Shown here one piece after another: positions 1 to 64,000 of a DNA stretch of 64,000 nt; positions within the stretch are counted from its first letter, which is position 1; each line of letters starts with the position of its first letter. Both the position numbers and the translations under genes were made by a program. The notes beneath the pieces are model-generated. The model had not been told where the DNA came from, made no database searches, and saw nothing but the letters and a program-made list of their open reading frames with translations. Source of the DNA: Candidatus Latescibacterota bacterium (GTDB taxonomy: Bacteria; JAAXHH01); NCBI GenBank assembly GCA_022823465.1, contig JAJEHX010000005.1:62001-126000 (forward strand), in the 5' to 3' direction.

Positions 1-2406
1 GAGGCCGCGGGGACGGGCCTGGAGGGATCCTTTGTGGTGCGGGAGGACCTGTCCTATGTCATCCATCTGGTGGACTCGGACGACGCCGAAAACGACGATC
101 CGGTGGAATATTACGTCCGGGCGCTGCCGGACCGGGCGCCCAGGGTGGCCATCCTCGAACCGACGAGAGACACGCGGGTTTCCCCCGTTGACGAAGTCGC
201 GATCCGCGCCGAGGCCGTGGACGATTTCGGCCTTTCGTCCTTTTCCCTCAACTACGCGGTGAACGGCGGGGAGGAACAGGTCGTGGACCTGGGCGCGCAG
301 CAGGACGCATCCAGCCGCACGGTCTGGGAAGGGGAACACGTCGTCTACCTCGAAAACCTGTCGGTCCAGCCGGGCGATTTCGTCGCCTACTACGCGGCGG
401 CGGGTGATCGCAGGGGGGAAGCCGGAACGGCCGCGACCGATATTTACTTTATCGAGGTGAAGCCCTTTGATGAAACCTACCGGCAGGGCGAGGGCGGTGG
501 GGGCGGCGGAGGTGGCGGAGAAGGCAACGATGTGATGCAGACGAGACAGCTCTCCCGCAAGCAGAAGGAGATCATCTCGGCCACGTGGCGGGTAAAGAGG
601 ACCCTTGCGGGAAATCCGGAGACCGCGGTCGAAGAAGACCTCGAGGCGATTGCCGCGGTGCAGGACGATCTGCGCGGCCAGGCGGACGAGGCCCTTTCCT
701 TCATGCGATTCCTGGTCGGATTCTCCCAGGAAGCCATGAAAATGGTCGAAACGCTGGAACTGGCCCTCGGACCGATGGCGGACGCATCCCACGCACTGCG
801 CTCCGGGTCGATCGACGAGGCCCTGGTACACGAGCGTACGGCGCTCACATACCTGACGAGGCTCGACGCCCAGATGCGGGACTATACGGTGAACAGGGGC
901 CGCGGGATGGCTGGCCGTGCGCCGCTGGATCTGACCGACACCTCCGAACTCGAGTTGGAGGACGAAAGGAACAGGTACGAGCGTCCCGATCAGCCGGCCA
1001 TGGAACGTCAGCGAGAGCGGAGCATGGACGAGAACCATCAACGCATCCGCGACCTGTCCAGACGCCAGCAGCGGTTGAACGACCGCATGCGGCAACTGGC
1101 GGAATCGGAGGCGGAAGAACAGCAGGAAGCCGAGCGCCGCAGGGAACTGGACCGCCTCACCAGGTCGCAGCGGGAGCTCAGGCAGGAGACGGAAGAGATC
1201 GCCCGGTCGCTCTCCGGTTCCGGGACCGGCCCACGGGCAAGTAATCCGCGCTCGGGCTCGGCCGGTTCCTCGCTGGACCAGGCGGAACGGAAACTGCGTG
1301 AGAGTTCCGAGGCCATGGGCGAAACGGTCGAACAGTTGCGGCGCGACCGCCTCGAGCAAGCCGCGGAGGGCGGTTCCCAGGCCGCCCGGCGGTTGACCGA
1401 CGCGTCACGGCAGTTGCAGCGGGCACAGGGCGCGTCGCTGGAGCGCCTGGCGCGCGAAGCCGTGCGCCAGGCGGACCAGCTGGCTGCCCGGCAGGACCAA
1501 CTCGCGCGGAACGTCGGCGAATTGAAGGTTGAGCAGGATGGCGGGTTCGAGGGGATAAGGAACCGGCTGGACGCGATCGAAACACGGCGCGGCGGGTTGG
1601 ATGAAGCAGTGAAAGCGCAGCGCCTGGACCGCTTCGTACGCGAACGGTTGAGGAGCGTGGAAGTGGCAAAGGAAGAGATACGGACCGATCTGGAACGCCT
1701 GGGGCAGGATCTGGATTTCCTGGCCCGGCAATCGTCCCGGGAACAGCCCGAGACGGCGGAAGCGGCGGACAGAGCCCTCGACATGATCAGTGAGGACCGG
1801 CTGAATGAGCGGATCGAAGGTTCAAAGCGGCTGTTGAGACGGGACACCCTGGATCAGTCGGCCCGTGCGGAGGAAGAAATCTCCACCGCGCTGGACCGGT
1901 TGGCGGAACAGGTCCGCGCAGCCCGGGACAGGCTGATCACCCGGGACATGGACCACCTTGCGCAGACGCAGGAACGCACGCGGGACGCCATGACCGAATG
2001 GCAGAACCTCCAGCGGCGGTTGTACCGGCTGAACCGCGGAATTCCCGATCCCCAGTCCCTGGACGAGATTTCCCGAGACTACCAGCGACAGATGCAGCGC
2101 CTGCGGGATCTGTCCGGGCAGGTCCCCCAGATGTCCGGGGAAACCGGCCAGTTGCGGGACGACCTGGACCGTGCGCTCGCCCTGGGCAATGAACCCTGGA
2201 AGATCGACCGGGGGAAATGGAACGAACTCCACCTCAATCTGGCCCGCAGCCTCCGGGACTACTACGATGGGTTACGCGCGGAGGTCAGGGACATGCGCCG
2301 CAGGGAGCGCCTGTACCTGGCGCGGGAGGAGGAAGTGCCTCCGGAGTACCGGGACCTGGTGAACGATTACTTCGAACAGCTCTCCAAGGACGGGGACCGC
2401 AACTGA
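1..2406 (+). CDS. DUF4175-type large coiled-coil protein (5' truncated)
   Basis: The reading frame is open from base 1 with no stop, so the true start lies outside the window; 801 residues are visible. The first ~150 residues look like a beta-rich extracytoplasmic module (segments such as RAPRVAILEPTRDTRV and AVDDFGLSSFSLNYAV). A run of about nine glycines follows (around 495-522), then ~600 residues of Gln/Arg/Glu-rich coiled coil. This architecture matches DUF4175 proteins of Gemmatimonadota and proteobacteria, which carry N-terminal membrane segments that would lie upstream of this window. The molecular function of the family is not established. A deacetylase gene follows after 56 bases on the same strand, possibly co-transcribed. 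The family call rests on overall architecture only. Confidence 0.7.
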   Translation, partial: EAAGTGLEGSFVVREDLSYVIHLVDSDDAENDDPVEYYVRALPDRAPRVAILEPTRDTRVSPVDEVAIRAEAVDDFGLSSFSLNYAVNGGEEQVVDLGAQQDASSRTVWEGEHVVYLENLSVQPGDFVAYYAAAGDRRGEAGTAATDIYFIEVKPFDETYRQGEGGGGGGGGGEGNDVMQTRQLSRKQKEIISATWRVKRTLAGNPETAVEEDLEAIAAVQDDLRGQADEALSFMRFLVGFSQEAMKMVETLELALGPMADASHALRSGSIDEALVHERTALTYLTRLDAQMRDYTVNRGRGMAGRAPLDLTDTSELELEDERNRYERPDQPAMERQRERSMDENHQRIRDLSRRQQRLNDRMRQLAESEAEEQQEAERRRELDRLTRSQRELRQETEEIARSLSGSGTGPRASNPRSGSAGSSLDQAERKLRESSEAMGETVEQLRRDRLEQAAEGGSQAARRLTDASRQLQRAQGASLERLAREAVRQADQLAARQDQLARNVGELKVEQDGGFEGIRNRLDAIETRRGGLDEAVKAQRLDRFVRERLRSVEVAKEEIRTDLERLGQDLDFLARQSSREQPETAEAADRALDMISEDRLNERIEGSKRLLRRDTLDQSARAEEEISTALDRLAEQVRAARDRLITRDMDHLAQTQERTRDAMTEWQNLQRRLYRLNRGIPDPQSLDEISRDYQRQMQRLRDLSGQVPQMSGETGQLRDDLDRALALGNEPWKIDRGKWNELHLNLARSLRDYYDGLRAEVRDMRRRERLYLAREEEVPPEYRDLVNDYFEQLSKDGDRN

Positions 2407-2462
2407 AGGGCTATGGCCGAAGGCCCGGTTCCGGGAACCGGTGCCGCCCTCATTTCTACAAC

Positions 2463-3419
2463 ATGTCCACCGCGTTGATCACCCACCCCGACTTCCTGCT
2501 CCACGAAACCGGACCCTTCCATCCGGAACGGCCCGGGCGAATGACGGCCATTCTTTCCAGGCTCGGCCTGGATGGGGACGTCCCCGCGGCCGCGACGCCG
2601 GCCGGCCTGCGGTGCCTTTCACCGTCAGCCGCCGATGAGGCCTCGGTGAAGGCCGTACACGACGGGGCGTACGTCGATGCGGTCGCCGGGTGGTGCGAAC
2701 TGGGATACTCGAATCTGCCCACGGGCGACACGACCGTCTGCCCGGCGTCCGAGGCCGTGGCCCGACTGGCCGCCGGCGCGGGGATCCGGGCCGTGGACGC
2801 GGTGATGTCGGGGGAGGCGGACAGGGTCTTCTGCATTGCCCGTCCTCCCGGCCACCACGCGGAATCAGATCGGGGCATGGGCTTTTGCATCTACAACAAC
2901 GCGGCCATCGCGGCGAGGTACGCCCAGTCGCGTTTCGGGGTGGAACGCGTGGCCATCCTGGACTGGGACGTCCATCACGGCAACGGGACCCAGGAGATCT
3001 TCGAGGACGACCCTTCGGTGTACTACGTCAGCGTCCACCAATCGCCCCTGTACCCCTTTACCGGCGAGGAATGGGAAAAGGGAACGGGCGAAGGCGCGGG
3101 GTTCACGCTGAACGTCCCGGTTTCCGCGGGGTCCGGGGACGAGGTTTTCCTCGACGTGCTTAGCAGGCGGATCATTCCGGTCATCAGGGAATACCGGCCG
3201 GACCTCTTTGTCCTGTCGGCGGGGTTCGACGCCCACATGGACGATCCCCTTTCCGGTACCCTGGTCACCGACGCGGGATTTCAGGCCATGTCGCGCATCC
3301 TGCTGGATTTCGTGGCGGACGCCTGTGGCGGCCGCATGATATCGATGCTCGAAGGCGGCTATGACCTGGAGGCCCTGGCCCGGTGCGTCGCCGACCACGT
3401 TGACATGATGGCATCCTGA
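2463..3419 (+). CDS. Histone deacetylase / AcuC-family deacetylase
   Basis: A 318-residue zinc-dependent deacetylase of the HDAC/AcuC/AphA superfamily, which removes acetyl groups from lysines, polyamines or small amides. Family motifs are all present: the N-terminal HPERPGR, RPPGHHAE (active-site His pair), DWDVHHGNGTQEIF (zinc ligands Asp and His) and SAGFDAHMDDPL (zinc-ligand Asp). The length is typical for the bacterial family. I chose the ATG at 2463 because the product then starts like the family (MSTALITHPDFLLHETG); the longer open frame upstream overlaps the DUF4175 gene. A hairpin terminator follows at 3459-3483. The substrate cannot be read from the sequence. Confidence 0.9.
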   Translation: MSTALITHPDFLLHETGPFHPERPGRMTAILSRLGLDGDVPAAATPAGLRCLSPSAADEASVKAVHDGAYVDAVAGWCELGYSNLPTGDTTVCPASEAVARLAAGAGIRAVDAVMSGEADRVFCIARPPGHHAESDRGMGFCIYNNAAIAARYAQSRFGVERVAILDWDVHHGNGTQEIFEDDPSVYYVSVHQSPLYPFTGEEWEKGTGEGAGFTLNVPVSAGSGDEVFLDVLSRRIIPVIREYRPDLFVLSAGFDAHMDDPLSGTLVTDAGFQAMSRILLDFVADACGGRMISMLEGGYDLEALARCVADHVDMMAS

Positions 3420-3458
3420 AGATTACCGGGGATGCCGGCCGGGTTCCCCGGAATGACG

Positions 3459-3483
3459 GACCGCCTCCACGGGCGGTCGTTTT
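3459..3483 (+). terminator. Intrinsic terminator after the deacetylase gene
   Basis: A perfect 7-bp GC stem (GACCGCC / GGCGGTC) closes a 6-base loop and is followed by GTTTT. It lies 40 bases after the deacetylase stop and before the aldo/keto reductase gene, so it probably ends the first transcription unit. Confidence 0.6.
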
Positions 3484-3529
3484 GTGAAGCGGCGGGTTTA
3501 GCCGACGAAACCACACTGGAGATCAAACC

Positions 3530-4483
3530 GTGCGGTACAGAAGTCTGGGCAGGACCGGCTTAAGCGTTTCCGAGGTATCCCTGGGTACGGTTGAACTGGG
3601 CATGGAGTATGGGCTGAAGGAAGACGGTGCATCCAGCGTTCCGGCGGAGACCGACGCCAGGAACCTGCTGAACCGGGCGATCGACTCGGGGGTGAACTTC
3701 ATCGACACCGCGGCCCTGTACGGTAACAGCGAGGAGATCATCGGACGGGCCCTCAAAGGCCGCCGGTCCGAATACGTGCTTGCCACCAAGTGCATGCACC
3801 GGCTGGATGAAGGGCTCGATTACGCCGATTCGCGACGGAGCATAGCCGAGTCGATCGATCGGAGCCTTTTGAGGCTCCAGACGGACTACATCGACCTGCT
3901 CCAGGTGCACGGCAGGGACCTGCTCGACGTGGAACTGCGGATGATCCGGGACGGCGTGGTGATGGATGAGATGGAAAATGCCCGGAAGGCGGGCAAGATC
4001 CGGTTTACAGGGTACTCGTCCTACAGCGAAGAGGCCGCCCTGGCGGCCATCGAGGATGACCGCTGGGACACGCTGCAGTTTGCCTGCAACATCCTGGACC
4101 GCCGTTACCTGAAGCGTGTTATACCCGAGGCCTGCAAGCGTGGAGTCGGGATTGTCGTCCGTTCCGCCCTGCTGAAAGGGGCCCTTACCGACAAGAGCAG
4201 ATTCATGCCCGAAAGGCTGAAGCCGCTCGTAGACCACATCGATCGCCTGGTCGACGTGCAGGCGGCGACCCGTTACAGCCTGCCGGAATTGGCCCTGCGC
4301 TTCGTGCTGTCGATACCGGATATCTCTACGGTCATCGTGGGCGCGGACAGGCTGGAGTACCTGGAGCAAGCGGTTGCCGCGTCGGATGGCGAGGGGTTAA
4401 GTGAAGAAGTCCTCGTCAAGCTGGAGGATATGGCGCTTGACGATCCCTACCTGCTCAATCCGGGGAACTGGGGCATTCCCTGA
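3530..4483 (+). CDS. Aldo/keto reductase
   Basis: A 317-residue cytoplasmic NAD(P)H-dependent oxidoreductase with the (beta/alpha)8 aldo/keto reductase fold. The N-terminus MRYRSLGRTGLSVSEVSLGT is typical. The catalytic tetrad can be followed: Asp in NFIDTA, Tyr in ALYGNSEEIIGRAL, Lys in VLATKCMHR and His in IDLLQVHGRD. The C-terminal STVIVGADRLEYLEQ fits the cofactor-phosphate binding region. The start is GTG at 3530 with GGAG about 9 bases upstream. It is convergent with lexA across 73 bases. Substrate unknown; many such bacterial proteins act on sugars or small aldehydes. Confidence 0.9.
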   Translation: MRYRSLGRTGLSVSEVSLGTVELGMEYGLKEDGASSVPAETDARNLLNRAIDSGVNFIDTAALYGNSEEIIGRALKGRRSEYVLATKCMHRLDEGLDYADSRRSIAESIDRSLLRLQTDYIDLLQVHGRDLLDVELRMIRDGVVMDEMENARKAGKIRFTGYSSYSEEAALAAIEDDRWDTLQFACNILDRRYLKRVIPEACKRGVGIVVRSALLKGALTDKSRFMPERLKPLVDHIDRLVDVQAATRYSLPELALRFVLSIPDISTVIVGADRLEYLEQAVAASDGEGLSEEVLVKLEDMALDDPYLLNPGNWGIP

Positions 4484-4506
4484 TCATCTTATCTTATCGC
4501 AGACGG

Positions 4507-4528
4507 ATTCGATTCGTAATTCGATTCG
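4507..4528. repeat. Exact 10-bp direct repeat after the aldo/keto reductase stop
   Basis: ATTCGATTCG occurs at 4507-4516 and again at 4519-4528, separated by two bases (12-bp period). It lies 23 bases after the reductase stop, between that gene and the convergent lexA. It is one of several tandem duplications near stop codons in this window. Confidence 0.7.
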
Positions 4529-4556
4529 CAGGCGGATTTGACCGAAATACCCCGGT

Positions 4557-5174
4557 TCAACCCATTCTGCGGAAAAGTCCGACCACTTTGCCCACGATGG
4601 ATACCTCGTCGGCGATGATCGGTTCCATCGTCGGATGGGCGGGCACGAGTTCGAAGCGGTTGTCGCGGCGATAGAACCGCTTGACCGTGGCCTCGTCGTC
4701 CAGCATCGCGACCACCGTCTCACCAGGCTCGGCCACGGGCTGTTCCCGGACCAGGACGTAATCTCCGTCCTTGATGCCGTCTTCGATCATGCTGTCCCCT
4801 TGCACCTCGAGGGCGAAGATATTCCCGCCCTGCTTCACCATGCCGACCGGGAAGGTCATGTACTCCTCGACGTTCTCTTCGGCGAGGATCGGCAGCCCGG
4901 CGGCTACGCGGCCGAGGAGAGGGATCTGAACGACCTCGTCGGCACCCGCCGCGGGGGTATTCCTGGAACCCACGATTTCAATCGCGCGGGGCTTCATGGG
5001 ATCGCGCCGGATATGGCCTTTCTTCTCGATCGCGCGCAGGTGATCGTAGGCCGCGCGGGTACTTATTCCGAACTGTTGCGCGATCTCCCGGACGCTGGGC
5101 GGATACCCTATCCGACCGACTTTTTGACGTATATACTCATATACGTTCTGCTGCTTGGCCGTTAACGCCTTCAT
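4557..5174 (-). CDS. lexA: LexA repressor, self-cleaving SOS regulator
   Basis: A 205-residue transcriptional repressor of DNA-damage genes that cleaves itself when stimulated by RecA filaments. Residues 1-70 are a winged helix-turn-helix domain (QNVYEYIRQKVGRIGYPPSVREI). The Ala92-Gly93 cleavage site sits in GRVAAGLP. The serine/lysine dyad is Ser128 in GDSMIEDG and Lys165 in DEATVKRF. Length equals that of well-studied LexA proteins. The ATG at 5174 has GGGAG about 10 bases upstream. A good sigma70-like promoter lies at 5249-5277. I could not identify a known SOS-box consensus there, so the operator of this LexA is probably lineage-specific. Confidence 0.97.
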   Translation of the reverse strand: MKALTAKQQNVYEYIRQKVGRIGYPPSVREIAQQFGISTRAAYDHLRAIEKKGHIRRDPMKPRAIEIVGSRNTPAAGADEVVQIPLLGRVAAGLPILAEENVEEYMTFPVGMVKQGGNIFALEVQGDSMIEDGIKDGDYVLVREQPVAEPGETVVAMLDDEATVKRFYRRDNRFELVPAHPTMEPIIADEVSIVGKVVGLFRRMG

Positions 5175-5248
5175 AAGGTTGAACTCCCTAAAGCTCGCGG
5201 AGCTTCAAGCAGGGGTTATTGCCATGTTCCAAAGGGATATGTTTGGAC

Positions 5249-5277
5249 AATGTACACAACATATGGTTAGTCGTCAA
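5249..5277 (-). promoter_or_regulatory. Predicted sigma70 promoter of lexA
   Basis: On the minus strand TTGACG (5277-5272) is separated by exactly 17 bases from TACATT (5254-5249). The predicted start point is about 70 bases upstream of the lexA ATG. The region around the -10 holds the imperfect palindrome-like stretch TTGTGTACATTGT, which might be part of an autoregulatory site, but it matches no SOS box I know. Confidence 0.55.
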
Positions 5278-5422
5278 GAGAAAATAATCGCATACGCTAC
5301 GGACCCTTTCTATCCGGGCCTGACTCGTTCCTCGGGGGCGGCCTCAAAAATTACGTGTGCGTGAACCTGCGTCTGGCTTATATTGAATCGACCGTTCGTG
5401 GCAAGGAAAACAGGAGACCGCC

Positions 5423-5770
5423 ATGCCCGTCAATGAAATGATCCAGACCATGCTGGAGGAACTGCGCCAGATCGCCGATACCGAAGTGCACGTCGGCAAG
5501 CCGCTGCATATCGGGGATGCTTACGTGGTCCCGGTTTCCAGGCTTTCCCTGGGATTCGGCGCCGGGGGGTTCGGCGGCGAGGCCGATCAGAAGAGGGGGG
5601 CCGGCGGGGGCGTATCGGTCGAACCGGTCGCGTTTCTGGTCATCCAGCAGGACCGCGCGCAATTGCTGCACATGAATTCCCCCAGCAGTCCCATGGGCAA
5701 GTTGCTGGACATCATGCCGGACGTCATCGAGGAATTGAAGCGGTATACCAGGAAAGACGGCGATCAGTAG
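5423..5770 (+). CDS. GerW/YtfJ-family protein
   Basis: A 115-residue protein of the GerW (YtfJ) family. In Bacillus GerW is linked to spore germination, but homologues are widespread in non-sporulating bacteria and there their role is unknown. Typical features are the N-terminal MIQTMLEELRQIADTEVHVGKPL, a glycine-rich hinge (GFGAGGFGGEA) and VSVEPVAFLVI. The ATG at 5423 is preceded by CAGGAGA. The gene converges on the OPT transporter gene and their 3' ends overlap by 7 bases (5764-5770). Nothing nearby points to sporulation. Confidence 0.82.
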   Translation: MPVNEMIQTMLEELRQIADTEVHVGKPLHIGDAYVVPVSRLSLGFGAGGFGGEADQKRGAGGGVSVEPVAFLVIQQDRAQLLHMNSPSSPMGKLLDIMPDVIEELKRYTRKDGDQ

Positions 5771-7758
5771 ACCAGGGGCGCCACGGTCTTCGAGATCAGC
5801 GCGACGGCTACCGTAGCCATGCCCACCAGTCCCGTTCCGCAGGCGTATCCGGCCGCCAGGACCGGCGTGTACCGCATCCATTTCCGCCTGCCGAACTTCC
5901 TTTCCATGTAAAATCTTCCCAGCAACGCGCCCAGGAACTGGGGAATGAAGGCGTGGGGCACTGTTCCCACGCTGGCGATCACGCCGAAAATCAGCATGAC
6001 GGGAAGGTTGAAGGCCGCCAGAACGGCATAGGCCAGCACGCCGAAGGCGGCGCCGCCGATCATGTACGGGATCTTCAACGCTTCGATCAGGTAGCTGGAT
6101 TCGAAACCCGACCCGGCCGTGCTGGAGTACCACAGCGCCTGCATCGTGGCCTGTTGCTGCCAGAACTTCTGCGCATAGGGATAGGCCTGCGACGGTATGG
6201 GCGCGAGCCCCCATACGAAGTGCCAGAAAAGCAGACTGCAGACGAGCAGGACGGGGATCATGACCAGTTCGGCCTTCAGCACGCTCGTGAACCGGGTGCC
6301 GGTCAGCTCGACTTCGCGAAAGGCCTGGGCCTGACCCCCGTAGTTGAAGATGGGTATGGGCGCGAACCAGATGTCCACTCCCTTGTAGCCGCTCAGAATG
6401 AACGTGGCTTCCTTGATGAGGGGGAATTGCAGGTCTGCGCCCGTGATCGCCCGCAGACGGGCGCTCGCGTACGAGCTCAGCGGGGTATAGACGAACCCGT
6501 AGAAGACGAAGAAGAGGATCGGGAACCCGGGCACGAGGCGCCAGCTCAGGACGACGTAGCCCACCGTAAGGAGCAGGAAGGCGCCGAAGATCACGGATAT
6601 GGGGAAATCGCCCCTGCCGGGTGGCGTGGCATGCCGGGCGGATGAAGCGCCGTCCGGTCTTTCGCGCTTTGCGCCGTCCGCCCGTTTCCTGAGTCCGGCC
6701 AGGATGCTCCAACCTCCGATCAGCGCCACGGCGAAGCCCGTGCCGATGCGGACGCTCATCCAGAAATCGATATCGTTGACCAGCGTGGTCTGGATGGCGT
6801 CCATGCCCGGCGACCAGGTACGCAGGATATTCAAATCGTAGAGCACTGGGTTGAGGACCACGGTAAGCAGGGCGCCGATGGCGGAGCCGACCACGATCCA
6901 GAAGGGGAGCACGAAACCGGTCAGCACGGGGCCCAGGCCCAGTTCGACGGCCATGGCCGCGGCGGGGAGGATGTTCTCCGTGTTGCGGGTCAGGTCGGCG
7001 AAGGGGATGGGAATCAGCGTGATCGGCTCTGCAAGCAGCGCGCCCGTGACGGCCGGTATGCCGATGTAGAACGCGCCGAAGACGAGTCCCAGCATAGCCC
7101 CGATGCTGAATGCGCGCCAGCGCCACGATTCCTGTCCCGCGGAACTCTCCGCCAGGGCCGTGGCGCCCTCCGCCTGGATCGGCGCCAGGGGGAAGGGAAG
7201 CCGTTCCACGTCGGCCGTTACGCGGAAGAGTCCGTAGCCCAGCGTGAAGGCGCTCGCCCGGTTGAAGATGTGGAGCACGGCGATGAGCAGGATGGGCACC
7301 AGCCACTCCCCGTGCAGCAGCGTACGCAGGACGATGGCTTCGGAGTCCGCGCCGGGAGAGATCCAGGAGGGTATCTGGTCGTCGATGCCGAAGGCCCTGG
7401 CGCCGGGAGACTGGACGAAGTACTGGTACCAGATGAGCTGGGCGAAGGGGCCGCCGGACAGCGCCAGGCCCACGCCGGCGGTGAGGCTGGCCGCCACGTA
7501 GTACAGCATGTAGATTTCCTGGCGGCTGAGCGTGGTAAAGGACCGGCGCGCGACTTCGATGAACAGGATGATCGTGGTCCATTCCGCCGCGGGACCCAGG
7601 CTCTGGCCGGCGATCAGGTTCAGGTAGATCGACCCCGGGATCATGAAAAGCCCGAGGAAGACGATGCCGATGACCGTCTTTACGTTGAACCCTTCCTCGT
7701 AAACCTGAGGATGATCGGAAAAGGCGGAGACTGGCAGGTCGTCCTTGACGAGGGGCAT
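5764..7758 (-). CDS. OPT-family (oligopeptide transporter-like) membrane protein
   Basis: A 664-residue polytopic inner-membrane protein with about 14 hydrophobic segments. It is consistent with the OPT superfamily of proton-coupled peptide or metal-chelate transporters. Suggestive segments are LPFPLAPIQAEGATALAE, LTRNTENILPAAAMAVELGLGP and a C-terminal half beginning FPISVIFGAFLLLTVGY after a charged loop (about residues 365-400). The length fits the family. A lipoprotein gene ends 21 bases upstream, so the two are likely co-transcribed from the promoter at 8372-8400. Substrate unknown. The family call is by pattern; another large secondary transporter is possible. Confidence 0.68.
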   Translation of the reverse strand: MPLVKDDLPVSAFSDHPQVYEEGFNVKTVIGIVFLGLFMIPGSIYLNLIAGQSLGPAAEWTTIILFIEVARRSFTTLSRQEIYMLYYVAASLTAGVGLALSGGPFAQLIWYQYFVQSPGARAFGIDDQIPSWISPGADSEAIVLRTLLHGEWLVPILLIAVLHIFNRASAFTLGYGLFRVTADVERLPFPLAPIQAEGATALAESSAGQESWRWRAFSIGAMLGLVFGAFYIGIPAVTGALLAEPITLIPIPFADLTRNTENILPAAAMAVELGLGPVLTGFVLPFWIVVGSAIGALLTVVLNPVLYDLNILRTWSPGMDAIQTTLVNDIDFWMSVRIGTGFAVALIGGWSILAGLRKRADGAKRERPDGASSARHATPPGRGDFPISVIFGAFLLLTVGYVVLSWRLVPGFPILFFVFYGFVYTPLSSYASARLRAITGADLQFPLIKEATFILSGYKGVDIWFAPIPIFNYGGQAQAFREVELTGTRFTSVLKAELVMIPVLLVCSLLFWHFVWGLAPIPSQAYPYAQKFWQQQATMQALWYSSTAGSGFESSYLIEALKIPYMIGGAAFGVLAYAVLAAFNLPVMLIFGVIASVGTVPHAFIPQFLGALLGRFYMERKFGRRKWMRYTPVLAAGYACGTGLVGMATVAVALISKTVAPLVY

Positions 7759-7779
7759 GCCCGGGCTCTTGTGATGGGG

Positions 7780-8262
7780 TTACTCGTCCGCGGAGGACCG
7801 GTCGGCTGGCTGCTTGAGCCAGACGTCCGTGACGTTGAAGAACCGCCCGGAGGAGTGGCGGATGGTCTCGGAGGTGCGAACCAGCCTCAGACCGTCGAAT
7901 GTGAAATGGTCCTGGGATTGTCGGTCGTCGTTGGTCACGAAGAAAAACACGTCGTCCAGAACGCTCCAATGTCCGTGCCGGACACGGACCGTCGTGGAAT
8001 CCGCCACGACCGTCGTGTCGACCTGGCCGTACCGGCCGTCGGCGTTGAGGCGGAGGAGTCCAATTACCTGGGGGGGAACCAGCCTGAACCGTTCCTCTAC
8101 ACTGCCGGAATCCGTCGGTATGGTGGTGTTGACCGTCCGGCTTTCGAGATCGTAGCTTCCGACGAGGGGCCGGGCGATATCGCCCGGCCCGATGATGTCC
8201 TCGCTGCATCCCGCAACCAACGCGCTGAAGAGCACACCGTAGGTTAGGATCTGCTTGATCAA
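7780..8262 (-). CDS. Small predicted lipoprotein
   Basis: A 160-residue protein I do not recognise by family. I chose a TTG start at 8262 because GGAGAAGG precedes it by about 3 bases and the product then begins with a lipoprotein signal ending in the lipobox LVAGC (Cys around residue 17). The longer open frame upstream would bury this signal and would cross the promoter. The mature part is beta-rich with repeated VGSYDLESRTV and ADGRYGQVDTTV patterns, like small lipocalin-like lipoproteins. It precedes the OPT transporter gene, suggesting a periplasmic partner role, which is inference. Confidence 0.65.
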   Translation of the reverse strand: MIKQILTYGVLFSALVAGCSEDIIGPGDIARPLVGSYDLESRTVNTTIPTDSGSVEERFRLVPPQVIGLLRLNADGRYGQVDTTVVADSTTVRVRHGHWSVLDDVFFFVTNDDRQSQDHFTFDGLRLVRTSETIRHSSGRFFNVTDVWLKQPADRSSADE

Positions 8263-8371
8263 GGCCTTCTCCGGCGGGTGGACCACGGAATTGCGCAATG
8301 CCCGGTGCGTTCCGGGGGCGAATCGGACCGTTTCCGCGCGACCGGGTACGCCGACCCGGGAACGCTTCGAG

Positions 8372-8400
8372 ATTATAGGCAAGCCCCATGTGGACGTCAA
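8372..8400 (-). promoter_or_regulatory. Predicted sigma70 promoter of the lipoprotein-OPT unit
   Basis: On the minus strand TTGACG (8400-8395) is followed after 17 bases by a perfect TATAAT (8377-8372). It is the best -10 match in the window. The predicted transcript starts about 100 bases before the TTG start of the lipoprotein gene, which supports the shorter gene model. Confidence 0.65.
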
Positions 8401-8440
8401 GCGATTACGGGTCAGCCAAAGGGCATATTTCGCTTGACGT
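8394..8440. repeat. 10-bp inverted repeat joining two divergent -35 boxes
   Basis: ACGTCAAGCG (8394-8403) is the perfect reverse complement of CGCTTGACGT (8431-8440), with 27 bases between. Each arm contains the TTGACG -35 element of one of the two divergent promoters. This may simply reflect a shared -35 context or may be a regulator site. Confidence 0.7.
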
Positions 8441-8462
8441 TTGGCGTCCGCCGGATTAGAAG
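8434..8462 (+). promoter_or_regulatory. Predicted sigma70 promoter of the Gfo/Idh/MocA-DUF815 unit
   Basis: TTGACG (8434-8439), 17 bases, then TAGAAG (8457-8462). The -35 is good and the -10 is moderate. It points toward the oxidoreductase gene, whose ATG lies about 140 bases downstream. Confidence 0.45.
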
Positions 8463-8607
8463 TGTTGGGATTTATCCGCGAGATGCGCGCTGCCTTACGG
8501 CATCGGTTTTCGCGGCCGCCGGCCTTCGTTTCAGACAAAGACGACACGGCCCGGTACACGCCCTGATACTCTGGTATACGGCATCAGACGGGAGAAAAGA
8601 CAGTTCC

Positions 8608-9711
8608 ATGTCGGCGCTCAAGACAGGCATCATCGGATGCGGCAACATCAGCAGTGTGTATTTCGAGGCGGGCCGGAAATTCGAGGCGTTCGACGTGACC
8701 GCCTGTGCCGACATGATCCCGGAGCGGGCGCGGGCCAGGGCCGCCGAATACGACGGCGTGGTAGCGTGCACTGTGGCATCTCTGCTGGACGATCCCTCGA
8801 TAGAAATCGTCATCAACCTGACGATACCCGGCGCCCACGGGGAAATCGCCCTGGCCGCCCTGGAACATGGCAAATCTGTATACACGGAAAAACCCATGGC
8901 GATCCGGAAAGAAGATGGCCGCGCATTGCTCGACCTGGCCGGTAAAACGGGAAAACTGGTGGGCGGAGCGCCGGACACCTTCATGGGCGCGGGCATACAG
9001 ACCTGCCGCAAGCTCATCGACGACGGCTGGATCGGCGAACCGGTGGCCGCCACGGCTTTCATGCTGAGTCCGGGACACGAAAGATGGCATCCCGATCCCG
9101 GTTTCTTCTACAAGCCCGGCGCGGGGCCCATGCTGGATATGGGGCCGTACTATGTCACCGCGCTGGTCAATCTGCTCGGACCGGTCACCCGGCTATCGGG
9201 CGCCACGCGCGTCACCCATCCCGAGCGCACCATAACGAGCGAGCCCCTGTACGGCGAGAAAATCGAAGTCGAAGTGCCCACCCACCTGGCGGGCCTGCTC
9301 GAGTTCGAAAGCGGCCCCGTCGGCACGATCGTGACCAGTTTCGACGTGTGGCATCACGAACTTCCCCGCATCGAGATATACGGATCGGAGGGATCCCTGA
9401 GCGTGCCCGATCCCAATTCCTTCGGCGGCCCCGTCAAGCTGCGGCGCAGCGGCGCGGAAACCTGGACGGAAATGCCATTGAGCCATGGATACGAGGAACA
9501 GAGCCGCGGATTGGGCGTGGCGGACATGGTCTATGCCCTTCGTTCGGGCCGCCCGCACCGGGCCAGCGGAGAACTCACGTACCACGTGCTGGACGTCATG
9601 CTGTCCATCGAGGAATCTGCGGCGTCGGGACGACACGTCACACTGGAAAGCTCGTGCTCCAGGCCCGCCCCGCTGCCCCTCGGGCTGGCGCCGTACACCC
9701 TGGACCCTTAA
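8608..9711 (+). CDS. Gfo/Idh/MocA-family oxidoreductase
   Basis: A 367-residue NAD(P)-dependent dehydrogenase of the glucose-fructose oxidoreductase/inositol dehydrogenase family. The Rossmann motif is KTGIIGCGNISSVY near the N-terminus, and the conserved EKPMAI stretch, with the catalytic Lys, is in KSVYTEKPMAIRKED. The C-terminal alpha/beta domain includes GAGPMLDMGPYYVTALVNLLGPV, characteristic of this family. The ATG at 8608 is preceded by GGGAGAAAAG. The DUF815 gene follows after 31 bases. The substrate, most likely a sugar or cyclitol derivative, cannot be read from the sequence. A second family member lies at 35203-36249. Confidence 0.92.
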   Translation: MSALKTGIIGCGNISSVYFEAGRKFEAFDVTACADMIPERARARAAEYDGVVACTVASLLDDPSIEIVINLTIPGAHGEIALAALEHGKSVYTEKPMAIRKEDGRALLDLAGKTGKLVGGAPDTFMGAGIQTCRKLIDDGWIGEPVAATAFMLSPGHERWHPDPGFFYKPGAGPMLDMGPYYVTALVNLLGPVTRLSGATRVTHPERTITSEPLYGEKIEVEVPTHLAGLLEFESGPVGTIVTSFDVWHHELPRIEIYGSEGSLSVPDPNSFGGPVKLRRSGAETWTEMPLSHGYEEQSRGLGVADMVYALRSGRPHRASGELTYHVLDVMLSIEESAASGRHVTLESSCSRPAPLPLGLAPYTLDP

Positions 9712-9742
9712 CGGTACTTGATTGTAAAACGGAAACACCGCC

Positions 9743-10660
9743 ATGCCAGACAACCCCGTAAGAACCCTGTCTGACCTTCTGCCTCGGCTCGACAGGCTGA
9801 TGGACCGCTTCGAATCGCTCCTTTCCGCTTATACGGGTCATGCGGGACAGCGAGACCATGCTTCCGGCGACGTGTATTCCGAATCCGTCGCGTTCCGATG
9901 GCGCAAGAAGGGAGGAAGGGGATATCTCGAGCCGATCGTACGTCCCGACCTGGCGGACCTGGGCGACCTCTTCGGCCTGGACCGTGAGATCGGGGTCCTG
10001 GACAGGAATACCCGTCAGTTCGTACGAGGGATGCCCGCGAACAACGTGCTGATCTGGGGCGAGCGCGGGACCGGCAAGTCCTCGGTGGTGAAGGGCCTGC
10101 TGGCACAGTACGCAGGCGAGGGCCTGCGCATGATCGAAGTCCGCAGGCAGGACCTGGTGGACCTGCCCGAGATCGTCGAACTCCTGTGGGACCGTCCCGA
10201 GCGTTTCGTCCTGTTCTGCGACGACCTGTCTTTTCTGGAGAACGAATCCGACTTTCTCGAGCTCAAGGCACTCCTCGAAGGCAGCCTTTCCGCCCGGCCC
10301 GACAACGTGCTCGTGTACGCCACGTCGAACCGCAGGCACCTGATGCCGGAGAAGCTCGCCGACAACACGTTTCGGTTCAGTCCGGACGACGACGAAATCC
10401 ATCCCCAGGAAACCGTGGAGGAGAAGGTCTCGCTGAGCGACCGGTTCGGCCTGTCTATCGGCTTCTACCGGATTACCCAGGACACCTATTTCCGGATTGT
10501 CCGCCATCTCGCCCGCCAGCGCGGCCTCGAAATGGACCCGGTATTGCTGAGGCGGGAATCTCTCCGGTGGCTTCAGCGCGCCAGCGGCCGGTCCGGCAGG
10601 GTGGCGCGGCAGTTCGTGGACGATCTCGAGGGCCGGCTCAAACTGGGTGAATTGCCGTAG
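9743..10660 (+). CDS. DUF815-family AAA+ ATPase
   Basis: A 305-residue P-loop ATPase of the DUF815 family, common in bacteria and of unknown role. Walker A is GERGTGKSS (residues 106-114) after the conserved GLDREIGVLDRNTRQFVRGMPANN-like lead-in. Walker B is in RFVLFCDDLSF. The sensor-like VYATSNRRHLMPEKLADN and the late SLSDRFGLSIGF are family hallmarks. It follows the oxidoreductase gene in the same direction by 31 bases, but no functional link is evident. The ribosome-binding site is weak. Confidence 0.88.
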   Translation: MPDNPVRTLSDLLPRLDRLMDRFESLLSAYTGHAGQRDHASGDVYSESVAFRWRKKGGRGYLEPIVRPDLADLGDLFGLDREIGVLDRNTRQFVRGMPANNVLIWGERGTGKSSVVKGLLAQYAGEGLRMIEVRRQDLVDLPEIVELLWDRPERFVLFCDDLSFLENESDFLELKALLEGSLSARPDNVLVYATSNRRHLMPEKLADNTFRFSPDDDEIHPQETVEEKVSLSDRFGLSIGFYRITQDTYFRIVRHLARQRGLEMDPVLLRRESLRWLQRASGRSGRVARQFVDDLEGRLKLGELP

Positions 10661-10705
10661 ATTCCGGCGCGCCGCGATATTTTGAGCACCAGGTTTCTTT
10701 CCCGC

Positions 10706-10734
10706 TTGACACGTTATTTTGCACTGCCTAATGT
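10706..10734 (+). promoter_or_regulatory. Predicted sigma70 promoter of the molybdenum hydroxylase operon
   Basis: TTGACA (10706-10711) with a 17-base spacer to TAATGT (10729-10734). The -35 is perfect and the -10 weak. It would give a leader of about 120 bases ahead of the FAD-subunit gene. The tandem 11-bp repeat at 10753-10774 lies just downstream of the predicted start point. Confidence 0.5.
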
Positions 10735-10752
10735 ATGTAGATCGTGTTTTTT

Positions 10753-10774
10753 GGATATGCGCCGGATATGCGCC
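10753..10774. repeat. Exact tandem 11-bp repeat, possible operator
   Basis: GGATATGCGCC is present twice back to back (10753-10763 and 10764-10774), about +12 to +33 relative to the predicted start point. An inverted partial copy, GCGCAT, lies near 10785. The position suits repressor binding, but no regulator gene adjoins it. Confidence 0.6.
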
Positions 10775-10857
10775 GATCGAGCCAGCGCATAAGCGGTATC
10801 TGATATCCTGAATATCCAGCAGTCAACAGTTCAAGGTTAACAGCAAAGGAGTGTGTC

Positions 10858-11730
10858 TTGCACGCATTCGATTACGCCACGCCCGAAAGCGTGGCCGATG
10901 CGGTAGTAATGCTCAGCGATCCCGGCAAAAACGCCTGTGTGCTCGCGGGCGGAACGGACCTCATCGTACAGCTCCGGGAGAACCGCCGCCGGACCGACCT
11001 CGTGGTGGACGTCAAGAAGATCGCCGAACTGAACGCGTTGTCCTGCGACGCCGCGACGGGACTCACGATCGGGGCGGCCGTGCCCTGCTATCGGATTTAC
11101 GGCGACGGGCAGATCGCCGCGGCCTATCCGGGACTCATGGACGCGGCCAGACTGGTGGGCGGTACGGGCATCCAGGGCAGGGCCAGCCTGGGCGGAAACC
11201 TGTGCAACGCTTCCCCCGCGGGTGATACGATCCCCCCCATGATCGTCCTGGGCGGCGAAGCCGAGATCGCCGGTCCCGACGGAACGCGGAAAGTGGCCGT
11301 GGAGGACTTCTGCACGGCGCCCGGCCGCACCGTGCTGGCGGACGGCGAATTCCTGGTTTCGCTCCATTTTCCCGCGCCCGCGCCGAATTCCGGCGCCTAC
11401 TACCGGCGTTTCATCCCCCGTAACGAAATGGATATCGCCGTGGTCGGCGTCGGCGCATCCGTCGTGCTGAGCGGGGACAAGTCCTCCTTCGTCTCCGCGC
11501 GCATTGCCGTCGGCGCCGTGGCCCCGACGCCCCTCTTCGTGAGCGCGGCCGGCGAGGCCCTGGCGGGCGAGCCCGTCTCCGACGAGACGATCCAGCGGGC
11601 GGCCGACATCGCCCGCGACGCGGCACGGCCCATCAGCGACATGCGGGGCACCGCGGAATACCGTAAGCATCTGACCAGTGTATTGACGCGCCGGGTTGTA
11701 CAGGGCGCGGTACAACGAGCGAAGGAGTAG
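10858..11730 (+). CDS. Molybdenum hydroxylase, FAD-binding medium subunit
   Basis: A 290-residue FAD subunit of a xanthine dehydrogenase/CO dehydrogenase-type molybdenum hydroxylase. It passes electrons from the iron-sulfur subunit to an acceptor. Two FAD motifs are clear: AGGTDLIVQL near residue 32 and TGIQGRASLGGNLCNASPAGD near residue 100. The start is TTG at 10858 with AAAGGAG 7 bases upstream. The iron-sulfur subunit gene follows after 6 bases. The order medium, small, large matches cox/xdh-type operons. The physiological substrate is unknown. Confidence 0.93.
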   Translation: MHAFDYATPESVADAVVMLSDPGKNACVLAGGTDLIVQLRENRRRTDLVVDVKKIAELNALSCDAATGLTIGAAVPCYRIYGDGQIAAAYPGLMDAARLVGGTGIQGRASLGGNLCNASPAGDTIPPMIVLGGEAEIAGPDGTRKVAVEDFCTAPGRTVLADGEFLVSLHFPAPAPNSGAYYRRFIPRNEMDIAVVGVGASVVLSGDKSSFVSARIAVGAVAPTPLFVSAAGEALAGEPVSDETIQRAADIARDAARPISDMRGTAEYRKHLTSVLTRRVVQGAVQRAKE

Positions 11731-11736
11731 CCGTCG

Positions 11737-12207
11737 ATGTCGAAAAAAGTTCACGTACAGACGAACATAAACGGAGAAGCCGTCGATTTTCTCTGTGAAC
11801 CGCGCAACAGCCTGCTCGAAGTACTGCGCGACGAGCTGGATCTCACCGGCGCCAAGGAAGGGTGCAACAACGGCAATTGCGGCGCATGCAACGTGGTCAT
11901 GGACGGCCGTCTCGTCAATTCCTGCTGCGTGCTGGGCGTCGAAGCCGACGGATGCGAGATTACGACCATCGAGGGCATCGGGGCCGCCGCCAACCTGCAT
12001 CCGCTGCAACAGAAGTTCCTCGAACACGCGGCGCTGCAATGCGGCATCTGCACGCCCGGTTTTATCGTTTCCGCCAAGGCGCTGCTGGACAGCAACCCGA
12101 ACCCCAGTGAAGACGAAGTGCGCTACTGGCTGGCCGGAAACCTCTGCCGCTGCACGGGGTACGACAAGATCGTCCGCGCGGTCCTGGACGCCAGGAACGG
12201 CGCCTGA
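11737..12207 (+). CDS. Molybdenum hydroxylase, [2Fe-2S] small subunit
   Basis: A 156-residue subunit with two [2Fe-2S] clusters that relays electrons from the Mo centre to FAD. The N-terminal plant-ferredoxin-like cluster uses Cys43, 48, 51 and 63 (CNNGNCGAC then NSCC). The C-terminal four-helix domain uses Cys102, 105, 137 and 139 (CGICTPG and CRCTGY). Length and spacing match the CoxS/XdhC family. It lies between the FAD and molybdopterin subunit genes on the same strand. Confidence 0.95.
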   Translation: MSKKVHVQTNINGEAVDFLCEPRNSLLEVLRDELDLTGAKEGCNNGNCGACNVVMDGRLVNSCCVLGVEADGCEITTIEGIGAAANLHPLQQKFLEHAALQCGICTPGFIVSAKALLDSNPNPSEDEVRYWLAGNLCRCTGYDKIVRAVLDARNGA

Positions 12208-12310
12208 TCGAATCCGGTTCACGAATAGGACACGGCAACGCGACCGGCAAAAAAAACGGCAGCGCGGCCAGAAACGATCAAAAGGGAATGACTTAACGGA
12301 GGAACGACAC

Positions 12311-14587
12311 GTGTCACAAAACGGACATAAGGTCATCGGTACCCGTCCGATTCGCCATGACGGGGTGGACAAGGTCACCGGCCGGGCGATTTACGGCGCC
12401 GACATCCAACTGACGGGCCTGCTCTACGGCGCCATCAAACGCAGTCCCCATCCCCACGCGCGGATCAAGTCCATCGACACCAGCCGCGCGGAAGCCCATC
12501 CGGGCGTGCGCGCGGTCGTCACCGCCCACGACCTGCCGCAGATCGCGGACAAGCTCGCCGACCTGGGCGAAGCCATCGTCAACCTGCGTGACGCCAGCAA
12601 CAACGTGCTGGCCTATGGCAAGGTGCTCTACAAGGGCCATGCCGTGGCCGGCGTGGCCGCGGTGAACCTGCACGTGGCGCAGGAAGCCGTGGAACTGATC
12701 GACGTGGAATACGAACCGCTGCCCCACGTGACGGGCGTGCTGGAGGCCATGGAGGACGGCGCCCCGATCCTCCACGAGGACATGAAGACCACGTCCATGG
12801 GCGAGGAGACGGACAAGGTCAGCAATATCGCCAACCACTTCCAGCACAAGATGGGCGAACCGGACGACGGTTTCGCCGAGGCGGACGTGGTGGTAGAGCG
12901 GGAATTCACGACGCAGACCGTCCACCAGGGCTACATCGAAACCCATAACGCCACGGCCCTCTGGAACGAAGAAGGGCAGCTCACCATCTGGACGAGCACG
13001 CAGGGCGCTTTCTCGGTGCGGGACCAGATGTCCGAAATCCTCCAGATGCCCATCTCCAAGGTCAAGATCGTGCCTCTGGAGATCGGCGGCGGTTTCGGCG
13101 GCAAGATATCCGTGTACCTGGATCCTGTCGCCGCGCTGCTGTCGAAGAAGACCGGGCACCCGGTGAAGATGACGATGACCCGCGACGAGGTCTTCGAGGG
13201 AACGGGCCCCACGCCGGGTTCCTATCTGAAGGTCAAGATGGGCGCCACGAATGACGGCCGGCTCACGGCCGCCACGGCCTACATGGCCTACGAGGCCGGC
13301 GCCTATCCCGGTTCGCCGGTCGGCGCGGGCGCGGGCTGCATCTTCACGCCCTACGACATACCGAACGTGCAGATCGACGGGTACGACGTTTGCGTCAACA
13401 AGCCGAAGACGAACGCCTACCGGGCGCCGGGCGCCACCAACGCGGCCTTCGCCACGGAAACCGTCGTGGACGAGATCAGCGAGAAGCTCGGCGTGGACCC
13501 CCTCGAGTTCCGGGTGAAGAACGGCGCGAAAGAAGGCACCCGCCGGGCCGATGGTCCCGTGCATCCGGTCATCGGCTGTATCGAGACCACGGAAGCCGCC
13601 CTCAACTGCGAACACTACCGGTCTTCCCTCGACAAGACGGCCAACGGCAAGGTCCGCGGCCGGGGCGTCGCATCGGGCTACTGGTTCAACTTCAACGGCG
13701 GCCGGTCGGCCATCTCCGTCAGCATCAATCCCGACGGCACCATCAACATGCTCGAGGGTTCCACCGATATTGGCGGGTCCCGGGCGTCCATCGCCATGCA
13801 GCTGGCCGAGACCATAGGGCTCGAAGCCACCGACATCAAACCCTACGTGGTGGACACGGACTCCATCGGCTACACCGACGTGACCGGTGGCAGCCGGACG
13901 ACCTTCGGAACGGGCTACGCGGCCCATGCCACGGGCCAGGCCCTTATTCGAGAGATGAAGGAAAGGGCGTCAAAGCTCTGGGACGTGCCCGCCGACGCCA
14001 TCGACTTCGCCGACGGGGTCTTCTCCTACCGGGATGACGCGGAGAAGCGCGGCACCTTCAAGGAACTGGCCAGCCAGGCCGGCGATGCCGGCGGTCCCGT
14101 GGTCGCCCAGGTCAGCACGAATCCCGACGGCAGCGGTGGCGGCGCCTTCGCCACCCACGTCGTCGACGTGGAAGTCGACAGGGAAACGGGCAAGGTGGAT
14201 ATACTCCGGTATACCGCAGTCCAGGACGCCGGTACGGCAATTCACCCGAGCTACGTGGAAGGCCAGATGCAGGGCGGCGTGGTACAGGGCATCGGCTGGG
14301 GACTCAACGAAGAGTACATCTACAACGATGCCGGTTCCATGACCAATGCCAGTTTCCTGGATTACCGCATGCCCACGACCCTCGACCTGCCCATGATCGA
14401 GACCATCATCGTGGAAGTGCCCAACGAGTCCCATCCCTACGGCGTGCGGGGCGTCGGCGAAGTGCCGATCGTACCGCCTCCGGCCGCCCTCGCCAACGCC
14501 ATCTACGACGCGACGGGCGTGCGGCTGCGCGACCTGCCCATGTCCCCGCCCCGAGTCCAGCAGGCCCTGGCGGAGAACGGCGGGTAG
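12311..14587 (+). CDS. Molybdenum hydroxylase, molybdopterin-binding large subunit
   Basis: A 758-residue catalytic subunit of the xanthine oxidase superfamily, binding molybdopterin cytosine dinucleotide. I chose GTG at 12311 because GGAGG lies 8 bases upstream and the protein then starts with the conserved IGTRPIRHDGVDKVTGRAIYGAD region. The cofactor motif GGGFGGK is present, and the catalytic Glu lies in the C-terminal GVRGVGEVP. The active-site loop reads AYRAPGATN rather than AYRCSFR, so it is not a form I CO dehydrogenase. It could be a dehydrogenase of a purine, aldehyde or N-heterocycle. A hairpin terminator follows at 14626. Confidence 0.93.
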   Translation: MSQNGHKVIGTRPIRHDGVDKVTGRAIYGADIQLTGLLYGAIKRSPHPHARIKSIDTSRAEAHPGVRAVVTAHDLPQIADKLADLGEAIVNLRDASNNVLAYGKVLYKGHAVAGVAAVNLHVAQEAVELIDVEYEPLPHVTGVLEAMEDGAPILHEDMKTTSMGEETDKVSNIANHFQHKMGEPDDGFAEADVVVEREFTTQTVHQGYIETHNATALWNEEGQLTIWTSTQGAFSVRDQMSEILQMPISKVKIVPLEIGGGFGGKISVYLDPVAALLSKKTGHPVKMTMTRDEVFEGTGPTPGSYLKVKMGATNDGRLTAATAYMAYEAGAYPGSPVGAGAGCIFTPYDIPNVQIDGYDVCVNKPKTNAYRAPGATNAAFATETVVDEISEKLGVDPLEFRVKNGAKEGTRRADGPVHPVIGCIETTEAALNCEHYRSSLDKTANGKVRGRGVASGYWFNFNGGRSAISVSINPDGTINMLEGSTDIGGSRASIAMQLAETIGLEATDIKPYVVDTDSIGYTDVTGGSRTTFGTGYAAHATGQALIREMKERASKLWDVPADAIDFADGVFSYRDDAEKRGTFKELASQAGDAGGPVVAQVSTNPDGSGGGAFATHVVDVEVDRETGKVDILRYTAVQDAGTAIHPSYVEGQMQGGVVQGIGWGLNEEYIYNDAGSMTNASFLDYRMPTTLDLPMIETIIVEVPNESHPYGVRGVGEVPIVPPPAALANAIYDATGVRLRDLPMSPPRVQQALAENGG

Positions 14588-14625
14588 AAGCGGAGCGGGG
14601 AAGCGGTTCTGAAGTGTAATACGTT

Positions 14626-14663
14626 AAGGGCGGGGGGAGCGTCTTCCCGCCCTTTCGCTTTAT
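14626..14663 (+). terminator. Terminator of the molybdenum hydroxylase operon
   Basis: A perfect 9-bp stem, AAGGGCGGG / CCCGCCCTT, with an 11-base loop is followed by a short T-rich stretch. It is 38 bases after the large-subunit stop and separates that operon from the MoaD-like gene. Confidence 0.65.
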
Positions 14664-14754
14664 GCCGGACGCAATGACGGTCCGTTTACCTGTGCCGCAT
14701 CATGGTATGGTAACCAGGCAAGCCACGCGCACGAATCTACAGACAATAGACCAC

Positions 14755-15027
14755 ATGGCCACCATCTACATCCCGTCCCTCATGCGCGATCTGACCGGCG
14801 GCAGGGAGATCATCCGGATCGAAGGAGCCGACATGCGGCAGATCATTGCCAACCTCGAGACGGCCTACCCCGGATTCCGCAAGCGCCTGCTCGAGGAAGG
14901 GACGCAGCGCATCAAACCCAACATCGCCGTTATGATCGACGGCCGAAACGCCCGCCGCATCCTGATCGACAAGGTAAACGAACAGAGTGAGATCCATTTC
15001 CTGCCGGCGATCAGCGGGGGTGGTTGA
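14755..15027 (+). CDS. MoaD/ThiS-like ubiquitin-fold sulfur carrier
   Basis: A 90-residue beta-grasp protein. The start at ATG 14755 gives MATIYIPSLMRDLTGG, and the C-terminus ends in FLPAISGGG, the di-glycine tail that MoaD and ThiS proteins use as thiocarboxylate sulfur donor. In MoaD the sulfur goes to molybdopterin. Its position just after a Mo-hydroxylase operon would suit that, but a terminator lies between and an MbtH/ThiS-like role in cysteine or thiamine synthesis is equally possible. The next gene overlaps or abuts its stop. Confidence 0.8.
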   Translation: MATIYIPSLMRDLTGGREIIRIEGADMRQIIANLETAYPGFRKRLLEEGTQRIKPNIAVMIDGRNARRILIDKVNEQSEIHFLPAISGGG

Positions 15028-15028
15028 A

Positions 15029-15292
15029 GTGCAGATCAACGTCCGCGTGTATCCCAGGTCCAGCCACAACACGGTGTCGTGGAGTGACGAAGGAAACCTT
15101 ACGGTACGGGTTACGGCCGCACCGGAGAACGGTAAGGCCAATGATGCCGTGGTGAAACTGCTGGCGGACAGGCTGGGCATTCCCCGGTCCGGCATCCGCA
15201 TGCTCAGGGGACAACGGACCCGAAACAAAGTCCTGTGTTTTAAAGGATTTACGAGTGAGGACCTGGCGCGCCGGATCAGCCAGGCAGGATAG
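15029..15292 (+). CDS. DUF167 (YggU-family) protein
   Basis: An 87-residue member of the DUF167/YggU family, small conserved proteins of unknown function. The typical pattern is VRVYPRSSHNTV followed by RVTAAPENGKANDAVVKLLA and GIRMLRGQRTRNKVLC. I picked GTG 15029 because it gives MQINVRVYPRSS, the usual family start; GTG 15020 would overlap the MoaD-like stop and is the alternative. It is translationally close to the MoaD-like gene. Confidence 0.85.
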   Translation: MQINVRVYPRSSHNTVSWSDEGNLTVRVTAAPENGKANDAVVKLLADRLGIPRSGIRMLRGQRTRNKVLCFKGFTSEDLARRISQAG

Positions 15293-15331
15293 GGTCCAGG
15301 ACCGCTGGGATGCGGACAGCCCCCAGTAAAA

Positions 15332-17779
<2,448 letters not shown>

Positions 17780-17806
17780 GTGTAATGGTGTACCTCGCGT
17801 ACAGGT

Positions 17807-19012
17807 TTATGCGCCCAGGATCTCCCGCAGCCTCAGGGCCACGCGTTCCGGTTCGCCGGCCTTCAGGCAGACCGGGCCGAAGAGCACGAACCCTTCCGAT
17901 ACCCTCCCGGTATTGGCCTGGATGGGGGGATCGCCCATCTGGAGTTCGATTATCACGTCCAGGGCGGTCTTGCCCGCCGCGGATTCGTCCAGTTTCAGTA
18001 CGGCCATCGGTACCTCGCTGGGCCTGCTGTCGGTGTCGATCGTGAACCGGCCTCCGGGCATATCCCCGGCGGCGGCCACGAGTTCGTCCATACGGTCCCG
18101 CCAGGCCGCGGCGCGGGCCTCGAGGTGCTCGCCGGCAAAGCGCCGCAGGGCGGTCAACAGGCCGACGATCTGTTCCTTCCCTACTTTGCAGGGCCTCCCG
18201 ATGCCGTGATGGGGCGCGCCGGGCAGGACCGACTTGTCGATAAGGGTTTCAGGCGGATTCCACTGTTGCTTAAGCACGTCCATGTCGAGATGCTGAAGCG
18301 CCACGCACATGATGAGGTCCCGGCGGCCGCAGAGGATGCCGGAACCCTGGGGACCGCCGATGGCCTTGCCGCCGCTGAAGGCCACGAGGTCGGCCCCCCG
18401 GGATATGAAGGTCCGCAGGTTCGACCGTGGCGGCAATTGCCCCGCGGCGTCGACGATCACCGGTACGCCGTGGGCGTGGGCGACTTCGACGACTTCTTCC
18501 AAGGGCGGCAGGGACCGGGGGTTGGCCACGTAGCATATGGCCGCCGTCCGCTCCGTTACGGCGTCGGCGATCTCCCACGCTTCCGTATCCCGTACGCCCG
18601 CCCCGCTGTACCGGTCCGCGATGCCCACCTCGACGAGCTTTACGCCGACGGAACGGATCGCGTGGTCGTAGAAATTGCGCTGACTGCGAGAAATGATGAC
18701 TTCATTCTTCATGCCCTCTGTGTCCGGCAGCCGGTTCATCTTGCCGGGGTCCGGACCGGTGACGCAGGCCGCCGTGCCCAGGAGGAGTCCCGCGGCCGCG
18801 CCGGACGTGACATATCCCGCTTCGGCCCCGGTTATCTCCGCGATGATCTCGCTCGCGCGGGCCTGAAGTTCGGCGATGTCCACGCAGTACTGCGACGCCT
18901 CGCGCATCGCGTCCGCTACTTCGGGATCCATGATGCTGCCGCTGAGCCGGGTGGTCGGACCCGAAGCGTTGATGATCGGCCGCACGCCGATCCGTTCGTA
19001 GATGTTGGGCAT
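17807..19012 (-). CDS. SelA-like PLP-dependent enzyme
   Basis: A 401-residue fold-type I PLP enzyme of the SelA/D-glucosaminate-6-phosphate ammonia-lyase group. The N-terminus NIYERIGVRPIINASGPTTRLSG is characteristic, and the PLP lysine is in VAFSGGKAIGGPQGSG. I chose ATG 19012 because it starts at this conserved segment; an in-frame ATG at 19027 would add five residues without a ribosome site. These enzymes act on selenocysteinyl-tRNA precursors, amino sugar acids or other amino acids. No tRNA-Sec or SelB gene is visible, so a role in selenocysteine synthesis is not supported. Confidence 0.82.
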   Translation of the reverse strand: MPNIYERIGVRPIINASGPTTRLSGSIMDPEVADAMREASQYCVDIAELQARASEIIAEITGAEAGYVTSGAAAGLLLGTAACVTGPDPGKMNRLPDTEGMKNEVIISRSQRNFYDHAIRSVGVKLVEVGIADRYSGAGVRDTEAWEIADAVTERTAAICYVANPRSLPPLEEVVEVAHAHGVPVIVDAAGQLPPRSNLRTFISRGADLVAFSGGKAIGGPQGSGILCGRRDLIMCVALQHLDMDVLKQQWNPPETLIDKSVLPGAPHHGIGRPCKVGKEQIVGLLTALRRFAGEHLEARAAAWRDRMDELVAAAGDMPGGRFTIDTDSRPSEVPMAVLKLDESAAGKTALDVIIELQMGDPPIQANTGRVSEGFVLFGPVCLKAGEPERVALRLREILGA

Positions 19013-19347
19013 GCACGACCCTGGCATGAATCGAAGGATGGTTTCTTGAAAGCAGCACTAATGCTATTACATCGTCCCGTGGTATGCAACCTGTTTTTTC
19101 GCGGTAACGGCCGGTGGACGTGACGCGCACAGGACCAAACAGCACAACCAGGGTTGACATTTGCGTAAGTACCGGTGGCCGTGGGAAGTTGAGTCGGGCC
19201 GGCATGATCGATCCGCAGGACCGGTCGGCAGCACCAGTATTGCATTGACTTGGCACGCCGGGAAACGTATTTTACACCGGCGGAAAAACTACCACGGGAT
19301 GGCGCTGAGCGCCGTCTCATCCCAGAACTCGGAAAGACTGTAAACCA
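19013..19347. other. Divergent intergenic region, SelA-like gene and menaquinone operon
   Basis: 335 bases between the SelA-like gene (minus strand) and the UbiD-type gene (plus strand). It contains the promoter at 19245-19273 and a second TTGACA at 19154-19159 lacking a good -10. I see no RNA gene or credible coding sequence here. Confidence 0.55.
19245..19273 (+). promoter_or_regulatory. Predicted sigma70 promoter of the menaquinone operon
   Basis: TTGACT (19245-19250), 17 bases, TATTTT (19268-19273). The start point would be about 70 bases before the UbiD-type ATG at 19348. The five following genes run in one direction with gaps no longer than 40 bases or with overlaps. Confidence 0.6.
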
Positions 19348-20793
19348 ATGGCTCACAAAGATTTAAATTCGTTTGTCGATCTGCTCCGGGAAGCGGGCGA
19401 GTTGAAAGAAATCTCCGTCGAGATGGATCCCGAGCTTGAGATCAGTGCCATTGCGGACCGCGTGGTCAAGGAGGACGGTCCCGCGTTGCTCTTCACCAAC
19501 GTCAAGGGGCATCCCGGTATCCCGGTGCTCATCAACACTTTCGGATCCAGACGGCGCATGGAACTTGCCCTGGGCACGGAGGACCTGGACGACATCGCGG
19601 CCGAAATCGCCGACCTGATCAATCCCCAGATGCCGGCCTCGCTCGTGGGCAAGCTGCAGATGCTGCCCCGTCTCGCCCGGTTGAAGGACACCCAGGCTAG
19701 GACCGTGCGTAGCGGACCCTGTCAGGAAGTAGTCGAGACGGACGCGGCGTCCCTCGAAAGCATCCCGGTCATCAAGTGCTGGCCGGGCGACGGCGGGAAG
19801 TACATCACCTTTCCCCAGGTGATTACGCAACATCCCGGGAAGGGCACGCGCAATGTGGGCATGTACCGGCTCCAGGTCTTCGACGACAAAACCCTGGGGC
19901 TTCACTGGCAACGGCACAAAGGCGGCGCCCACCACTACCATGTCGCCGAAGAGATGGGCGAGCGGCTGGAGGTCGCCGTCGTCCTGGGACCCGACCCGGA
20001 AACCATGTACGCCGCGACGGCGCCCCTGCCCGACGAGATCGACGAGTACATGCTGGCCGGATTCCTTCGCAGGCAGCCCGTGGAGCTGGTGAAGTGCCGC
20101 ACGGTGGACCTGGAGGTGCCGGCCAACGCCCAGATCGTCCTGGAGGGCTATGCTGAACCGCATGAACGGCGTACCGAAGGCCCCTTCGGAGACCATCAGG
20201 GCTACTACTCGCTGCCCGACGAATACCCTGTCTTTCACCTCACGGCCGTCACGCGAAGGAAAGAACCCATCTACCCCACGATCATCGTCGGACCGCCGCC
20301 CCAGGAAGACGGGTGGCTCGGGAAGGCCACGGAACGCATCTTCCTTCCGCTCCTCAAGACCACGCTGCCCGAAATCGTGGACATCGAACTGCCCGTCGAG
20401 GGCATATTCCACAACCTGGCCATCGTATCCATCGACAAGCGCTTTCCCGGCCACGCGCGGAAGGTGATGCACGCCCTCTGGGGCCTGGGCCAGATGATGT
20501 TCACCAAGGTGATTATCGTTGTGGATAAGGACGTGGACGTGCATAATATGAGGGAAGTGGCCTGGCGGGTCGGCGTTTCCATCGATCCGAAGCGGGACCT
20601 GCTGATCAGCGAAGGGCCCTGCGACGTCCTGGATTTCGCCGCGCAGACCGCGGACGTGAGCGGGAAGCTGGGCATCGACGCCACCGAGAAATGGCCGGAC
20701 GAGGGATTCGACCGGGGGTGGCCGGAAATCCTGCGCATGCCCGAAGAGGTCGACCGGCGCATCGACGCGCTCTGGCCGAAACTGGGCCTGTAA
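19348..20793 (+). CDS. UbiD-family decarboxylase, probably of the futalosine menaquinone route
   Basis: A 481-residue prenylated-FMN decarboxylase of the UbiD family. The N-terminal ADRVVKEDGPALLFTNVKG and the central KGTRNVGMYRLQVFDDKTLGLHWQRHKGGAHH are typical. The Arg and Glu expected around the active site fall in RTEGPFGDHQGYYS. Length and its place immediately before mqnE, mqnC and mqnA suggest the enzyme that decarboxylates 1,4-dihydroxy-6-naphthoate-type intermediates late in the futalosine pathway (SCO4490-like). The prenyl-FMN supplier UbiX is not in the window. Another UbiD substrate cannot be excluded. Confidence 0.87.
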   Translation: MAHKDLNSFVDLLREAGELKEISVEMDPELEISAIADRVVKEDGPALLFTNVKGHPGIPVLINTFGSRRRMELALGTEDLDDIAAEIADLINPQMPASLVGKLQMLPRLARLKDTQARTVRSGPCQEVVETDAASLESIPVIKCWPGDGGKYITFPQVITQHPGKGTRNVGMYRLQVFDDKTLGLHWQRHKGGAHHYHVAEEMGERLEVAVVLGPDPETMYAATAPLPDEIDEYMLAGFLRRQPVELVKCRTVDLEVPANAQIVLEGYAEPHERRTEGPFGDHQGYYSLPDEYPVFHLTAVTRRKEPIYPTIIVGPPPQEDGWLGKATERIFLPLLKTTLPEIVDIELPVEGIFHNLAIVSIDKRFPGHARKVMHALWGLGQMMFTKVIIVVDKDVDVHNMREVAWRVGVSIDPKRDLLISEGPCDVLDFAAQTADVSGKLGIDATEKWPDEGFDRGWPEILRMPEEVDRRIDALWPKLGL

Positions 20794-20831
20794 AAGCCAG
20801 AAACCGGATTGCTGAAATCCCGGAGACCGAC

Positions 20832-21998
20832 GTGTTTGAAGCACTGATCGCAGCAGCGGGCCTGGAAGATGTCCACGGCAAAGTCCTGGCGGGCGAGCGG
20901 CTTTCGGCCGACGACGGAAGAAGGTTGTACCTGCACGACAACCTGCCGGCCATCGGCTACCTGGCGAACCTGGTACGCGAGCGGATGCACGGTGACCGGG
21001 TCTACTTCGTGCGCAACCAGCACCTGAACTACACCAACATCTGCAATAAGAGCTGCCTCTTCTGTTCCTTCTACGCCATGCCGAAGGACCCTGAGGGATA
21101 CGTGCTCTCGCCTGACGACATACGGGAGCGGATGGAGACCTACGCAGACATCCCCATCTCCGAGATCCACATGGTCGGGGGGGTGAATCCCAAACTGCCC
21201 TACGGCTACTACCTGGACATCGTCCGGGCGATCAAAGAAGTGCGGCCGGGCGTGTCGCTCAAGGCCTTCACCATGATCGAGCTCGAACAGATCCGCAGAA
21301 TCGCGAAAAAACCCATGGACGAGACCCTGATGGAGTTGAAGGAAGCCGGGGTGGACGCGCTGCCCGGCGGCGGGGCCGAGGTCTTCAGCGAAAGGGTGCA
21401 CGAGGAGCTGTTCCAGGCCAAGTCGGACTCCGACAAATGGCTGGAAACCGCCCGGGTCGCCCACGAGGTGGGCCTGCCCTCCAACGCGACCATGCTCTAC
21501 GGTCACGTGGAACAAACGGAGGAAAAGGTCTACCACCTCATGAAACTGCGGGAACTGCAGGACGAAACACGGGGGCTGCTGGCCTTCATTCCCCTGTCGT
21601 GGCACCCGGAGCGTACGGCCATCGAACACCTGCCCGGCCCGACGGGTCAGGCGGACCTGCGGGAAATCGCGGTCGCCCGGCTCATGCTGGACAATGTCCC
21701 GCACATCAAGTCGTTCTGGATCATGAACACCCCGGCGGTGACGCAGGTGGGACTGTGGTACGGCGCGGACGACATGGACGGCAGCGTCCTGGAGTATGAA
21801 ATCACGCGAAACCCCGTCACGGACCGAGTGCAGGCCCTGACCCGTACCCAGATGCTCGACATGATCGGCGAGTCGGGCCGGCGTCCCGTCGAACGCGACG
21901 CGCTCTACAACATCGTCGACCAGCCGGAGTCCGCAAGGCCGGCTTACCTGGGCACGGTCGAAGGCGTGACCGAAGAAGCCGTTACGAGCGCTGGATAG
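20832..21998 (+). CDS. mqnE: Aminofutalosine synthase MqnE
   Basis: A 388-residue radical SAM enzyme that joins 3-enolpyruvyl-benzoate to adenosine (from SAM) to give aminofutalosine in the futalosine menaquinone pathway. The [4Fe-4S] cluster motif CNKSCLFC follows NYTNI. Conserved stretches include EIHMVGGVNPKLPYGYY and VDALPGGGAEVFSERVH. The start is GTG at 20832, with CCGGAGA upstream; the longer frame overlaps the UbiD gene. The length is typical. mqnC follows after 5 bases. Confidence 0.95.
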   Translation: MFEALIAAAGLEDVHGKVLAGERLSADDGRRLYLHDNLPAIGYLANLVRERMHGDRVYFVRNQHLNYTNICNKSCLFCSFYAMPKDPEGYVLSPDDIRERMETYADIPISEIHMVGGVNPKLPYGYYLDIVRAIKEVRPGVSLKAFTMIELEQIRRIAKKPMDETLMELKEAGVDALPGGGAEVFSERVHEELFQAKSDSDKWLETARVAHEVGLPSNATMLYGHVEQTEEKVYHLMKLRELQDETRGLLAFIPLSWHPERTAIEHLPGPTGQADLREIAVARLMLDNVPHIKSFWIMNTPAVTQVGLWYGADDMDGSVLEYEITRNPVTDRVQALTRTQMLDMIGESGRRPVERDALYNIVDQPESARPAYLGTVEGVTEEAVTSAG

Positions 21999-22003
21999 CC
22001 ACC

Positions 22004-23116
22004 ATGATAGCAGACATCGCGGAAAAGGTCCTGGCCGGGACGCGGTTGACCGCCGAAGACGGGCGCAGGCTGTTCCGGCACCCGAACGTAACCGAACTGG
22101 GCATGCTCGCCGGCCACGTACGGCAGACAAGACATCCTGAACCGGTGGTGACTTACAACATCGGCCGGAACATCAATTACACCAATGTCTGCTGGGTGCG
22201 CTGCAAGTTCTGTGCCTTCTATCGTCCTCCGGGCCACCAGGAAGGATACACGCTGCCCGACGAGGAGATCTTCGCCAAGGTCGAGGAGCTGATCGCCGTC
22301 GGAGGCGATACCCCGGAATCCTGTGAAATTCTTATGCAGGGCGGGCTGAATCCGAAGCTGAAGATCGACTACTACGAACGGCTTTTCTCTGAAATCACCC
22401 GGCGCTATCCCGCAGCCTATCTCCATTCGCTTTCCGTGGCGGAAATCGTCTATCTCGCCCACATCTCACGGATCACGGTGGAGGAAGCGCTGATCCGCCT
22501 GCGCGAAGCCGGACTGAAATCCCTCCCGGGCGCCGGCGCCGAGATCCTGGACACCGAGGTGCGCGACGCCATCGCCTACCGGAAGGAAACGGTACAGGAA
22601 TGGCTGGACGTGCACAGCCTGACCCACCGGCTGGGCATGAAGTCGACGGCCACGATGATGTTCGGATCGGTTGAAACCGTCGAACACCGATTGAAGCACC
22701 TGTTCCGCGTCCGTGAAGTGCAGGACGAGTCCCTGGCCAGCCACGACGGGTATTTCACGGCGTTCATCGCCTGGAGCTTCCAGCCCGAGGGCACGGAGCT
22801 GCCCGATACGCGAAAGGCGACCGGGTACGACTACCTGCGCACCGTGGCCGTCGCCCGGCTCATGCTGGACAACATCGACAACATCCAGGCCTCTTACGTG
22901 ACGCAAGGGCCCAAGATCGCACAGATCGCCCTCGGTTATGGCGTGAACGATTTCGGCAGTACCATGATGGAAGAGAACGTCATCAGCGCGGGCGGCACGA
23001 GCTTCGTGATGCCCACCCCGGAGATCGAACGGCTGATCAGCGACGCGGGATTCGTTCCGCGTCGGCGCAACACGCGCTACGAGTTCGTGGGGAATGGTCA
23101 ACATAACCCGTCTTAA
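22004..23116 (+). CDS. mqnC: Cyclic dehypoxanthinyl futalosine synthase MqnC
   Basis: A 370-residue radical SAM enzyme that cyclises dehypoxanthine futalosine, the fourth step of the futalosine pathway. The cluster motif is CWVRCKFCAFYR after NYTNV. MQGGLNPKLKIDYY, SLPGAGAEILDTEVR and the late MMEENVISAGG all match MqnC. It starts five bases after the mqnE stop, and its own 3' end overlaps mqnA by 23 bases. The two radical SAM genes share an ancestor, but the motifs separate them cleanly. Confidence 0.96.
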   Translation: MIADIAEKVLAGTRLTAEDGRRLFRHPNVTELGMLAGHVRQTRHPEPVVTYNIGRNINYTNVCWVRCKFCAFYRPPGHQEGYTLPDEEIFAKVEELIAVGGDTPESCEILMQGGLNPKLKIDYYERLFSEITRRYPAAYLHSLSVAEIVYLAHISRITVEEALIRLREAGLKSLPGAGAEILDTEVRDAIAYRKETVQEWLDVHSLTHRLGMKSTATMMFGSVETVEHRLKHLFRVREVQDESLASHDGYFTAFIAWSFQPEGTELPDTRKATGYDYLRTVAVARLMLDNIDNIQASYVTQGPKIAQIALGYGVNDFGSTMMEENVISAGGTSFVMPTPEIERLISDAGFVPRRRNTRYEFVGNGQHNPS

Positions 23117-23909
23117 CGCTGTAAGTTACCTGAATACCAGGCCATTGACCTATGGCCTGGAACACGGCGGCCTGGATCACGGATTCGAAATACTCTACGA
23201 TATCCCCTCCGTGTGCGCCAGGCAGGTGAGGACGGGGGAGGCCTCGGCAGGCGTCATTCCAAGCATCGAATACGCGCGGAGTGCGGTACCCTACGCCATC
23301 GTCCCCGGGATCGCCATCGTATCGGACGGGCCGGTCGGGAGCATTCTCCTGTTCCACAGGGTGCCGGTCAGTCGGATCCGGACCGTGGCGATGGACGTGA
23401 GTTCCCGGTCTTCGGCCGCCTTGGCCCGGATCGTCCTGAAGGAAAGATACGGTCTGGATTTCGATACCGTCGACCATGCGCCGGACGTCCCGGCGATGCT
23501 GGAAGGGGCGGACGCGGCCCTGGTCATCGGCGACCCGGCCCTCGAAAGTACGGACCGGCCCGAACCGCGACTGGATCTGGGCGAAGCCTGGCGGGAACTG
23601 ACCGGGCTGCCCTTCGTGTACGCCTTCTGGGCGGGGAAGGTAGGTAGCCTTTCTTCAGGTGAAGTCGAAATGTTGATCGAGTCGAAAAAACAAGGGATGG
23701 CCGCCCTGGACGAAATCGCCGAAGTATACGCCCGGAACCGTTCCCGTCCGCCATCCTTTTACGCGTCGTACCTGCGGAACAACCTGATCTACGATCTGGG
23801 CGACCGGGAACGAAGAGGGCTCATGGAGTTTTACGGACTGGCCCGCAGCCGCGGCCTGGTCCCGGACGTACCTGAACTGCGTTTCTATTCGCGTCAAGGA
23901 AGGAGATGA
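23094..23909 (+). CDS. mqnA: Chorismate dehydratase MqnA
   Basis: A 271-residue enzyme that dehydrates chorismate to 3-enolpyruvyl-benzoate, the first committed step of the futalosine pathway. It has the solute-binding-protein-like fold. Conserved pieces are NAVSYLNTRPLTYGL at the start, ASAGVIPSIEYA, and LGEAWRELTGLPFVYAFWAG. The ATG at 23094 lies inside the mqnC 3' end, indicating translational coupling. The pathway steps encoded by mqnB and mqnD are not in this window. Confidence 0.95.
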   Translation: MVNITRLNAVSYLNTRPLTYGLEHGGLDHGFEILYDIPSVCARQVRTGEASAGVIPSIEYARSAVPYAIVPGIAIVSDGPVGSILLFHRVPVSRIRTVAMDVSSRSSAALARIVLKERYGLDFDTVDHAPDVPAMLEGADAALVIGDPALESTDRPEPRLDLGEAWRELTGLPFVYAFWAGKVGSLSSGEVEMLIESKKQGMAALDEIAEVYARNRSRPPSFYASYLRNNLIYDLGDRERRGLMEFYGLARSRGLVPDVPELRFYSRQGRR

Positions 23910-23911
23910 TC

Positions 23912-24871
23912 ATGGCATCGACTACGACAGTCGGCATCGGCACGGGAAGCAACCGCCGCGAGAACGTGCGCGTCGCGGTGGAACGCTCCGCCCCGCAACT
24001 GGCCTCCCTCATGGGGGAGGAAGTCATGCTCAAACCCAATTTCCTTTCCGGCACCAACCCGGTGGTCTGTACCCACCCGGACGCGGTCCGCGGCGTGCTG
24101 GACGTCATCATGACCCTGCCCAGGAAACCCCGGCGGGTCCTGATCGCCGAGGGCGGCAACGAAACAGTGCCCGGGGAGTGCTTCCGCCACATGGGCTACA
24201 CCGAGATACCGGAAGAATATGACATCCCGATCGAACTGGTGGACCTGAACCAGGAAACGCGCTGGCGCAACACCCGGGTGTACATGGTCGACGGCACCTG
24301 GACCACGGTACGGATGCCGCGCACCGTGCTGGACTGTCCCTGCGTGATTTCGGTCGCCGTGGCCAAGACCCACGACGGCGCCATGGTCACCCTGGCGCTG
24401 AAGAACCTCATCATGGGTACGATACTGAAGAAAGACCGTATCAAGGTGCACGGATACACGACCCACCACGACCGGCGCCACCCGCAGGAAGCCCGGGCCC
24501 TCAGCAGGAACATCATCCGTCTCGCCCGCCACCTCTATCCCCATTACAGCGTGGTGGACGGCACGGTGGGCATACAGGGCAACGGCCCCGGCGGCACAGA
24601 CACGGTGCCCCTTGGACTGGCCGCGGCCGGGGCAGACACCATCGCCGTGGACGCGGTCATCTCGAAGGCCATGGGATTCGAGCCGCTGGAAGTGGGCACG
24701 GTATTCTACGGGGACGCCATCGGGCTGGGCGTGGGCGACCTGAAACGCATACGTGTCAACGGCGGCCGGCTGGATGAACTTGCCCTGCCCTTCAAGGGAC
24801 ACGAAACCATCGATCTGCAGCGTCAGTGGGCTATCGAAGGGGCGTGGGAGTCGGCGGCGGTCGGGGGTTGA
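23912..24871 (+). CDS. DUF362-family protein
   Basis: A 319-residue protein of the DUF362 family. Family features seen are MLKPNFLSGTNPVVCTHPDAV near the start, VISVAVAKTHDGAMVTLALKNLIMG in the middle and ADTIAVDAVISKAMGF in the last third. No cysteine-rich ferredoxin domain, found in some members, is present. I prefer ATG 23912, six bases from GGAAGGAG; the ATG at 23906 overlaps the mqnA stop and has its ribosome site too close. It closes the menaquinone operon. The function is unknown; a redox or quinone-related role is guesswork from position. Confidence 0.85.
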   Translation: MASTTTVGIGTGSNRRENVRVAVERSAPQLASLMGEEVMLKPNFLSGTNPVVCTHPDAVRGVLDVIMTLPRKPRRVLIAEGGNETVPGECFRHMGYTEIPEEYDIPIELVDLNQETRWRNTRVYMVDGTWTTVRMPRTVLDCPCVISVAVAKTHDGAMVTLALKNLIMGTILKKDRIKVHGYTTHHDRRHPQEARALSRNIIRLARHLYPHYSVVDGTVGIQGNGPGGTDTVPLGLAAAGADTIAVDAVISKAMGFEPLEVGTVFYGDAIGLGVGDLKRIRVNGGRLDELALPFKGHETIDLQRQWAIEGAWESAAVGG

Positions 24872-24907
24872 ACGACGATTGGGGCTCGGGCGGCGGTTGA
24901 ATCGGGG

Positions 24908-26098
24908 TCAATGTCCGGGCAGTACCTCTACGACCCGAAGCACCTCTTCTTCGGTATTGTAGAAGTGCGGTGAAATGCGTATGCCGCCCCCGCGGCGGGC
25001 GCCTATGATCTGGTGGCTCCGCAGCGTGCGATGAAGGGCCCCGGTCTCGTGTACCGGGCTGTCGAACGTCACGATGCCCGACCACTCGGATTCGCCCCGG
25101 GGGCTCAGGACGCGGTAGCCAGCTTCGCGCAACGATTCGACCAGCCGGTCGGTCAACAGGCGCAGCCTTCCCTGCACCGCTTCGATGCCCACCTCCAGCA
25201 GCAAATCCAGGGAAGCGCCCAGCGCGTGTATGCCCAGCGTATTGTGGGAACCGCACTCGAAGCGCCGCGCCGTCGGCGCCGGCGTCGGATCGAAAGAATC
25301 GTAGTTGCCCGCGTCGGCTACCGAATTCCAGCCCACTTCGTAGAGCTCAAGGCGATCCGTCATGTGCGGCGCGCAGTAGAAGATGCCGATTCCCTCGGGG
25401 CCCAGGAGCCACTTGTGGCCGTCGGCCGTGAGGATGTCGATCCCCATTTCCGCCACGTCCACGGGCGTCTGGCCGAGGGATTGAATGGCGTCGACGACGA
25501 AAACGACGTGCTTTTCCCGGCATAACGCGCCGATCGCCGCGATGTCGTTGCGGAATCCATTCCCGTATTCCACGTGGCTGATGGACACGACGCGCGTCTT
25601 GGAATCGATCTTTTCCCCAATCGATTCCACCGGGAGCCGGCCGTCCACAGACTCCACCATCCGTGTTTCCACGCCGTGACGGGCAAGATTAAGCCAGGGA
25701 TATACGTTGGACGGAAATTCCAGGTCGTTCAGGACTACGTTGTCGCCCGGGCGCCAGTCCATGCCGTTGGCGGCGAAGCATAACCCTTCGGTGGTATTCT
25801 TGACGAAGGCGATCTGGTCGGCTGCGGCGTTGATCAGGCGGGCTGCCCGCGACCGGGTCGTGTCGATGGCCGCTTCCCAGTCGGGATAGTGGGAGGCGGC
25901 ATACTCGTTGAAGTCCGTCACATAGGCCTGTACCGCCGCACGGGCGCGACCGGGCAACGTGCCCACCGCCGCGTGATTCAGATAGGTACAGTGATGAACG
26001 ACAGGGAATTCCTGGCGGATGCGGTCCAGGTTCAATTCCGGCCGGTCCGGTTTTTCACGGCCTGGCGGAGAAGGGCAGCCGGCCACGCTTGGACGCAC
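24908..26098 (-). CDS. Class V aminotransferase / cysteine desulfurase-like PLP enzyme
   Basis: A 396-residue fold-type I PLP enzyme. Signature elements are the N-terminal YLNHAAVGTLPGRAR, the PLP Asp in VVDAIQSLGQTPVD, and the Schiff-base lysine in ILTADGHKWLLGPEGIG. The C-terminal RGGGIRISPHFYNTEEEV is typical of class V enzymes such as isopenicillin-N epimerase-like and desulfurase-like proteins. The GTG start at 26098 may include a few non-native residues. It is 30 bases downstream of the STAS gene and convergent with DUF362. Substrate unknown. Confidence 0.88.
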   Translation of the reverse strand: MRPSVAGCPSPPGREKPDRPELNLDRIRQEFPVVHHCTYLNHAAVGTLPGRARAAVQAYVTDFNEYAASHYPDWEAAIDTTRSRAARLINAAADQIAFVKNTTEGLCFAANGMDWRPGDNVVLNDLEFPSNVYPWLNLARHGVETRMVESVDGRLPVESIGEKIDSKTRVVSISHVEYGNGFRNDIAAIGALCREKHVVFVVDAIQSLGQTPVDVAEMGIDILTADGHKWLLGPEGIGIFYCAPHMTDRLELYEVGWNSVADAGNYDSFDPTPAPTARRFECGSHNTLGIHALGASLDLLLEVGIEAVQGRLRLLTDRLVESLREAGYRVLSPRGESEWSGIVTFDSPVHETGALHRTLRSHQIIGARRGGGIRISPHFYNTEEEVLRVVEVLPGH

Positions 26099-26128
26099 AG
26101 GATCGCGGCGCTATAGACCGCGGTCCTG

Positions 26129-26461
26129 TCAGAAACTCGCCGCGGCGTCCTCAGCCGAGTCGAAAACATTGAAAACGGAACCCAGACGCGTAATGACGAC
26201 CAGTACATTGTGCGTGCGTTCGCTCAGGTTGGCCAGCTTGAGATCGCCTCCGGCCTCGCGGAGGGTCTTGGCGCCGCCGACAAGGGCGCCGACTCCGGAA
26301 CTGCTGATGAGGTTTACCCTGCCCAGGTCGACTACGACCGCGACAGATCCCTCGGACTTCAACGCCCGCACACGATCATGGAAAGCGGACACTTCCGGAT
26401 CGCCCAGGAAGCTGCCGACGACTTCGATTACCGGTACACCGTTGATCTTGCGTTCGTTCAT
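26129..26461 (-). CDS. STAS-domain anti-sigma factor antagonist-like protein
   Basis: A 110-residue single STAS-domain protein like SpoIIAA/RsbV. The conserved phosphorylatable serine region reads NLISSSGVGALVG. The beta-alpha pattern (INGVPVIEVVGSF, VAVVVDLGRVN, LKLANLSERTHNVLVV) fits. Such proteins bind serine-kinase anti-sigma factors in partner-switching systems, but no kinase or sigma factor gene is adjacent, so its partner lies elsewhere. GGGGA precedes the ATG at 26461. The class V PLP gene follows 30 bases downstream. Confidence 0.9.
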   Translation of the reverse strand: MNERKINGVPVIEVVGSFLGDPEVSAFHDRVRALKSEGSVAVVVDLGRVNLISSSGVGALVGGAKTLREAGGDLKLANLSERTHNVLVVITRLGSVFNVFDSAEDAAASF

Positions 26462-26660
26462 TACACGTCCCCTATCGTCTATGCGCTGCTAAAGCGAAAA
26501 CCAGCCACTTGATTGTGCGTCAATTAACACCTCACCCACGATTTCCGCAAGGATAAATTACTTGGAAACAGGCGGGCCGGCGGACCGGCAGACCCGTCCG
26601 GAGAGCGGAGACGGCCGAAAGCCTTGTCGATGACCGGAAGGTCCGCATCCGTTCCCAAGT

Positions 26661-28355
26661 TCAGGGATTCGACGTGAGCACGGCGGTCCTGGCAGCGTCG
26701 GCCTGGTAGCCCGGGCAGACCCCGTTTTCGATATAGGGACAGGGACTCCGGGCGATGATCACGCGGACCCCCGGCCGGCGCAGGCCCTGCCCGAGCACTC
26801 GCCGCGCCCGGGTCTCGTCCCAGGGATCGATGGTCTCGTTCAGCGAGACCGGGCAGGCTCCCACGATGTGATCAATGCTGAGCGGCGTCGTTTCGTGGCC
26901 GAGATCGACCCCACCCAGATTGGGCGTGCCCTGGAAACCGGACAGGGCCGTCGTGGCGTTGTCCAGGATGAGAACGAGCAGATCAGACCCCTGGTGGGCT
27001 ACGTTGAACAGGGCGTTGGCGCCCAGGTGAAAGAAATCGGAATCCCCGACGACGGCAATCACCGGGTCGGTCACCCCGGATAACACCAGGCCCGAGGCAA
27101 TACCGATACTCGATCCCATGGAGTACTTTACGTCGAGCATCTCGAAAGGCGGCGTAGCGATCTTGATCGCACAGCCGGGATCCACCACGTACACCGGGGT
27201 CAGGCCGAACCGCCCGCTCAATTCGCGCAGGATTTCGAATACGGGCGTGTAAGGGCAGTTTTCCGGCAGGCCGGCCTGGCTGGGCAGGGATTTCGTTTCC
27301 TCTTCCGGTGAAAAGCCGTGCGCCGGACTGAATCCGGAGACGAAGCCGGCCAGAGCCTCCGCGATCTGCCAGCGGAACAGCTCCCCTTCCCGGGAGACGG
27401 CTTTGTCGTGCTTGCCGCTGATCGGCGTCGTAATCTTCGCGTCATATGCAAGCGACTTGATCAGCGTTTCGAGGAAGGGTTCATTCTCTTCCAGGATCAG
27501 CGTTTTCTCCGTCGTACGAAGAAAACCGGTGATCTGTTCAGCGGGAAGGGGCCACAGCGTGGACAGCTTGAGAATGGACAGTTCGGTCGTGTCTACGTCC
27601 TGCAGCACGTCCATCAACTTGGTGTGAATCACGCCGGCGGCAATGATGCCGATTTTCCCTGTTCCAGTAATCGTGTTATAATCCGCGGATTCGAACTGCG
27701 CCGCGAGTGATTCGAGACGGTCGTGCAGCCGCCTGTGCAACTGGACGGCGTTTCCGGGAACCGATATCCACCGCATGGGATGTCGTTCGAACGCATGGGA
27801 CTGAACGAAAGTCGAACGGGGAATTTCGGGCAGGTCGATTACTTCTTCCAGCGCGCCGAATGTCTTCGTGATGCGCACGATGACGGGCATCTGCATTTCA
27901 CGGGATAGCCGGAAGGCCTCCCGGGTCATCGTGATCCCTTCGGACGGGGTCGCCGGTTCCAGCATGGGCAATTCGCTTCCCCAGGCGATCGGGCGGGTAT
28001 CCTGGTCGTTCTGGGTGGCCCAGGCGCCCGGATCGTCCCCGAGCAGGATGACCAGCCCCGCGCCTACGTCCGTCAGGTTGGCCACCATGACCGCATCCAG
28101 GGCGACATTGAACCCGACGCCTTTGCAGCCCATCAGGGCCGGAACTCCGCCGATGGAAGCGCCGAGGGCCGTTTCGAAGGCGACTTTCTCGTTGGTGGAC
28201 CACTCGACGTGCAGTCCGTGGCTTTCCACGAAACCGCGCAGAAACTCGATCGTGCTGCTGCTCGGTGAACCGGGATAACTCGTCGCTACCGCCACGCCCG
28301 ACTGCAGCGCGCCGTAGGCGATGGCCTGGTCACCGGAGATCCGCATCCGGGCCAT
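26661..28355 (-). CDS. IorA-like thiamine-pyrophosphate 2-oxoacid:ferredoxin oxidoreductase subunit, lacking the ferredoxin domain
   Basis: A 564-residue protein matching the alpha subunit of indolepyruvate ferredoxin oxidoreductase, which oxidises aryl-pyruvates to aryl-acetyl-CoA. The N-terminal half is the pyrimidine-binding region (ISGDQAIAYGALQSGVAVATSYPGSPSS). The C-terminal half is the TPP-pyrophosphate region (VAVVGDSDFFHLGANALFNVAHQGSDLLVLILDNATTALSGFQGTP). The product stops soon after IIARSPCPYIENGVCPG, whereas typical IorA continues with an 8Fe ferredoxin domain. No iorB gene adjoins it. ATG 28355 has AGGAG upstream. Frameshift loss of the tail is possible, but no remnant was found. 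Confidence 0.83.
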   Translation of the reverse strand: MARMRISGDQAIAYGALQSGVAVATSYPGSPSSSTIEFLRGFVESHGLHVEWSTNEKVAFETALGASIGGVPALMGCKGVGFNVALDAVMVANLTDVGAGLVILLGDDPGAWATQNDQDTRPIAWGSELPMLEPATPSEGITMTREAFRLSREMQMPVIVRITKTFGALEEVIDLPEIPRSTFVQSHAFERHPMRWISVPGNAVQLHRRLHDRLESLAAQFESADYNTITGTGKIGIIAAGVIHTKLMDVLQDVDTTELSILKLSTLWPLPAEQITGFLRTTEKTLILEENEPFLETLIKSLAYDAKITTPISGKHDKAVSREGELFRWQIAEALAGFVSGFSPAHGFSPEEETKSLPSQAGLPENCPYTPVFEILRELSGRFGLTPVYVVDPGCAIKIATPPFEMLDVKYSMGSSIGIASGLVLSGVTDPVIAVVGDSDFFHLGANALFNVAHQGSDLLVLILDNATTALSGFQGTPNLGGVDLGHETTPLSIDHIVGACPVSLNETIDPWDETRARRVLGQGLRRPGVRVIIARSPCPYIENGVCPGYQADAARTAVLTSNP

Positions 28356-28464
28356 GACACGCTCCTGTACGCGATAAACACGCTCTTGAACGAACGCGTG
28401 AATATAGGCTCTCACCCCTTCCCGGTCAAGCCGTATCCATCCGACGGCACCGGACAGAAACCGC

Positions 28465-28493
28465 TTGCAACCGGCGCGCCATACGCCTATATT
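28465..28493 (+). promoter_or_regulatory. Predicted sigma70 promoter of the class V enzyme gene at 28608
   Basis: TTGCAA (28465-28470), 17 bases, TATATT (28488-28493). It would start about 110 bases before the ATG at 28608 and lies in the 252-base divergent region shared with the IorA-like gene. Confidence 0.55.
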
Positions 28494-28607
28494 TTTCCCG
28501 TTTCCTTCAACGTATTGCACCAGGGCCGGCCGGCGCGCCCAACCGCAGGGGTCCTGTCGCTCCACGCTATACGGTCCGACGATCCACGCAGCCACGGAGA
28601 TACGGGA

Positions 28608-29876
28608 ATGGCCAGGCAAAAGCAGGCATCCGGCAGTGGGAAGACGGTCAAGAAAAGCCAGTCGTTCAAGATGGCGGATACAATTGAAGAGTTTACGAAC
28701 GAACTGGGAAACGCCGGTCCGGCCAAGGTGGACAACGAGACCTACTGGGGTGCCGTTCGGGCCCAGTTCCCTTATAACGGCTCGATACGCTACACCAACA
28801 ATGGAACGATCGGCATCCTGCCCCATATGGTGCTGCAGGCCCAGATCGCGACCCTGAAGGAGGCCGAGATTCAGGACGGGGACACCGGTGGCGTAACCTA
28901 TCCCGGTCCCCACGAGGCCCATGAAAAGCTGGCCGCGCTGATCAACGCGGACCCGTCGGAGGTCGCCGTAACACGCAATTCGACGGAGAGCATGAACATC
29001 ATCGCCCTGGGTCTCGATCTGAAGCCTGAGGACGAGATCCTCACGACGACCCACGAACACTACGGGGGCTGGTCCTGCTGGCAGAACCGAAACGCCCTCT
29101 TCGGCAATCCCATACGCAAGCTCGATCTTTACGATCCGCCAGAAGACGAAGATGAGATCGTCGGCCTTATCGAGGAAGCCATCCGGCCGGAAACTAGGGT
29201 GCTCAGCTTCTGCCACGTGACCTGCACGACGGCCTGGCGCCTGCCCGTCCGGAAGATCTGCGCCATGGCCCGCAAGCGGGGGCTCATCACGGTCATCGAC
29301 GGCGCGCAGTCGGTAGGCATGATCGCGGTGGACGTGAACGACCTGAACTGCGATTTCTACGTGAGCAGCACCCATAAATGGCTGTTCACGCCCAAGGGAA
29401 CGGGCCTGTTGTACGTAAAAGAAGCCGCGCAGGAACATATCGGACTGGGGTACTATACGCACGGCGGCCAACTGACGGCGAGAAGGTTCGAGAACCACGC
29501 GACCCAGAGCTATGCGCCGCTGGTGGGGTTCGCCGTGGCTGTGGACTTTCACAACGCCATCGGCACCCCTTTGATCGAAGACCGGGGAGCGGCCATGGCA
29601 AAATGGCTGAAGACCCGCCTTTCAGACATACCCGGCGTACGGGTATGGACTCCCATGAGCCGGAATCTCTCCGCGTCCATGGTTTCCTTCTCCATCGCCG
29701 GCATGACCTCGTCCGACGTGGGGACGCCGCTCCGTGAGCGGTACCGCATCCACAGCCGCGGCCTCCACGAAGGCGGATATCACGGCGCCCGCATTTCCTG
29801 CGCCATGCACAACAGTTATGATGAAATGGAGCAAGTCGTCAGCGCCATCGGCGAAATCGCGGCAAACCGATGCTGA
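28608..29876 (+). CDS. Class V aminotransferase (isopenicillin-N epimerase-like)
   Basis: A 422-residue fold-type I PLP enzyme of class V. Key segments are YTNNGTIGILPHMVLQAQ near the N-terminus, the PLP Asp in TVIDGAQSVGMIAVDV and the Schiff-base lysine in YVSSTHKWLFTPKGTG. The C-terminal GARISCAMHNSYDEMEQ is typical. I chose ATG 28608 because the predicted promoter at 28465-28493 lies inside the longer upstream frame. Residues 1-25 are Lys/Ser-rich and may be unstructured. It is divergent from the IorA-like gene. The reaction is unknown; epimerase, desulfurase and lyase activities are all known in the class. Confidence 0.87.
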   Translation: MARQKQASGSGKTVKKSQSFKMADTIEEFTNELGNAGPAKVDNETYWGAVRAQFPYNGSIRYTNNGTIGILPHMVLQAQIATLKEAEIQDGDTGGVTYPGPHEAHEKLAALINADPSEVAVTRNSTESMNIIALGLDLKPEDEILTTTHEHYGGWSCWQNRNALFGNPIRKLDLYDPPEDEDEIVGLIEEAIRPETRVLSFCHVTCTTAWRLPVRKICAMARKRGLITVIDGAQSVGMIAVDVNDLNCDFYVSSTHKWLFTPKGTGLLYVKEAAQEHIGLGYYTHGGQLTARRFENHATQSYAPLVGFAVAVDFHNAIGTPLIEDRGAAMAKWLKTRLSDIPGVRVWTPMSRNLSASMVSFSIAGMTSSDVGTPLRERYRIHSRGLHEGGYHGARISCAMHNSYDEMEQVVSAIGEIAANRC

Positions 29877-29883
29877 ATTCGCA

Positions 29884-29918
29884 TTCATACTCTAACACGC
29901 TTCATTACTCTCACACGC
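29884..29918. repeat. Imperfect 17/18-bp tandem repeat after a stop codon
   Basis: TTCATACTCTAACACGC (29884-29900) is followed directly by TTCATTACTCTCACACGC (29901-29918), differing by one insertion and one substitution. It begins eight bases after the class V enzyme stop and precedes the acyl-CoA ligase gene. Confidence 0.7.
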
Positions 29919-29955
29919 GGTCGCGCGCGGCGTCAGTATAGCACGGGAGCGGAAC

Positions 29956-31650
29956 ATGTCTGATACTTCACTTACCATCGAGGCACTGAAAGATCAGCTG
30001 GGTGAATCCTTCGCGGAGCGTGTCGTCCTTCGAATCAAGCGAGAAGGCGAATACGTGGAATTCACGGGCGGGGAGGTCGCCCGCAGGGCCGACGCGCTGG
30101 CGGGGCTGTTGGCTTCCCTCGGCCTGCAGCACGGCGACCGGGTCGCGCTGCTCGCGGACAACCAGCCCGAATGGGGCGTTGCCTACCTGGCCATCGTCGG
30201 TCACGGGATGACGGCGGTACCCATCGACCGGCTGCTGAAGCCAGGGGAATACCAGCGTATCCTCGAGGATTCCGGAACGCGGGCCATCGTCGTCTCGGAC
30301 GCTTTCCGCGACGAATTTCATTCCATCGCCGGCACCCTGCCCGACCTGAAACACGTGCTGAGCCTGGAAGAAGTCATGACCAGCGAAGCGAATACGGAGC
30401 CGCCGGACAGCCAGGTCGGTCCGGACGATCTGGCCGTCCTGATCTACACCTCGGGTACGACCGGCCAGCCCAAGGGCGTGATGCTCTCCCACCGGAACAT
30501 CATGTCAAACGTGGCGGCCTGCAGCCAGGTCATCTCCATTTCGGCGGATGACAGTTTCGTATCCGTGCTCCCCCTGCACCATACGTTCGAATGCACCGCC
30601 GGTCTCCTCGCGCCCCTGTACAACGGCGCCATGGTTTCCTATGTAGGCAGCCTCAAATCGCGGGATATCGTCGACACCATGAAAGACTCGAAGGCGACGA
30701 TCATGCTGGGCGTCCCGCTGCTGTATGAAAAGATGTTTCAGGGGATCATGCGCAAGGTCGGCACGCAGCCCGCCGTCACGCGGACCGTGTTCAATCTCCT
30801 GATGGGCGTGGTGAAACTGGGCGAGAAATTCAACAGGCGCATGGGCACGGCCCTGTTCAGGAGCCTGCGGGACAAGGGCGGACTGGGGACCGTCCGGTTC
30901 TTCGTATCCGGCGCGGCGGCGCTGCCGCCCGAGGTGGCCATGGGCTTCGACCGCCTGGGCCTGCGCATACTCCAGGGCTACGGACTTACGGAAACCTCGC
31001 CGGTCGTTTCGGTCCATCGCGTGGAGCAGCCTCCAAAACCCGATTCCGTCGGACCGCCCATAAACGGCGTGGAGGTGGAGGTCGTGGAACCGGACGACAC
31101 CGGTGTGGGCGAACTCATCGTCCGGGGAGACAACGTGATGCAGGGTTATTACAATAATCCCGAGGCCACGGCGGAAGTGCTCAAGGACGGCGCGCTCTAT
31201 ACGGGCGATTCCGGGTGGATCGACGAGGACGGCCACCTGCACATCGCGGGCCGCCTGAAGAACGTGATCGTCACCCGGGCGGGCAAGAACATATATCCTG
31301 AGGAAATCGAGGGTGAACTCGTCCTCAGTCCCTATATCGCGGAGGTGCTTGTTTTCGGCGCCGAGGACGCGGCATCAGGTGAAGAATACGTAAGAGCTGT
31401 CGTGGTCCCCGATTTCGAATACCTGGAAGAGGAAGGTACGCCGGTCGATGACGACGAGGCGCTTGCCACGCTCATCAACCAGGAGGTCCGGGCGCGCTGC
31501 CGAAACCTGGCGGACTACAAGCGCGTCAGGGAAGTGGAGCTACGCAGGGAGGAATTCTCAAAGACATCCACGCGCAAGATCAAGCGGTTTCTCTTCCAGT
31601 CGGCAGAATCCGGACAGGCGGCCCAGGCGGAAGACTCCTCCAGCCAGTAG
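29956..31650 (+). CDS. Long-chain acyl-CoA synthetase (AMP-forming)
   Basis: A 564-residue adenylate-forming enzyme that activates fatty acids with ATP and CoA, in the FadD/AMP-dependent ligase family. The ATP-binding P-loop is YTSGTTGQPKGVMLSH. Later family motifs are ILQGYGLTETSPVVS and GDSGWIDEDGHLHIAGRLKN, followed by the catalytic-lysine region near the C-terminus (RKIKRFLF). The ATG at 29956 is preceded by GGGAGCGGA. A site-2 protease gene follows 39 bases later. The acyl chain length cannot be judged from sequence. Confidence 0.93.
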   Translation: MSDTSLTIEALKDQLGESFAERVVLRIKREGEYVEFTGGEVARRADALAGLLASLGLQHGDRVALLADNQPEWGVAYLAIVGHGMTAVPIDRLLKPGEYQRILEDSGTRAIVVSDAFRDEFHSIAGTLPDLKHVLSLEEVMTSEANTEPPDSQVGPDDLAVLIYTSGTTGQPKGVMLSHRNIMSNVAACSQVISISADDSFVSVLPLHHTFECTAGLLAPLYNGAMVSYVGSLKSRDIVDTMKDSKATIMLGVPLLYEKMFQGIMRKVGTQPAVTRTVFNLLMGVVKLGEKFNRRMGTALFRSLRDKGGLGTVRFFVSGAAALPPEVAMGFDRLGLRILQGYGLTETSPVVSVHRVEQPPKPDSVGPPINGVEVEVVEPDDTGVGELIVRGDNVMQGYYNNPEATAEVLKDGALYTGDSGWIDEDGHLHIAGRLKNVIVTRAGKNIYPEEIEGELVLSPYIAEVLVFGAEDAASGEEYVRAVVVPDFEYLEEEGTPVDDDEALATLINQEVRARCRNLADYKRVREVELRREEFSKTSTRKIKRFLFQSAESGQAAQAEDSSSQ

Positions 31651-31689
31651 GGGAGGTTTCGTCACCACGGGAAGGCGGAAACGCGATCG

Positions 31690-32733
31690 ATGGGTAACAT
31701 GGAACACGCACCAGATCCGGAACCGGCGCCGCTTCCCTCGAAGGACACGCTTCCCGGTCACAAGGAAGGGGACCAGACGGGCCAAACCCGCCAGGCTGAC
31801 CAGGCGGGCCAGACGGGCCAGGCGGACCAGCGCATACAATGGCGCCGCCCCGCCATCCTGTTCGCGTGTACCGTCCTGACCACCGTTGTCGCCGGAGCGA
31901 TCATGGAGCACCCCACGGTCCCGCCGCTGGTGGTGCTGCTCACCCTGTTCGGCATCCCGTCGCTTCTCCTGGACGGACTGCCCTTTTCCCTCTCGGTACT
32001 TGGCATTCTGATGGCCCACGAAATGGGCCATTATCTCTATGCCCGGTGGTACGGCGTCCGTACGTCCCTGCCCCATTTCATTCCTTCGCCCCTGTTTTTC
32101 ATTTCGCCGAATCCGGGCACCTTCGGCGCCGTCATCGTCACGAAAGCGCCTTATCCGCACAGGCAGGCCCTGATGGATATAGGTGCGGCCGGTCCCATTG
32201 CCGGTTTCATCGTGGCAGTGCCGATCATGGCCTACAGTCTCGTAGGAGCCCGGGTCGATCTCATCCCTGCGAACGGCGGGCTTTACCTGGGCGAGCCCCT
32301 GGTGTTTCAAGCCCTTGCCTATCTGATCCACGGTCCGCTGCCCGAGAATTACACCATTTACCTGGATTCCGTGGGTCTGGCAGCCTGGTTCGGCTGTCTG
32401 GTCACCATGCTCAACCTGCTGCCCGTGGGACAACTGGACGGCGGCCACATTCTCTACGCCTTCACAGGAGGCGCACAAAGTGGACGCCGGCTCCAGAGAA
32501 ACCTGACGATCACGAGCTTCCTGGCGCTGGCCGTACTGGGCCTGTACTCGCCCGGATGGTGGGTGTTCGGGGCGCTTCTGCTGTTGATGGGCAGGTTCAG
32601 CGGTTTTCGGCATCCTGCGCCGATAGACGATGCCGCGCCGCTGCCCGGGCACAGTAAGTGGCTTGGCTGGATCGCGGTCCTGGTCTTTGTCCAGACCTGC
32701 ATGCCGGTACCGATTTCCTTTACGGGTCCGTAG
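31690..32733 (+). CDS. Site-2 protease-family membrane metalloprotease (M50)
   Basis: A 347-residue intramembrane zinc metalloprotease. The zinc site is HEMGH at the cytoplasmic-membrane interface (in ILMAHEMGHYLYARWYG), and the third ligand lies in NLLPVGQLDGGH. About six hydrophobic segments surround them. The first ~50 residues are a low-complexity Gln/Thr/Gly/Asp tract (TGQTRQADQAGQTGQADQ) encoded by short DNA repeats at about 31770-31830. Such proteases cut membrane-bound anti-sigma factors or signal peptides; the substrate here is unknown. It resembles the variant lacking a PDZ domain. Confidence 0.9.
   Translation: MGNMEHAPDPEPAPLPSKDTLPGHKEGDQTGQTRQADQAGQTGQADQRIQWRRPAILFACTVLTTVVAGAIMEHPTVPPLVVLLTLFGIPSLLLDGLPFSLSVLGILMAHEMGHYLYARWYGVRTSLPHFIPSPLFFISPNPGTFGAVIVTKAPYPHRQALMDIGAAGPIAGFIVAVPIMAYSLVGARVDLIPANGGLYLGEPLVFQALAYLIHGPLPENYTIYLDSVGLAAWFGCLVTMLNLLPVGQLDGGHILYAFTGGAQSGRRLQRNLTITSFLALAVLGLYSPGWWVFGALLLLMGRFSGFRHPAPIDDAAPLPGHSKWLGWIAVLVFVQTCMPVPISFTGP
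31770..31830. repeat. Imperfect 9-12-bp coding repeats in the protease N-terminus
   Basis: Units close to GACCAGRCGGGCCAR recur four to five times and encode alternating Gln, Thr/Ala, Gly and Asp residues. They form a low-complexity linker ahead of the first membrane segment. Confidence 0.6.
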
Positions 32734-32859
32734 ACTGACCGCCGCGGAGAGCGTTGCTATCGCAAGATCGGGGCTTTGTTTGTAGCGGGGGACTGCTTCG
32801 CTGTGGCGGGAGATGCGCCCGGACGGGGACGCGCCCCGGTGGGGACGCCCGGGGCGGGA

Positions 32860-33615
32860 TCAGCTGATCAGGAGCCGTTCCAGTTTCTTGTGGATTCTCT
32901 CGTCGTCACCGTCGATTCGATGGGCCTTGAGCAGTTCGTCGATCGCCCGAGCGTTTTCACCCATGATCTCGAATATGGAACCCAGTGCGTAATGGGCTGC
33001 GAAATTCGTGGCATCCAGTTCGAGGGCCCGCTGGTACTCCCCTATCGCGAGTTCCCATTTCTCCTGCCGGACGAAGATTTCCGCTAGACTCATGTGGACT
33101 TCCGACGCGTCGCCATCCCAGCGCAGCGCTTCCCTGTAGGCGGCGACGGCTTCATCGTACATCGTACGCCGCTTGTATACCATGCCCAGAAGCTTGTAAG
33201 CGGTGCCGTCCCGGGGTGACCGCCGTATGACCTCGCGGAAGCAGTTCGTGGCCTTTTCGAATTCGCCGAGATTGCAGTAAATACGGCCGAGGTCCTGGAA
33301 GAGCGTGTCGGTGCGGTATCCGCCTTCGAGGGCGTTCAGCAGATAACCGCGGGCTTCGCTGTAGCACTCCTGTTTCATGTAGATCAGGCCGATATCATAC
33401 TGTAACGCGACTTTTTTCGGATATGCCCGCGCACACTTGCTGAGCCATTCAAAGGCCTCGCTCGTGCGGCCGGTATACATGAGCCCAAGACCCAGGCCCC
33501 GCAGCGTCCAGTAATCGGTCTGGTTCCGCTCCACGCGTTCCTGGCACAGGCGCACGATGGTCTCGTAGTCCTTCTTCATCAGGAGGGACTTGAGCTTATG
33601 GGACCAGAACCACAT
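32860..33615 (-). CDS. Tetratricopeptide-repeat protein
   Basis: A 251-residue protein made of about six TPR units with the usual alternating small and aromatic residues, for example TLRGLGLGLMYTGRTSEAFEWLSK, LFQDLGRIYCNLGEFEKATNCF and AAHYALGSIFEIMGENARAIDELL. Its function is protein-protein interaction; no catalytic domain or export signal is evident. The N-terminal MWFWSHKLKSLLMKK is hydrophobic and basic but too short for a confident signal peptide. A clear promoter lies 85-120 bases upstream. It is convergent with the site-2 protease gene. Confidence 0.85.
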   Translation of the reverse strand: MWFWSHKLKSLLMKKDYETIVRLCQERVERNQTDYWTLRGLGLGLMYTGRTSEAFEWLSKCARAYPKKVALQYDIGLIYMKQECYSEARGYLLNALEGGYRTDTLFQDLGRIYCNLGEFEKATNCFREVIRRSPRDGTAYKLLGMVYKRRTMYDEAVAAYREALRWDGDASEVHMSLAEIFVRQEKWELAIGEYQRALELDATNFAAHYALGSIFEIMGENARAIDELLKAHRIDGDDERIHKKLERLLIS

Positions 33616-33706
33616 ATTTGTTTACTCTTTCAAAAACGGCCGGCACCGTTCAGGGGATTCGATTCCGGGGAAACCGGACGTGCTGTACCAACGTCCCGAT
33701 ACCCTG

Positions 33707-33735
33707 AATATACGGCGGATCGGCGGGAGTGTCAA
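33707..33735 (-). promoter_or_regulatory. Predicted sigma70 promoter of the TPR protein gene
   Basis: On the minus strand TTGACA (33735-33730), 17 bases, TATATT (33712-33707). This is among the strongest promoter matches in the window and gives a leader of about 85 bases. Confidence 0.65.
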
Positions 33736-33845
33736 GCGGACGAGACGGGTATGGGGAAGCGGGATTCAGAATGCGAACAAGGACGATCCTTAGGCGTGAA
33801 TGAAGCGGTCTGAAGGATCGAACGGCCGGGAGGAGAACAGGATAA

Positions 33846-34454
33846 ATGACAGGTGGGGAAGAAGTTGCCGGCATCATCCTCGCGGGAGGAATGAGCAGCC
33901 GCTTCGGCTCAAACAAGGCACTCAGCCGGTTTGAAGGGGAACGGTTGATACAGAGGCTTTGCAAAACGGTCGGCTCGGTGACGGGACAGATGATGCTGAT
34001 TACCAATACACCGGATGAATACGCCTTCCTGGGCCTGGAAAGCCGGAAGGACCTCGTCCCCCGCTGCGGGCCTATCGGCGGCATCTATACGGCGCTGAAG
34101 ACAGCGGATACCCGGTTATGCCTGTGCGTAGCCTGCGACATGCCCTTCATCAGGCCGGAATTCCTGGAATACATGATCGAGCGGTCGTCCGGATACGATG
34201 TGGTCGTCCCCATGAACGACGGCCGCGAAGAACCGCTGTGTGCACTTTACCGGGAGACCTGCGTCCCGGCAATCGAGCACCGGATTCAGGCGCGAAAGTA
34301 CAAGATAACCGGATTTTTCGACGAGGTCCGCGTCCTTCGCCTTTCACCGGGAGATGGTGGATTCCATGACGCCGGCATGTTCTTCAATATCAACAACATG
34401 GCGGATTACGACGAGGCGTTGAGGAGACTGAAGGACGGGCGGCCTTCAAAGTAG
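33846..34454 (+). CDS. mobA: Molybdenum cofactor guanylyltransferase MobA
   Basis: A 202-residue nucleotidyltransferase that attaches GMP to molybdopterin to form the guanine dinucleotide cofactor. The nucleotide-binding motif is IILAGGMSSRFGSNKAL near residue 10. CGPIGGIYTALK and VACDMPFIRPEF, with the metal-binding Asp, also match. The last residues FFNINNMADYDEAL are typical of MobA. The xanthine oxidase-family enzyme at 10.9-14.6 kb would normally use the cytosine form, so this gene probably serves other molybdoenzymes, unless it has MocA-like specificity. The start ATG 33846 lies seven bases after GAACAGGA. Confidence 0.92.
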   Translation: MTGGEEVAGIILAGGMSSRFGSNKALSRFEGERLIQRLCKTVGSVTGQMMLITNTPDEYAFLGLESRKDLVPRCGPIGGIYTALKTADTRLCLCVACDMPFIRPEFLEYMIERSSGYDVVVPMNDGREEPLCALYRETCVPAIEHRIQARKYKITGFFDEVRVLRLSPGDGGFHDAGMFFNINNMADYDEALRRLKDGRPSK

Positions 34455-34521
34455 ACACAGTCCAAAGAGCGGGGTGGAAGGGAACTTTGAGACCGGGCGG
34501 GAAACGGTGAGACCGGCGGGT

Positions 34522-34545
34522 CTGCCCGGACTACCCGGACTGCCC
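34522..34545. repeat. 9-bp tandem repeat containing the rsmI stop codon
   Basis: On the plus strand CTGCCCGGA (34522-34530), CTACCCGGA (34531-34539) and CTGCCC (34540-34545) are consecutive. The middle unit carries the rsmI stop codon on the minus strand. Confidence 0.75.
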
Positions 34546-35199
34546 TTCCACCAGCAGGATGAACTCTCCTCGAAGGCGGCGGTCCCTGGTCTTCTCGAGC
34601 AGAATGGACAGCGAATCCCGGTCGATTTTCTCGTGAAGTTTGGTCAGGTCGTTCACCAGGGCCGCCCTGCGGTCGCCGAATACTTCCAGGGCGGAGGCGA
34701 TGAGCGCGTCTACCCTGTGGGGGCTCTCGAAATAGATGAGCGTGTCTTCGCGTTCCGCGTCCGCTTCGAGATAGCGGCGCCGGGCAGCGGGTTTGCGGGG
34801 CGGGAATCCACAGAAAGAAAAGCGGTGGACCGGCAGGCCCGAGAGGACGAGCGCCATGATCGGCGCGCTTGGTCCCGGGGCCATGCTTACGGGTATTTCG
34901 GCCTGGATCGCCGCCTGGACCAGGCGATAGCCGGGATCGGCGATACCGGGCGTGCCGGCATCCGTCACCAGCGCGAGGTCCTGGTCCAGTTCAAGGGCGG
35001 CCAGGGCCCTGGGTACGGTCCGTTGTTCGTTGTGTTCGTGATAGGCCATCTGCCGGGCGCTGATTCCGTAATGCTTGAGCAGGCGTCCGGTCCGGCGGGT
35101 ATCTTCGCTGAGTACGATATCCACGCTGCGCAGGATCTCCAGCGCGCGGAGGGTGATGTCGTCCCGATGTCCGATCGGCGTGGCTACCAGGTAGAGCAT
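34531..35199 (-). CDS. rsmI: 16S rRNA 2'-O-ribose C1402 methyltransferase RsmI
   Basis: A 222-residue SAM-dependent methyltransferase that modifies cytidine 1402 of 16S rRNA at the ribosomal P site. Hallmarks are YLVATPIGHRDDITLRA at the start, VLSEDTRRTGRLLKHYGI, ALVTDAGTPGIADPGYRL and FCGFPPRKPAARRR. The protein is shorter than many homologues (often ~280 residues), lacking part of the C-terminal domain; it ends at a 9-bp tandem repeat containing the stop codon, so the end may have been altered by repeat change. It is three bases downstream of a Gfo/Idh/MocA gene. Confidence 0.94.
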   Translation of the reverse strand: MLYLVATPIGHRDDITLRALEILRSVDIVLSEDTRRTGRLLKHYGISARQMAYHEHNEQRTVPRALAALELDQDLALVTDAGTPGIADPGYRLVQAAIQAEIPVSMAPGPSAPIMALVLSGLPVHRFSFCGFPPRKPAARRRYLEADAEREDTLIYFESPHRVDALIASALEVFGDRRAALVNDLTKLHEKIDRDSLSILLEKTRDRRLRGEFILLVEGQSG

Positions 35200-35202
35200 G
35201 GA

Positions 35203-36249
35203 CTAGTTCGTCTGTTCGGGGAACGGCGCGCGTATGTCGTAGCGGCCGTGAATCTCCACGGGCAAGTCCCCCTCCTCTACCATCAGGTCAAGTGGATTTT
35301 CACCCGTCAGCAGCGGGAGTTCGACCGCGTCACGGATGCGCGCGGACTCGTAGATCGCCATCATGAGTTCCATAGTCAGACGAGCTGTTTCACCCTCGCT
35401 GCGGTGCCCTTCGATGCGGCCGTCCAGCCAGGATATGAACTCATCGTACTGGTCGGCCTCTACCGGAGGCGGCGTGATGGTCTGCCAATCGCTGGAATGA
35501 CGGTTCAGCAAGACCAGGGTACTGTCCGGTCCGCGTTTTAAAATCCCTTCCGTCCCGTATATGACGTCTCCCTGCAGTCCTGGATCGGGCAGATCGCTCT
35601 CGTAGGTACCCCTTATCCCGCCTTCGAAGGCAATGATGGCCGCGCACCGGTCCTCGCACCTCACCCGGCGTTCCCACCGGTCCGTCCTGCGCGTCACCTG
35701 GCCGATCACCCACACCGGCCTGGGGTCGCCCAGCACGTACATCATTTCGTCGAGCTCGTGGGTTCCCCGGTTGAGCAGGCCGTGGGCGTCTCTGCGCAGC
35801 ATGGCCGTGGGCGTCCCGATCGCGCCCTCCCTCACGAGACGGCGTGCTTCCACGTTCTGTGGGGTGAACCGGCGCTGGTGGCCGATGGCGAGCTTGACGC
35901 CGTGTTGTGCACAGGATTCCAGCATGCGGTCGGCTTCGCCGAGGCTGGACGCCATCGGCTTTTCTCCCAGGATGCCCTTTGCGCCCGCTTCCGCGGCTTT
36001 CACGGTGATCTCGGCGCGGACGTTCTGCCAGGTGGTGATACTGACGATGTCACAGCCTTCTTCCGATAACATGCGCTCGTAATCCGTATAGGGTTTCGCA
36101 CCGAATTCGTCGGCCAGTTTACGGGCGTTTCGCTCGTCTACGTCGGCGACCGCGGCCACGTCGGTCTGAGTTTTCTGCGTCCAGTGCCGCGCGTGTGAAC
36201 CGCCCATGCCGCCACAACCTATGATGCCGACTCGATATGATTCGGACAT
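35203..36249 (-). CDS. Gfo/Idh/MocA-family oxidoreductase
   Basis: A 348-residue NAD(P)-dependent dehydrogenase. The Rossmann motif is YRVGIIGCGGMGGSHARHW at the N-terminus, and the catalytic-lysine motif is GILGEKPMASSLGEAD. The C-terminal domain reads GTHELDEMMYVLGDPRPVWV. AAGGAG precedes the ATG at 36249 by a few bases. A promoter candidate lies at 36312-36340, and the gene appears to be co-transcribed with rsmI, three bases downstream. The substrate is unknown and the pairing with an rRNA methylase is probably not functional. Confidence 0.91.
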   Translation of the reverse strand: MSESYRVGIIGCGGMGGSHARHWTQKTQTDVAAVADVDERNARKLADEFGAKPYTDYERMLSEEGCDIVSITTWQNVRAEITVKAAEAGAKGILGEKPMASSLGEADRMLESCAQHGVKLAIGHQRRFTPQNVEARRLVREGAIGTPTAMLRRDAHGLLNRGTHELDEMMYVLGDPRPVWVIGQVTRRTDRWERRVRCEDRCAAIIAFEGGIRGTYESDLPDPGLQGDVIYGTEGILKRGPDSTLVLLNRHSSDWQTITPPPVEADQYDEFISWLDGRIEGHRSEGETARLTMELMMAIYESARIRDAVELPLLTGENPLDLMVEEGDLPVEIHGRYDIRAPFPEQTN

Positions 36250-36311
36250 GTAAACTCCTTGAATACGTGTGCTTTCCCTCTCCCGCGGCCTGACTGCCTG
36301 CCGTTCCGCGC

Positions 36312-36340
36312 AATTTATCGCTTTGCCGAAGAACTCGCAA
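36312..36340 (-). promoter_or_regulatory. Predicted sigma70 promoter of the Gfo/Idh/MocA-rsmI unit
   Basis: On the minus strand TTGCGA (36340-36335), 17 bases, TAAATT (36317-36312). Both boxes are moderate matches; the leader would be about 55 bases. Confidence 0.4.
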
Positions 36341-36390
36341 CACTTGAATAGCCGGGCCGGCGGATCGGGCCCCGCGCCACACTATATGTA

Positions 36391-36419
36391 TTGCTCACCG
36401 TTCGCATCGGCTGTATGAT
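36391..36419 (+). promoter_or_regulatory. Predicted promoter of hemE-hemY
   Basis: TTGCTC (36391-36396), 17 bases, TATGAT (36414-36419). The -10 matches five of six consensus positions, while the -35 is weak. The start point near 36426 falls 22 bases before ATG 36448, which helps exclude the earlier in-frame starts at 36391 and 36415. Confidence 0.5.
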
Positions 36420-36447
36420 AGAGCAGGTCAACCGGGAGAGGATAAAC

Positions 36448-37953
36448 ATGGATTATAACGGTCTGCAGGTTGCGACGCTCGATGATTCGCTGGGGAAAGC
36501 CATTGTCGCGCGCGGCGGAAAACCCTTAGTCTCCGGGGCTGACGATCTGGAAGGCTTGGATACTTTTCTCGACCGCCTGGCCAGGGAAGACATCGCCGTG
36601 TTGTTACTGACGGAACCCGGGCATATCCGGGCCCTGTTCGACCGCGCGGCCGCAACCGGCCGTCTCGAGGCCCTGCTGGATTCCGTCAGGCAGGTGGCCG
36701 TTGGCTCGGCGGACCCCGCGTGCACGGATATCTGGAGAAGCCATCATCTCTCGGTCGACTTCGAGCCCGACGGGACTGGAGGAGAAGCGCTCGTAGCGGG
36801 CATGGCGCGCCTGGCCGGCTACCTGGTCAACAAGAAGCGCACCGCCGTGGACCGCGGCGTGGACACCTCATACTGGCAACGTATCGACATGCGTTGGCAT
36901 TTCGAGAGCGATCCATACGGTACCCGGGGCGAGTCCGCCTTCCTCAGAGCCTGCCGCCGTGAACCGACTGAGTATACGCCCATATGGCTTTTGCGCCAGG
37001 CCGGCCGGTACCAGCGGGCTTACCGGGAGCTCAAATCCGACCTGGATTTCCTGGACATGTGCAAGACTCCGGAACTCACGGCCGAGATCACCTTGATGGC
37101 CGTGGAACGCCTCGGTGTGGACGCCGCCATACTCTTCGCGGACATCCTTCCCCTGCTGCAACCGATGGGACTTCACCTGGAATACGTCGCCGGCCAGGGA
37201 CCGGTCATCCGCAATCCGATTCGTTCGGCCGGGGCCGTGGATCAACTCGAAGAAGCAGGACCGGAGTCCCAGCACTTCGTCTACGAGGCCATCCGCATGG
37301 CGCTGCCCGCGCTTCCGCCTCATATCCCGCTCATCGGTTTTTCCGGCGCCCCCTTCACCCTCGCCGCCTATGCCATCGAGGGACAGAGTTCCAGGGACTT
37401 CAGGCACCTCAAGACCTTCATGTATACCGATCCGGGGGCCTGGCACGCCTTCATGGCGAAGCTGGCCCGGGCCGTCACGGCGTACCTCAACGAACAGATC
37501 GAGGCAGGCGTTCATGCCGTGCAGCTCTTCGACAGCTGGGTCGGCTGCCTGTCGCCCGACGATTACCGGACTTACGTTCTGCCTCACACGGGGTACGTCT
37601 TTTCGCATCTGCGTCCCGGCGTGCCCTCGATCCATTTCGGGGTCGGGACCGGTTCCCTGCTCGGACTGATGCGTGAAGCGGGCGGGGACGTCATCGGACT
37701 GGACTGGCGCGTGGACCTGGCCGATGCGTGGCAGGGCCTGGAATATGACGTGGCCGTGCAGGGGAACCTGGATCCGCTGATCCTCTTCGCCTCGCCCGAT
37801 GTGATCCGCGAAAGCGCGGCGGCCGTCCTGCACAAGGCCGAGGGGCGGCCCGGACACATCTTCAACCTTGGTCACGGCATACTGCCCGGCACGCCGGAGG
37901 ACCACGTCATCGCGCTCGTGGACGCCGTGCATGAACTGGGAAGCGCCCGATGA
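36448..37953 (+). CDS. hemE: Uroporphyrinogen decarboxylase with an N-terminal HemD-like half domain
   Basis: A 501-residue protein, ~150 longer than usual HemE. Residues ~161-501 are a full uroporphyrinogen decarboxylase, which converts uroporphyrinogen III to coproporphyrinogen III. They contain IWLLRQAGRYQRAYREL (RQAGRY at 183-188), the catalytic Asp232 in ILFADILPLLQPMG, GFSGAPFTLAAYAIEG and QLFDSWVG. Residues ~5-125 look like the first half of uroporphyrinogen-III synthase (GLQVATLDDSLGKAIVARGG, AVLLLTEPGHIRALFDRAA, VAVGSADPACTDI). The second HemD half is missing. ATG 36448 has GGGAGAGG seven bases upstream. hemY overlaps its stop by four bases. Confidence 0.9.
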   Translation: MDYNGLQVATLDDSLGKAIVARGGKPLVSGADDLEGLDTFLDRLAREDIAVLLLTEPGHIRALFDRAAATGRLEALLDSVRQVAVGSADPACTDIWRSHHLSVDFEPDGTGGEALVAGMARLAGYLVNKKRTAVDRGVDTSYWQRIDMRWHFESDPYGTRGESAFLRACRREPTEYTPIWLLRQAGRYQRAYRELKSDLDFLDMCKTPELTAEITLMAVERLGVDAAILFADILPLLQPMGLHLEYVAGQGPVIRNPIRSAGAVDQLEEAGPESQHFVYEAIRMALPALPPHIPLIGFSGAPFTLAAYAIEGQSSRDFRHLKTFMYTDPGAWHAFMAKLARAVTAYLNEQIEAGVHAVQLFDSWVGCLSPDDYRTYVLPHTGYVFSHLRPGVPSIHFGVGTGSLLGLMREAGGDVIGLDWRVDLADAWQGLEYDVAVQGNLDPLILFASPDVIRESAAAVLHKAEGRPGHIFNLGHGILPGTPEDHVIALVDAVHELGSAR

Positions 37954-39353
37954 AGGTCGTCGTGGTCGGCGGGGGCATAGCGGGGTTGAGTGCCGCCCAC
38001 CGGCTGACGGAATCGAAGCGCCCCGGCCTGCAAGTGACGCTGCTTGAGGGAGCGGATCGATTCGGCGGGACGATACGCACTATCGAACTCGGCGGATGCC
38101 TGGTCGAGTTGGGACCGGATTCCTTCCTCTCCACCAAGCCCTGGCTGACGGACCTGGCCGGACGGCTGGGCGTTGCAGACCGGATTATCCCCACCGCAAG
38201 TACCCATCGCGGCGCCCACGTGGTCCATCGCGGCAGACTCCATCCGCTGCCAGACGGGTTCCTGATGATGGCGCCCACTCGCCTTTGGCCCATGGTGACC
38301 ACTTCCCTCTTTTCGTGGACGGGCAAGTTCCGGAGCGCCCTGGATCTGGTACTCCCGCGAGGCTGCGAGTCCGGCGATGAGAGTCTCGGCGCCTTCGTTC
38401 GAAGGCGGTTCGGCGGCGAGGTTTTGGATCGGGTCGTACAGCCGCTCATCGGTGGGATCTATGCCGGAGATCCGGACACCCTCAGCCTGAAGGCCACGAT
38501 CCCGCGTTTCCTCGAGATGGAGGCCCGTCACCGCAGTGTCATCAAAGCCATGGTTGCGCAGCGGCGCGCGGCCGCGAAGAGAGGAAACGGTTCTTCCTCC
38601 GTAAGCGGCGCGCGTTACGGAGAACTGTTCTCCTTCGACCGGGGCATGGCAACCATCGTGGAGGCCCTGCTGGCACATCTGCCGCCGGGGGTGGTGCAGA
38701 CCCACACGGAAGTCGTAGGCCTGCACCGCGAAGGGAACTTCTGGCGACTTGCCTGCGGCAATGGACGACAATTCGAGGCCGACGCCGTCATACTCGCCCT
38801 GCCGTCCCGAAGGGCCGCGGCACTGCTCCACGGCACCGATGTGGAGCTCGCCAACGAACTGGCGGCCATCCCCCACGCGTCATCGGCCGTCATGAACCTC
38901 GTGTACCGGCGTTCGGAGGTGCCTCATCCCATGGATTGCTTCGGATTCGTAGTACCCGCCATCGAGCGTCGCAACATCATGGCCTGCACCTTCAGCAGCG
39001 TCAAGTTTGTGGATCGGGCGCCGGAGGACCTTGTCCTGTTGCGTGTTTTTATTGGTGGCGCTCTTCAGCGGGAATTGCTCGAGTCGGACGATGGCGCACT
39101 GCAGCAGATGGCAGGCGAAGAGTTGCGGGATCTCATGGGCATCGAGGCCGAGCCCCTGCACTCCGTACTTTCACGCTACCCGGACGCCATGCCCCAGTAC
39201 CTGGTCGGCCATTCAGGGCGCGTAGAACGGATCGAATCGATGCTGGAGCAGTATCCGCGCCTGGCCCTGGCCGGCAACGCCTACCGCGGCGTGGGCCTGC
39301 CGGATTGCGTGCATTCCGGGGAACAGGCGGCGGAGCGGGTTCTGGGGGGATAA
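37950..39353 (+). CDS. hemY: Protoporphyrinogen/coproporphyrinogen oxidase HemY
   Basis: A 467-residue FAD-dependent oxidase that aromatises a porphyrinogen (protoporphyrinogen IX or coproporphyrinogen III) late in heme synthesis, using oxygen. The N-terminal dinucleotide motif is VVVGGGIAGLSAAHRL. GPDSFLSTKPW, VVQPLIGGIYAGDPDTLSLKA and the C-terminal LALAGNAYRGVGLPDCVHSG match the HemY/CgoX family. It starts within the hemE stop (ATGA overlap), so the two are translationally coupled. The sequence alone does not say which porphyrinogen is used. Confidence 0.93.
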   Translation: MKVVVVGGGIAGLSAAHRLTESKRPGLQVTLLEGADRFGGTIRTIELGGCLVELGPDSFLSTKPWLTDLAGRLGVADRIIPTASTHRGAHVVHRGRLHPLPDGFLMMAPTRLWPMVTTSLFSWTGKFRSALDLVLPRGCESGDESLGAFVRRRFGGEVLDRVVQPLIGGIYAGDPDTLSLKATIPRFLEMEARHRSVIKAMVAQRRAAAKRGNGSSSVSGARYGELFSFDRGMATIVEALLAHLPPGVVQTHTEVVGLHREGNFWRLACGNGRQFEADAVILALPSRRAAALLHGTDVELANELAAIPHASSAVMNLVYRRSEVPHPMDCFGFVVPAIERRNIMACTFSSVKFVDRAPEDLVLLRVFIGGALQRELLESDDGALQQMAGEELRDLMGIEAEPLHSVLSRYPDAMPQYLVGHSGRVERIESMLEQYPRLALAGNAYRGVGLPDCVHSGEQAAERVLGG

Positions 39354-39363
39354 ACGCCGGATA

Positions 39364-39406
39364 GGAAAGCCCCGCCTGCGTGTAGCGGGTTGAATCAGGG
39401 CTTTCC
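39364..39406. terminator. Bidirectional hairpin between convergent hemY and sulP
   Basis: GGAAAGCCC (39364-39372) and GGGCTTTCC (39398-39406) are perfect reverse complements. A second short stem (CCGC/GCGG) lies inside the loop. It sits between two convergent genes, so it may end transcription from both. No strong T-run is present. Confidence 0.5.
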
Positions 39407-39415
39407 GTTGACAGG

Positions 39416-41044
39416 TCAAACGGACCCTTCCCCACGCAGCAGAAGAGCCGCTGTCCTACGTGCTTCTTCCATGGTGCCAACCCGTCTTCCTTCCGGGACA
39501 AGCCGCAGTACCTTAAAGGCCGCCAGCGTACTCGAAACCGGTCCCGACAACCCCATCACGATCATTCTGGTTTCCTGCTCATCGGCAACCGTGAATAGCC
39601 GATCCAGTACTAGGGCTGCGCTGTCGTCCACATACTGGGTTTCTGAAAAATCGAAGATGACGACTTCGTGTTCCCTGATGTCCTCGCCGATAGCCGTTAC
39701 CAGTTTCCTGGATGAAGCGATGGTAAAACTGCCCCGGAGCGAAACCAGGCCCACACGGGCAGCGTGAGGGTCGGCATCGGACCGGATATCTTCCCTGGAG
39801 AAAAACTCACGGTCCAGCAAAGGCACGGAGACCACGCTGTCGAGTTCAAGGGTCTCCAACTGTCGAGCGTGGACCATGCCCGCGGCGATAAGCCCTATAG
39901 CCACAGCGGTAATCAGATCGACGAAAACCGTGAGGCCCAGCGTGAGCGCCATGACAAAGATATGTTCCCGTCGAAGGTGACGAATCCGGAATAGTAACTG
40001 CCAGTCGATGATTTTCCATCCGACCACCATCAGGATACCGGCCAGGACCGCATGAGGAACCGGTTCGACATATGCGCCCAGTCCCAGGAGAATAAACAGC
40101 AGGGCCGTGGCGCGAATCACACCCGCAACCGGCGTTCGTCCTCCGGATCGAATGTTGGTTACCGTGCTGACCGTCGCACCCGATCCCGGCAGGCCCCCGA
40201 ACAACCCCGCGACCATGTTGCCGATTCCCTGGCCTGTCAGTTCCCGATCGGGATTGTGATTCGATCCCGTAAGCGAATCCGCGATCAGGCAGGCGAGCAG
40301 GCTGTCCACGGAACCCAGCAGGGCGATGATGAGCGCCGGTTGAATGGCCTTCAGCAAGAAGGACCAGGAAGGCAACTCGAAATGCATAGCCGGCAGACCG
40401 ACGGGGATTTCACCGATGACCGGCGCGTCGCCCAGCCAGAATACGCCCATCATCGTCCCGATCAGCAACGCAAGCAATGGTGCGGGCATGTATCGGCTCA
40501 GACCGCGCGGCCAGAAGACCGCCACGACCAGTGTGACCACGGCAATGGTCACGGCGCTGAAGTTTATGCTGTTCAATGCATCGGGAAGGGACCGGATCGC
40601 GGCAAGTGCGCCGCCCGGGGCGATGGGCGTTCCGAGAAAAGGAAGGACCTGCATCAGGATAATGATGATGCCTATACCGGACATGAATCCCGATATGACC
40701 ACGTGGGGTGTGTAGACGATATAGCGGCCCAGTCGGGAAAGACCGAGTACTACCTGCAGCGCACCTGCCAGGACAACCACGATAAACGCTTCTGACAGCG
40801 TGCTCACCTGGCTGGTGACGATGATCGCCATGGCGATCGTTACGGAAGGCGCGGGACCGGAGACCACCGTCCGCGTACCGCCGAAGACCGATGCGAAAAA
40901 CCCTACAGCGATCGCACCGTACAGGCCTGCGGCCGCGCCCATGCCGGACGCAACGCCAAAGGCCAGCGCGAAGGGCAGTGATACCACGGCGGAGGTGAGT
41001 CCGCCGGTGAGATCTCCTCTGAATGTACCTGGATCATACATCAA
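39416..41044 (-). CDS. SulP-family anion transporter with a STAS domain
   Basis: A 542-residue inner-membrane transporter of the SulP/SLC26 family, which carries sulfate, bicarbonate or related anions. The N-terminal part has about 11 hydrophobic segments, with FGGTRTVVSGPAPSVTIAMA, LSRLGRYIVYTPHVVISGFMSGIG and GLPGSGATVSTVTNIRSGGRTP typical of the family. A C-terminal STAS domain begins near residue 440 (FDFSETQYVDDSAALVLDRLF). It is the third gene after phyH and a class III aminotransferase, 52 bases downstream. The transported ion is not determined. Confidence 0.93.
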   Translation of the reverse strand: MMYDPGTFRGDLTGGLTSAVVSLPFALAFGVASGMGAAAGLYGAIAVGFFASVFGGTRTVVSGPAPSVTIAMAIIVTSQVSTLSEAFIVVVLAGALQVVLGLSRLGRYIVYTPHVVISGFMSGIGIIIILMQVLPFLGTPIAPGGALAAIRSLPDALNSINFSAVTIAVVTLVVAVFWPRGLSRYMPAPLLALLIGTMMGVFWLGDAPVIGEIPVGLPAMHFELPSWSFLLKAIQPALIIALLGSVDSLLACLIADSLTGSNHNPDRELTGQGIGNMVAGLFGGLPGSGATVSTVTNIRSGGRTPVAGVIRATALLFILLGLGAYVEPVPHAVLAGILMVVGWKIIDWQLLFRIRHLRREHIFVMALTLGLTVFVDLITAVAIGLIAAGMVHARQLETLELDSVVSVPLLDREFFSREDIRSDADPHAARVGLVSLRGSFTIASSRKLVTAIGEDIREHEVVIFDFSETQYVDDSAALVLDRLFTVADEQETRMIVMGLSGPVSSTLAAFKVLRLVPEGRRVGTMEEARRTAALLLRGEGSV

Positions 41045-41096
41045 TGTAAGACATCCTTCGCAGACTTCGACGGATCATACAGCCAATTTGGGTATT

Positions 41097-42434
41097 TCAT
41101 CTCACCAGCCTTCTGAAGGGTTCCTTCTTCGGGTCGCATTCCAGCAGGTCCGCCATGCTGCCGCGGTCCAGGCCCGACTTGATCAGCGCGAAGACCTCGG
41201 CCGCGGCTTCGCCCAGTTGCCGGATATCCTTCTCCGTATGGGCCATAGTCACGCGGAAGGAGGTGGCGGTGAAGATGCCGCGGCGGGACATCTCCTGGAC
41301 GAAGAGCGTGGAGGCGATGGGGATGAGTTCCGGGTCGGGCAGATCGAAGGAGAGGGCGGGATTGTAGGAAAGACCCACGCAGGCGGCGGGCAGTCCCGTA
41401 CTCGCGAGGGCGTCGTTGATCGTCTTCTTGACCAACTCGCCCATCGAATCGAAGAAAGGTTCCGAGTTCCTACGTTTCAACTCGCGGATCGTGGTCAGCG
41501 CGGCGGCCAGTCCCACGTTGTCGCTCCAGAAGGTACTGGACACGAACATCGCGGCGGCGGGCGCCATGGCATCGCGGGACCCCACGACGGCGCCCATGGC
41601 GTATCCGTTCGACATGGCCTTGGCCAGGGTGGTTACGTCGGGCGTCACTCCGGTGAGTTCCTGGATCCCTCCGATACGCAGGCGCCAGCCGCAGGACACC
41701 TCGTCGAACACGAGCAGGGCGTCGTGTTCATGGGCGAGTCGCTTCACGGATTCAAGGTAGCCCGGGGGCGGAAGCTCCGACCGCGCGGGTTCCATCATGA
41801 CAGCGGCAACCTGCCCCTCGTACTTTTTCAACAGATCGGAGAGCATGTCCAGGTCGCCGTACGTAAAGGGTACGGCCGTGCCCGCGAGGACCCTGGGCAC
41901 GCCGATAGGCTCGATGCCCGCGAAGGGGTATTCACCGCTCTCGGGGTCGACCAGGTAGTTGGCGGACTGGTACCAGTCGTGCCAGCCGTGATAGCCGCAG
42001 AAAAGAATGATGTCCTTGCCCGTGGTGCCACGCACGATCCGGGCGGCCAGGGCACAGGTCTCGCCGCCGGCCTTGGCGTACCGTACCATCTCGGCGCTCG
42101 GGATCGTATCCACCAGTTCCTCGGCCAGCTCGATTTCGAGCGGACCGTTCAGTGTGTACATGCTGCCCCGATCGATCTGTTCCTTGACCGCCCCGTCTAC
42201 CACGTCATCGGCATGGCCCAGGATGACGGCGCTTACCGCGTTCATCATGTCCAGGTACTCGTTGCCGTCCACGTCCGTGAAACGGGCGCCCTTGGCGCGC
42301 TCGGCGTACACGGGGCTGACGCCGCTGGCGAACTGGCTTGCCCGCCGGCTGATCAACTGCGTCCAGCCGGGGATCAGTTCCCCGGCGCGTTGATACATCT
42401 TCATCGATCTTTCTACCGAACGGCCGACGGACAT
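41097..42434 (-). CDS. Class III aminotransferase (glutamate-1-semialdehyde aminomutase-like)
   Basis: A 445-residue fold-type I PLP enzyme of class III. It contains GARFTDVDGNEYLDMMNAVSAVILGH near the N-terminus, the aromatic FCGYHGWHDWYQ, the PLP Asp in ALLVFDEVSCGWR and the Schiff-base lysine in LAKAMSNGYAMGA. Overall it resembles glutamate-1-semialdehyde aminomutase more than omega-transaminases, but the host's heme genes are elsewhere. It lies 36 bases after a PhyH gene and before SulP, suggesting a catabolic or modification pathway. The substrate is unknown. Confidence 0.9.
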   Translation of the reverse strand: MSVGRSVERSMKMYQRAGELIPGWTQLISRRASQFASGVSPVYAERAKGARFTDVDGNEYLDMMNAVSAVILGHADDVVDGAVKEQIDRGSMYTLNGPLEIELAEELVDTIPSAEMVRYAKAGGETCALAARIVRGTTGKDIILFCGYHGWHDWYQSANYLVDPESGEYPFAGIEPIGVPRVLAGTAVPFTYGDLDMLSDLLKKYEGQVAAVMMEPARSELPPPGYLESVKRLAHEHDALLVFDEVSCGWRLRIGGIQELTGVTPDVTTLAKAMSNGYAMGAVVGSRDAMAPAAAMFVSSTFWSDNVGLAAALTTIRELKRRNSEPFFDSMGELVKKTINDALASTGLPAACVGLSYNPALSFDLPDPELIPIASTLFVQEMSRRGIFTATSFRVTMAHTEKDIRQLGEAAAEVFALIKSGLDRGSMADLLECDPKKEPFRRLVR

Positions 42435-42470
42435 GTCATCATCCTTTCTGTTGCGCGGTTTTCTGCCGGA

Positions 42471-43298
42471 TCAGCTGCGCGGCCTGTGCCACGGCTTGAA
42501 CAGGGCGCGCTGGTCGTCGTCCCAGCGCGCGAAAGTGGATTCGGTTACATAAGGCAGTTCATCCATGGTCGCCTGGTTCTGCGACAGCATCCAGTAGGGC
42601 CCGTATCCCACGTGGATGGTCTTTCGCACCTGGCCGGACCGGTTGGTAACACCGCCGTGACGCAGGTTTTCCGTGAACAGGATGGCGTCGCCGGCCTTGA
42701 CCTCCAGCGCGACCATGCCGGGTTCCTCGTCCGGGTCGCCGCCATAGGGGCAGGGCAGGTTCGTCTTGTGGGTTCCGGGGACGACGGAGAAAGCGCCCTG
42801 GTCCCGGGATACATCGTGTATGAAGTAAATCATGCGCACCATCATGCAGTCGATTCCGTTGGCGTTGAAACTGTAACGGTACTTCTGATTCTCGGGCCGC
42901 ATGCCGCCGTGGGAGCCCGATTGGTTGCCGCGATACCGAATCCGGATCTCCGAGTTGTTTATCGTGGCCCTGCCCTGGACGATCCCGGCGATGTATTCCA
43001 TCGTTCGCGCGTCGTTCACCAGCGTGTCGAACCGCTCGTCGGCGTTCCAGAAGTCCTCGATGATGATCGTTCTGCCTTCGGCGTTCGATCCGTCGACATG
43101 GTATCCCAGGTCGGGGTTCTGGTGGTAGTCCGGCCCCCAGGGGCTGACCTTTCGGGGTGGCGCTTCCAGGTTCCGCAACGCGTGCGCTTCCAGTTCGTCC
43201 ACGGCCGCCGCCAGCGATTTCACGGTCTGAGGATCCAGCATGTCCTCGATTACGATATAGCCCTGGCGGTCGAATTCGTAGCGTTCGGTCTCGTTCAT
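42471..43298 (-). CDS. Phytanoyl-CoA dioxygenase (PhyH)-family oxygenase
   Basis: A 275-residue Fe(II)/2-oxoglutarate oxygenase of the PhyH family. The iron ligands are the HVD in LGYHVDGSN and the distal His in NLRHGGVTNRSGQVRK, whose Arg would bind 2-oxoglutarate. The start ATG at 43298 has GAAGGAG upstream, five bases away; the longer frame crosses the intergenic promoter region. It heads the operon phyH, class III aminotransferase, sulP. PhyH enzymes hydroxylate many compounds, and the substrate is not determined. Confidence 0.9.
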   Translation of the reverse strand: MNETERYEFDRQGYIVIEDMLDPQTVKSLAAAVDELEAHALRNLEAPPRKVSPWGPDYHQNPDLGYHVDGSNAEGRTIIIEDFWNADERFDTLVNDARTMEYIAGIVQGRATINNSEIRIRYRGNQSGSHGGMRPENQKYRYSFNANGIDCMMVRMIYFIHDVSRDQGAFSVVPGTHKTNLPCPYGGDPDEEPGMVALEVKAGDAILFTENLRHGGVTNRSGQVRKTIHVGYGPYWMLSQNQATMDELPYVTESTFARWDDDQRALFKPWHRPRS

Positions 43299-43462
43299 GC
43301 TGACTCCTTCACTACCGGTTTCCCGGCGCGGGATTTCGTTCGTCCGATCCACGGATTGAATACCCGTCTCGCCCTGCATGCCCGGGAGTGTTTTCGAAAC
43401 TCCGACAGGAACCGGGCCGCGCCATGCGTATACGTCAGGCGCCCACGCCGGACCCTGCATTG

Positions 43463-43491
43463 AAAATAACGTGGCGGCCAACCCTTGACAA
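43463..43491 (-). promoter_or_regulatory. Predicted sigma70 promoter of the phyH operon
   Basis: On the minus strand TTGTCA (43491-43486), 17 bases, TATTTT (43468-43463). It would give a leader of about 160 bases. Confidence 0.45.
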
Positions 43492-43549
43492 CATGCACGT
43501 GGAACGAACAGGGTATTTCGTTGTGAAGGTCTTTGCTGAGAAGCGGAGA

Positions 43550-43581
43550 TTTGACGGGAATAGGCTTTGACGGGAACAGGC
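43550..43581. repeat. 16-bp tandem repeat duplicating the -35 region of pntAA
   Basis: TTTGACGGGAATAGGC (43550-43565) and TTTGACGGGAACAGGC (43566-43581) differ at one base. Each carries TTGACG, but only the second is spaced 17 bases from a TATATA box. Confidence 0.8.
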
Positions 43582-43595
43582 TTAGTCCTTATATA
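43567..43595 (+). promoter_or_regulatory. Predicted sigma70 promoter of the pnt operon
   Basis: TTGACG (43567-43572), 17 bases, TATATA (43590-43595). The leader would be about 125 bases to ATG 43726. It supports the shorter model of pntAA. Confidence 0.6.
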
Positions 43596-43725
43596 TGAGT
43601 TTTGGCCGGTCATGACCCGTCGGCGTTTACCCGGTGCATCAAACCGAAAACACGGTGCGGGCAGGCGAACTGTCGCCACGAAGCAACCGATACTTCCTGA
43701 TTCATCCATCCATCCGGAGGTCGCC

Positions 43726-44883
43726 ATGACCATCGGCGTCCCTGCCGAAAACAGTCCTGGGGAACGTCGCGTATCCATCGTTCCCGCCGGGGTTGCCGCC
43801 CTGGTAAAGGCGGGATGCGCCGTCCAGGTCTCCGCCGGCGCGGGCCGGGAGGCCGGTATCGGCGATGCGGCATACGAAGAGGCCGGTGCCCGGATCGTCG
43901 CCGATCGTGACGCCATCTTCGCCGAAGCCGACGCCATCGTGCAGGTCAGAGGCGGAGGCGCGAATCCCGAATCCGGCGCGGCCGACGTCGAACGGATACG
44001 CGAAGGCCAGTTGCTGGTCGGCTTCCTGGAGCCGCTGTCCGCCCCTGCGGAGATCAAGGCGCTCTCCGACAGGCGCGCGACGGCCTGCGCCATGGAGTTC
44101 ATCCCGCGGACCTCAAGGGCGCAGAGCATGGACGCCCTGTCCTCCCAGGCCAATATCGGGGGATACAAGGCCGCGCTCATGGCCGCCGAATACCTGCCGA
44201 AACTGTTCCCCATGATGATGACGGCGGCCGGCACGATTACGCCCGCCCATGTTTTCGTGGTCGGCGTAGGCGTGGCGGGACTTCAGGCTATCGCCACCTG
44301 TAAGCGCCTGGGCGCCGTGATCCAGGCATACGACGTGCGTCCGGCTGTCAAGGAACAGGTCCAGAGTGTCGGAGCCCGTTTCGTGGAACTGGAACTGGAC
44401 ACCGCGGATTCGGAGGGATCGGGCGGATACGCCCAGGCCATGGACGAACAGTTCTACGCCAAACAACGGGAGATGATGGCCCGGGTCGTCGCGGAAAACG
44501 ACGTGGTGATCACCACGGCCGCCGTACCCGGAAAGCCGGCGCCCGTACTGGTGACCGAAGACATGGTAAAGAGTATGCGTCCCGGTTCGGTCGTGATCGA
44601 CCTGGCCGCCGAACGCGGTGGGAATTGCGAGATAACCGAACCCGGGAAGACCGTGGTCAGGCACGGAGTGACCCTGGTGGGCGAGGTGAACATTCCTTCC
44701 ACCGTGCCCTTCCACGCCAGCCAGATGTATTCCAACAATATCGTGAATTTCCTGAAGCTGATGATCAACGACGGCAACCTGGACACGGGCGTCGACGATG
44801 ACATCGTGCAGGGCGCGACCGTAACCCGCAATGGCGAGATCGTCAACGAGCAGGTGAGCGCCCTGCTTGCCGGCTCGGCATGA
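43726..44883 (+). CDS. pntAA: NAD(P) transhydrogenase alpha subunit 1, PntAA
   Basis: A 385-residue cytoplasmic NAD(H)-binding subunit of the proton-translocating transhydrogenase, which drives NADH + NADP+ to NADPH with the proton gradient. It begins MTIGVPAENSPGERRVSIVP and has the NAD Rossmann motif VFVVGVGVAGLQAIATCKRLGA. The DIRPAV-like YDVRPAVKEQVQSVGARFVEL and RPGSVVIDLAAERGGNCE also match. ATG 43726 has GGAGG six bases upstream. The alpha part is split into two genes as in alphaproteobacteria and others. Confidence 0.96.
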   Translation: MTIGVPAENSPGERRVSIVPAGVAALVKAGCAVQVSAGAGREAGIGDAAYEEAGARIVADRDAIFAEADAIVQVRGGGANPESGAADVERIREGQLLVGFLEPLSAPAEIKALSDRRATACAMEFIPRTSRAQSMDALSSQANIGGYKAALMAAEYLPKLFPMMMTAAGTITPAHVFVVGVGVAGLQAIATCKRLGAVIQAYDVRPAVKEQVQSVGARFVELELDTADSEGSGGYAQAMDEQFYAKQREMMARVVAENDVVITTAAVPGKPAPVLVTEDMVKSMRPGSVVIDLAAERGGNCEITEPGKTVVRHGVTLVGEVNIPSTVPFHASQMYSNNIVNFLKLMINDGNLDTGVDDDIVQGATVTRNGEIVNEQVSALLAGSA

Positions 44884-44919
44884 CATCGACGCGTCAACGA
44901 AGGCAGCGAGGAGTTACAC

Positions 44920-45201
44920 ATGGGTGAAACCATTGCCATCCTGACCATTTTCGTCCTGGCGGTGTTCGTCGGATTCGAGGTCATCACCAAGGTCCCGCCC
45001 ATACTCCACACGCCGCTCATGTCCGGTTCGAACGCCATTTCGGGCATTACGATCATCGGCGCCATACTTTCTGCCGGCTCCCAGTTCACGACGCTGACCA
45101 CGGTCCTCGGCTTTGCCGCGGTGGTCTTCGCCACCATAAACGTGGTCGGCGGCTACCTGGTGACCAACCGCATGCTGGCGATGTTCAAGAGAAAGGAGTA
45201 A
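44920..45201 (+). CDS. pntAB: NAD(P) transhydrogenase alpha subunit 2, PntAB
   Basis: A 93-residue membrane subunit that supplies part of the proton channel. It has three hydrophobic segments, with the characteristic FEVITKVPPILHTPLMSGSNAISG. It lies between pntAA (36 bases) and pntB (4 bases), with GAGGAG before the ATG. The C-terminus LAMFKRKE is the usual basic tail. Confidence 0.96.
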   Translation: MGETIAILTIFVLAVFVGFEVITKVPPILHTPLMSGSNAISGITIIGAILSAGSQFTTLTTVLGFAAVVFATINVVGGYLVTNRMLAMFKRKE

Positions 45202-45205
45202 GCGG

Positions 45206-46606
<1,401 letters not shown>

Positions 46607-46660
46607 TCGCGGTACACCGGGAATGATGGAATCGGCGACATCTACTGGAAGGATCCCCCG

Positions 46661-47842
46661 ATGGCCGCGATAGGAACACCGTTATCTCCTTCGTCGACCC
46701 GGGTGCTGATGTGCGGCTCGGGCGAGTTGGGCAAGGAAGTGGTCATCGAGTTTCAACGTCTCGGCGTCGAAGTCGTCGCCGTGGACCGCTACTCCGACGC
46801 ACCGGCCATGCAGGTGGCCCACCGTTCCCACGTCGTGAATATGCTGGACCGTTCCGCCCTGCGCGCGGTGATCGAGCGGGAAAGCCCGGATCTCGTGGTA
46901 CCCGAAATAGAAGCTATCGCCACCGACGCCCTGGTGGACCTGGAAACGGAAGGCTTCAACGTCGTCCCCACCGCTCGGGCCGTCCAGCTTACCATGAACC
47001 GCGAAGGGATACGCAGGCTGGCCGCGGAGGAACTCGGCCTGCCCACGTCGCCCTATCGCTTTGCCGAGACGCGCGAAGCATACGGACGCGCCGTGGGTGA
47101 GATCGGACTGCCCTGCGTGATCAAGCCCGTCATGAGCTCTTCCGGCAAGGGCCAGAGTACGGTGCACGATGAATCGGAAGTAGAAAGCGCCTGGCAGCGG
47201 GCGCACGACGAGGCCCGCGGCGAGGCGGGCAAGGTGATCGTCGAGGGATTTGTCGAATTCGACTACGAAATTACCCTGCTGACCGTCCGGCACGTGGGGG
47301 GAACGGGTTTCTGCCAGCCGATCGGCCACGAACAGATCGCCGGGGACTACCGGTATTCCTGGCAGCCCCAGCCCATGAGCGAGCGGGCGTGGGAGCGCGC
47401 CAGGGAGGTTGCCGATTCGGTAACCTCCGCCCTGGGCGGCCGCGGGGTTTTCGGCGTTGAACTGTTCGTAAAGGGCGACGAGGTGATCTTCAGCGAAGTC
47501 TCGCCCCGCCCCCACGACACGGGCATGGTTACACTCATTTCGCAGGACCTGTCCGAATTCGCCCTCCACGCGCGGGCCGTACTGGGACTCCCGGTCCCCG
47601 GGATCCGCCAGCACGGCCCTTCCGCCTCGGCGGCACTCGTGGTGGAGGGCCAGTCCAGTCAAATGCGGTTCGGCAATCTCGACGCAGCCCTCGCCCAGCC
47701 GGACACCGGCCTGTTCCTGTTCGGCAAACCCGAGGTGTCCGGTCACCGGCGTCTCGGGGTCGCCGTTGCCCGTGGTCCCGACATCGACTCGGCCCGCGCT
47801 AAGGCAACCCGGGTCATGGAGGCCGTGCGCGTCGAACTGTAG
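46661..47842 (+). CDS. purT: Formate-dependent phosphoribosylglycinamide formyltransferase PurT
   Basis: A 393-residue ATP-grasp enzyme that formylates GAR with formate and ATP in purine synthesis. Motifs include [48 protein letters not shown] and [22 protein letters not shown]. The length is typical. AAGGA precedes the ATG at 46661. The stop codon sits in the first copy of a 15-bp tandem repeat (47828-47878). Its transcription may continue from the pnt operon. Confidence 0.96.
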
Positions 47843-47878
47843 CGCGTCGACCTGTAGCGTCGACCTGTAGCGCGTCGG
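47828..47878. repeat. 15-bp tandem repeat spanning the purT stop codon
   Basis: CGCGTCGAACTGTAG (47828-47842, the end of purT), CGCGTCGACCTGTAG (47843-47857) and CGTCGACCTGTAG (47858-47870) are consecutive, with a final partial CGCGTCGG. The stop-proximal segment of purT has thus been tandemly copied. Confidence 0.85.
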
Positions 47879-47898
47879 CGGACCAGGAGATGGACAGG

Positions 47899-47943
47899 AA
47901 GGCCGCCACCGAAAGACCGACGTCGAAAGGCCGCCATCGAAAG
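47899..47943. repeat. 17-bp direct repeat upstream of the PhyH gene at 47984
   Basis: AAGGCCGCCACCGAAAG (47899-47915) recurs as AAGGCCGCCATCGAAAG (47927-47943), with one difference and a 28-bp period. It lies 21 bases after the purT stop repeat. Confidence 0.75.
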
Positions 47944-47983
47944 GCAGTCACCAGCGCCGCCTGCAACGCCGGCGACAGGAGAG

Positions 47984-48844
47984 ATGATGCAATCGCAGAA
48001 CAAACAGGAGATCATCGTAGACGACCGGGACTGGCACGCCCTGACCCGGGGCGAGCGTATCCGGATGATCGAGGAAGAGGGCTATCTCATCATTCCGGAC
48101 TGGATCCCCCCCGACTACCTGGCCGAACTGAAAACGGAGAGCGAGAAACTCGAAACGGTCGGTCGGGATTACAGCGAAAAACAGCGGGGCTGCCGGGACC
48201 CCCACCTCTTGAGCCGTAAACTGGCCGAACTCATCGCCTACGAACCCACGGTGAGTTTCCTGGAGGAATTGTTCGGCGACCGCCTCGTTTTCATACACTA
48301 TACCTACGACCGCTCCGAGCCTGGAACGCCGGGTATCAGTCTCCATACCGACGGACAGCCCTACGGATCGAAGATATTCGGATACGAGGGGAGCTGTCCC
48401 GTCACCGTCCGGGTCCTCTACTACCTCGACGACCTGACGCTGGACGTATCGCCCTTCCGGGTCGTTCCCAAGTCCCATCTCTGCATGCACGCGGACGCCC
48501 ACCCGTACAAAAGATACGATCGTCATCCCGAGGAGGTGGTCGTGCCCTGCACCGCGGGATCGGCCCTGTTCCTGAACCACCGTACGTTTCACGGCACCCT
48601 GCCCAATACGGGAAACCGCTCCCGGGCCATGCTGGCTGTGGCTTACCGTCCGGCCTGGGCCGGGCCCATCGTCGACGTGGCGCCGCGGGACCCTGCGGAC
48701 GTGGAACGTATGCCTGATTCCGTCCGGCCCTTCCTGGGCGATCCAAGCGCGCGCACGTACGAGTTCGGCGTCGGTAACAAACCGGAAGGGATGACGGACG
48801 AAGCGCCCGGCATGAACCCGAGCCGGTGGGACCGGCGAGTTTAG
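47984..48844 (+). CDS. Phytanoyl-CoA dioxygenase (PhyH)-family oxygenase
   Basis: A 286-residue Fe(II)/2-oxoglutarate oxygenase. The iron ligands are HTD in ISLHTDGQPYG and the distal His in RTFHGTLPNTGNRSRAML; the following Arg is suited to 2-oxoglutarate. It begins at ATG 47984 (or 47987) with ACAGGAGAG just upstream. It is a different subgroup from the other two PhyH proteins of the window; for instance, it has a long N-terminal region with EEEGYLIIPDWIPPDYLAEL. Substrate unknown. The ThuA gene follows after 115 bases. Confidence 0.9.
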   Translation: MMQSQNKQEIIVDDRDWHALTRGERIRMIEEEGYLIIPDWIPPDYLAELKTESEKLETVGRDYSEKQRGCRDPHLLSRKLAELIAYEPTVSFLEELFGDRLVFIHYTYDRSEPGTPGISLHTDGQPYGSKIFGYEGSCPVTVRVLYYLDDLTLDVSPFRVVPKSHLCMHADAHPYKRYDRHPEEVVVPCTAGSALFLNHRTFHGTLPNTGNRSRAMLAVAYRPAWAGPIVDVAPRDPADVERMPDSVRPFLGDPSARTYEFGVGNKPEGMTDEAPGMNPSRWDRRV

Positions 48845-48959
48845 TCCGGCCTGTAGATACCGGGCGAGGAACAGATTAGCTGCTGAACAACGATACCCTT
48901 ATCCATAAAAGTCCATGATCAAGAGCGCATAATCGATATACACCTACAGGAGATTCCAC

Positions 48960-49604
48960 ATGCCGAAGGCCCTATTCGTCTGGGGTGGATGGGAAGGACA
49001 CGAACCCAGGCAGTCCCAGGATATCTTCATCCCGCTGCTCGAGGCGGAAGGATACGAAATCACGCAGCATGACACGCTCGACGCCTACCTGGATGCCGAA
49101 GCCATGCCGACGTACGATCTTATCGTGCAGACCGTGACCATGAGCACGATCACCGGCGCCCAGGAAAAGGCGCTCCTCGACACGGTGGCCGCCGGGGCCG
49201 GCTTCGGCGGCTGGCACGGCGGACAGGCGGACGCCTTCCGCAACAACACCAACTACCAGTACATGGTGGGCGGACAGTGGGTGTCTCATCCGGGAGGGAT
49301 TATCGATTACGAGGTGAATATCATCGATCATGACGACCCCATCACGGCCGGATTGAACGACTTCGCCATGCGCTCGGAGCAATATTACATGCACGTGGAC
49401 CCTTCCAACCAGGTGCTCGCCACCACCACCTTCAGCGGAGATCACGATCCCTGGATCGATGGCACGGTGATGCCCGCGGCCTGGAAGCGTTCGTGGGGCG
49501 GGGGCAAGGTCTTCCACTGCACGCTGGGACACGTGGCAGCCGATTTCGACGTGCCGGAAGCACGGGAAATCGTCCGGCGCGGACTGATCTGGTGCACCCG
49601 CTGA
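48960..49604 (+). CDS. ThuA-like domain protein
   Basis: A 214-residue protein of the ThuA (class I glutamine amidotransferase-like) superfamily, often found with sugar or cyclitol catabolism. It starts [19 protein letters not shown] and has the family pattern [32 protein letters not shown] and [15 protein letters not shown]. The catalytic cysteine of true amidotransferases is absent, as usual for ThuA. It begins after an intergenic region with CAGGAGA before the ATG. Its role here is unknown. Confidence 0.9.
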
Positions 49605-49612
49605 TTTTATTC

Positions 49613-49641
49613 TTTACTTTGTTGACCTAGATAGATATATT
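49613..49641 (+). promoter_or_regulatory. Candidate promoter of the peroxiredoxin gene
   Basis: TTTACT (49613-49618), 17 bases, TATATT (49636-49641). It lies in a locally AT-rich stretch right after the ThuA stop and gives a leader of about 70 bases. Confidence 0.4.
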
Positions 49642-49719
49642 ATCGAAGCTGACGGATGGTCAGGCCACTGGTCACAAACCACAACTTACTATATTTCAAG
49701 CACTTGCAGGAGGATTGTC

Positions 49720-50352
49720 ATGGCGTTACGTTTAATGGACGAAGCCCCGGATTTCACGGCTGAAACCACCGAGGGAACGATTCGTTTTCACGAATGGCTC
49801 GGGGACGGTTGGGGCATTCTCTTTTCCCATCCCGCGGATTACACGCCGGTCTGCACCACCGAACTGGGCTACATGGCCAACATCTCCCACGAATTCGCTA
49901 AGCGGAATGTCAAGATTCTCGCCATCAGCGTGGACCCCCTCGATTCCCACCGCGGCTGGATCAGCGATATCAACGAGACGCAGAACGCGAACGTGAGCTA
50001 CCCGCTGATCGCGGACCCCGATGAGGAAGTCGCCCAGCTGTACGACATGATCCATCCGAACGCCAACGACAAAATGACCGTGCGGTCGGTCTTTGTCATC
50101 GGTCCGGACAAGAAGATCAAGCTGATGCTGACCTACCCCGCTTCCACGGGCCGGAATTTCGACGAGATCCTGCGTGTCGTGGACTCCCTGCAGTTGACGG
50201 CCGTTCACAAGCTCGCCACGCCGGTGAACTGGAACAGCGGCGAAGACTGCATCATCGTGCCGGCAGTCACGGACGAAGAAGCCGACCAGACCTTCTCCGA
50301 CATCCGCCGCGTGAAGCCCTACCTGCGTTACGTGAAGCAGCCCCAGGGCTGA
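49720..50352 (+). CDS. 1-Cys peroxiredoxin (Prx6 type)
   Basis: A 210-residue thiol peroxidase that reduces hydrogen peroxide and alkyl peroxides. The peroxidatic cysteine is in PADYTPVCTTELG. The conserved Arg and the C-terminal Prx6 extension (VHKLATPVNWNSGEDCIIVPAVTDEEA) place it in the 1-Cys/Prx6 group. GCAGGAGG precedes the ATG. A hairpin terminator follows at 50388-50418. Confidence 0.95.
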   Translation: MALRLMDEAPDFTAETTEGTIRFHEWLGDGWGILFSHPADYTPVCTTELGYMANISHEFAKRNVKILAISVDPLDSHRGWISDINETQNANVSYPLIADPDEEVAQLYDMIHPNANDKMTVRSVFVIGPDKKIKLMLTYPASTGRNFDEILRVVDSLQLTAVHKLATPVNWNSGEDCIIVPAVTDEEADQTFSDIRRVKPYLRYVKQPQG

Positions 50353-50387
50353 CCTGCAGTAGTTCCATCCGTTGATTCGACTGACTT

Positions 50388-50418
50388 AGGGGGCGCCTGT
50401 CCGGGCGCCCTCTTTGCG
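50388..50418 (+). terminator. Intrinsic terminator after the peroxiredoxin gene
   Basis: A stem of GGGCGCC / GGCGCCC (extendable by two to three further pairs with the flanking AGG and TCT) is followed by a T-rich TCTTTGCGTTT. It lies 35 bases after the gene end. Confidence 0.65.
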
Positions 50419-50575
50419 TTTGTCACGTAGCTGAAGTCCAATACCAGGTTGCCTTCCACGTTCCCGGATCATGGAAGCAATTTTCGGACTGCAGGCGTTG
50501 ACACCCTACGGACCCACCTCGCTATCCGTTTTTCCAACCCGCCGGCAGGAATTTTCCAATTCGTCGAAATATGTG

Positions 50576-50604
50576 TTGACTCCAGGAATCGTTCGGCGTA
50601 ACAT
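50576..50604 (+). promoter_or_regulatory. Predicted sigma70 promoter of the SPFH/RHH pair
   Basis: TTGACT (50576-50581), 17 bases, TAACAT (50599-50604). The start point falls inside the palindrome at 50603-50623, about 40 bases before the SPFH ATG. Confidence 0.6.
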
Positions 50605-50623
50605 GATATCATATTAATATCAT
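50603..50623. promoter_or_regulatory. AT-rich inverted repeat at the SPFH promoter, candidate operator
   Basis: ATGATAT (50603-50609) and ATATCAT (50617-50623) form a perfect inverted repeat around 7 bases. ATATCAT also appears at 50606-50612, giving a direct repeat spaced 11 bp. The stretch is strikingly AT-rich in a GC-rich region and covers the predicted start point. It could be the binding site of the ribbon-helix-helix protein at 51686. Confidence 0.55.
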
Positions 50624-50653
50624 AATGTTATTATCGTTCGCCGAGGAGAAGCA

Positions 50654-51556
50654 ATGATAGCGGAAATACACCCTTTGAAAGTCAACGGCTGGAAAGCGCT
50701 GATCGGGCTGATCATCCTGTTCCCGGTCACGCTGGCCGTGATGGATTTGATGATTACATTCAATCCGCCTGTGCTGGAAAACGAGATGAGTGTCCGGGAC
50801 GTGCTCCTTCTCGTGTTGTTTTTTCTGCCGGCTTTGGCCATCCTGCTTTTCTCGTTCAAGGGATTCTTCACCCTGGAGCCTAATGAAGCCACGGTGCTTA
50901 CGCTGTTCGGCAAGTATACGGGGACGGTCAGGCACCAGGGGTTCTGGTGGGTGAATCCCCTCAACAGCAAGAGGAGCATCTCGCTTAGAGCCAGGAATTT
51001 CGACAGCGAGCGACTGAAGGTAAACGACAAGAACGGCAACCCGATCGAGATTTCGGCCGTCGTGGTCTGGCGCGTGGAAGATACGGCCCAGGCAAGTTTC
51101 GAGGTGGACGATTTTGTCGAATACATTCAGGTACAGTCCGAATCGGCCATCCGCCATCTGGCCACCAGCTACCCCTATGATCTGACCGAGGGGGAGACCG
51201 CCAGTCTGAGGTCATCCATCGATGAGGTGTCCGAAGCGCTCGGCAACGAAATACAGGAACGGGTCGGCGCGGCCGGGGTTTCGGTATCGGAAGCACGGAT
51301 CAATCACCTGGCCTACGCCCCGGAAATCGCGCAGGTGATGCTGCAGCGGCAACAGGCCGATGCCATCATCGCCGCCCGCCAGAAGATCGTGGACGGCGCG
51401 GTGGGCATGGTGGAGATGGCCCTTGAAAGGTTGAAGGAGCAACATGTGGTCGACCTGGACGAAGAACGCAAGGCCGCCATGGTGAGCAATCTCCTCACGG
51501 TGCTCTGCAGCGAATCGTCCACGCAGCCAATCGTCAATACCGGTTCGCTGTACTGA
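50654..51556 (+). CDS. SPFH-domain (band 7/stomatin-like) membrane protein
   Basis: A 300-residue membrane-anchored SPFH protein. Two hydrophobic segments occupy residues ~15-75 ([19 protein letters not shown] and [17 protein letters not shown]), then the SPFH domain ([47 protein letters not shown]). A helical region follows with [31 protein letters not shown] proteins form ring-like membrane scaffolds. GAGGAGA precedes the ATG. A ribbon-helix-helix gene follows. Confidence 0.93.
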
Positions 51557-51685
51557 CGGGATCGACCGCCGACTCAAACGGTCGAAGCCCGGGTATCTGA
51601 CACGCGCATTGGTGCACGTCCGGTTTTCGATGGCGGCGTACAGCGTCAGGGGAAGTTGACGCGGGACTTCAGGGAACTTACTATC

Positions 51686-51853
51686 GTGCCGGACAAGAAG
51701 AAATCCCTGCTGCTGCGCATCAACACCGAGCTCTGGAATGACCTCAATACCTGGGCGAAGGATGAATTGCGTAGCGTGAACGCGCAGATAGAGTATATTT
51801 TGCGGGCGGAAGTGCACAAACGGAAGAAGAGACGCCGCAGCGAGGAAGATTGA
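51686..51853 (+). CDS. Arc-like ribbon-helix-helix protein
   Basis: A 55-residue basic protein with an N-terminal [21 protein letters not shown] and a C-terminal [11 protein letters not shown]. The pattern of a short beta strand and two helices fits the Arc/MetJ fold of small DNA-binding repressors. I chose GTG 51686 because it gives the natural [12 protein letters not shown] start and has AGGGA ten bases upstream; a TTG at 51656 is the alternative. SPFH genes are frequently paired with such a protein. No toxin gene is present, so a toxin-antitoxin role is unlikely. Confidence 0.75.
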
Positions 51854-51959
51854 AGGGATCGAAACGTGTGCGGGTAAAATTGAAAACGCGCGGTCGGGCG
51901 CGGGAGGCTGTCATGGACGGCCGGTCAGCGGGTGTGCCTTTGACCCGGAGGACTTTTAA

Positions 51960-52820
51960 GTGGCGGTAGAGACGAATACAGAACTGGACCGGTTCGAAAC
52001 TACGGGTTACGTGATCCTGAAGGGGTTCTATCCCGACCGGGTCGTAGAGGCGGCCCGGGGCGCCGCGGAGGAACTCGTGGACGGCTTCGCGAAACGATTG
52101 ATGTCGGCGGGCAGGATCTCCCGCGATCACGCCGAAGCAGCGTTTGAGACGCGCCTGGCCCGGATCTGCGAAGATGCCCCCGAAGACGCGCCTCACATAT
52201 TTCGCAAGGAGCTTCACCTGGCGGGCATGTACGACGTGTTCTTCTATCCGCCCCTCCTCGATATCGTGGAGACGCTGCTGGGCGAGGAGCTTCGTCTCTA
52301 TCCCAACTACTCCATCCGTCCCAAGCTGCCCGATCACGCCCCCACGCTCGTCCTCTGGCACCAGGACGGGGGATACACCTTCAAGGTCCACCGCGACGGG
52401 GACCACAGCGCGGAAACGGTGGATGCCCTGCGCATGGTCAACGTCTGGTCTCCCCTGGTCCCCGCCCGCGAAGACAACGGCTGCATGCAATTCATTCCCG
52501 GCACCCACAGGATCGGAATGGCCCGGCACGAAGACCGCGAATTCTATCTCGAAATATCACAGGAGGACCTGGCCCCCTACGTCGACCAGGCCATTTCCAT
52601 CGAACTCGATCCGGGCGATCTCGTGCTCTTCCACAACATGCTCTACCACCAGGGGCTGCCCAATCGCACCGGCCAGGTGAGGTGGAGCATGGACTGGCGC
52701 TACCAGGACGCGCGGCAGTCCACGCTGCGCAGCACGCGGGGCCATCTTGCCCGCAGCCGCCTGCATCCCGGCAGTGTAGTGCGCAGCGCCGACGACTGGA
52801 CCCGGCTGGTTTTTCAGTAG
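51960..52820 (+). CDS. Phytanoyl-CoA dioxygenase (PhyH)-family oxygenase
   Basis: A 286-residue Fe(II)/2-oxoglutarate oxygenase. The iron ligands are HQD in VLWHQDGGYTF and the distal His in NMLYHQGLPNRTGQVRWSMDW. FIPGTHRIGMARHE is typical of the family. GTG 51960 is preceded by GGAGGACTTTTA. It is the third PhyH gene in the window, with a GMYDVFFYPPLLDIVETLLGEEL segment that differs from the others. Substrate unknown. It precedes the ABC exporter by 89 bases. Confidence 0.9.
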   Translation: MAVETNTELDRFETTGYVILKGFYPDRVVEAARGAAEELVDGFAKRLMSAGRISRDHAEAAFETRLARICEDAPEDAPHIFRKELHLAGMYDVFFYPPLLDIVETLLGEELRLYPNYSIRPKLPDHAPTLVLWHQDGGYTFKVHRDGDHSAETVDALRMVNVWSPLVPAREDNGCMQFIPGTHRIGMARHEDREFYLEISQEDLAPYVDQAISIELDPGDLVLFHNMLYHQGLPNRTGQVRWSMDWRYQDARQSTLRSTRGHLARSRLHPGSVVRSADDWTRLVFQ

Positions 52821-52909
52821 CGGTCCGGCCGCCGCGACTCCGCCCGGCGAGATCCCGCCTGACGGGATTCTGGCCGCCGCGGCCCTTCGCCTGTTTCAGG
52901 AATTACTTA

Positions 52910-54160
52910 TTGCTCCGTCTTTCAGATATACGTCTCGTCTTCTTCCGTGAACTCCGCGGCGCCCTGCGCGAACGTTCCATCGTCATCAACGTCGTGCTGG
53001 TCCCGCTGTTCATGTATCCGATCCTCCTGTGGCTGGCCTACACGGGACTGTCCTTCGTCATCGGCCAGACGGAGAACTTCACGGCCCGGGTCATGATCGC
53101 CGGCGATCTCGAGGCCGGCGCGGCGCTCGTCCGGAAAATCGAGGAGGCGGAACGCGTGACGCTTACCGACGTGGCGTCGCCTCGTGACGCGATTCGTGAC
53201 GGGCGGCTGGACCTCCTGGTTGAACTCGCCCCCCGGGACGGGGGCTACGGGGATGACTTCGAGGTCCGGTTTACCGGTGATACGTCCAAGGACCGGAGCC
53301 GGATCGCCATAGGCAGGGTCGAAGATCTGGTCACACGCCACCGGGCGGCTTACCTCGAGGCGGCCGGCCGGGACCGGGGACTGTCCGGTTCGGCCTACCA
53401 GATGATCTGGATCGAACGGGAGAACGTATCCTCGGGCCGGGACATGGGACGGTTCATTCTCGGCATGGCGGTACCCGTGCTGGTCATCATCATGGTGATC
53501 GTCGGCGGGATGTATCCCGCGCTGGACGCGACGGCGGGAGAGCGGGAGCGGTCCACCTGGGAGACGACGCTGACGGCGGCGACGGACCGCGTGAACGTGC
53601 TCGCGGGCAAGTACCTGTACGTGGCCGCCCTGTCCACGACGGCCGGCCTGCTGAATTTCGCGGCCATGAGCCTTTCCATGCGCACCCTCATGGCGCCGCT
53701 CCTGGGCGACCGCCTCCAGTCCGTGGCCTTTACGATCCCGTGGGCGGCCGTACCCCTGATCGTCGTCGTAACGATGCTGCTTGCACTGTTCGTATCGGCG
53801 TTGCTCATGATCGTGGCCAGTTTCGCCCGTACGTTCAAAGACGCCCAGTCCCTGGCGGGTCCCTTCGTTACCGTCATGGTCCTGGTACCCGCGGTCTTCA
53901 TGCAGTTTCCCGGCCTGGAACTCACGACGTGGCTCGCCTGCGTGCCCGTCATCAATGTCTGCCTGGTGTTCAGGGAAGCCATAGGCGGCATCTATCACTG
54001 GCCCCAGATCGGCCTGACCCTGCTGATGGAAGGCCTGTACATCTGGGTCGTATTGCGCATCGTCGCGGCGATCACCCGATACGAGGATATCATGACCGGC
54101 AGCTATGAAGGCGGTCTCACCGGATTCCTGAAACACCGGCTCCTGCGCCGTACCCCCTGA
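52910..54160 (+). CDS. Nat-type ABC-2 permease subunit
   Basis: A 416-residue membrane protein of the ABC-2/NatB group. After an N-terminal segment (SDIRLVFFRELRGALRERSIVINVVL) with one helix comes a large extracytoplasmic domain (about residues 50-180). A membrane part of about five helices follows (LGMAVPVLVIIMVIVGG, WAAVPLIVVVTMLLALFVSALL). GGMYPALDATAGERERSTWETTL is the coupling region typical of the family. I chose TTG 52910 because AGGA precedes it and no earlier start fits. It is followed by the ATPase gene. Confidence 0.85.
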   Translation: MLRLSDIRLVFFRELRGALRERSIVINVVLVPLFMYPILLWLAYTGLSFVIGQTENFTARVMIAGDLEAGAALVRKIEEAERVTLTDVASPRDAIRDGRLDLLVELAPRDGGYGDDFEVRFTGDTSKDRSRIAIGRVEDLVTRHRAAYLEAAGRDRGLSGSAYQMIWIERENVSSGRDMGRFILGMAVPVLVIIMVIVGGMYPALDATAGERERSTWETTLTAATDRVNVLAGKYLYVAALSTTAGLLNFAAMSLSMRTLMAPLLGDRLQSVAFTIPWAAVPLIVVVTMLLALFVSALLMIVASFARTFKDAQSLAGPFVTVMVLVPAVFMQFPGLELTTWLACVPVINVCLVFREAIGGIYHWPQIGLTLLMEGLYIWVVLRIVAAITRYEDIMTGSYEGGLTGFLKHRLLRRTP

Positions 54161-54174
54161 GAGGAAGAGCAACC

Positions 54175-54921
54175 GTGACCGATCCCGTGTACGTGAAGGA
54201 CCTGACCAAGACCTACTACGATGAATCCCGCGGTCCCGTGCACGCCGTGCGGCAGATCGACTTCGACTGCCGGCCCGGCGAGATTTTCGGGCTCCTGGGG
54301 GCGAACGGCGCCGGCAAGACCACCACCCTGCGCATGCTGACCACGATACTCAAGCCCACCGCCGGCACCGCGGAGATCATGGGATACGACGTGGCGGAGG
54401 AACCCGTGGAGGTGCGCAGGCGCCTGGGATTCTATTCGGCCACCACCGCGTTGTATCCGCGGCTTTCCGCCCGGGAAACCATCGAGTTCTTCGCGCGGAT
54501 CAACGGGTACCCCGCCTCCGGGACGCCCGCCAGGGTCGATGAGCTGATCGAACGATTCGGCATCGGGGACTATGCCCGCACCCGCATAGACAAACTCTCC
54601 AGCGGCATGAAGCAGAAAGTGGCCATCGCGCGGACCGTAGCCCACGATCCCCCGATCCTCGTCTTTGACGAGCCCACCGTCGGCCTGGACGTGCTAAACG
54701 CCCTGGAAATGCAGGCCATATTGACCGAGTTGAAAGCGCAGGGGAAGACCATCCTGTTCTCCACCCACATCATGAGCGAAGCGGAAAAACTATGCGACCG
54801 GATCGCCATCATCCACGAGGGGCGGATACTGGCGCACGGCACCCTGGAATCGCTTCGTGAACGAACCGGGGCCCACTATCTGGAAGACGTCTTCGTCTCC
54901 TGCATCAAAGAGGTCTCATGA
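54175..54921 (+). CDS. Nat-type ABC exporter ATPase
   Basis: A 248-residue ABC ATPase. Walker A is GANGAGKTTTLRM, the signature motif is KLSSGMKQKVAIA, Walker B is PPILVFDEPTVGLD and the switch His is in LFSTHIMSEAE. It is most like NatA and other drug/sodium/lipid exporter ATPases. The start is GTG 54175 with GAGGAAGAG upstream. It lies between two permease genes; the second overlaps its stop by four bases (54918-54921). The transported substrate is unknown. Confidence 0.95.
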   Translation: MTDPVYVKDLTKTYYDESRGPVHAVRQIDFDCRPGEIFGLLGANGAGKTTTLRMLTTILKPTAGTAEIMGYDVAEEPVEVRRRLGFYSATTALYPRLSARETIEFFARINGYPASGTPARVDELIERFGIGDYARTRIDKLSSGMKQKVAIARTVAHDPPILVFDEPTVGLDVLNALEMQAILTELKAQGKTILFSTHIMSEAEKLCDRIAIIHEGRILAHGTLESLRERTGAHYLEDVFVSCIKEVS

Positions 54922-57140
54922 ATCGCGCGACGATCGGGCTGCTGGTCAGGCACGAATTGCGCATGCTCCTGCGTGACCGGCGCACCGTGGTGTTGAGTAT
55001 CCTCCTGCCGCTCGTCGTTCTGCCGTTGATCCTCCTCGGCGCAAAATTCATGAACGAATGGCGCAGGGAGCAACTGGACGCGACGACGTATCGCTATGCC
55101 GTGACCGGCGCTTACGCCGACTCGGTGCGGGCCCTCATCGGAAGGGGAGTGCTGCTCGCGGCAGAGGAGACGGAGGAAGGCCGGCAGCCGGCGTCATTCC
55201 TCGAGGTGGAGGCGGTAAGACCCGATACCAGCCTGTCCGCCGGCGACCTGGATTTCTACCTGGAGACCCTTACAGGCGCGGAGGCCGATTCCCTCGATCT
55301 CGCGCGCGCCGAAGCCGATACGTCCGACGTGGCCGTTGAGGGAGGGGTCGCGGAGACGGACCGCGCCGATGAAGAACGGGCCGACGTGACCGTGGCGGAC
55401 GCGCGGTATCCGGGCGTGCCCGTGGTCACGGTCTACTTTCGCGCCAACCGGGACGAGTCCAGGACGGGCAGCGGCCGGCTGGTGGATCTGTTGGTGGACG
55501 CGAGGAAACAGGACCGTGCCGACGCACTGCGCATACGGGGTTTCGCGGTGGACCCGGAGGAGTCCATCAAGCTGTCGAGGGTGGACGTGGCCACGCCGGA
55601 ACAGGCCGCGGGGTTCTATTTCGGACGCATCCTGCCGCTTTTTCTCGTATTCCTCACCCTTACCGGCGCTTCGGTTGCGGCCATGGACAGTGTCGCGGGG
55701 GAAAAGGAACGGGGCTCTCTTGAAACCCTCCTGACCACTTCAGTCAGCCGGTTCGAGATCATTGCCGCCAAGCAGTTGACGATCCTGTCCGTCGCCCTGT
55801 TCATCACCCTGGCCCAGGCCGGAAACCTGTTCGTCTACCTTGCCCTCGGATTCATCGAATTCTCCGGAGAACTGGAAATCGACGTGTCGCCCGGCGCCGT
55901 GCTGGTGTTGCTCGCCCTCTACGTCCCCGTGGCCGTCGTGATTTCGTCCCTGCTCCTCCTGGTCTCGGCCTACGCGAAGACTTACCGGGAGACGCAGCTG
56001 TACCTGCTGCCCGTTTTCCTCGGTCTCATGATCCTGACGGCGGCGGGCCTGCTTCCGGGGGTTTCACTGCGCTCGCTGATCGCCCTCGTTCCCGTCGCGA
56101 ACGTCAGCGTGGCCGTGCGGGAGATCATGGTGGGGCACTACGACATCCCGATGCTTCTGGTAACTTGCGCGGCAATGCTCGCCGCCGCCTTCATGCTGCT
56201 CAGACTGTCGTCCCGCATGCTGGCCATGGAGCGGCTCATCACCACGCAGGATACGGACGAGGCGGACCTGGAAGGAGGCGCCGCCCTGTTTCCGAAGAGA
56301 GTGCTCCTGTGGTTCGTCGGCATGTGGGCCATAATCGTCATCGCGCCCTCGAACGTGGACGCATTGACCCGCCTCGAGGGGCAGTGGGCCTTCAACATGT
56401 TCGTGATCTTCTTCGCCGGCTCGCTCCTGATGATCCGGGTTCACCGGCTCGACTGGCGAAAGGCCCTGGCGATCCGGCCGGTACGGCCCCAGATCTGGCT
56501 GGCGGTGCTGCTCCTCGTACCTTCGACCCTGATGACCGGAATGTTCGTCGTGGAGCTTTCCAGCGTATTCCTTCCCTTCCCGGAGGAAATGCTGGAGAAA
56601 TTCGCCAGCCAGCTCCTTCCGGACGACTTCCCGGTCTGGAAGATCATGCTCATGCTGGCGCTCACGCCTGGGGTCGTGGAGGAAATGGCCTTCCGGGGAC
56701 TGCTGCTTCACGGACTTCACCGCCGGCTGAGACCGCTGGCGCTCATCCTGGTCGTCGGTTTGATATTCGGATTGTTCCACCAGGCCCTGTTCCGGATCAT
56801 TCCCACGGCTTATCTGGGCATGGTACTGACCACCGTGGCCGTGCTCTCAGGTTCGATATTCCCGTGCATCCTGCTCCATGCCGGCAACAACGCCTTCGCG
56901 TTCCTCCTCTACAGGTATGGCGTGGATATCGAGAACTGGCCCCCGGAGCTGCTTCTCCTGAGCGTCCCCGTTTTCCTTTTCTCGATCTATCTGCTGTATC
57001 GATATCGAACCCCTTACCCCGGTCTGCTGCCCTTCAGGAAACGGTCCCCTGCCGATCATCCCGATCATCCCGGCCAGCCCGATCATCCCGGCCATCCCGG
57101 CCAGCCCGGCCAGCCCAGCCAGTCCGGCGAACGCTTATAG
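54918..57140 (+). CDS. NatB-like ABC permease fused to a CPBP intramembrane protease
   Basis: A 740-residue membrane protein. Residues ~1-430 are a NatB-like permease with a long extracytoplasmic loop (about 50-230), DSVAGEKERGSLETLLTTSVSRFEI and several helices. Residues ~450-700 add a CPBP (CAAX/bacteriocin-processing) domain with EEMAFRGLLLHG, GLIFGLFHQALFR and HAGNNAFAF, the three motif blocks with the expected Glu and His residues. The C-terminus is a low-complexity tail of Asp-His-Pro-Gly and Gln-Pro-Gly repeats. It overlaps the ATPase gene by four bases. Confidence 0.88.
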   Translation: MNRATIGLLVRHELRMLLRDRRTVVLSILLPLVVLPLILLGAKFMNEWRREQLDATTYRYAVTGAYADSVRALIGRGVLLAAEETEEGRQPASFLEVEAVRPDTSLSAGDLDFYLETLTGAEADSLDLARAEADTSDVAVEGGVAETDRADEERADVTVADARYPGVPVVTVYFRANRDESRTGSGRLVDLLVDARKQDRADALRIRGFAVDPEESIKLSRVDVATPEQAAGFYFGRILPLFLVFLTLTGASVAAMDSVAGEKERGSLETLLTTSVSRFEIIAAKQLTILSVALFITLAQAGNLFVYLALGFIEFSGELEIDVSPGAVLVLLALYVPVAVVISSLLLLVSAYAKTYRETQLYLLPVFLGLMILTAAGLLPGVSLRSLIALVPVANVSVAVREIMVGHYDIPMLLVTCAAMLAAAFMLLRLSSRMLAMERLITTQDTDEADLEGGAALFPKRVLLWFVGMWAIIVIAPSNVDALTRLEGQWAFNMFVIFFAGSLLMIRVHRLDWRKALAIRPVRPQIWLAVLLLVPSTLMTGMFVVELSSVFLPFPEEMLEKFASQLLPDDFPVWKIMLMLALTPGVVEEMAFRGLLLHGLHRRLRPLALILVVGLIFGLFHQALFRIIPTAYLGMVLTTVAVLSGSIFPCILLHAGNNAFAFLLYRYGVDIENWPPELLLLSVPVFLFSIYLLYRYRTPYPGLLPFRKRSPADHPDHPGQPDHPGHPGQPGQPSQSGERL
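57051..57126. repeat. Imperfect 9-bp tandem repeats at the 3' end of the permease/protease gene
   Basis: About eight units alternating GATCATCCC, GGCCAGCCC and GGCCATCCC encode the Asp-His-Pro, Gly-Gln-Pro and Gly-His-Pro tail. They end about five codons before the stop. Confidence 0.85.
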
Positions 57141-57196
57141 GTGTTGCCTCCGGGGGGATGCGGCCATATATTCCACTGATCTAAAAAGACCCTCGT

Positions 57197-57262
57197 GTGC
57201 ACTGCGTGAGTACGATCTGTGCACCGCGTCAATTCAGTCTGCGCACTGCGTGAGTTAGATTC
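57197..57262. repeat. Three imperfect 22-bp tandem repeats in an intergenic region
   Basis: Three consecutive 22-bp units (57197-57218, 57219-57240, 57241-57262) begin GTGCACTGCGTGAGT, GTGCACCGCGTCAAT and GCGCACTGCGTGAGT. They lie 57 bases after the permease/protease stop and 20 bases before the methyltransferase ATG. The exact 22-bp phasing, about two helical turns, would place three protein sites on the same face of the DNA. Confidence 0.75.
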
Positions 57263-57282
57263 CAGCCGCAACCCATCCGTCC

Positions 57283-57876
57283 ATGTCGCGAATAGCTCAA
57301 CATCCCTTCTTCCTGTTTCTCCGGGTCATGTTGAAAAGCCCCACGAGCGTTTGCGCTCTCACGCCCAGTTCCCGGATGCTCGCCCGGGCGATGGTCAGGG
57401 GGCTGGAGATCGATTCAGATGAATCCGTGATGGAACTGGGGCCAGGAACGGGCGCCCTGACAGACCAGTTACGGCACGTCCTCCGGGATGACGGCGGATA
57501 CATAGGCATCGAACTGGAACCCCGTTTCGTCGGCCTGCTGCGGGAACGATTCCCCAACCTGAGGTTCGAACAGGATACCGTCACCCGGGCCTACGCGGTG
57601 CACGCGGACTCAGGGGCGCCTCCGGTCAAGGCGGTGATATCCGGATTGTCCATCTCCACGATGCCGGGGCCGGTTATCGACGAGATCATAGGCAATCTCG
57701 ACCAGCTACTGAGCCCCGGTTCTGTTTTTCGCATGTTCCAGTACGTCCATGCCTACTATCTGCCTTCGGCGATCCGGTTTCGCCGGCGCATGTCCTCTCT
57801 CTTCTCCGATTACAGGTGCGACGCGCTCGTTATGAGAAACCTGCCCCCGGCTTTTGTACTGACCTGGACGCGCTGA
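57283..57876 (+). CDS. Class I SAM-dependent methyltransferase, PmtA-like
   Basis: A 197-residue methyltransferase. It resembles bacterial phospholipid N-methyltransferases: FLRVMLKSPTSVCALTPSSRMLARAMVRG is the typical N-terminal signature. The SAM-binding region is VMELGPGTGALTDQL and IGIELEPRFVGLL. The KsgA/Erm rRNA methyltransferases share these motifs, but the N-terminal membrane-interfacial segment and the small size favour the lipid branch. The ATG 57283 follows the 22-bp repeats without a clear Shine-Dalgarno. The substrate is inferred from family only. Confidence 0.75.
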   Translation: MSRIAQHPFFLFLRVMLKSPTSVCALTPSSRMLARAMVRGLEIDSDESVMELGPGTGALTDQLRHVLRDDGGYIGIELEPRFVGLLRERFPNLRFEQDTVTRAYAVHADSGAPPVKAVISGLSISTMPGPVIDEIIGNLDQLLSPGSVFRMFQYVHAYYLPSAIRFRRRMSSLFSDYRCDALVMRNLPPAFVLTWTR

Positions 57877-58109
57877 CGGACGCGACGATAATTTGACGAT
57901 AATTTAAAGTAAACCACGACGGAATTTGTAGATTACTGTGGTTCTTTTATCCTCCGGCGGGTCCGCCGGAATCGCAGCGCACCGATCGGGGTGATCCGCG
58001 CCGCTGTGCGAGGGCTCGGCGTGGCAGTGCGGATGCTCGACAAGAAGCCGGATCCGGGGTTCTGATCAGTCCGGCAAAGCCGAAACTCAGGCAGGAAACA
58101 ATCCTTCGC

Positions 58110-60809
58110 ATGCGAATCACATCTCTGGTCCCGCTGACGGCGCTTTTCTTCGTCCTCTTCACTCCGCTCTCAGCCGATGCGTCCGCCCGGAATGATCCCT
58201 ACGATGTTCCCTTGCCGGCCGTAGAGGCCGCGCCGCGGACCGGTGACATTTCCATTGACGGCCGGCTGGACGAGGCGGCTTGGATGTCGGCCGTGCCCGC
58301 CTCCCGGTTCGTACAGCGTGAACCGGTCGAAGGGGCCGATCCCGACAAGGCCACCGAAGTGCGGGTGCTCTTCGACGCGGATGCCATATACATCGGCGCC
58401 CGGATGTTCGACGATCACCCCGAGCATATCGGCAGGCAACTCGTCAGGCGGGACGAACGGGGCGCCTTCGACCTGTTCTCCGTATCCATCGACCCGAACA
58501 ACGACAGACTCACCGGATACCAGTTTCGCGTCAGCGCCGCGGGCGTTCAGCGCGACGCCTACCTGTATGACGACGTGCGGCAGGACGACGCGTGGGACGC
58601 CGTATGGGAATCGGCGGTGGTGATCGACGACCGGGGCTGGGTCGCCGAGATGCGCATTCCCCTTTCCCAGATACGATACGAAACGACGGATGGCGCCCAG
58701 TCGTGGGGCGTGAACTTCATGCGGCGCTGCCTGGCCACGAACGAGGTCATGGACTTCGCCCTTCAATCCCGGCTGCGGTACGGTAGAGTCAGCGTCCTGG
58801 GCCGACTGAACGGACTGATCCTTCCGTCGGACGCCCGCCGCCTGGAGGTCCGGCCCTATACCCTCGGCAGCGCCCGGACCGCCCGGGCCGAAGCGGGAAA
58901 CCCCTTTTTCGACGGATCCGATTTCAATGCGCGGGCGGGCCTCGACGTGCGGTACGGCCTCGGTTCGTCCTACCACCTCGACATGACGATCAACCCGGAC
59001 TTCGGGCAGGTGGAAGTGGATCCCGCCGTCGTCAACCTTTCGGCCTTCGAAACGTTCTTCCGGGAACAACGGCCCTTTTTCGTCGAGGATGCCCAGGTTT
59101 TTGAATTCGGCCTTTCCGGACGCGACGAGTTGTATTACAGCCGCCGGATCGGACGCCAGCCCCGGGGCGGTACGCCGGACGGCGCGGATTTCGCCGACAT
59201 ACCCACGGAGACCAGCATTCTTGGCGCGGCCAAGGTCACTGGAAGGTCGCAGGGCGGCGTGTCCATCGGCGCCCTGGCCGCCGTAACCGGAAGAGAGACG
59301 GGGAAGGCCCATTCGATGTCGGACGGCCGGACCAGGGATTTCACGGTCGAACCCCGGGCGGGATTCGGCGTATTCCGGGTCCGCCGGGACATCCGGAACG
59401 GCGCCACGCAGTTCGGCGCGGTCGGCTCGTTGATGCACCGGGCCCTGCCCGACGACGGCGCCTTCGACTATCTCACATCGGAAGCCTTCACCGCCGGGAT
59501 GGACTTCGAACACAACTGGGGAGGAACGCGCTCGAGGGACTGGGCCGTCTACGGTTACCTCGCCGGCAGCCGCGTCCAGGGCGGCCCGGAAGCGCTTATC
59601 CGCCTGCAGCGTTCCAGCAATCACTACTTCCAACGTCCCGACGCCACGCGGGTCGCCGTGGATTCAACGGCCACGTCCATGAACGGGTACAACTGGCGGC
59701 TTCAGTTCGCGAAGCGCGACGGAAACCACTGGTCCGGGTCGGTCTGGTTCGCCGAGGTATCGCCCGGGTTCGAGATTAACGACCTGGGATTCTCCCGTTC
59801 GAGCGAACGCCTCGACGGCGGTGCGCGGATCGAATACCAGAACATCACGCCCGGGCGCTTCTTCCGCAACTACGAGTTCAATTTCTTCACGTTCTACAAT
59901 TTCCGGCACGAGGCCCTCGACGATCCCTGGTCCTGGTCGTCGTGGCGCAACAACTACAAAAACGGCCGGTTCTTCGCGGGGGGTAATTTCGAATTCAACA
60001 ACTACTGGGAAATGTTTCTGGGCTCCAGTTACAGTCCTACTCAGTTCAGCGATTCGAGGACCCGGGGCGGTCCGGTGATGGAGGATCCCGGCTCCTATTC
60101 CTTCGATCTCGGGATCAGATCGGATCGAAGGAAGCGAATCTCCGTGGAGACGGAAGTCGACTACGAGCGATTCCAGCGGGGCGGCCACGAGTGGGATGCA
60201 GAGGTCGAAGCCACCATTCGTCCGTCACCGAACTGGGAGCTGGAAATTACGCCCAATTTCAGCTGGGAGCGAAACGCGGCCCAGTACGTCACCCAGACCG
60301 ACGCTCTGCCCTTTGCGCCTACCTACGGCAGCCGATACATTTTCTCGGACCTGCAGCGCCGGTCCTTTTCCCTCGAGACCCGCCTGAACGTTGCTTTCTC
60401 GCCCTACCTGACGCTGCAGATGTACGCACAACCCCTGCTGTCTTCGGGCGATTACCTCAACTACAAGCAGTTGCTCCGCGGGAACAGCTTCGACTTCGAC
60501 GTGCTGGACGAGGGCACGCGTTCCTTCATCGACCCGGTGGACGGGTACCGGTATTTGGACTTCGACGGGGACGGGATGCCGGACCTCAATTTCTCGGACC
60601 GGGATTTCAACATCCAGTCCCTGCGCATGAACGTCGTGCTGCGCTGGGAATACCGGCCCGGTTCCCGGGTGTTCCTGGTCTGGCAGCAGACCCGCAGCGA
60701 ACGGGACGAAAACGGGACGCTGGACATCGGCAGAGACTTCGGCAACCTGTTCGGTGGCGAATCGGAGAACATATTCATCGTCAAGTTCAACTACTGGTTC
60801 GGCGTGTAA
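58110..60809 (+). CDS. DUF5916-family outer-membrane protein with an N-terminal carbohydrate-binding-like domain
   Basis: An 899-residue exported protein. A signal peptide covers residues ~1-26 (TALFFVLFTPLSADA). A CBM9-like beta-sandwich follows (ISIDGRLDEAAWMSAVPA through EMRIPLSQIRYETTDG). The large remainder is a DUF5916 region: YHLDMTINPDFGQVEVDP and FFREQRPFFVEDAQVF are hallmark segments, and the C-terminal half has alternating strands (VKFNYWFGV at the very end) consistent with an outer-membrane beta barrel. The function of the family is not established. The ribosome-binding site is weak. Confidence 0.88.
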   Translation: MRITSLVPLTALFFVLFTPLSADASARNDPYDVPLPAVEAAPRTGDISIDGRLDEAAWMSAVPASRFVQREPVEGADPDKATEVRVLFDADAIYIGARMFDDHPEHIGRQLVRRDERGAFDLFSVSIDPNNDRLTGYQFRVSAAGVQRDAYLYDDVRQDDAWDAVWESAVVIDDRGWVAEMRIPLSQIRYETTDGAQSWGVNFMRRCLATNEVMDFALQSRLRYGRVSVLGRLNGLILPSDARRLEVRPYTLGSARTARAEAGNPFFDGSDFNARAGLDVRYGLGSSYHLDMTINPDFGQVEVDPAVVNLSAFETFFREQRPFFVEDAQVFEFGLSGRDELYYSRRIGRQPRGGTPDGADFADIPTETSILGAAKVTGRSQGGVSIGALAAVTGRETGKAHSMSDGRTRDFTVEPRAGFGVFRVRRDIRNGATQFGAVGSLMHRALPDDGAFDYLTSEAFTAGMDFEHNWGGTRSRDWAVYGYLAGSRVQGGPEALIRLQRSSNHYFQRPDATRVAVDSTATSMNGYNWRLQFAKRDGNHWSGSVWFAEVSPGFEINDLGFSRSSERLDGGARIEYQNITPGRFFRNYEFNFFTFYNFRHEALDDPWSWSSWRNNYKNGRFFAGGNFEFNNYWEMFLGSSYSPTQFSDSRTRGGPVMEDPGSYSFDLGIRSDRRKRISVETEVDYERFQRGGHEWDAEVEATIRPSPNWELEITPNFSWERNAAQYVTQTDALPFAPTYGSRYIFSDLQRRSFSLETRLNVAFSPYLTLQMYAQPLLSSGDYLNYKQLLRGNSFDFDVLDEGTRSFIDPVDGYRYLDFDGDGMPDLNFSDRDFNIQSLRMNVVLRWEYRPGSRVFLVWQQTRSERDENGTLDIGRDFGNLFGGESENIFIVKFNYWFGV

Positions 60810-60856
60810 GCATGTACCGGGTCGGCTTGCCAGCGTGAGTTGATTCGGCGTGTGAG
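60796..60856. repeat. 15-bp direct repeat beginning at the DUF5916 stop
   Basis: GGTTCGGCGTGTAAG (60796-60810, containing the gene's stop codon) recurs as GATTCGGCGTGTGAG (60842-60856), with 13 of 15 bases identical. The second copy also offers a stop codon (TGA) in the same register relative to the repeat. Confidence 0.7.
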
Positions 60857-60893
60857 TGTGAGCGGACAGCCGGTCCATGCGCTTGATTGCACC

Positions 60894-60923
60894 TTGACAG
60901 TCACGAACATGGAAGGTCATATT
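60894..60923 (+). promoter_or_regulatory. Candidate promoter of dsbD
   Basis: TTGACA (60894-60899), 18 bases, CATATT (60918-60923), in an AT-rich patch between the DUF5916 gene and dsbD. The leader would be about 150 bases. Confidence 0.4.
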
Positions 60924-61077
60924 GTAATTGGGAATATATACCGGCGCGCGTAGATTTCCGGTCCATTCCGGTCGGTCTTCGCGCTCTTTAAGGGAATAAC
61001 AGCCGGCTTTCACACTTCTTATCAGGAACAACGTCCGGGCGTAACCGGACGCTTCACCGCGGGAAATCGCCCATCTC

Positions 61078-63306
61078 ATGAAATCGATTCACACGACCTT
61101 TCTTTTGCCCGCAATGCTGGGCATGTTCGTCCTCACCACGTGGTCCGTCCAGGGACAGGCGGTTCGCACCGATTACATGGAAACCGAACTGGTCGTGGAG
61201 ACGACGTCCGTCAAGCCGGGACAGCCGTTCTGGGCCGGCCTGCGGATGAAGATGGACGAGCACTGGCACACGTACTGGCGCAATCCGGCCGACTCGGGAC
61301 TCCCCACGAAAATCCACTGGTCGCTGCCCGAGAGATTCCGGGCCGGAGAAATCAACTGGCCCTATCCCCAGAAGATCGTGCTCGACATATTGGCGAGCTA
61401 CGGGTACGAGGGTGAGACGATGTTGCTCGTGGAGATCACGCCCCCGGCAGACTTGGAGACCGGCGGCACGGTCGACATAGGCGCCTATGCATCCTGGCTG
61501 GTCTGCGCGGAGATCTGCCTGCCCGGTGAATCGGGATACCAGGTCACGCTGCCCGTATCCGAAGACGCGCCCGGGATCGATGCAAGGTGGGCGGATCTTT
61601 TCACCACGACCCGGGAAAACCTTCCTGTTCAGGTCCCGGAATGGACGGTCGAAGCCGTCATCTCCGATTCCACGGTCGCGCTGCACGCCGCGCCGCCCGA
61701 TTGGTACAGCGGATCGCTCACCGGCGTCGAGTTCTATCCGTACAACGAAGACCTGATCGACTACGTATCCCCCCAGAAACTGGAAAAAACGCAGACCGGT
61801 TACCTGCTGACAATGCGCCGGTCGGGGTTTTATTCGGGCAGGCCCGATGAGATCACGGGCGTGCTGGTTTCCGTGGACGGCTGGCGCGGCGCGGGATCGG
61901 AACGCGCCCTGGACGTCAAGGCCGTGTACGCGGACCTGCTGCCGGCGGCGGTCGCCCTCGTCAGCCCCGCGGGTTCCGGCGGCCTGGCGGCGGATTCCGG
62001 CATGGCGAGTTTCCTCGCGGCCGGTTCCGGAGATCTCGTGTCCGGCCTGTGGCAGGCCCTGCTCTTCGCCCTTATCGGCGGCCTGATCCTCAACCTGATG
62101 CCCTGCGTGCTCCCCGTGCTGTCGATTAAGGTTCTCGGATTCATCCACCAGGCGGGCGACGACCCGGCCAAGGCCCGGCTGCACGGTATGGTATTCACCG
62201 CGGGCGTCCTGCTGTCCTTTCTCGCGCTGGCGTCCGTCCTGATCGCCCTGCGGGCCGGGGGAGAACAATTGGGCTGGGGATTCCAGCTGCAGTCGCCGGC
62301 CTTTCTCGTCATCCTGTCGGTCATCATCTTCATGTTCGGTATGAGCCTGTTCGGGGTGTTCGAGATCGGCACTTCCCTGGTCGGCCTCGGCGGGAAGATG
62401 GATTCGGGCAGCGGGATCGGCGGATCCTTCCTGAGCGGCGTGCTGGCCACGGTCGTGGCCACGCCGTGCACCGCGCCTTTCATGGGCGTGGCCCTGGGAT
62501 ACGCGCTGACGCAATCGGCGGCGGAGTCCCTGGCGATCTTCGGGTTCCTGGGCCTCGGCATGGCGCTCCCCTACCTTACCCTGTCGTCCGTACCCGCCCT
62601 GCTCCGGTACGTTCCGAAACCAGGCGCCTGGATGGAATCGTTCAAGCAGTTCATGGGGTTCCTCATGATGGCCACCGTCGTCTGGCTGCTCTGGGTGCTG
62701 AACCTCCAGACGGACCCCAACCTGGTCGCCCTCGTGATGATCCTGCTGGTAATGGTGGCCCTGGGAAGCTGGATACTCGGCCGCTGGGGAGGCATCGCCG
62801 CGGGCAGCCGCTCAAGGATGACGGCCCGGGCCGCTTCGGCGGCGATCATCATCGCAAGCATGGTTGCCGTATTGAGCCAGGTACCGGCCCCGGCCAAGGC
62901 CGAAAAGACCGCAGCGGCTCCCTCGGATAGCGCGGGACTGGTATGGGAGCCCTTCTCCCGACAGCTCGTCCAGGATCTGCGCGCATCGGGGAAAACGGTG
63001 TTTGTGGACTTCACCGCCGCCTGGTGCCTGAGCTGCCAGGTCAACAAGCGCGTGGCGCTGAGCGACAGCCGCGTGGTGGAGCAGTTCGAGACGCTGGGCG
63101 TCGTCGCGGTCCAGGCGGACTGGACGTCGCGGGACCCGGAGATCACCCGGGCCCTCGCCGATTTCGGCAGAAACAGCGTCCCGCTGTACGTGCTGTATAC
63201 GGGAGGCCCGGACGCAGAACCCGAAATCCTGCCGGAACTGCTCACGCCGGGACTGGTACTGGATGCCTTGAGCAGGGTGGGAACCGGGGATTCAGCAAGG
63301 AAGTAG
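61078..63306 (+). CDS. dsbD: Protein-disulfide reductase DsbD-type, with C-terminal thioredoxin domain
   Basis: A 742-residue membrane protein that carries electrons from cytoplasmic thioredoxin to the periplasm. Residues ~1-28 are a signal peptide. An N-terminal DsbD-like beta domain (DSGLPTKIHWSLPERFRAGEI) follows. A cytochrome-biogenesis-type membrane core of about eight helices lies at ~320-590 with redox cysteines in NLMPCVLPVLSIK and VATPCTAPFMG. The C-terminal thioredoxin domain has Cys650 and Cys653 in AAWCLSCQVNK. A redoxin gene follows, separated by a short promoter-bearing gap. Confidence 0.94.
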   Translation: MKSIHTTFLLPAMLGMFVLTTWSVQGQAVRTDYMETELVVETTSVKPGQPFWAGLRMKMDEHWHTYWRNPADSGLPTKIHWSLPERFRAGEINWPYPQKIVLDILASYGYEGETMLLVEITPPADLETGGTVDIGAYASWLVCAEICLPGESGYQVTLPVSEDAPGIDARWADLFTTTRENLPVQVPEWTVEAVISDSTVALHAAPPDWYSGSLTGVEFYPYNEDLIDYVSPQKLEKTQTGYLLTMRRSGFYSGRPDEITGVLVSVDGWRGAGSERALDVKAVYADLLPAAVALVSPAGSGGLAADSGMASFLAAGSGDLVSGLWQALLFALIGGLILNLMPCVLPVLSIKVLGFIHQAGDDPAKARLHGMVFTAGVLLSFLALASVLIALRAGGEQLGWGFQLQSPAFLVILSVIIFMFGMSLFGVFEIGTSLVGLGGKMDSGSGIGGSFLSGVLATVVATPCTAPFMGVALGYALTQSAAESLAIFGFLGLGMALPYLTLSSVPALLRYVPKPGAWMESFKQFMGFLMMATVVWLLWVLNLQTDPNLVALVMILLVMVALGSWILGRWGGIAAGSRSRMTARAASAAIIIASMVAVLSQVPAPAKAEKTAAAPSDSAGLVWEPFSRQLVQDLRASGKTVFVDFTAAWCLSCQVNKRVALSDSRVVEQFETLGVVAVQADWTSRDPEITRALADFGRNSVPLYVLYTGGPDAEPEILPELLTPGLVLDALSRVGTGDSARK

Positions 63307-63337
63307 AGCAGCAGGATGATTGGGCAGATAAGTCATA

Positions 63338-63365
63338 TTGACAGTATTAAGTAGTTACGTAATCC
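63338..63365 (+). promoter_or_regulatory. Candidate promoter of the redoxin gene
   Basis: TTGACA (63338-63343), 16 bases, TAATCC (63360-63365). The -35 is perfect and the -10 weak; the start point would be about 30 bases before the ATG. Confidence 0.35.
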
Positions 63366-63400
63366 AATCCGCAGTTCGAAAGAACCATAGGAGGTTTCTA

Positions 63401-64000
63401 ATGAAGAAGATCCTGATCCCAACCGCCGCGATGGTACTCGCCGCCGCGTTCGTTCTTGGGAACTTCTCGACGCCGATGGCCGCCGGAGAAGCCCAGGTGG
63501 GCAGTGCAGCCCCGGATTTCACGCTGACGGACACCAAGGGCAACAGCGTGACGCTTTCGGATTACAGCGGCAAGTACGTGATCCTGGAGTGGATCAACTA
63601 CGACTGTCCCTTCGTGGCCAAGCACTACGACAGCAAGAACATGCAGGGCCTCCAGGACAAGTACCGTGAGCAGGGCGTGGTCTGGCTGGCCATCAACTCA
63701 TCGGCCCAAGGCAAGCAGGGTCAGTTCTCGAACGATGAGATCCACGCGCGCCTGAAGAAGCACGCCTCGACCGTGGACGCCTATCTGCTCGACGGCAGCG
63801 GCGATGTCGGCCGGACGTACGGCGCCACCCACACGCCGCATATGTATATCATCAACCCGGAAGGCACGCTGATCTACATGGGCGCCATCGACAGCATCCG
63901 CTCGGCGAACGTAGCGGACATTCCCAAGGCCGACAACTACGTCACCATGGCCATGGACGCCGTCGCTGAAGGCAAGGATATTTCGGTCAAGATGACCCGG
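63401..64000 (+). CDS. Periplasmic redoxin (AhpC/TSA-like) protein, 3' truncated
   Basis: The reading frame is open to the right edge; 200 codons are visible. A signal peptide spans residues ~1-28 (ILIPTAAMVLAAAFVLGNF then SAA-type processing near AAGEAQVG). Next is a redoxin fold with APDFTLTDTKGNSVTLSDYSG and the single visible Cys in WINYDCPFVAKHY; THTPHMYIINPEG holds the cis-Pro. It resembles the thioredoxin-like AhpC/TSA proteins often exported with DsbD, which lies 94 bases upstream. AGGAGG precedes the ATG. The C-terminus lies outside the window. Confidence 0.88.
   Translation, partial: MKKILIPTAAMVLAAAFVLGNFSTPMAAGEAQVGSAAPDFTLTDTKGNSVTLSDYSGKYVILEWINYDCPFVAKHYDSKNMQGLQDKYREQGVVWLAINSSAQGKQGQFSNDEIHARLKKHASTVDAYLLDGSGDVGRTYGATHTPHMYIINPEGTLIYMGAIDSIRSANVADIPKADNYVTMAMDAVAEGKDISVKMTR

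Follow-up and report, generated by a model that had tools for sequence, protein, structure and literature searches.

A uroporphyrinogen decarboxylase with a single HemD-derived lobe, probably retained from an older HemD-HemE fusion

Uroporphyrinogen-III synthase (HemD) consists of two α/β domains that are connected by two antiparallel strands and have the substrate cavity between them (PMC3539698). Fusions of HemD to neighbouring pathway enzymes have been described; CobA-HemD and HemC-HemD are listed in the fusions table of PMC4921024, in which HemD-HemE is not listed. We found no description of a HemD-HemE fusion in the literature that we searched, which was mostly the freely accessible part. 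The gene described here lies in a stretch of 64,000 nucleotides (the window) and resembles CobA-HemD and HemC-HemD in that HemD sequence is joined to a neighbouring pathway enzyme. It differs from them in its partner, which is uroporphyrinogen decarboxylase (HemE), and in that CobA-HemD falls in another HemD clade.

Gene layout and the HemE portion

The gene is a single 501-aa reading frame on the forward strand (36448 to 37953), with its ATG at 36448 and its stop codon at 37951–37953. A Shine-Dalgarno-like sequence, GGGAGAGG, is situated six bases before the ATG (36434–36441, forward strand), as the initial annotation had pointed out. Because the stop-to-stop frame is 510 aa in four congeners, which leaves only 9 codons ahead of the window ATG, this start codon is supported. 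The upstream promoter proposed in the same annotation is weak; its elements (TTGCTC-17-TATGAT) score 8/12, below a simple consensus cut-off, and it was absent from the list produced by our promoter scan.

Residues 161–501 and the stop codon (36928–37953, forward strand) correspond to a complete, full-length HemE. TIGR01464 matched with 393.7 bits (E=6e-118) against a curated cut-off of 302.95 and was covered from position 2 to 338 of 338, and the URO-D model (PF01208) matched residues 163–496 with 408.9 bits, in agreement with the complete decarboxylase annotated initially at these residues. By the TIGR01464 equivalog criterion the protein is HemE, with predicted decarboxylase activity, and it is the sole match above the cut-off in its own genome. 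It carries a 160-residue N-terminal extension, which is absent from all 49 of the unfused HemE frames that we examined. The extension had also been recognized initially, and its conservation in relatives and an omega of about 0.2 indicate that it is genuine coding sequence.

The gene is followed by a protoporphyrinogen-oxidase-like FAD enzyme gene (37950–39353, forward strand; Pfam Amino_oxidase and synteny), whose start overlaps the hemE stop codon and which is the same neighbour found in relatives. A divergent Gfo/Idh/MocA-family gene upstream (35203–36249, reverse strand; Pfam and tblastn) provides a synteny marker shared with two of the relatives described below (G015 and G001). Elsewhere in the window (31770–31830 and 57052–57128), and in L001 (158–190 and 622–662), we observed short 9-bp tandem arrays such as CCAGGCGGA, CATCCCGGC and GACCAGGCG; some fall inside coding frames, for example where an M50 peptidase begins and at the hemC/cobA-hemD junction.

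HemD ancestry of the N-terminal extension

The initial annotation read residues 5–125 as one half of HemD and proposed a HEM4 (PF02602) search as a check. With the window sequence alone the match was sub-threshold (E=0.0056; 16.3 bits for the extension alone and 13.0 bits in the whole protein, against a gathering cut-off of 27.5). Taken alone, the window sequence would thus fail the check that the annotation had set for itself, but intermediate sequences reverse this outcome and carry the homology. The corresponding extension of a second genus of the same family (G001) scored 23.6 bits, and that of a genome from another family of the same order (G014) scored 33.7 bits, which is above the cut-off; both matches covered HEM4 positions ~153–231. 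We also cut 11 full HemD-HemE fusions into an N-terminal β-α unit, a second-lobe segment (133–134 aa) and a C-terminal half, and built a C-lobe profile from the last of these. This profile matched window residues 32–134 (36541–36849, forward strand) with 52.7 bits (E=3e-17). In addition, tblastn with the window extension found the full fusion of a third family of the order (G015) at E=2e-24, 43% over 119 aa, at the same position ahead of HemE and in a syntenic locus. The extension thus descends from HemD, a kinship that rests on G014, G001 and the full fusions rather than on a direct Pfam match. That it is another small α/β domain is barely credible: the sub-threshold Pfam score would fit such a domain, as would the lack of relevant hits when PDB sequences were searched with the extension and with its profile, but the C-lobe profile match, the alignment to the syntenic G015 fusion and the G014 score above the cut-off all argue against it.

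Residues 1–31 (36448–36540, forward strand) were assigned to the N-terminal β-α unit of HemD by hhalign and pairwise scores. The half-form N-termini (residues 3–31) matched the first β-α unit of the full fusions with an hhalign probability of 92.9% (E=3.7e-7), as compared to 4.1% for the corresponding unit in HemD's second half. Pairwise scores likewise favoured the first unit for the sequences of family f1, although the G014 N-terminus showed no preference for it (means of 19.7 for the first and 21.7 for the second unit). An initial MAFFT alignment had put the N-terminus where the second HemD half begins, and this placement was ruled out by the hhalign profile comparison. The second-lobe profile gave only weak scores on the half forms, without a convincing match, and such scores are expected because the HemD lobes are pseudo-symmetric. 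Thus the N-terminal unit is followed by the C-terminal half with ~134 residues missing in between, and the deletion junction lies near the start of the 36541–36849 segment. The initial proposal of a HemD-derived half module with the other half missing was therefore sound, except that what remains is not one half of the sequence but the N-terminal unit (~3–31) together with the C-terminal half (32–134).

From the human and Thermus structures, we take these two parts together to constitute one HemD domain. By this known fold, one discontinuous HemD lobe remains and the lobe inserted between the linker strands has been cut out whole. The extension is therefore like HemD (PF02602; Thermus 3d8n and 1wd7) in being homologous to one of its two α/β lobes, and unlike it in having neither the second lobe nor the candidate active-site Tyr, in its altered GP[TVI] motif and in scoring below the Pfam cut-off; against a two-lobe definition of HemD the window protein falls short, with one lobe only. 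AlphaFold models from an alignment of 7 close relatives had mean pLDDT values of 53.8 (extension) and 42.1 (whole protein). Confidence in the whole-protein model was also low on the undoubted HemE barrel, which points to the shallow alignment as the cause. A Foldseek search with the low-confidence model found no significant match; Thermus HemD was at the top with E=0.56, which we did not count as evidence.

Full HemD-HemE fusions and descent

In G015 a complete HemD (HEM4 E=5e-41 over positions 3–230 of 231) is fused to HemE. Upstream of the fusion is the Gfo/Idh/MocA gene, with 69% identity, and the oxidase gene follows downstream. A hemH-like gene (L138, 6030–6974) lies between this fusion and the oxidase gene, and the window has no hemH-like gene there. 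Among the 384 genomes surveyed, full two-lobed fusions were read directly in ten genomes outside the window's phylum (G165, G240, G369, G072, G046, G303, G356, G227, G086 and G220). Follow-up searches in the G356 phylum and in family f193, which belongs to another phylum, recovered the fused HemD module from 39 of 58 genomes of the former, chiefly as frames of ~654 aa, and from most members of the latter; for these genomes, about 40 beyond those read directly, full fusion length was inferred from frame length. Frames of full fusions are about 640–690 aa, as opposed to 501 aa in the window. Many long HemE frames in GC-rich genomes were rejected as fusions since they were merely open upstream and contained no HemD sequence. 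Half-lobe profile matches were also observed in frames of 282–334 aa (L162 of G495, G503:C16:33309-33626 and G522:C38:4877-5128), which are too short to be fusions; they may be relatives of the fused HemD that stand alone, in a pre-fusion or fission state.

Of the 11 fusion genomes checked, all except G227 contained another HEM4 match above the cut-off, usually within a frame the size of CobA-HemD. In the HemD tree, a long branch (100/100) separated the fused HemDs from the CobA-HemD-type HemDs of the window's phylum. The genome's own CobA-HemD was accordingly set aside as parent of the extension, which descends instead from a distinct HemD-HemE fusion whose HemD clade stands apart. In the HemE tree all fused forms, the window HemE included, fell in one clade (97) together with two unfused members, and the half forms and the unfused G013 were sister to G015 (99 and 96), a group within which the tree gave G013 and G014 no firm branching order. 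The window form thus shares with the full fusions of G015, the G356 phylum and others its HemE clade, the order of parts, with HemD-derived sequence directly before HemE in one frame, and a similar linker motif. It differs in that the fusions retain both HemD lobes and the Tyr, whereas its HemD domain is incomplete, with one lobe. A single lobe loss within the order, postdating the divergence from G015, is the simplest reading.

The extension was present in 10 of 10 congeners whose contig covers the locus (80–88% identity); G012 was left out of this count because its contig begins inside HemE. It was also present in G001 (49% identity), and the G014 protein, a 506-aa frame, has the same half-lobe design. 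Three genera from two families thus retain the half-lobe form, and every occurrence that we observed lies within the window's order, where it nests next to full fusions. In G013, from the window's own family, HemE lies at the same locus between rsmI and the oxidase gene (L140, 2635–3756) without the extension, apparently through complete secondary loss of the HemD module. The loss of the whole extension indicates that it is dispensable in G013.

Lost synthase chemistry and the role of the retained lobe

One possible active-site Tyr of HemD has been named from mutagenesis (PMC7242693). A Tyr in the motif VPVYxW, at the end of the second-lobe segment, is present in 11 of 11 full fusions and absent from the window protein. 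Judged by HemD alignments, this is presumably the Tyr that was mutated. Position 56 is E or D in all 13 half forms as compared to S, T or N in all 11 full fusions, and the GP[TVI] motif of the half forms is GPA or lost. With the Tyr lost, GP[TVI] changed and an acidic residue at position 56, synthase activity of the window protein is very unlikely; as the HemD substrate sits in the cleft between two lobes, we draw this conclusion with good confidence. A catalytically dead module, one of the options considered initially, is thus probable. The separate full hemD that the initial annotation suggested seeking was found as a complete CobA-HemD elsewhere in the genome (L001), adjoining a hemC-like frame, and this protein is predicted to supply the uroporphyrinogen-III synthase step.

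HemE forms homodimers, and HemD is built as an internal pseudo-duplication. These features are what would allow a working HemD with the missing lobe provided in trans or by pairing of the single lobes of the HemE dimer. We regard this as very improbable given the lost Tyr and GP[TVI], the acidic residue gained, the complete CobA-HemD already in the genome, and the finding of no stand-alone second lobe in the window's phylum, which speaks against supply of that lobe from another gene. Alternatively, as HemD resembles one lobe duplicated internally, the pair of single lobes in a HemE dimer might come together as a symmetric HemD-like body, a binding cap or docking site above the active sites of HemE, and this could be a return to the presumed single-lobe ancestor; this too is improbable.

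Nei-Gojobori omega values for window-congener pairs were 0.16–0.23 for residues 1–160, 0.07–0.12 for the HemE part and 0.03–0.19 for the linker, the loosest segment being residues 1–35 (0.14–0.64). The lobe is under purifying selection, less so than HemE, and constraint on the linker is about as strong as on HemE. This linker (residues 129–160; 36832–36927, forward strand), strongly conserved in alignments as NKKRTAVDxGVDTxYWxRxDMRW, overlaps the end of the C-lobe profile match. A form of the motif, KKRTAxxxGVDTxxWxRxxMxW, recurs in some but not all full fusions, namely those of another phylum (L116, L120 and L121), and the linker itself may therefore have its own role.

The explanation that we favour, and consider likely, is that an old fusion of HemD to HemE would have undergone, within the window's order, an in-frame loss of the HemD lobe inserted between the linker strands (~134 residues), leaving a discontinuous HemD lobe tethered to a full, working HemE. 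With less confidence, we propose from the patterns of constraint that this catalytically dead lobe was retained as a structural module packing on HemE via the conserved linker, affecting stability or dimer geometry, or because a partner docks on its surface; packing through the linker is suggested by constraint on the lobe and by the HemE-like constraint on the linker. Several findings count against this explanation: the models had low pLDDT (53.8 and 42.1), so that a closed lobe is left as a prediction, residues 1–35 evolve fast (omega up to 0.64), the extension was wholly lost in G013, and the G014 N-terminus did not prefer the first unit.

The G013 loss at a syntenic locus, the loose constraint on residues 1–35 and the missing catalytic motifs would also fit a slowly decaying remnant, without a role since the lobe deletion, that persists because clean in-frame removal seldom happens or because it has to fold in front of HemE without causing harm. 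The extension is a remnant by descent, as the initial annotation had allowed, but that description alone is too weak for sequence under purifying selection. An omega of ~0.2 across the extension, a linker as constrained as HemE, retention in three genera from two families and the uniformly acidic residue 56 (13/13) argue against decay, although a need only to fold safely could account for part of this. We consider such decay unlikely. Descent from a fusion of two consecutive enzymes, the separate full HemD and the strongly conserved linker would be compatible with a channeling or docking module that recruits CobA-HemD (or HMB synthase) and hands uroporphyrinogen III to HemE. An acidic residue in what was once the cleft loop is ill-suited to polycarboxylate binding, and we consider such a module distinctly unlikely. 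A retained structural or docking lobe on a working HemE thus remains the explanation that we prefer.

Several bacterial phyla contain full HemD-HemE fusions, which have their own HemD clade and are usually found alongside the common CobA-HemD; these fusions constitute a natural test of direct handover of uroporphyrinogen III from HemD to HemE. In the window's order, one lobe was removed and the other kept under selection, which makes a non-catalytic role of a HemD lobe testable by simple deletion.
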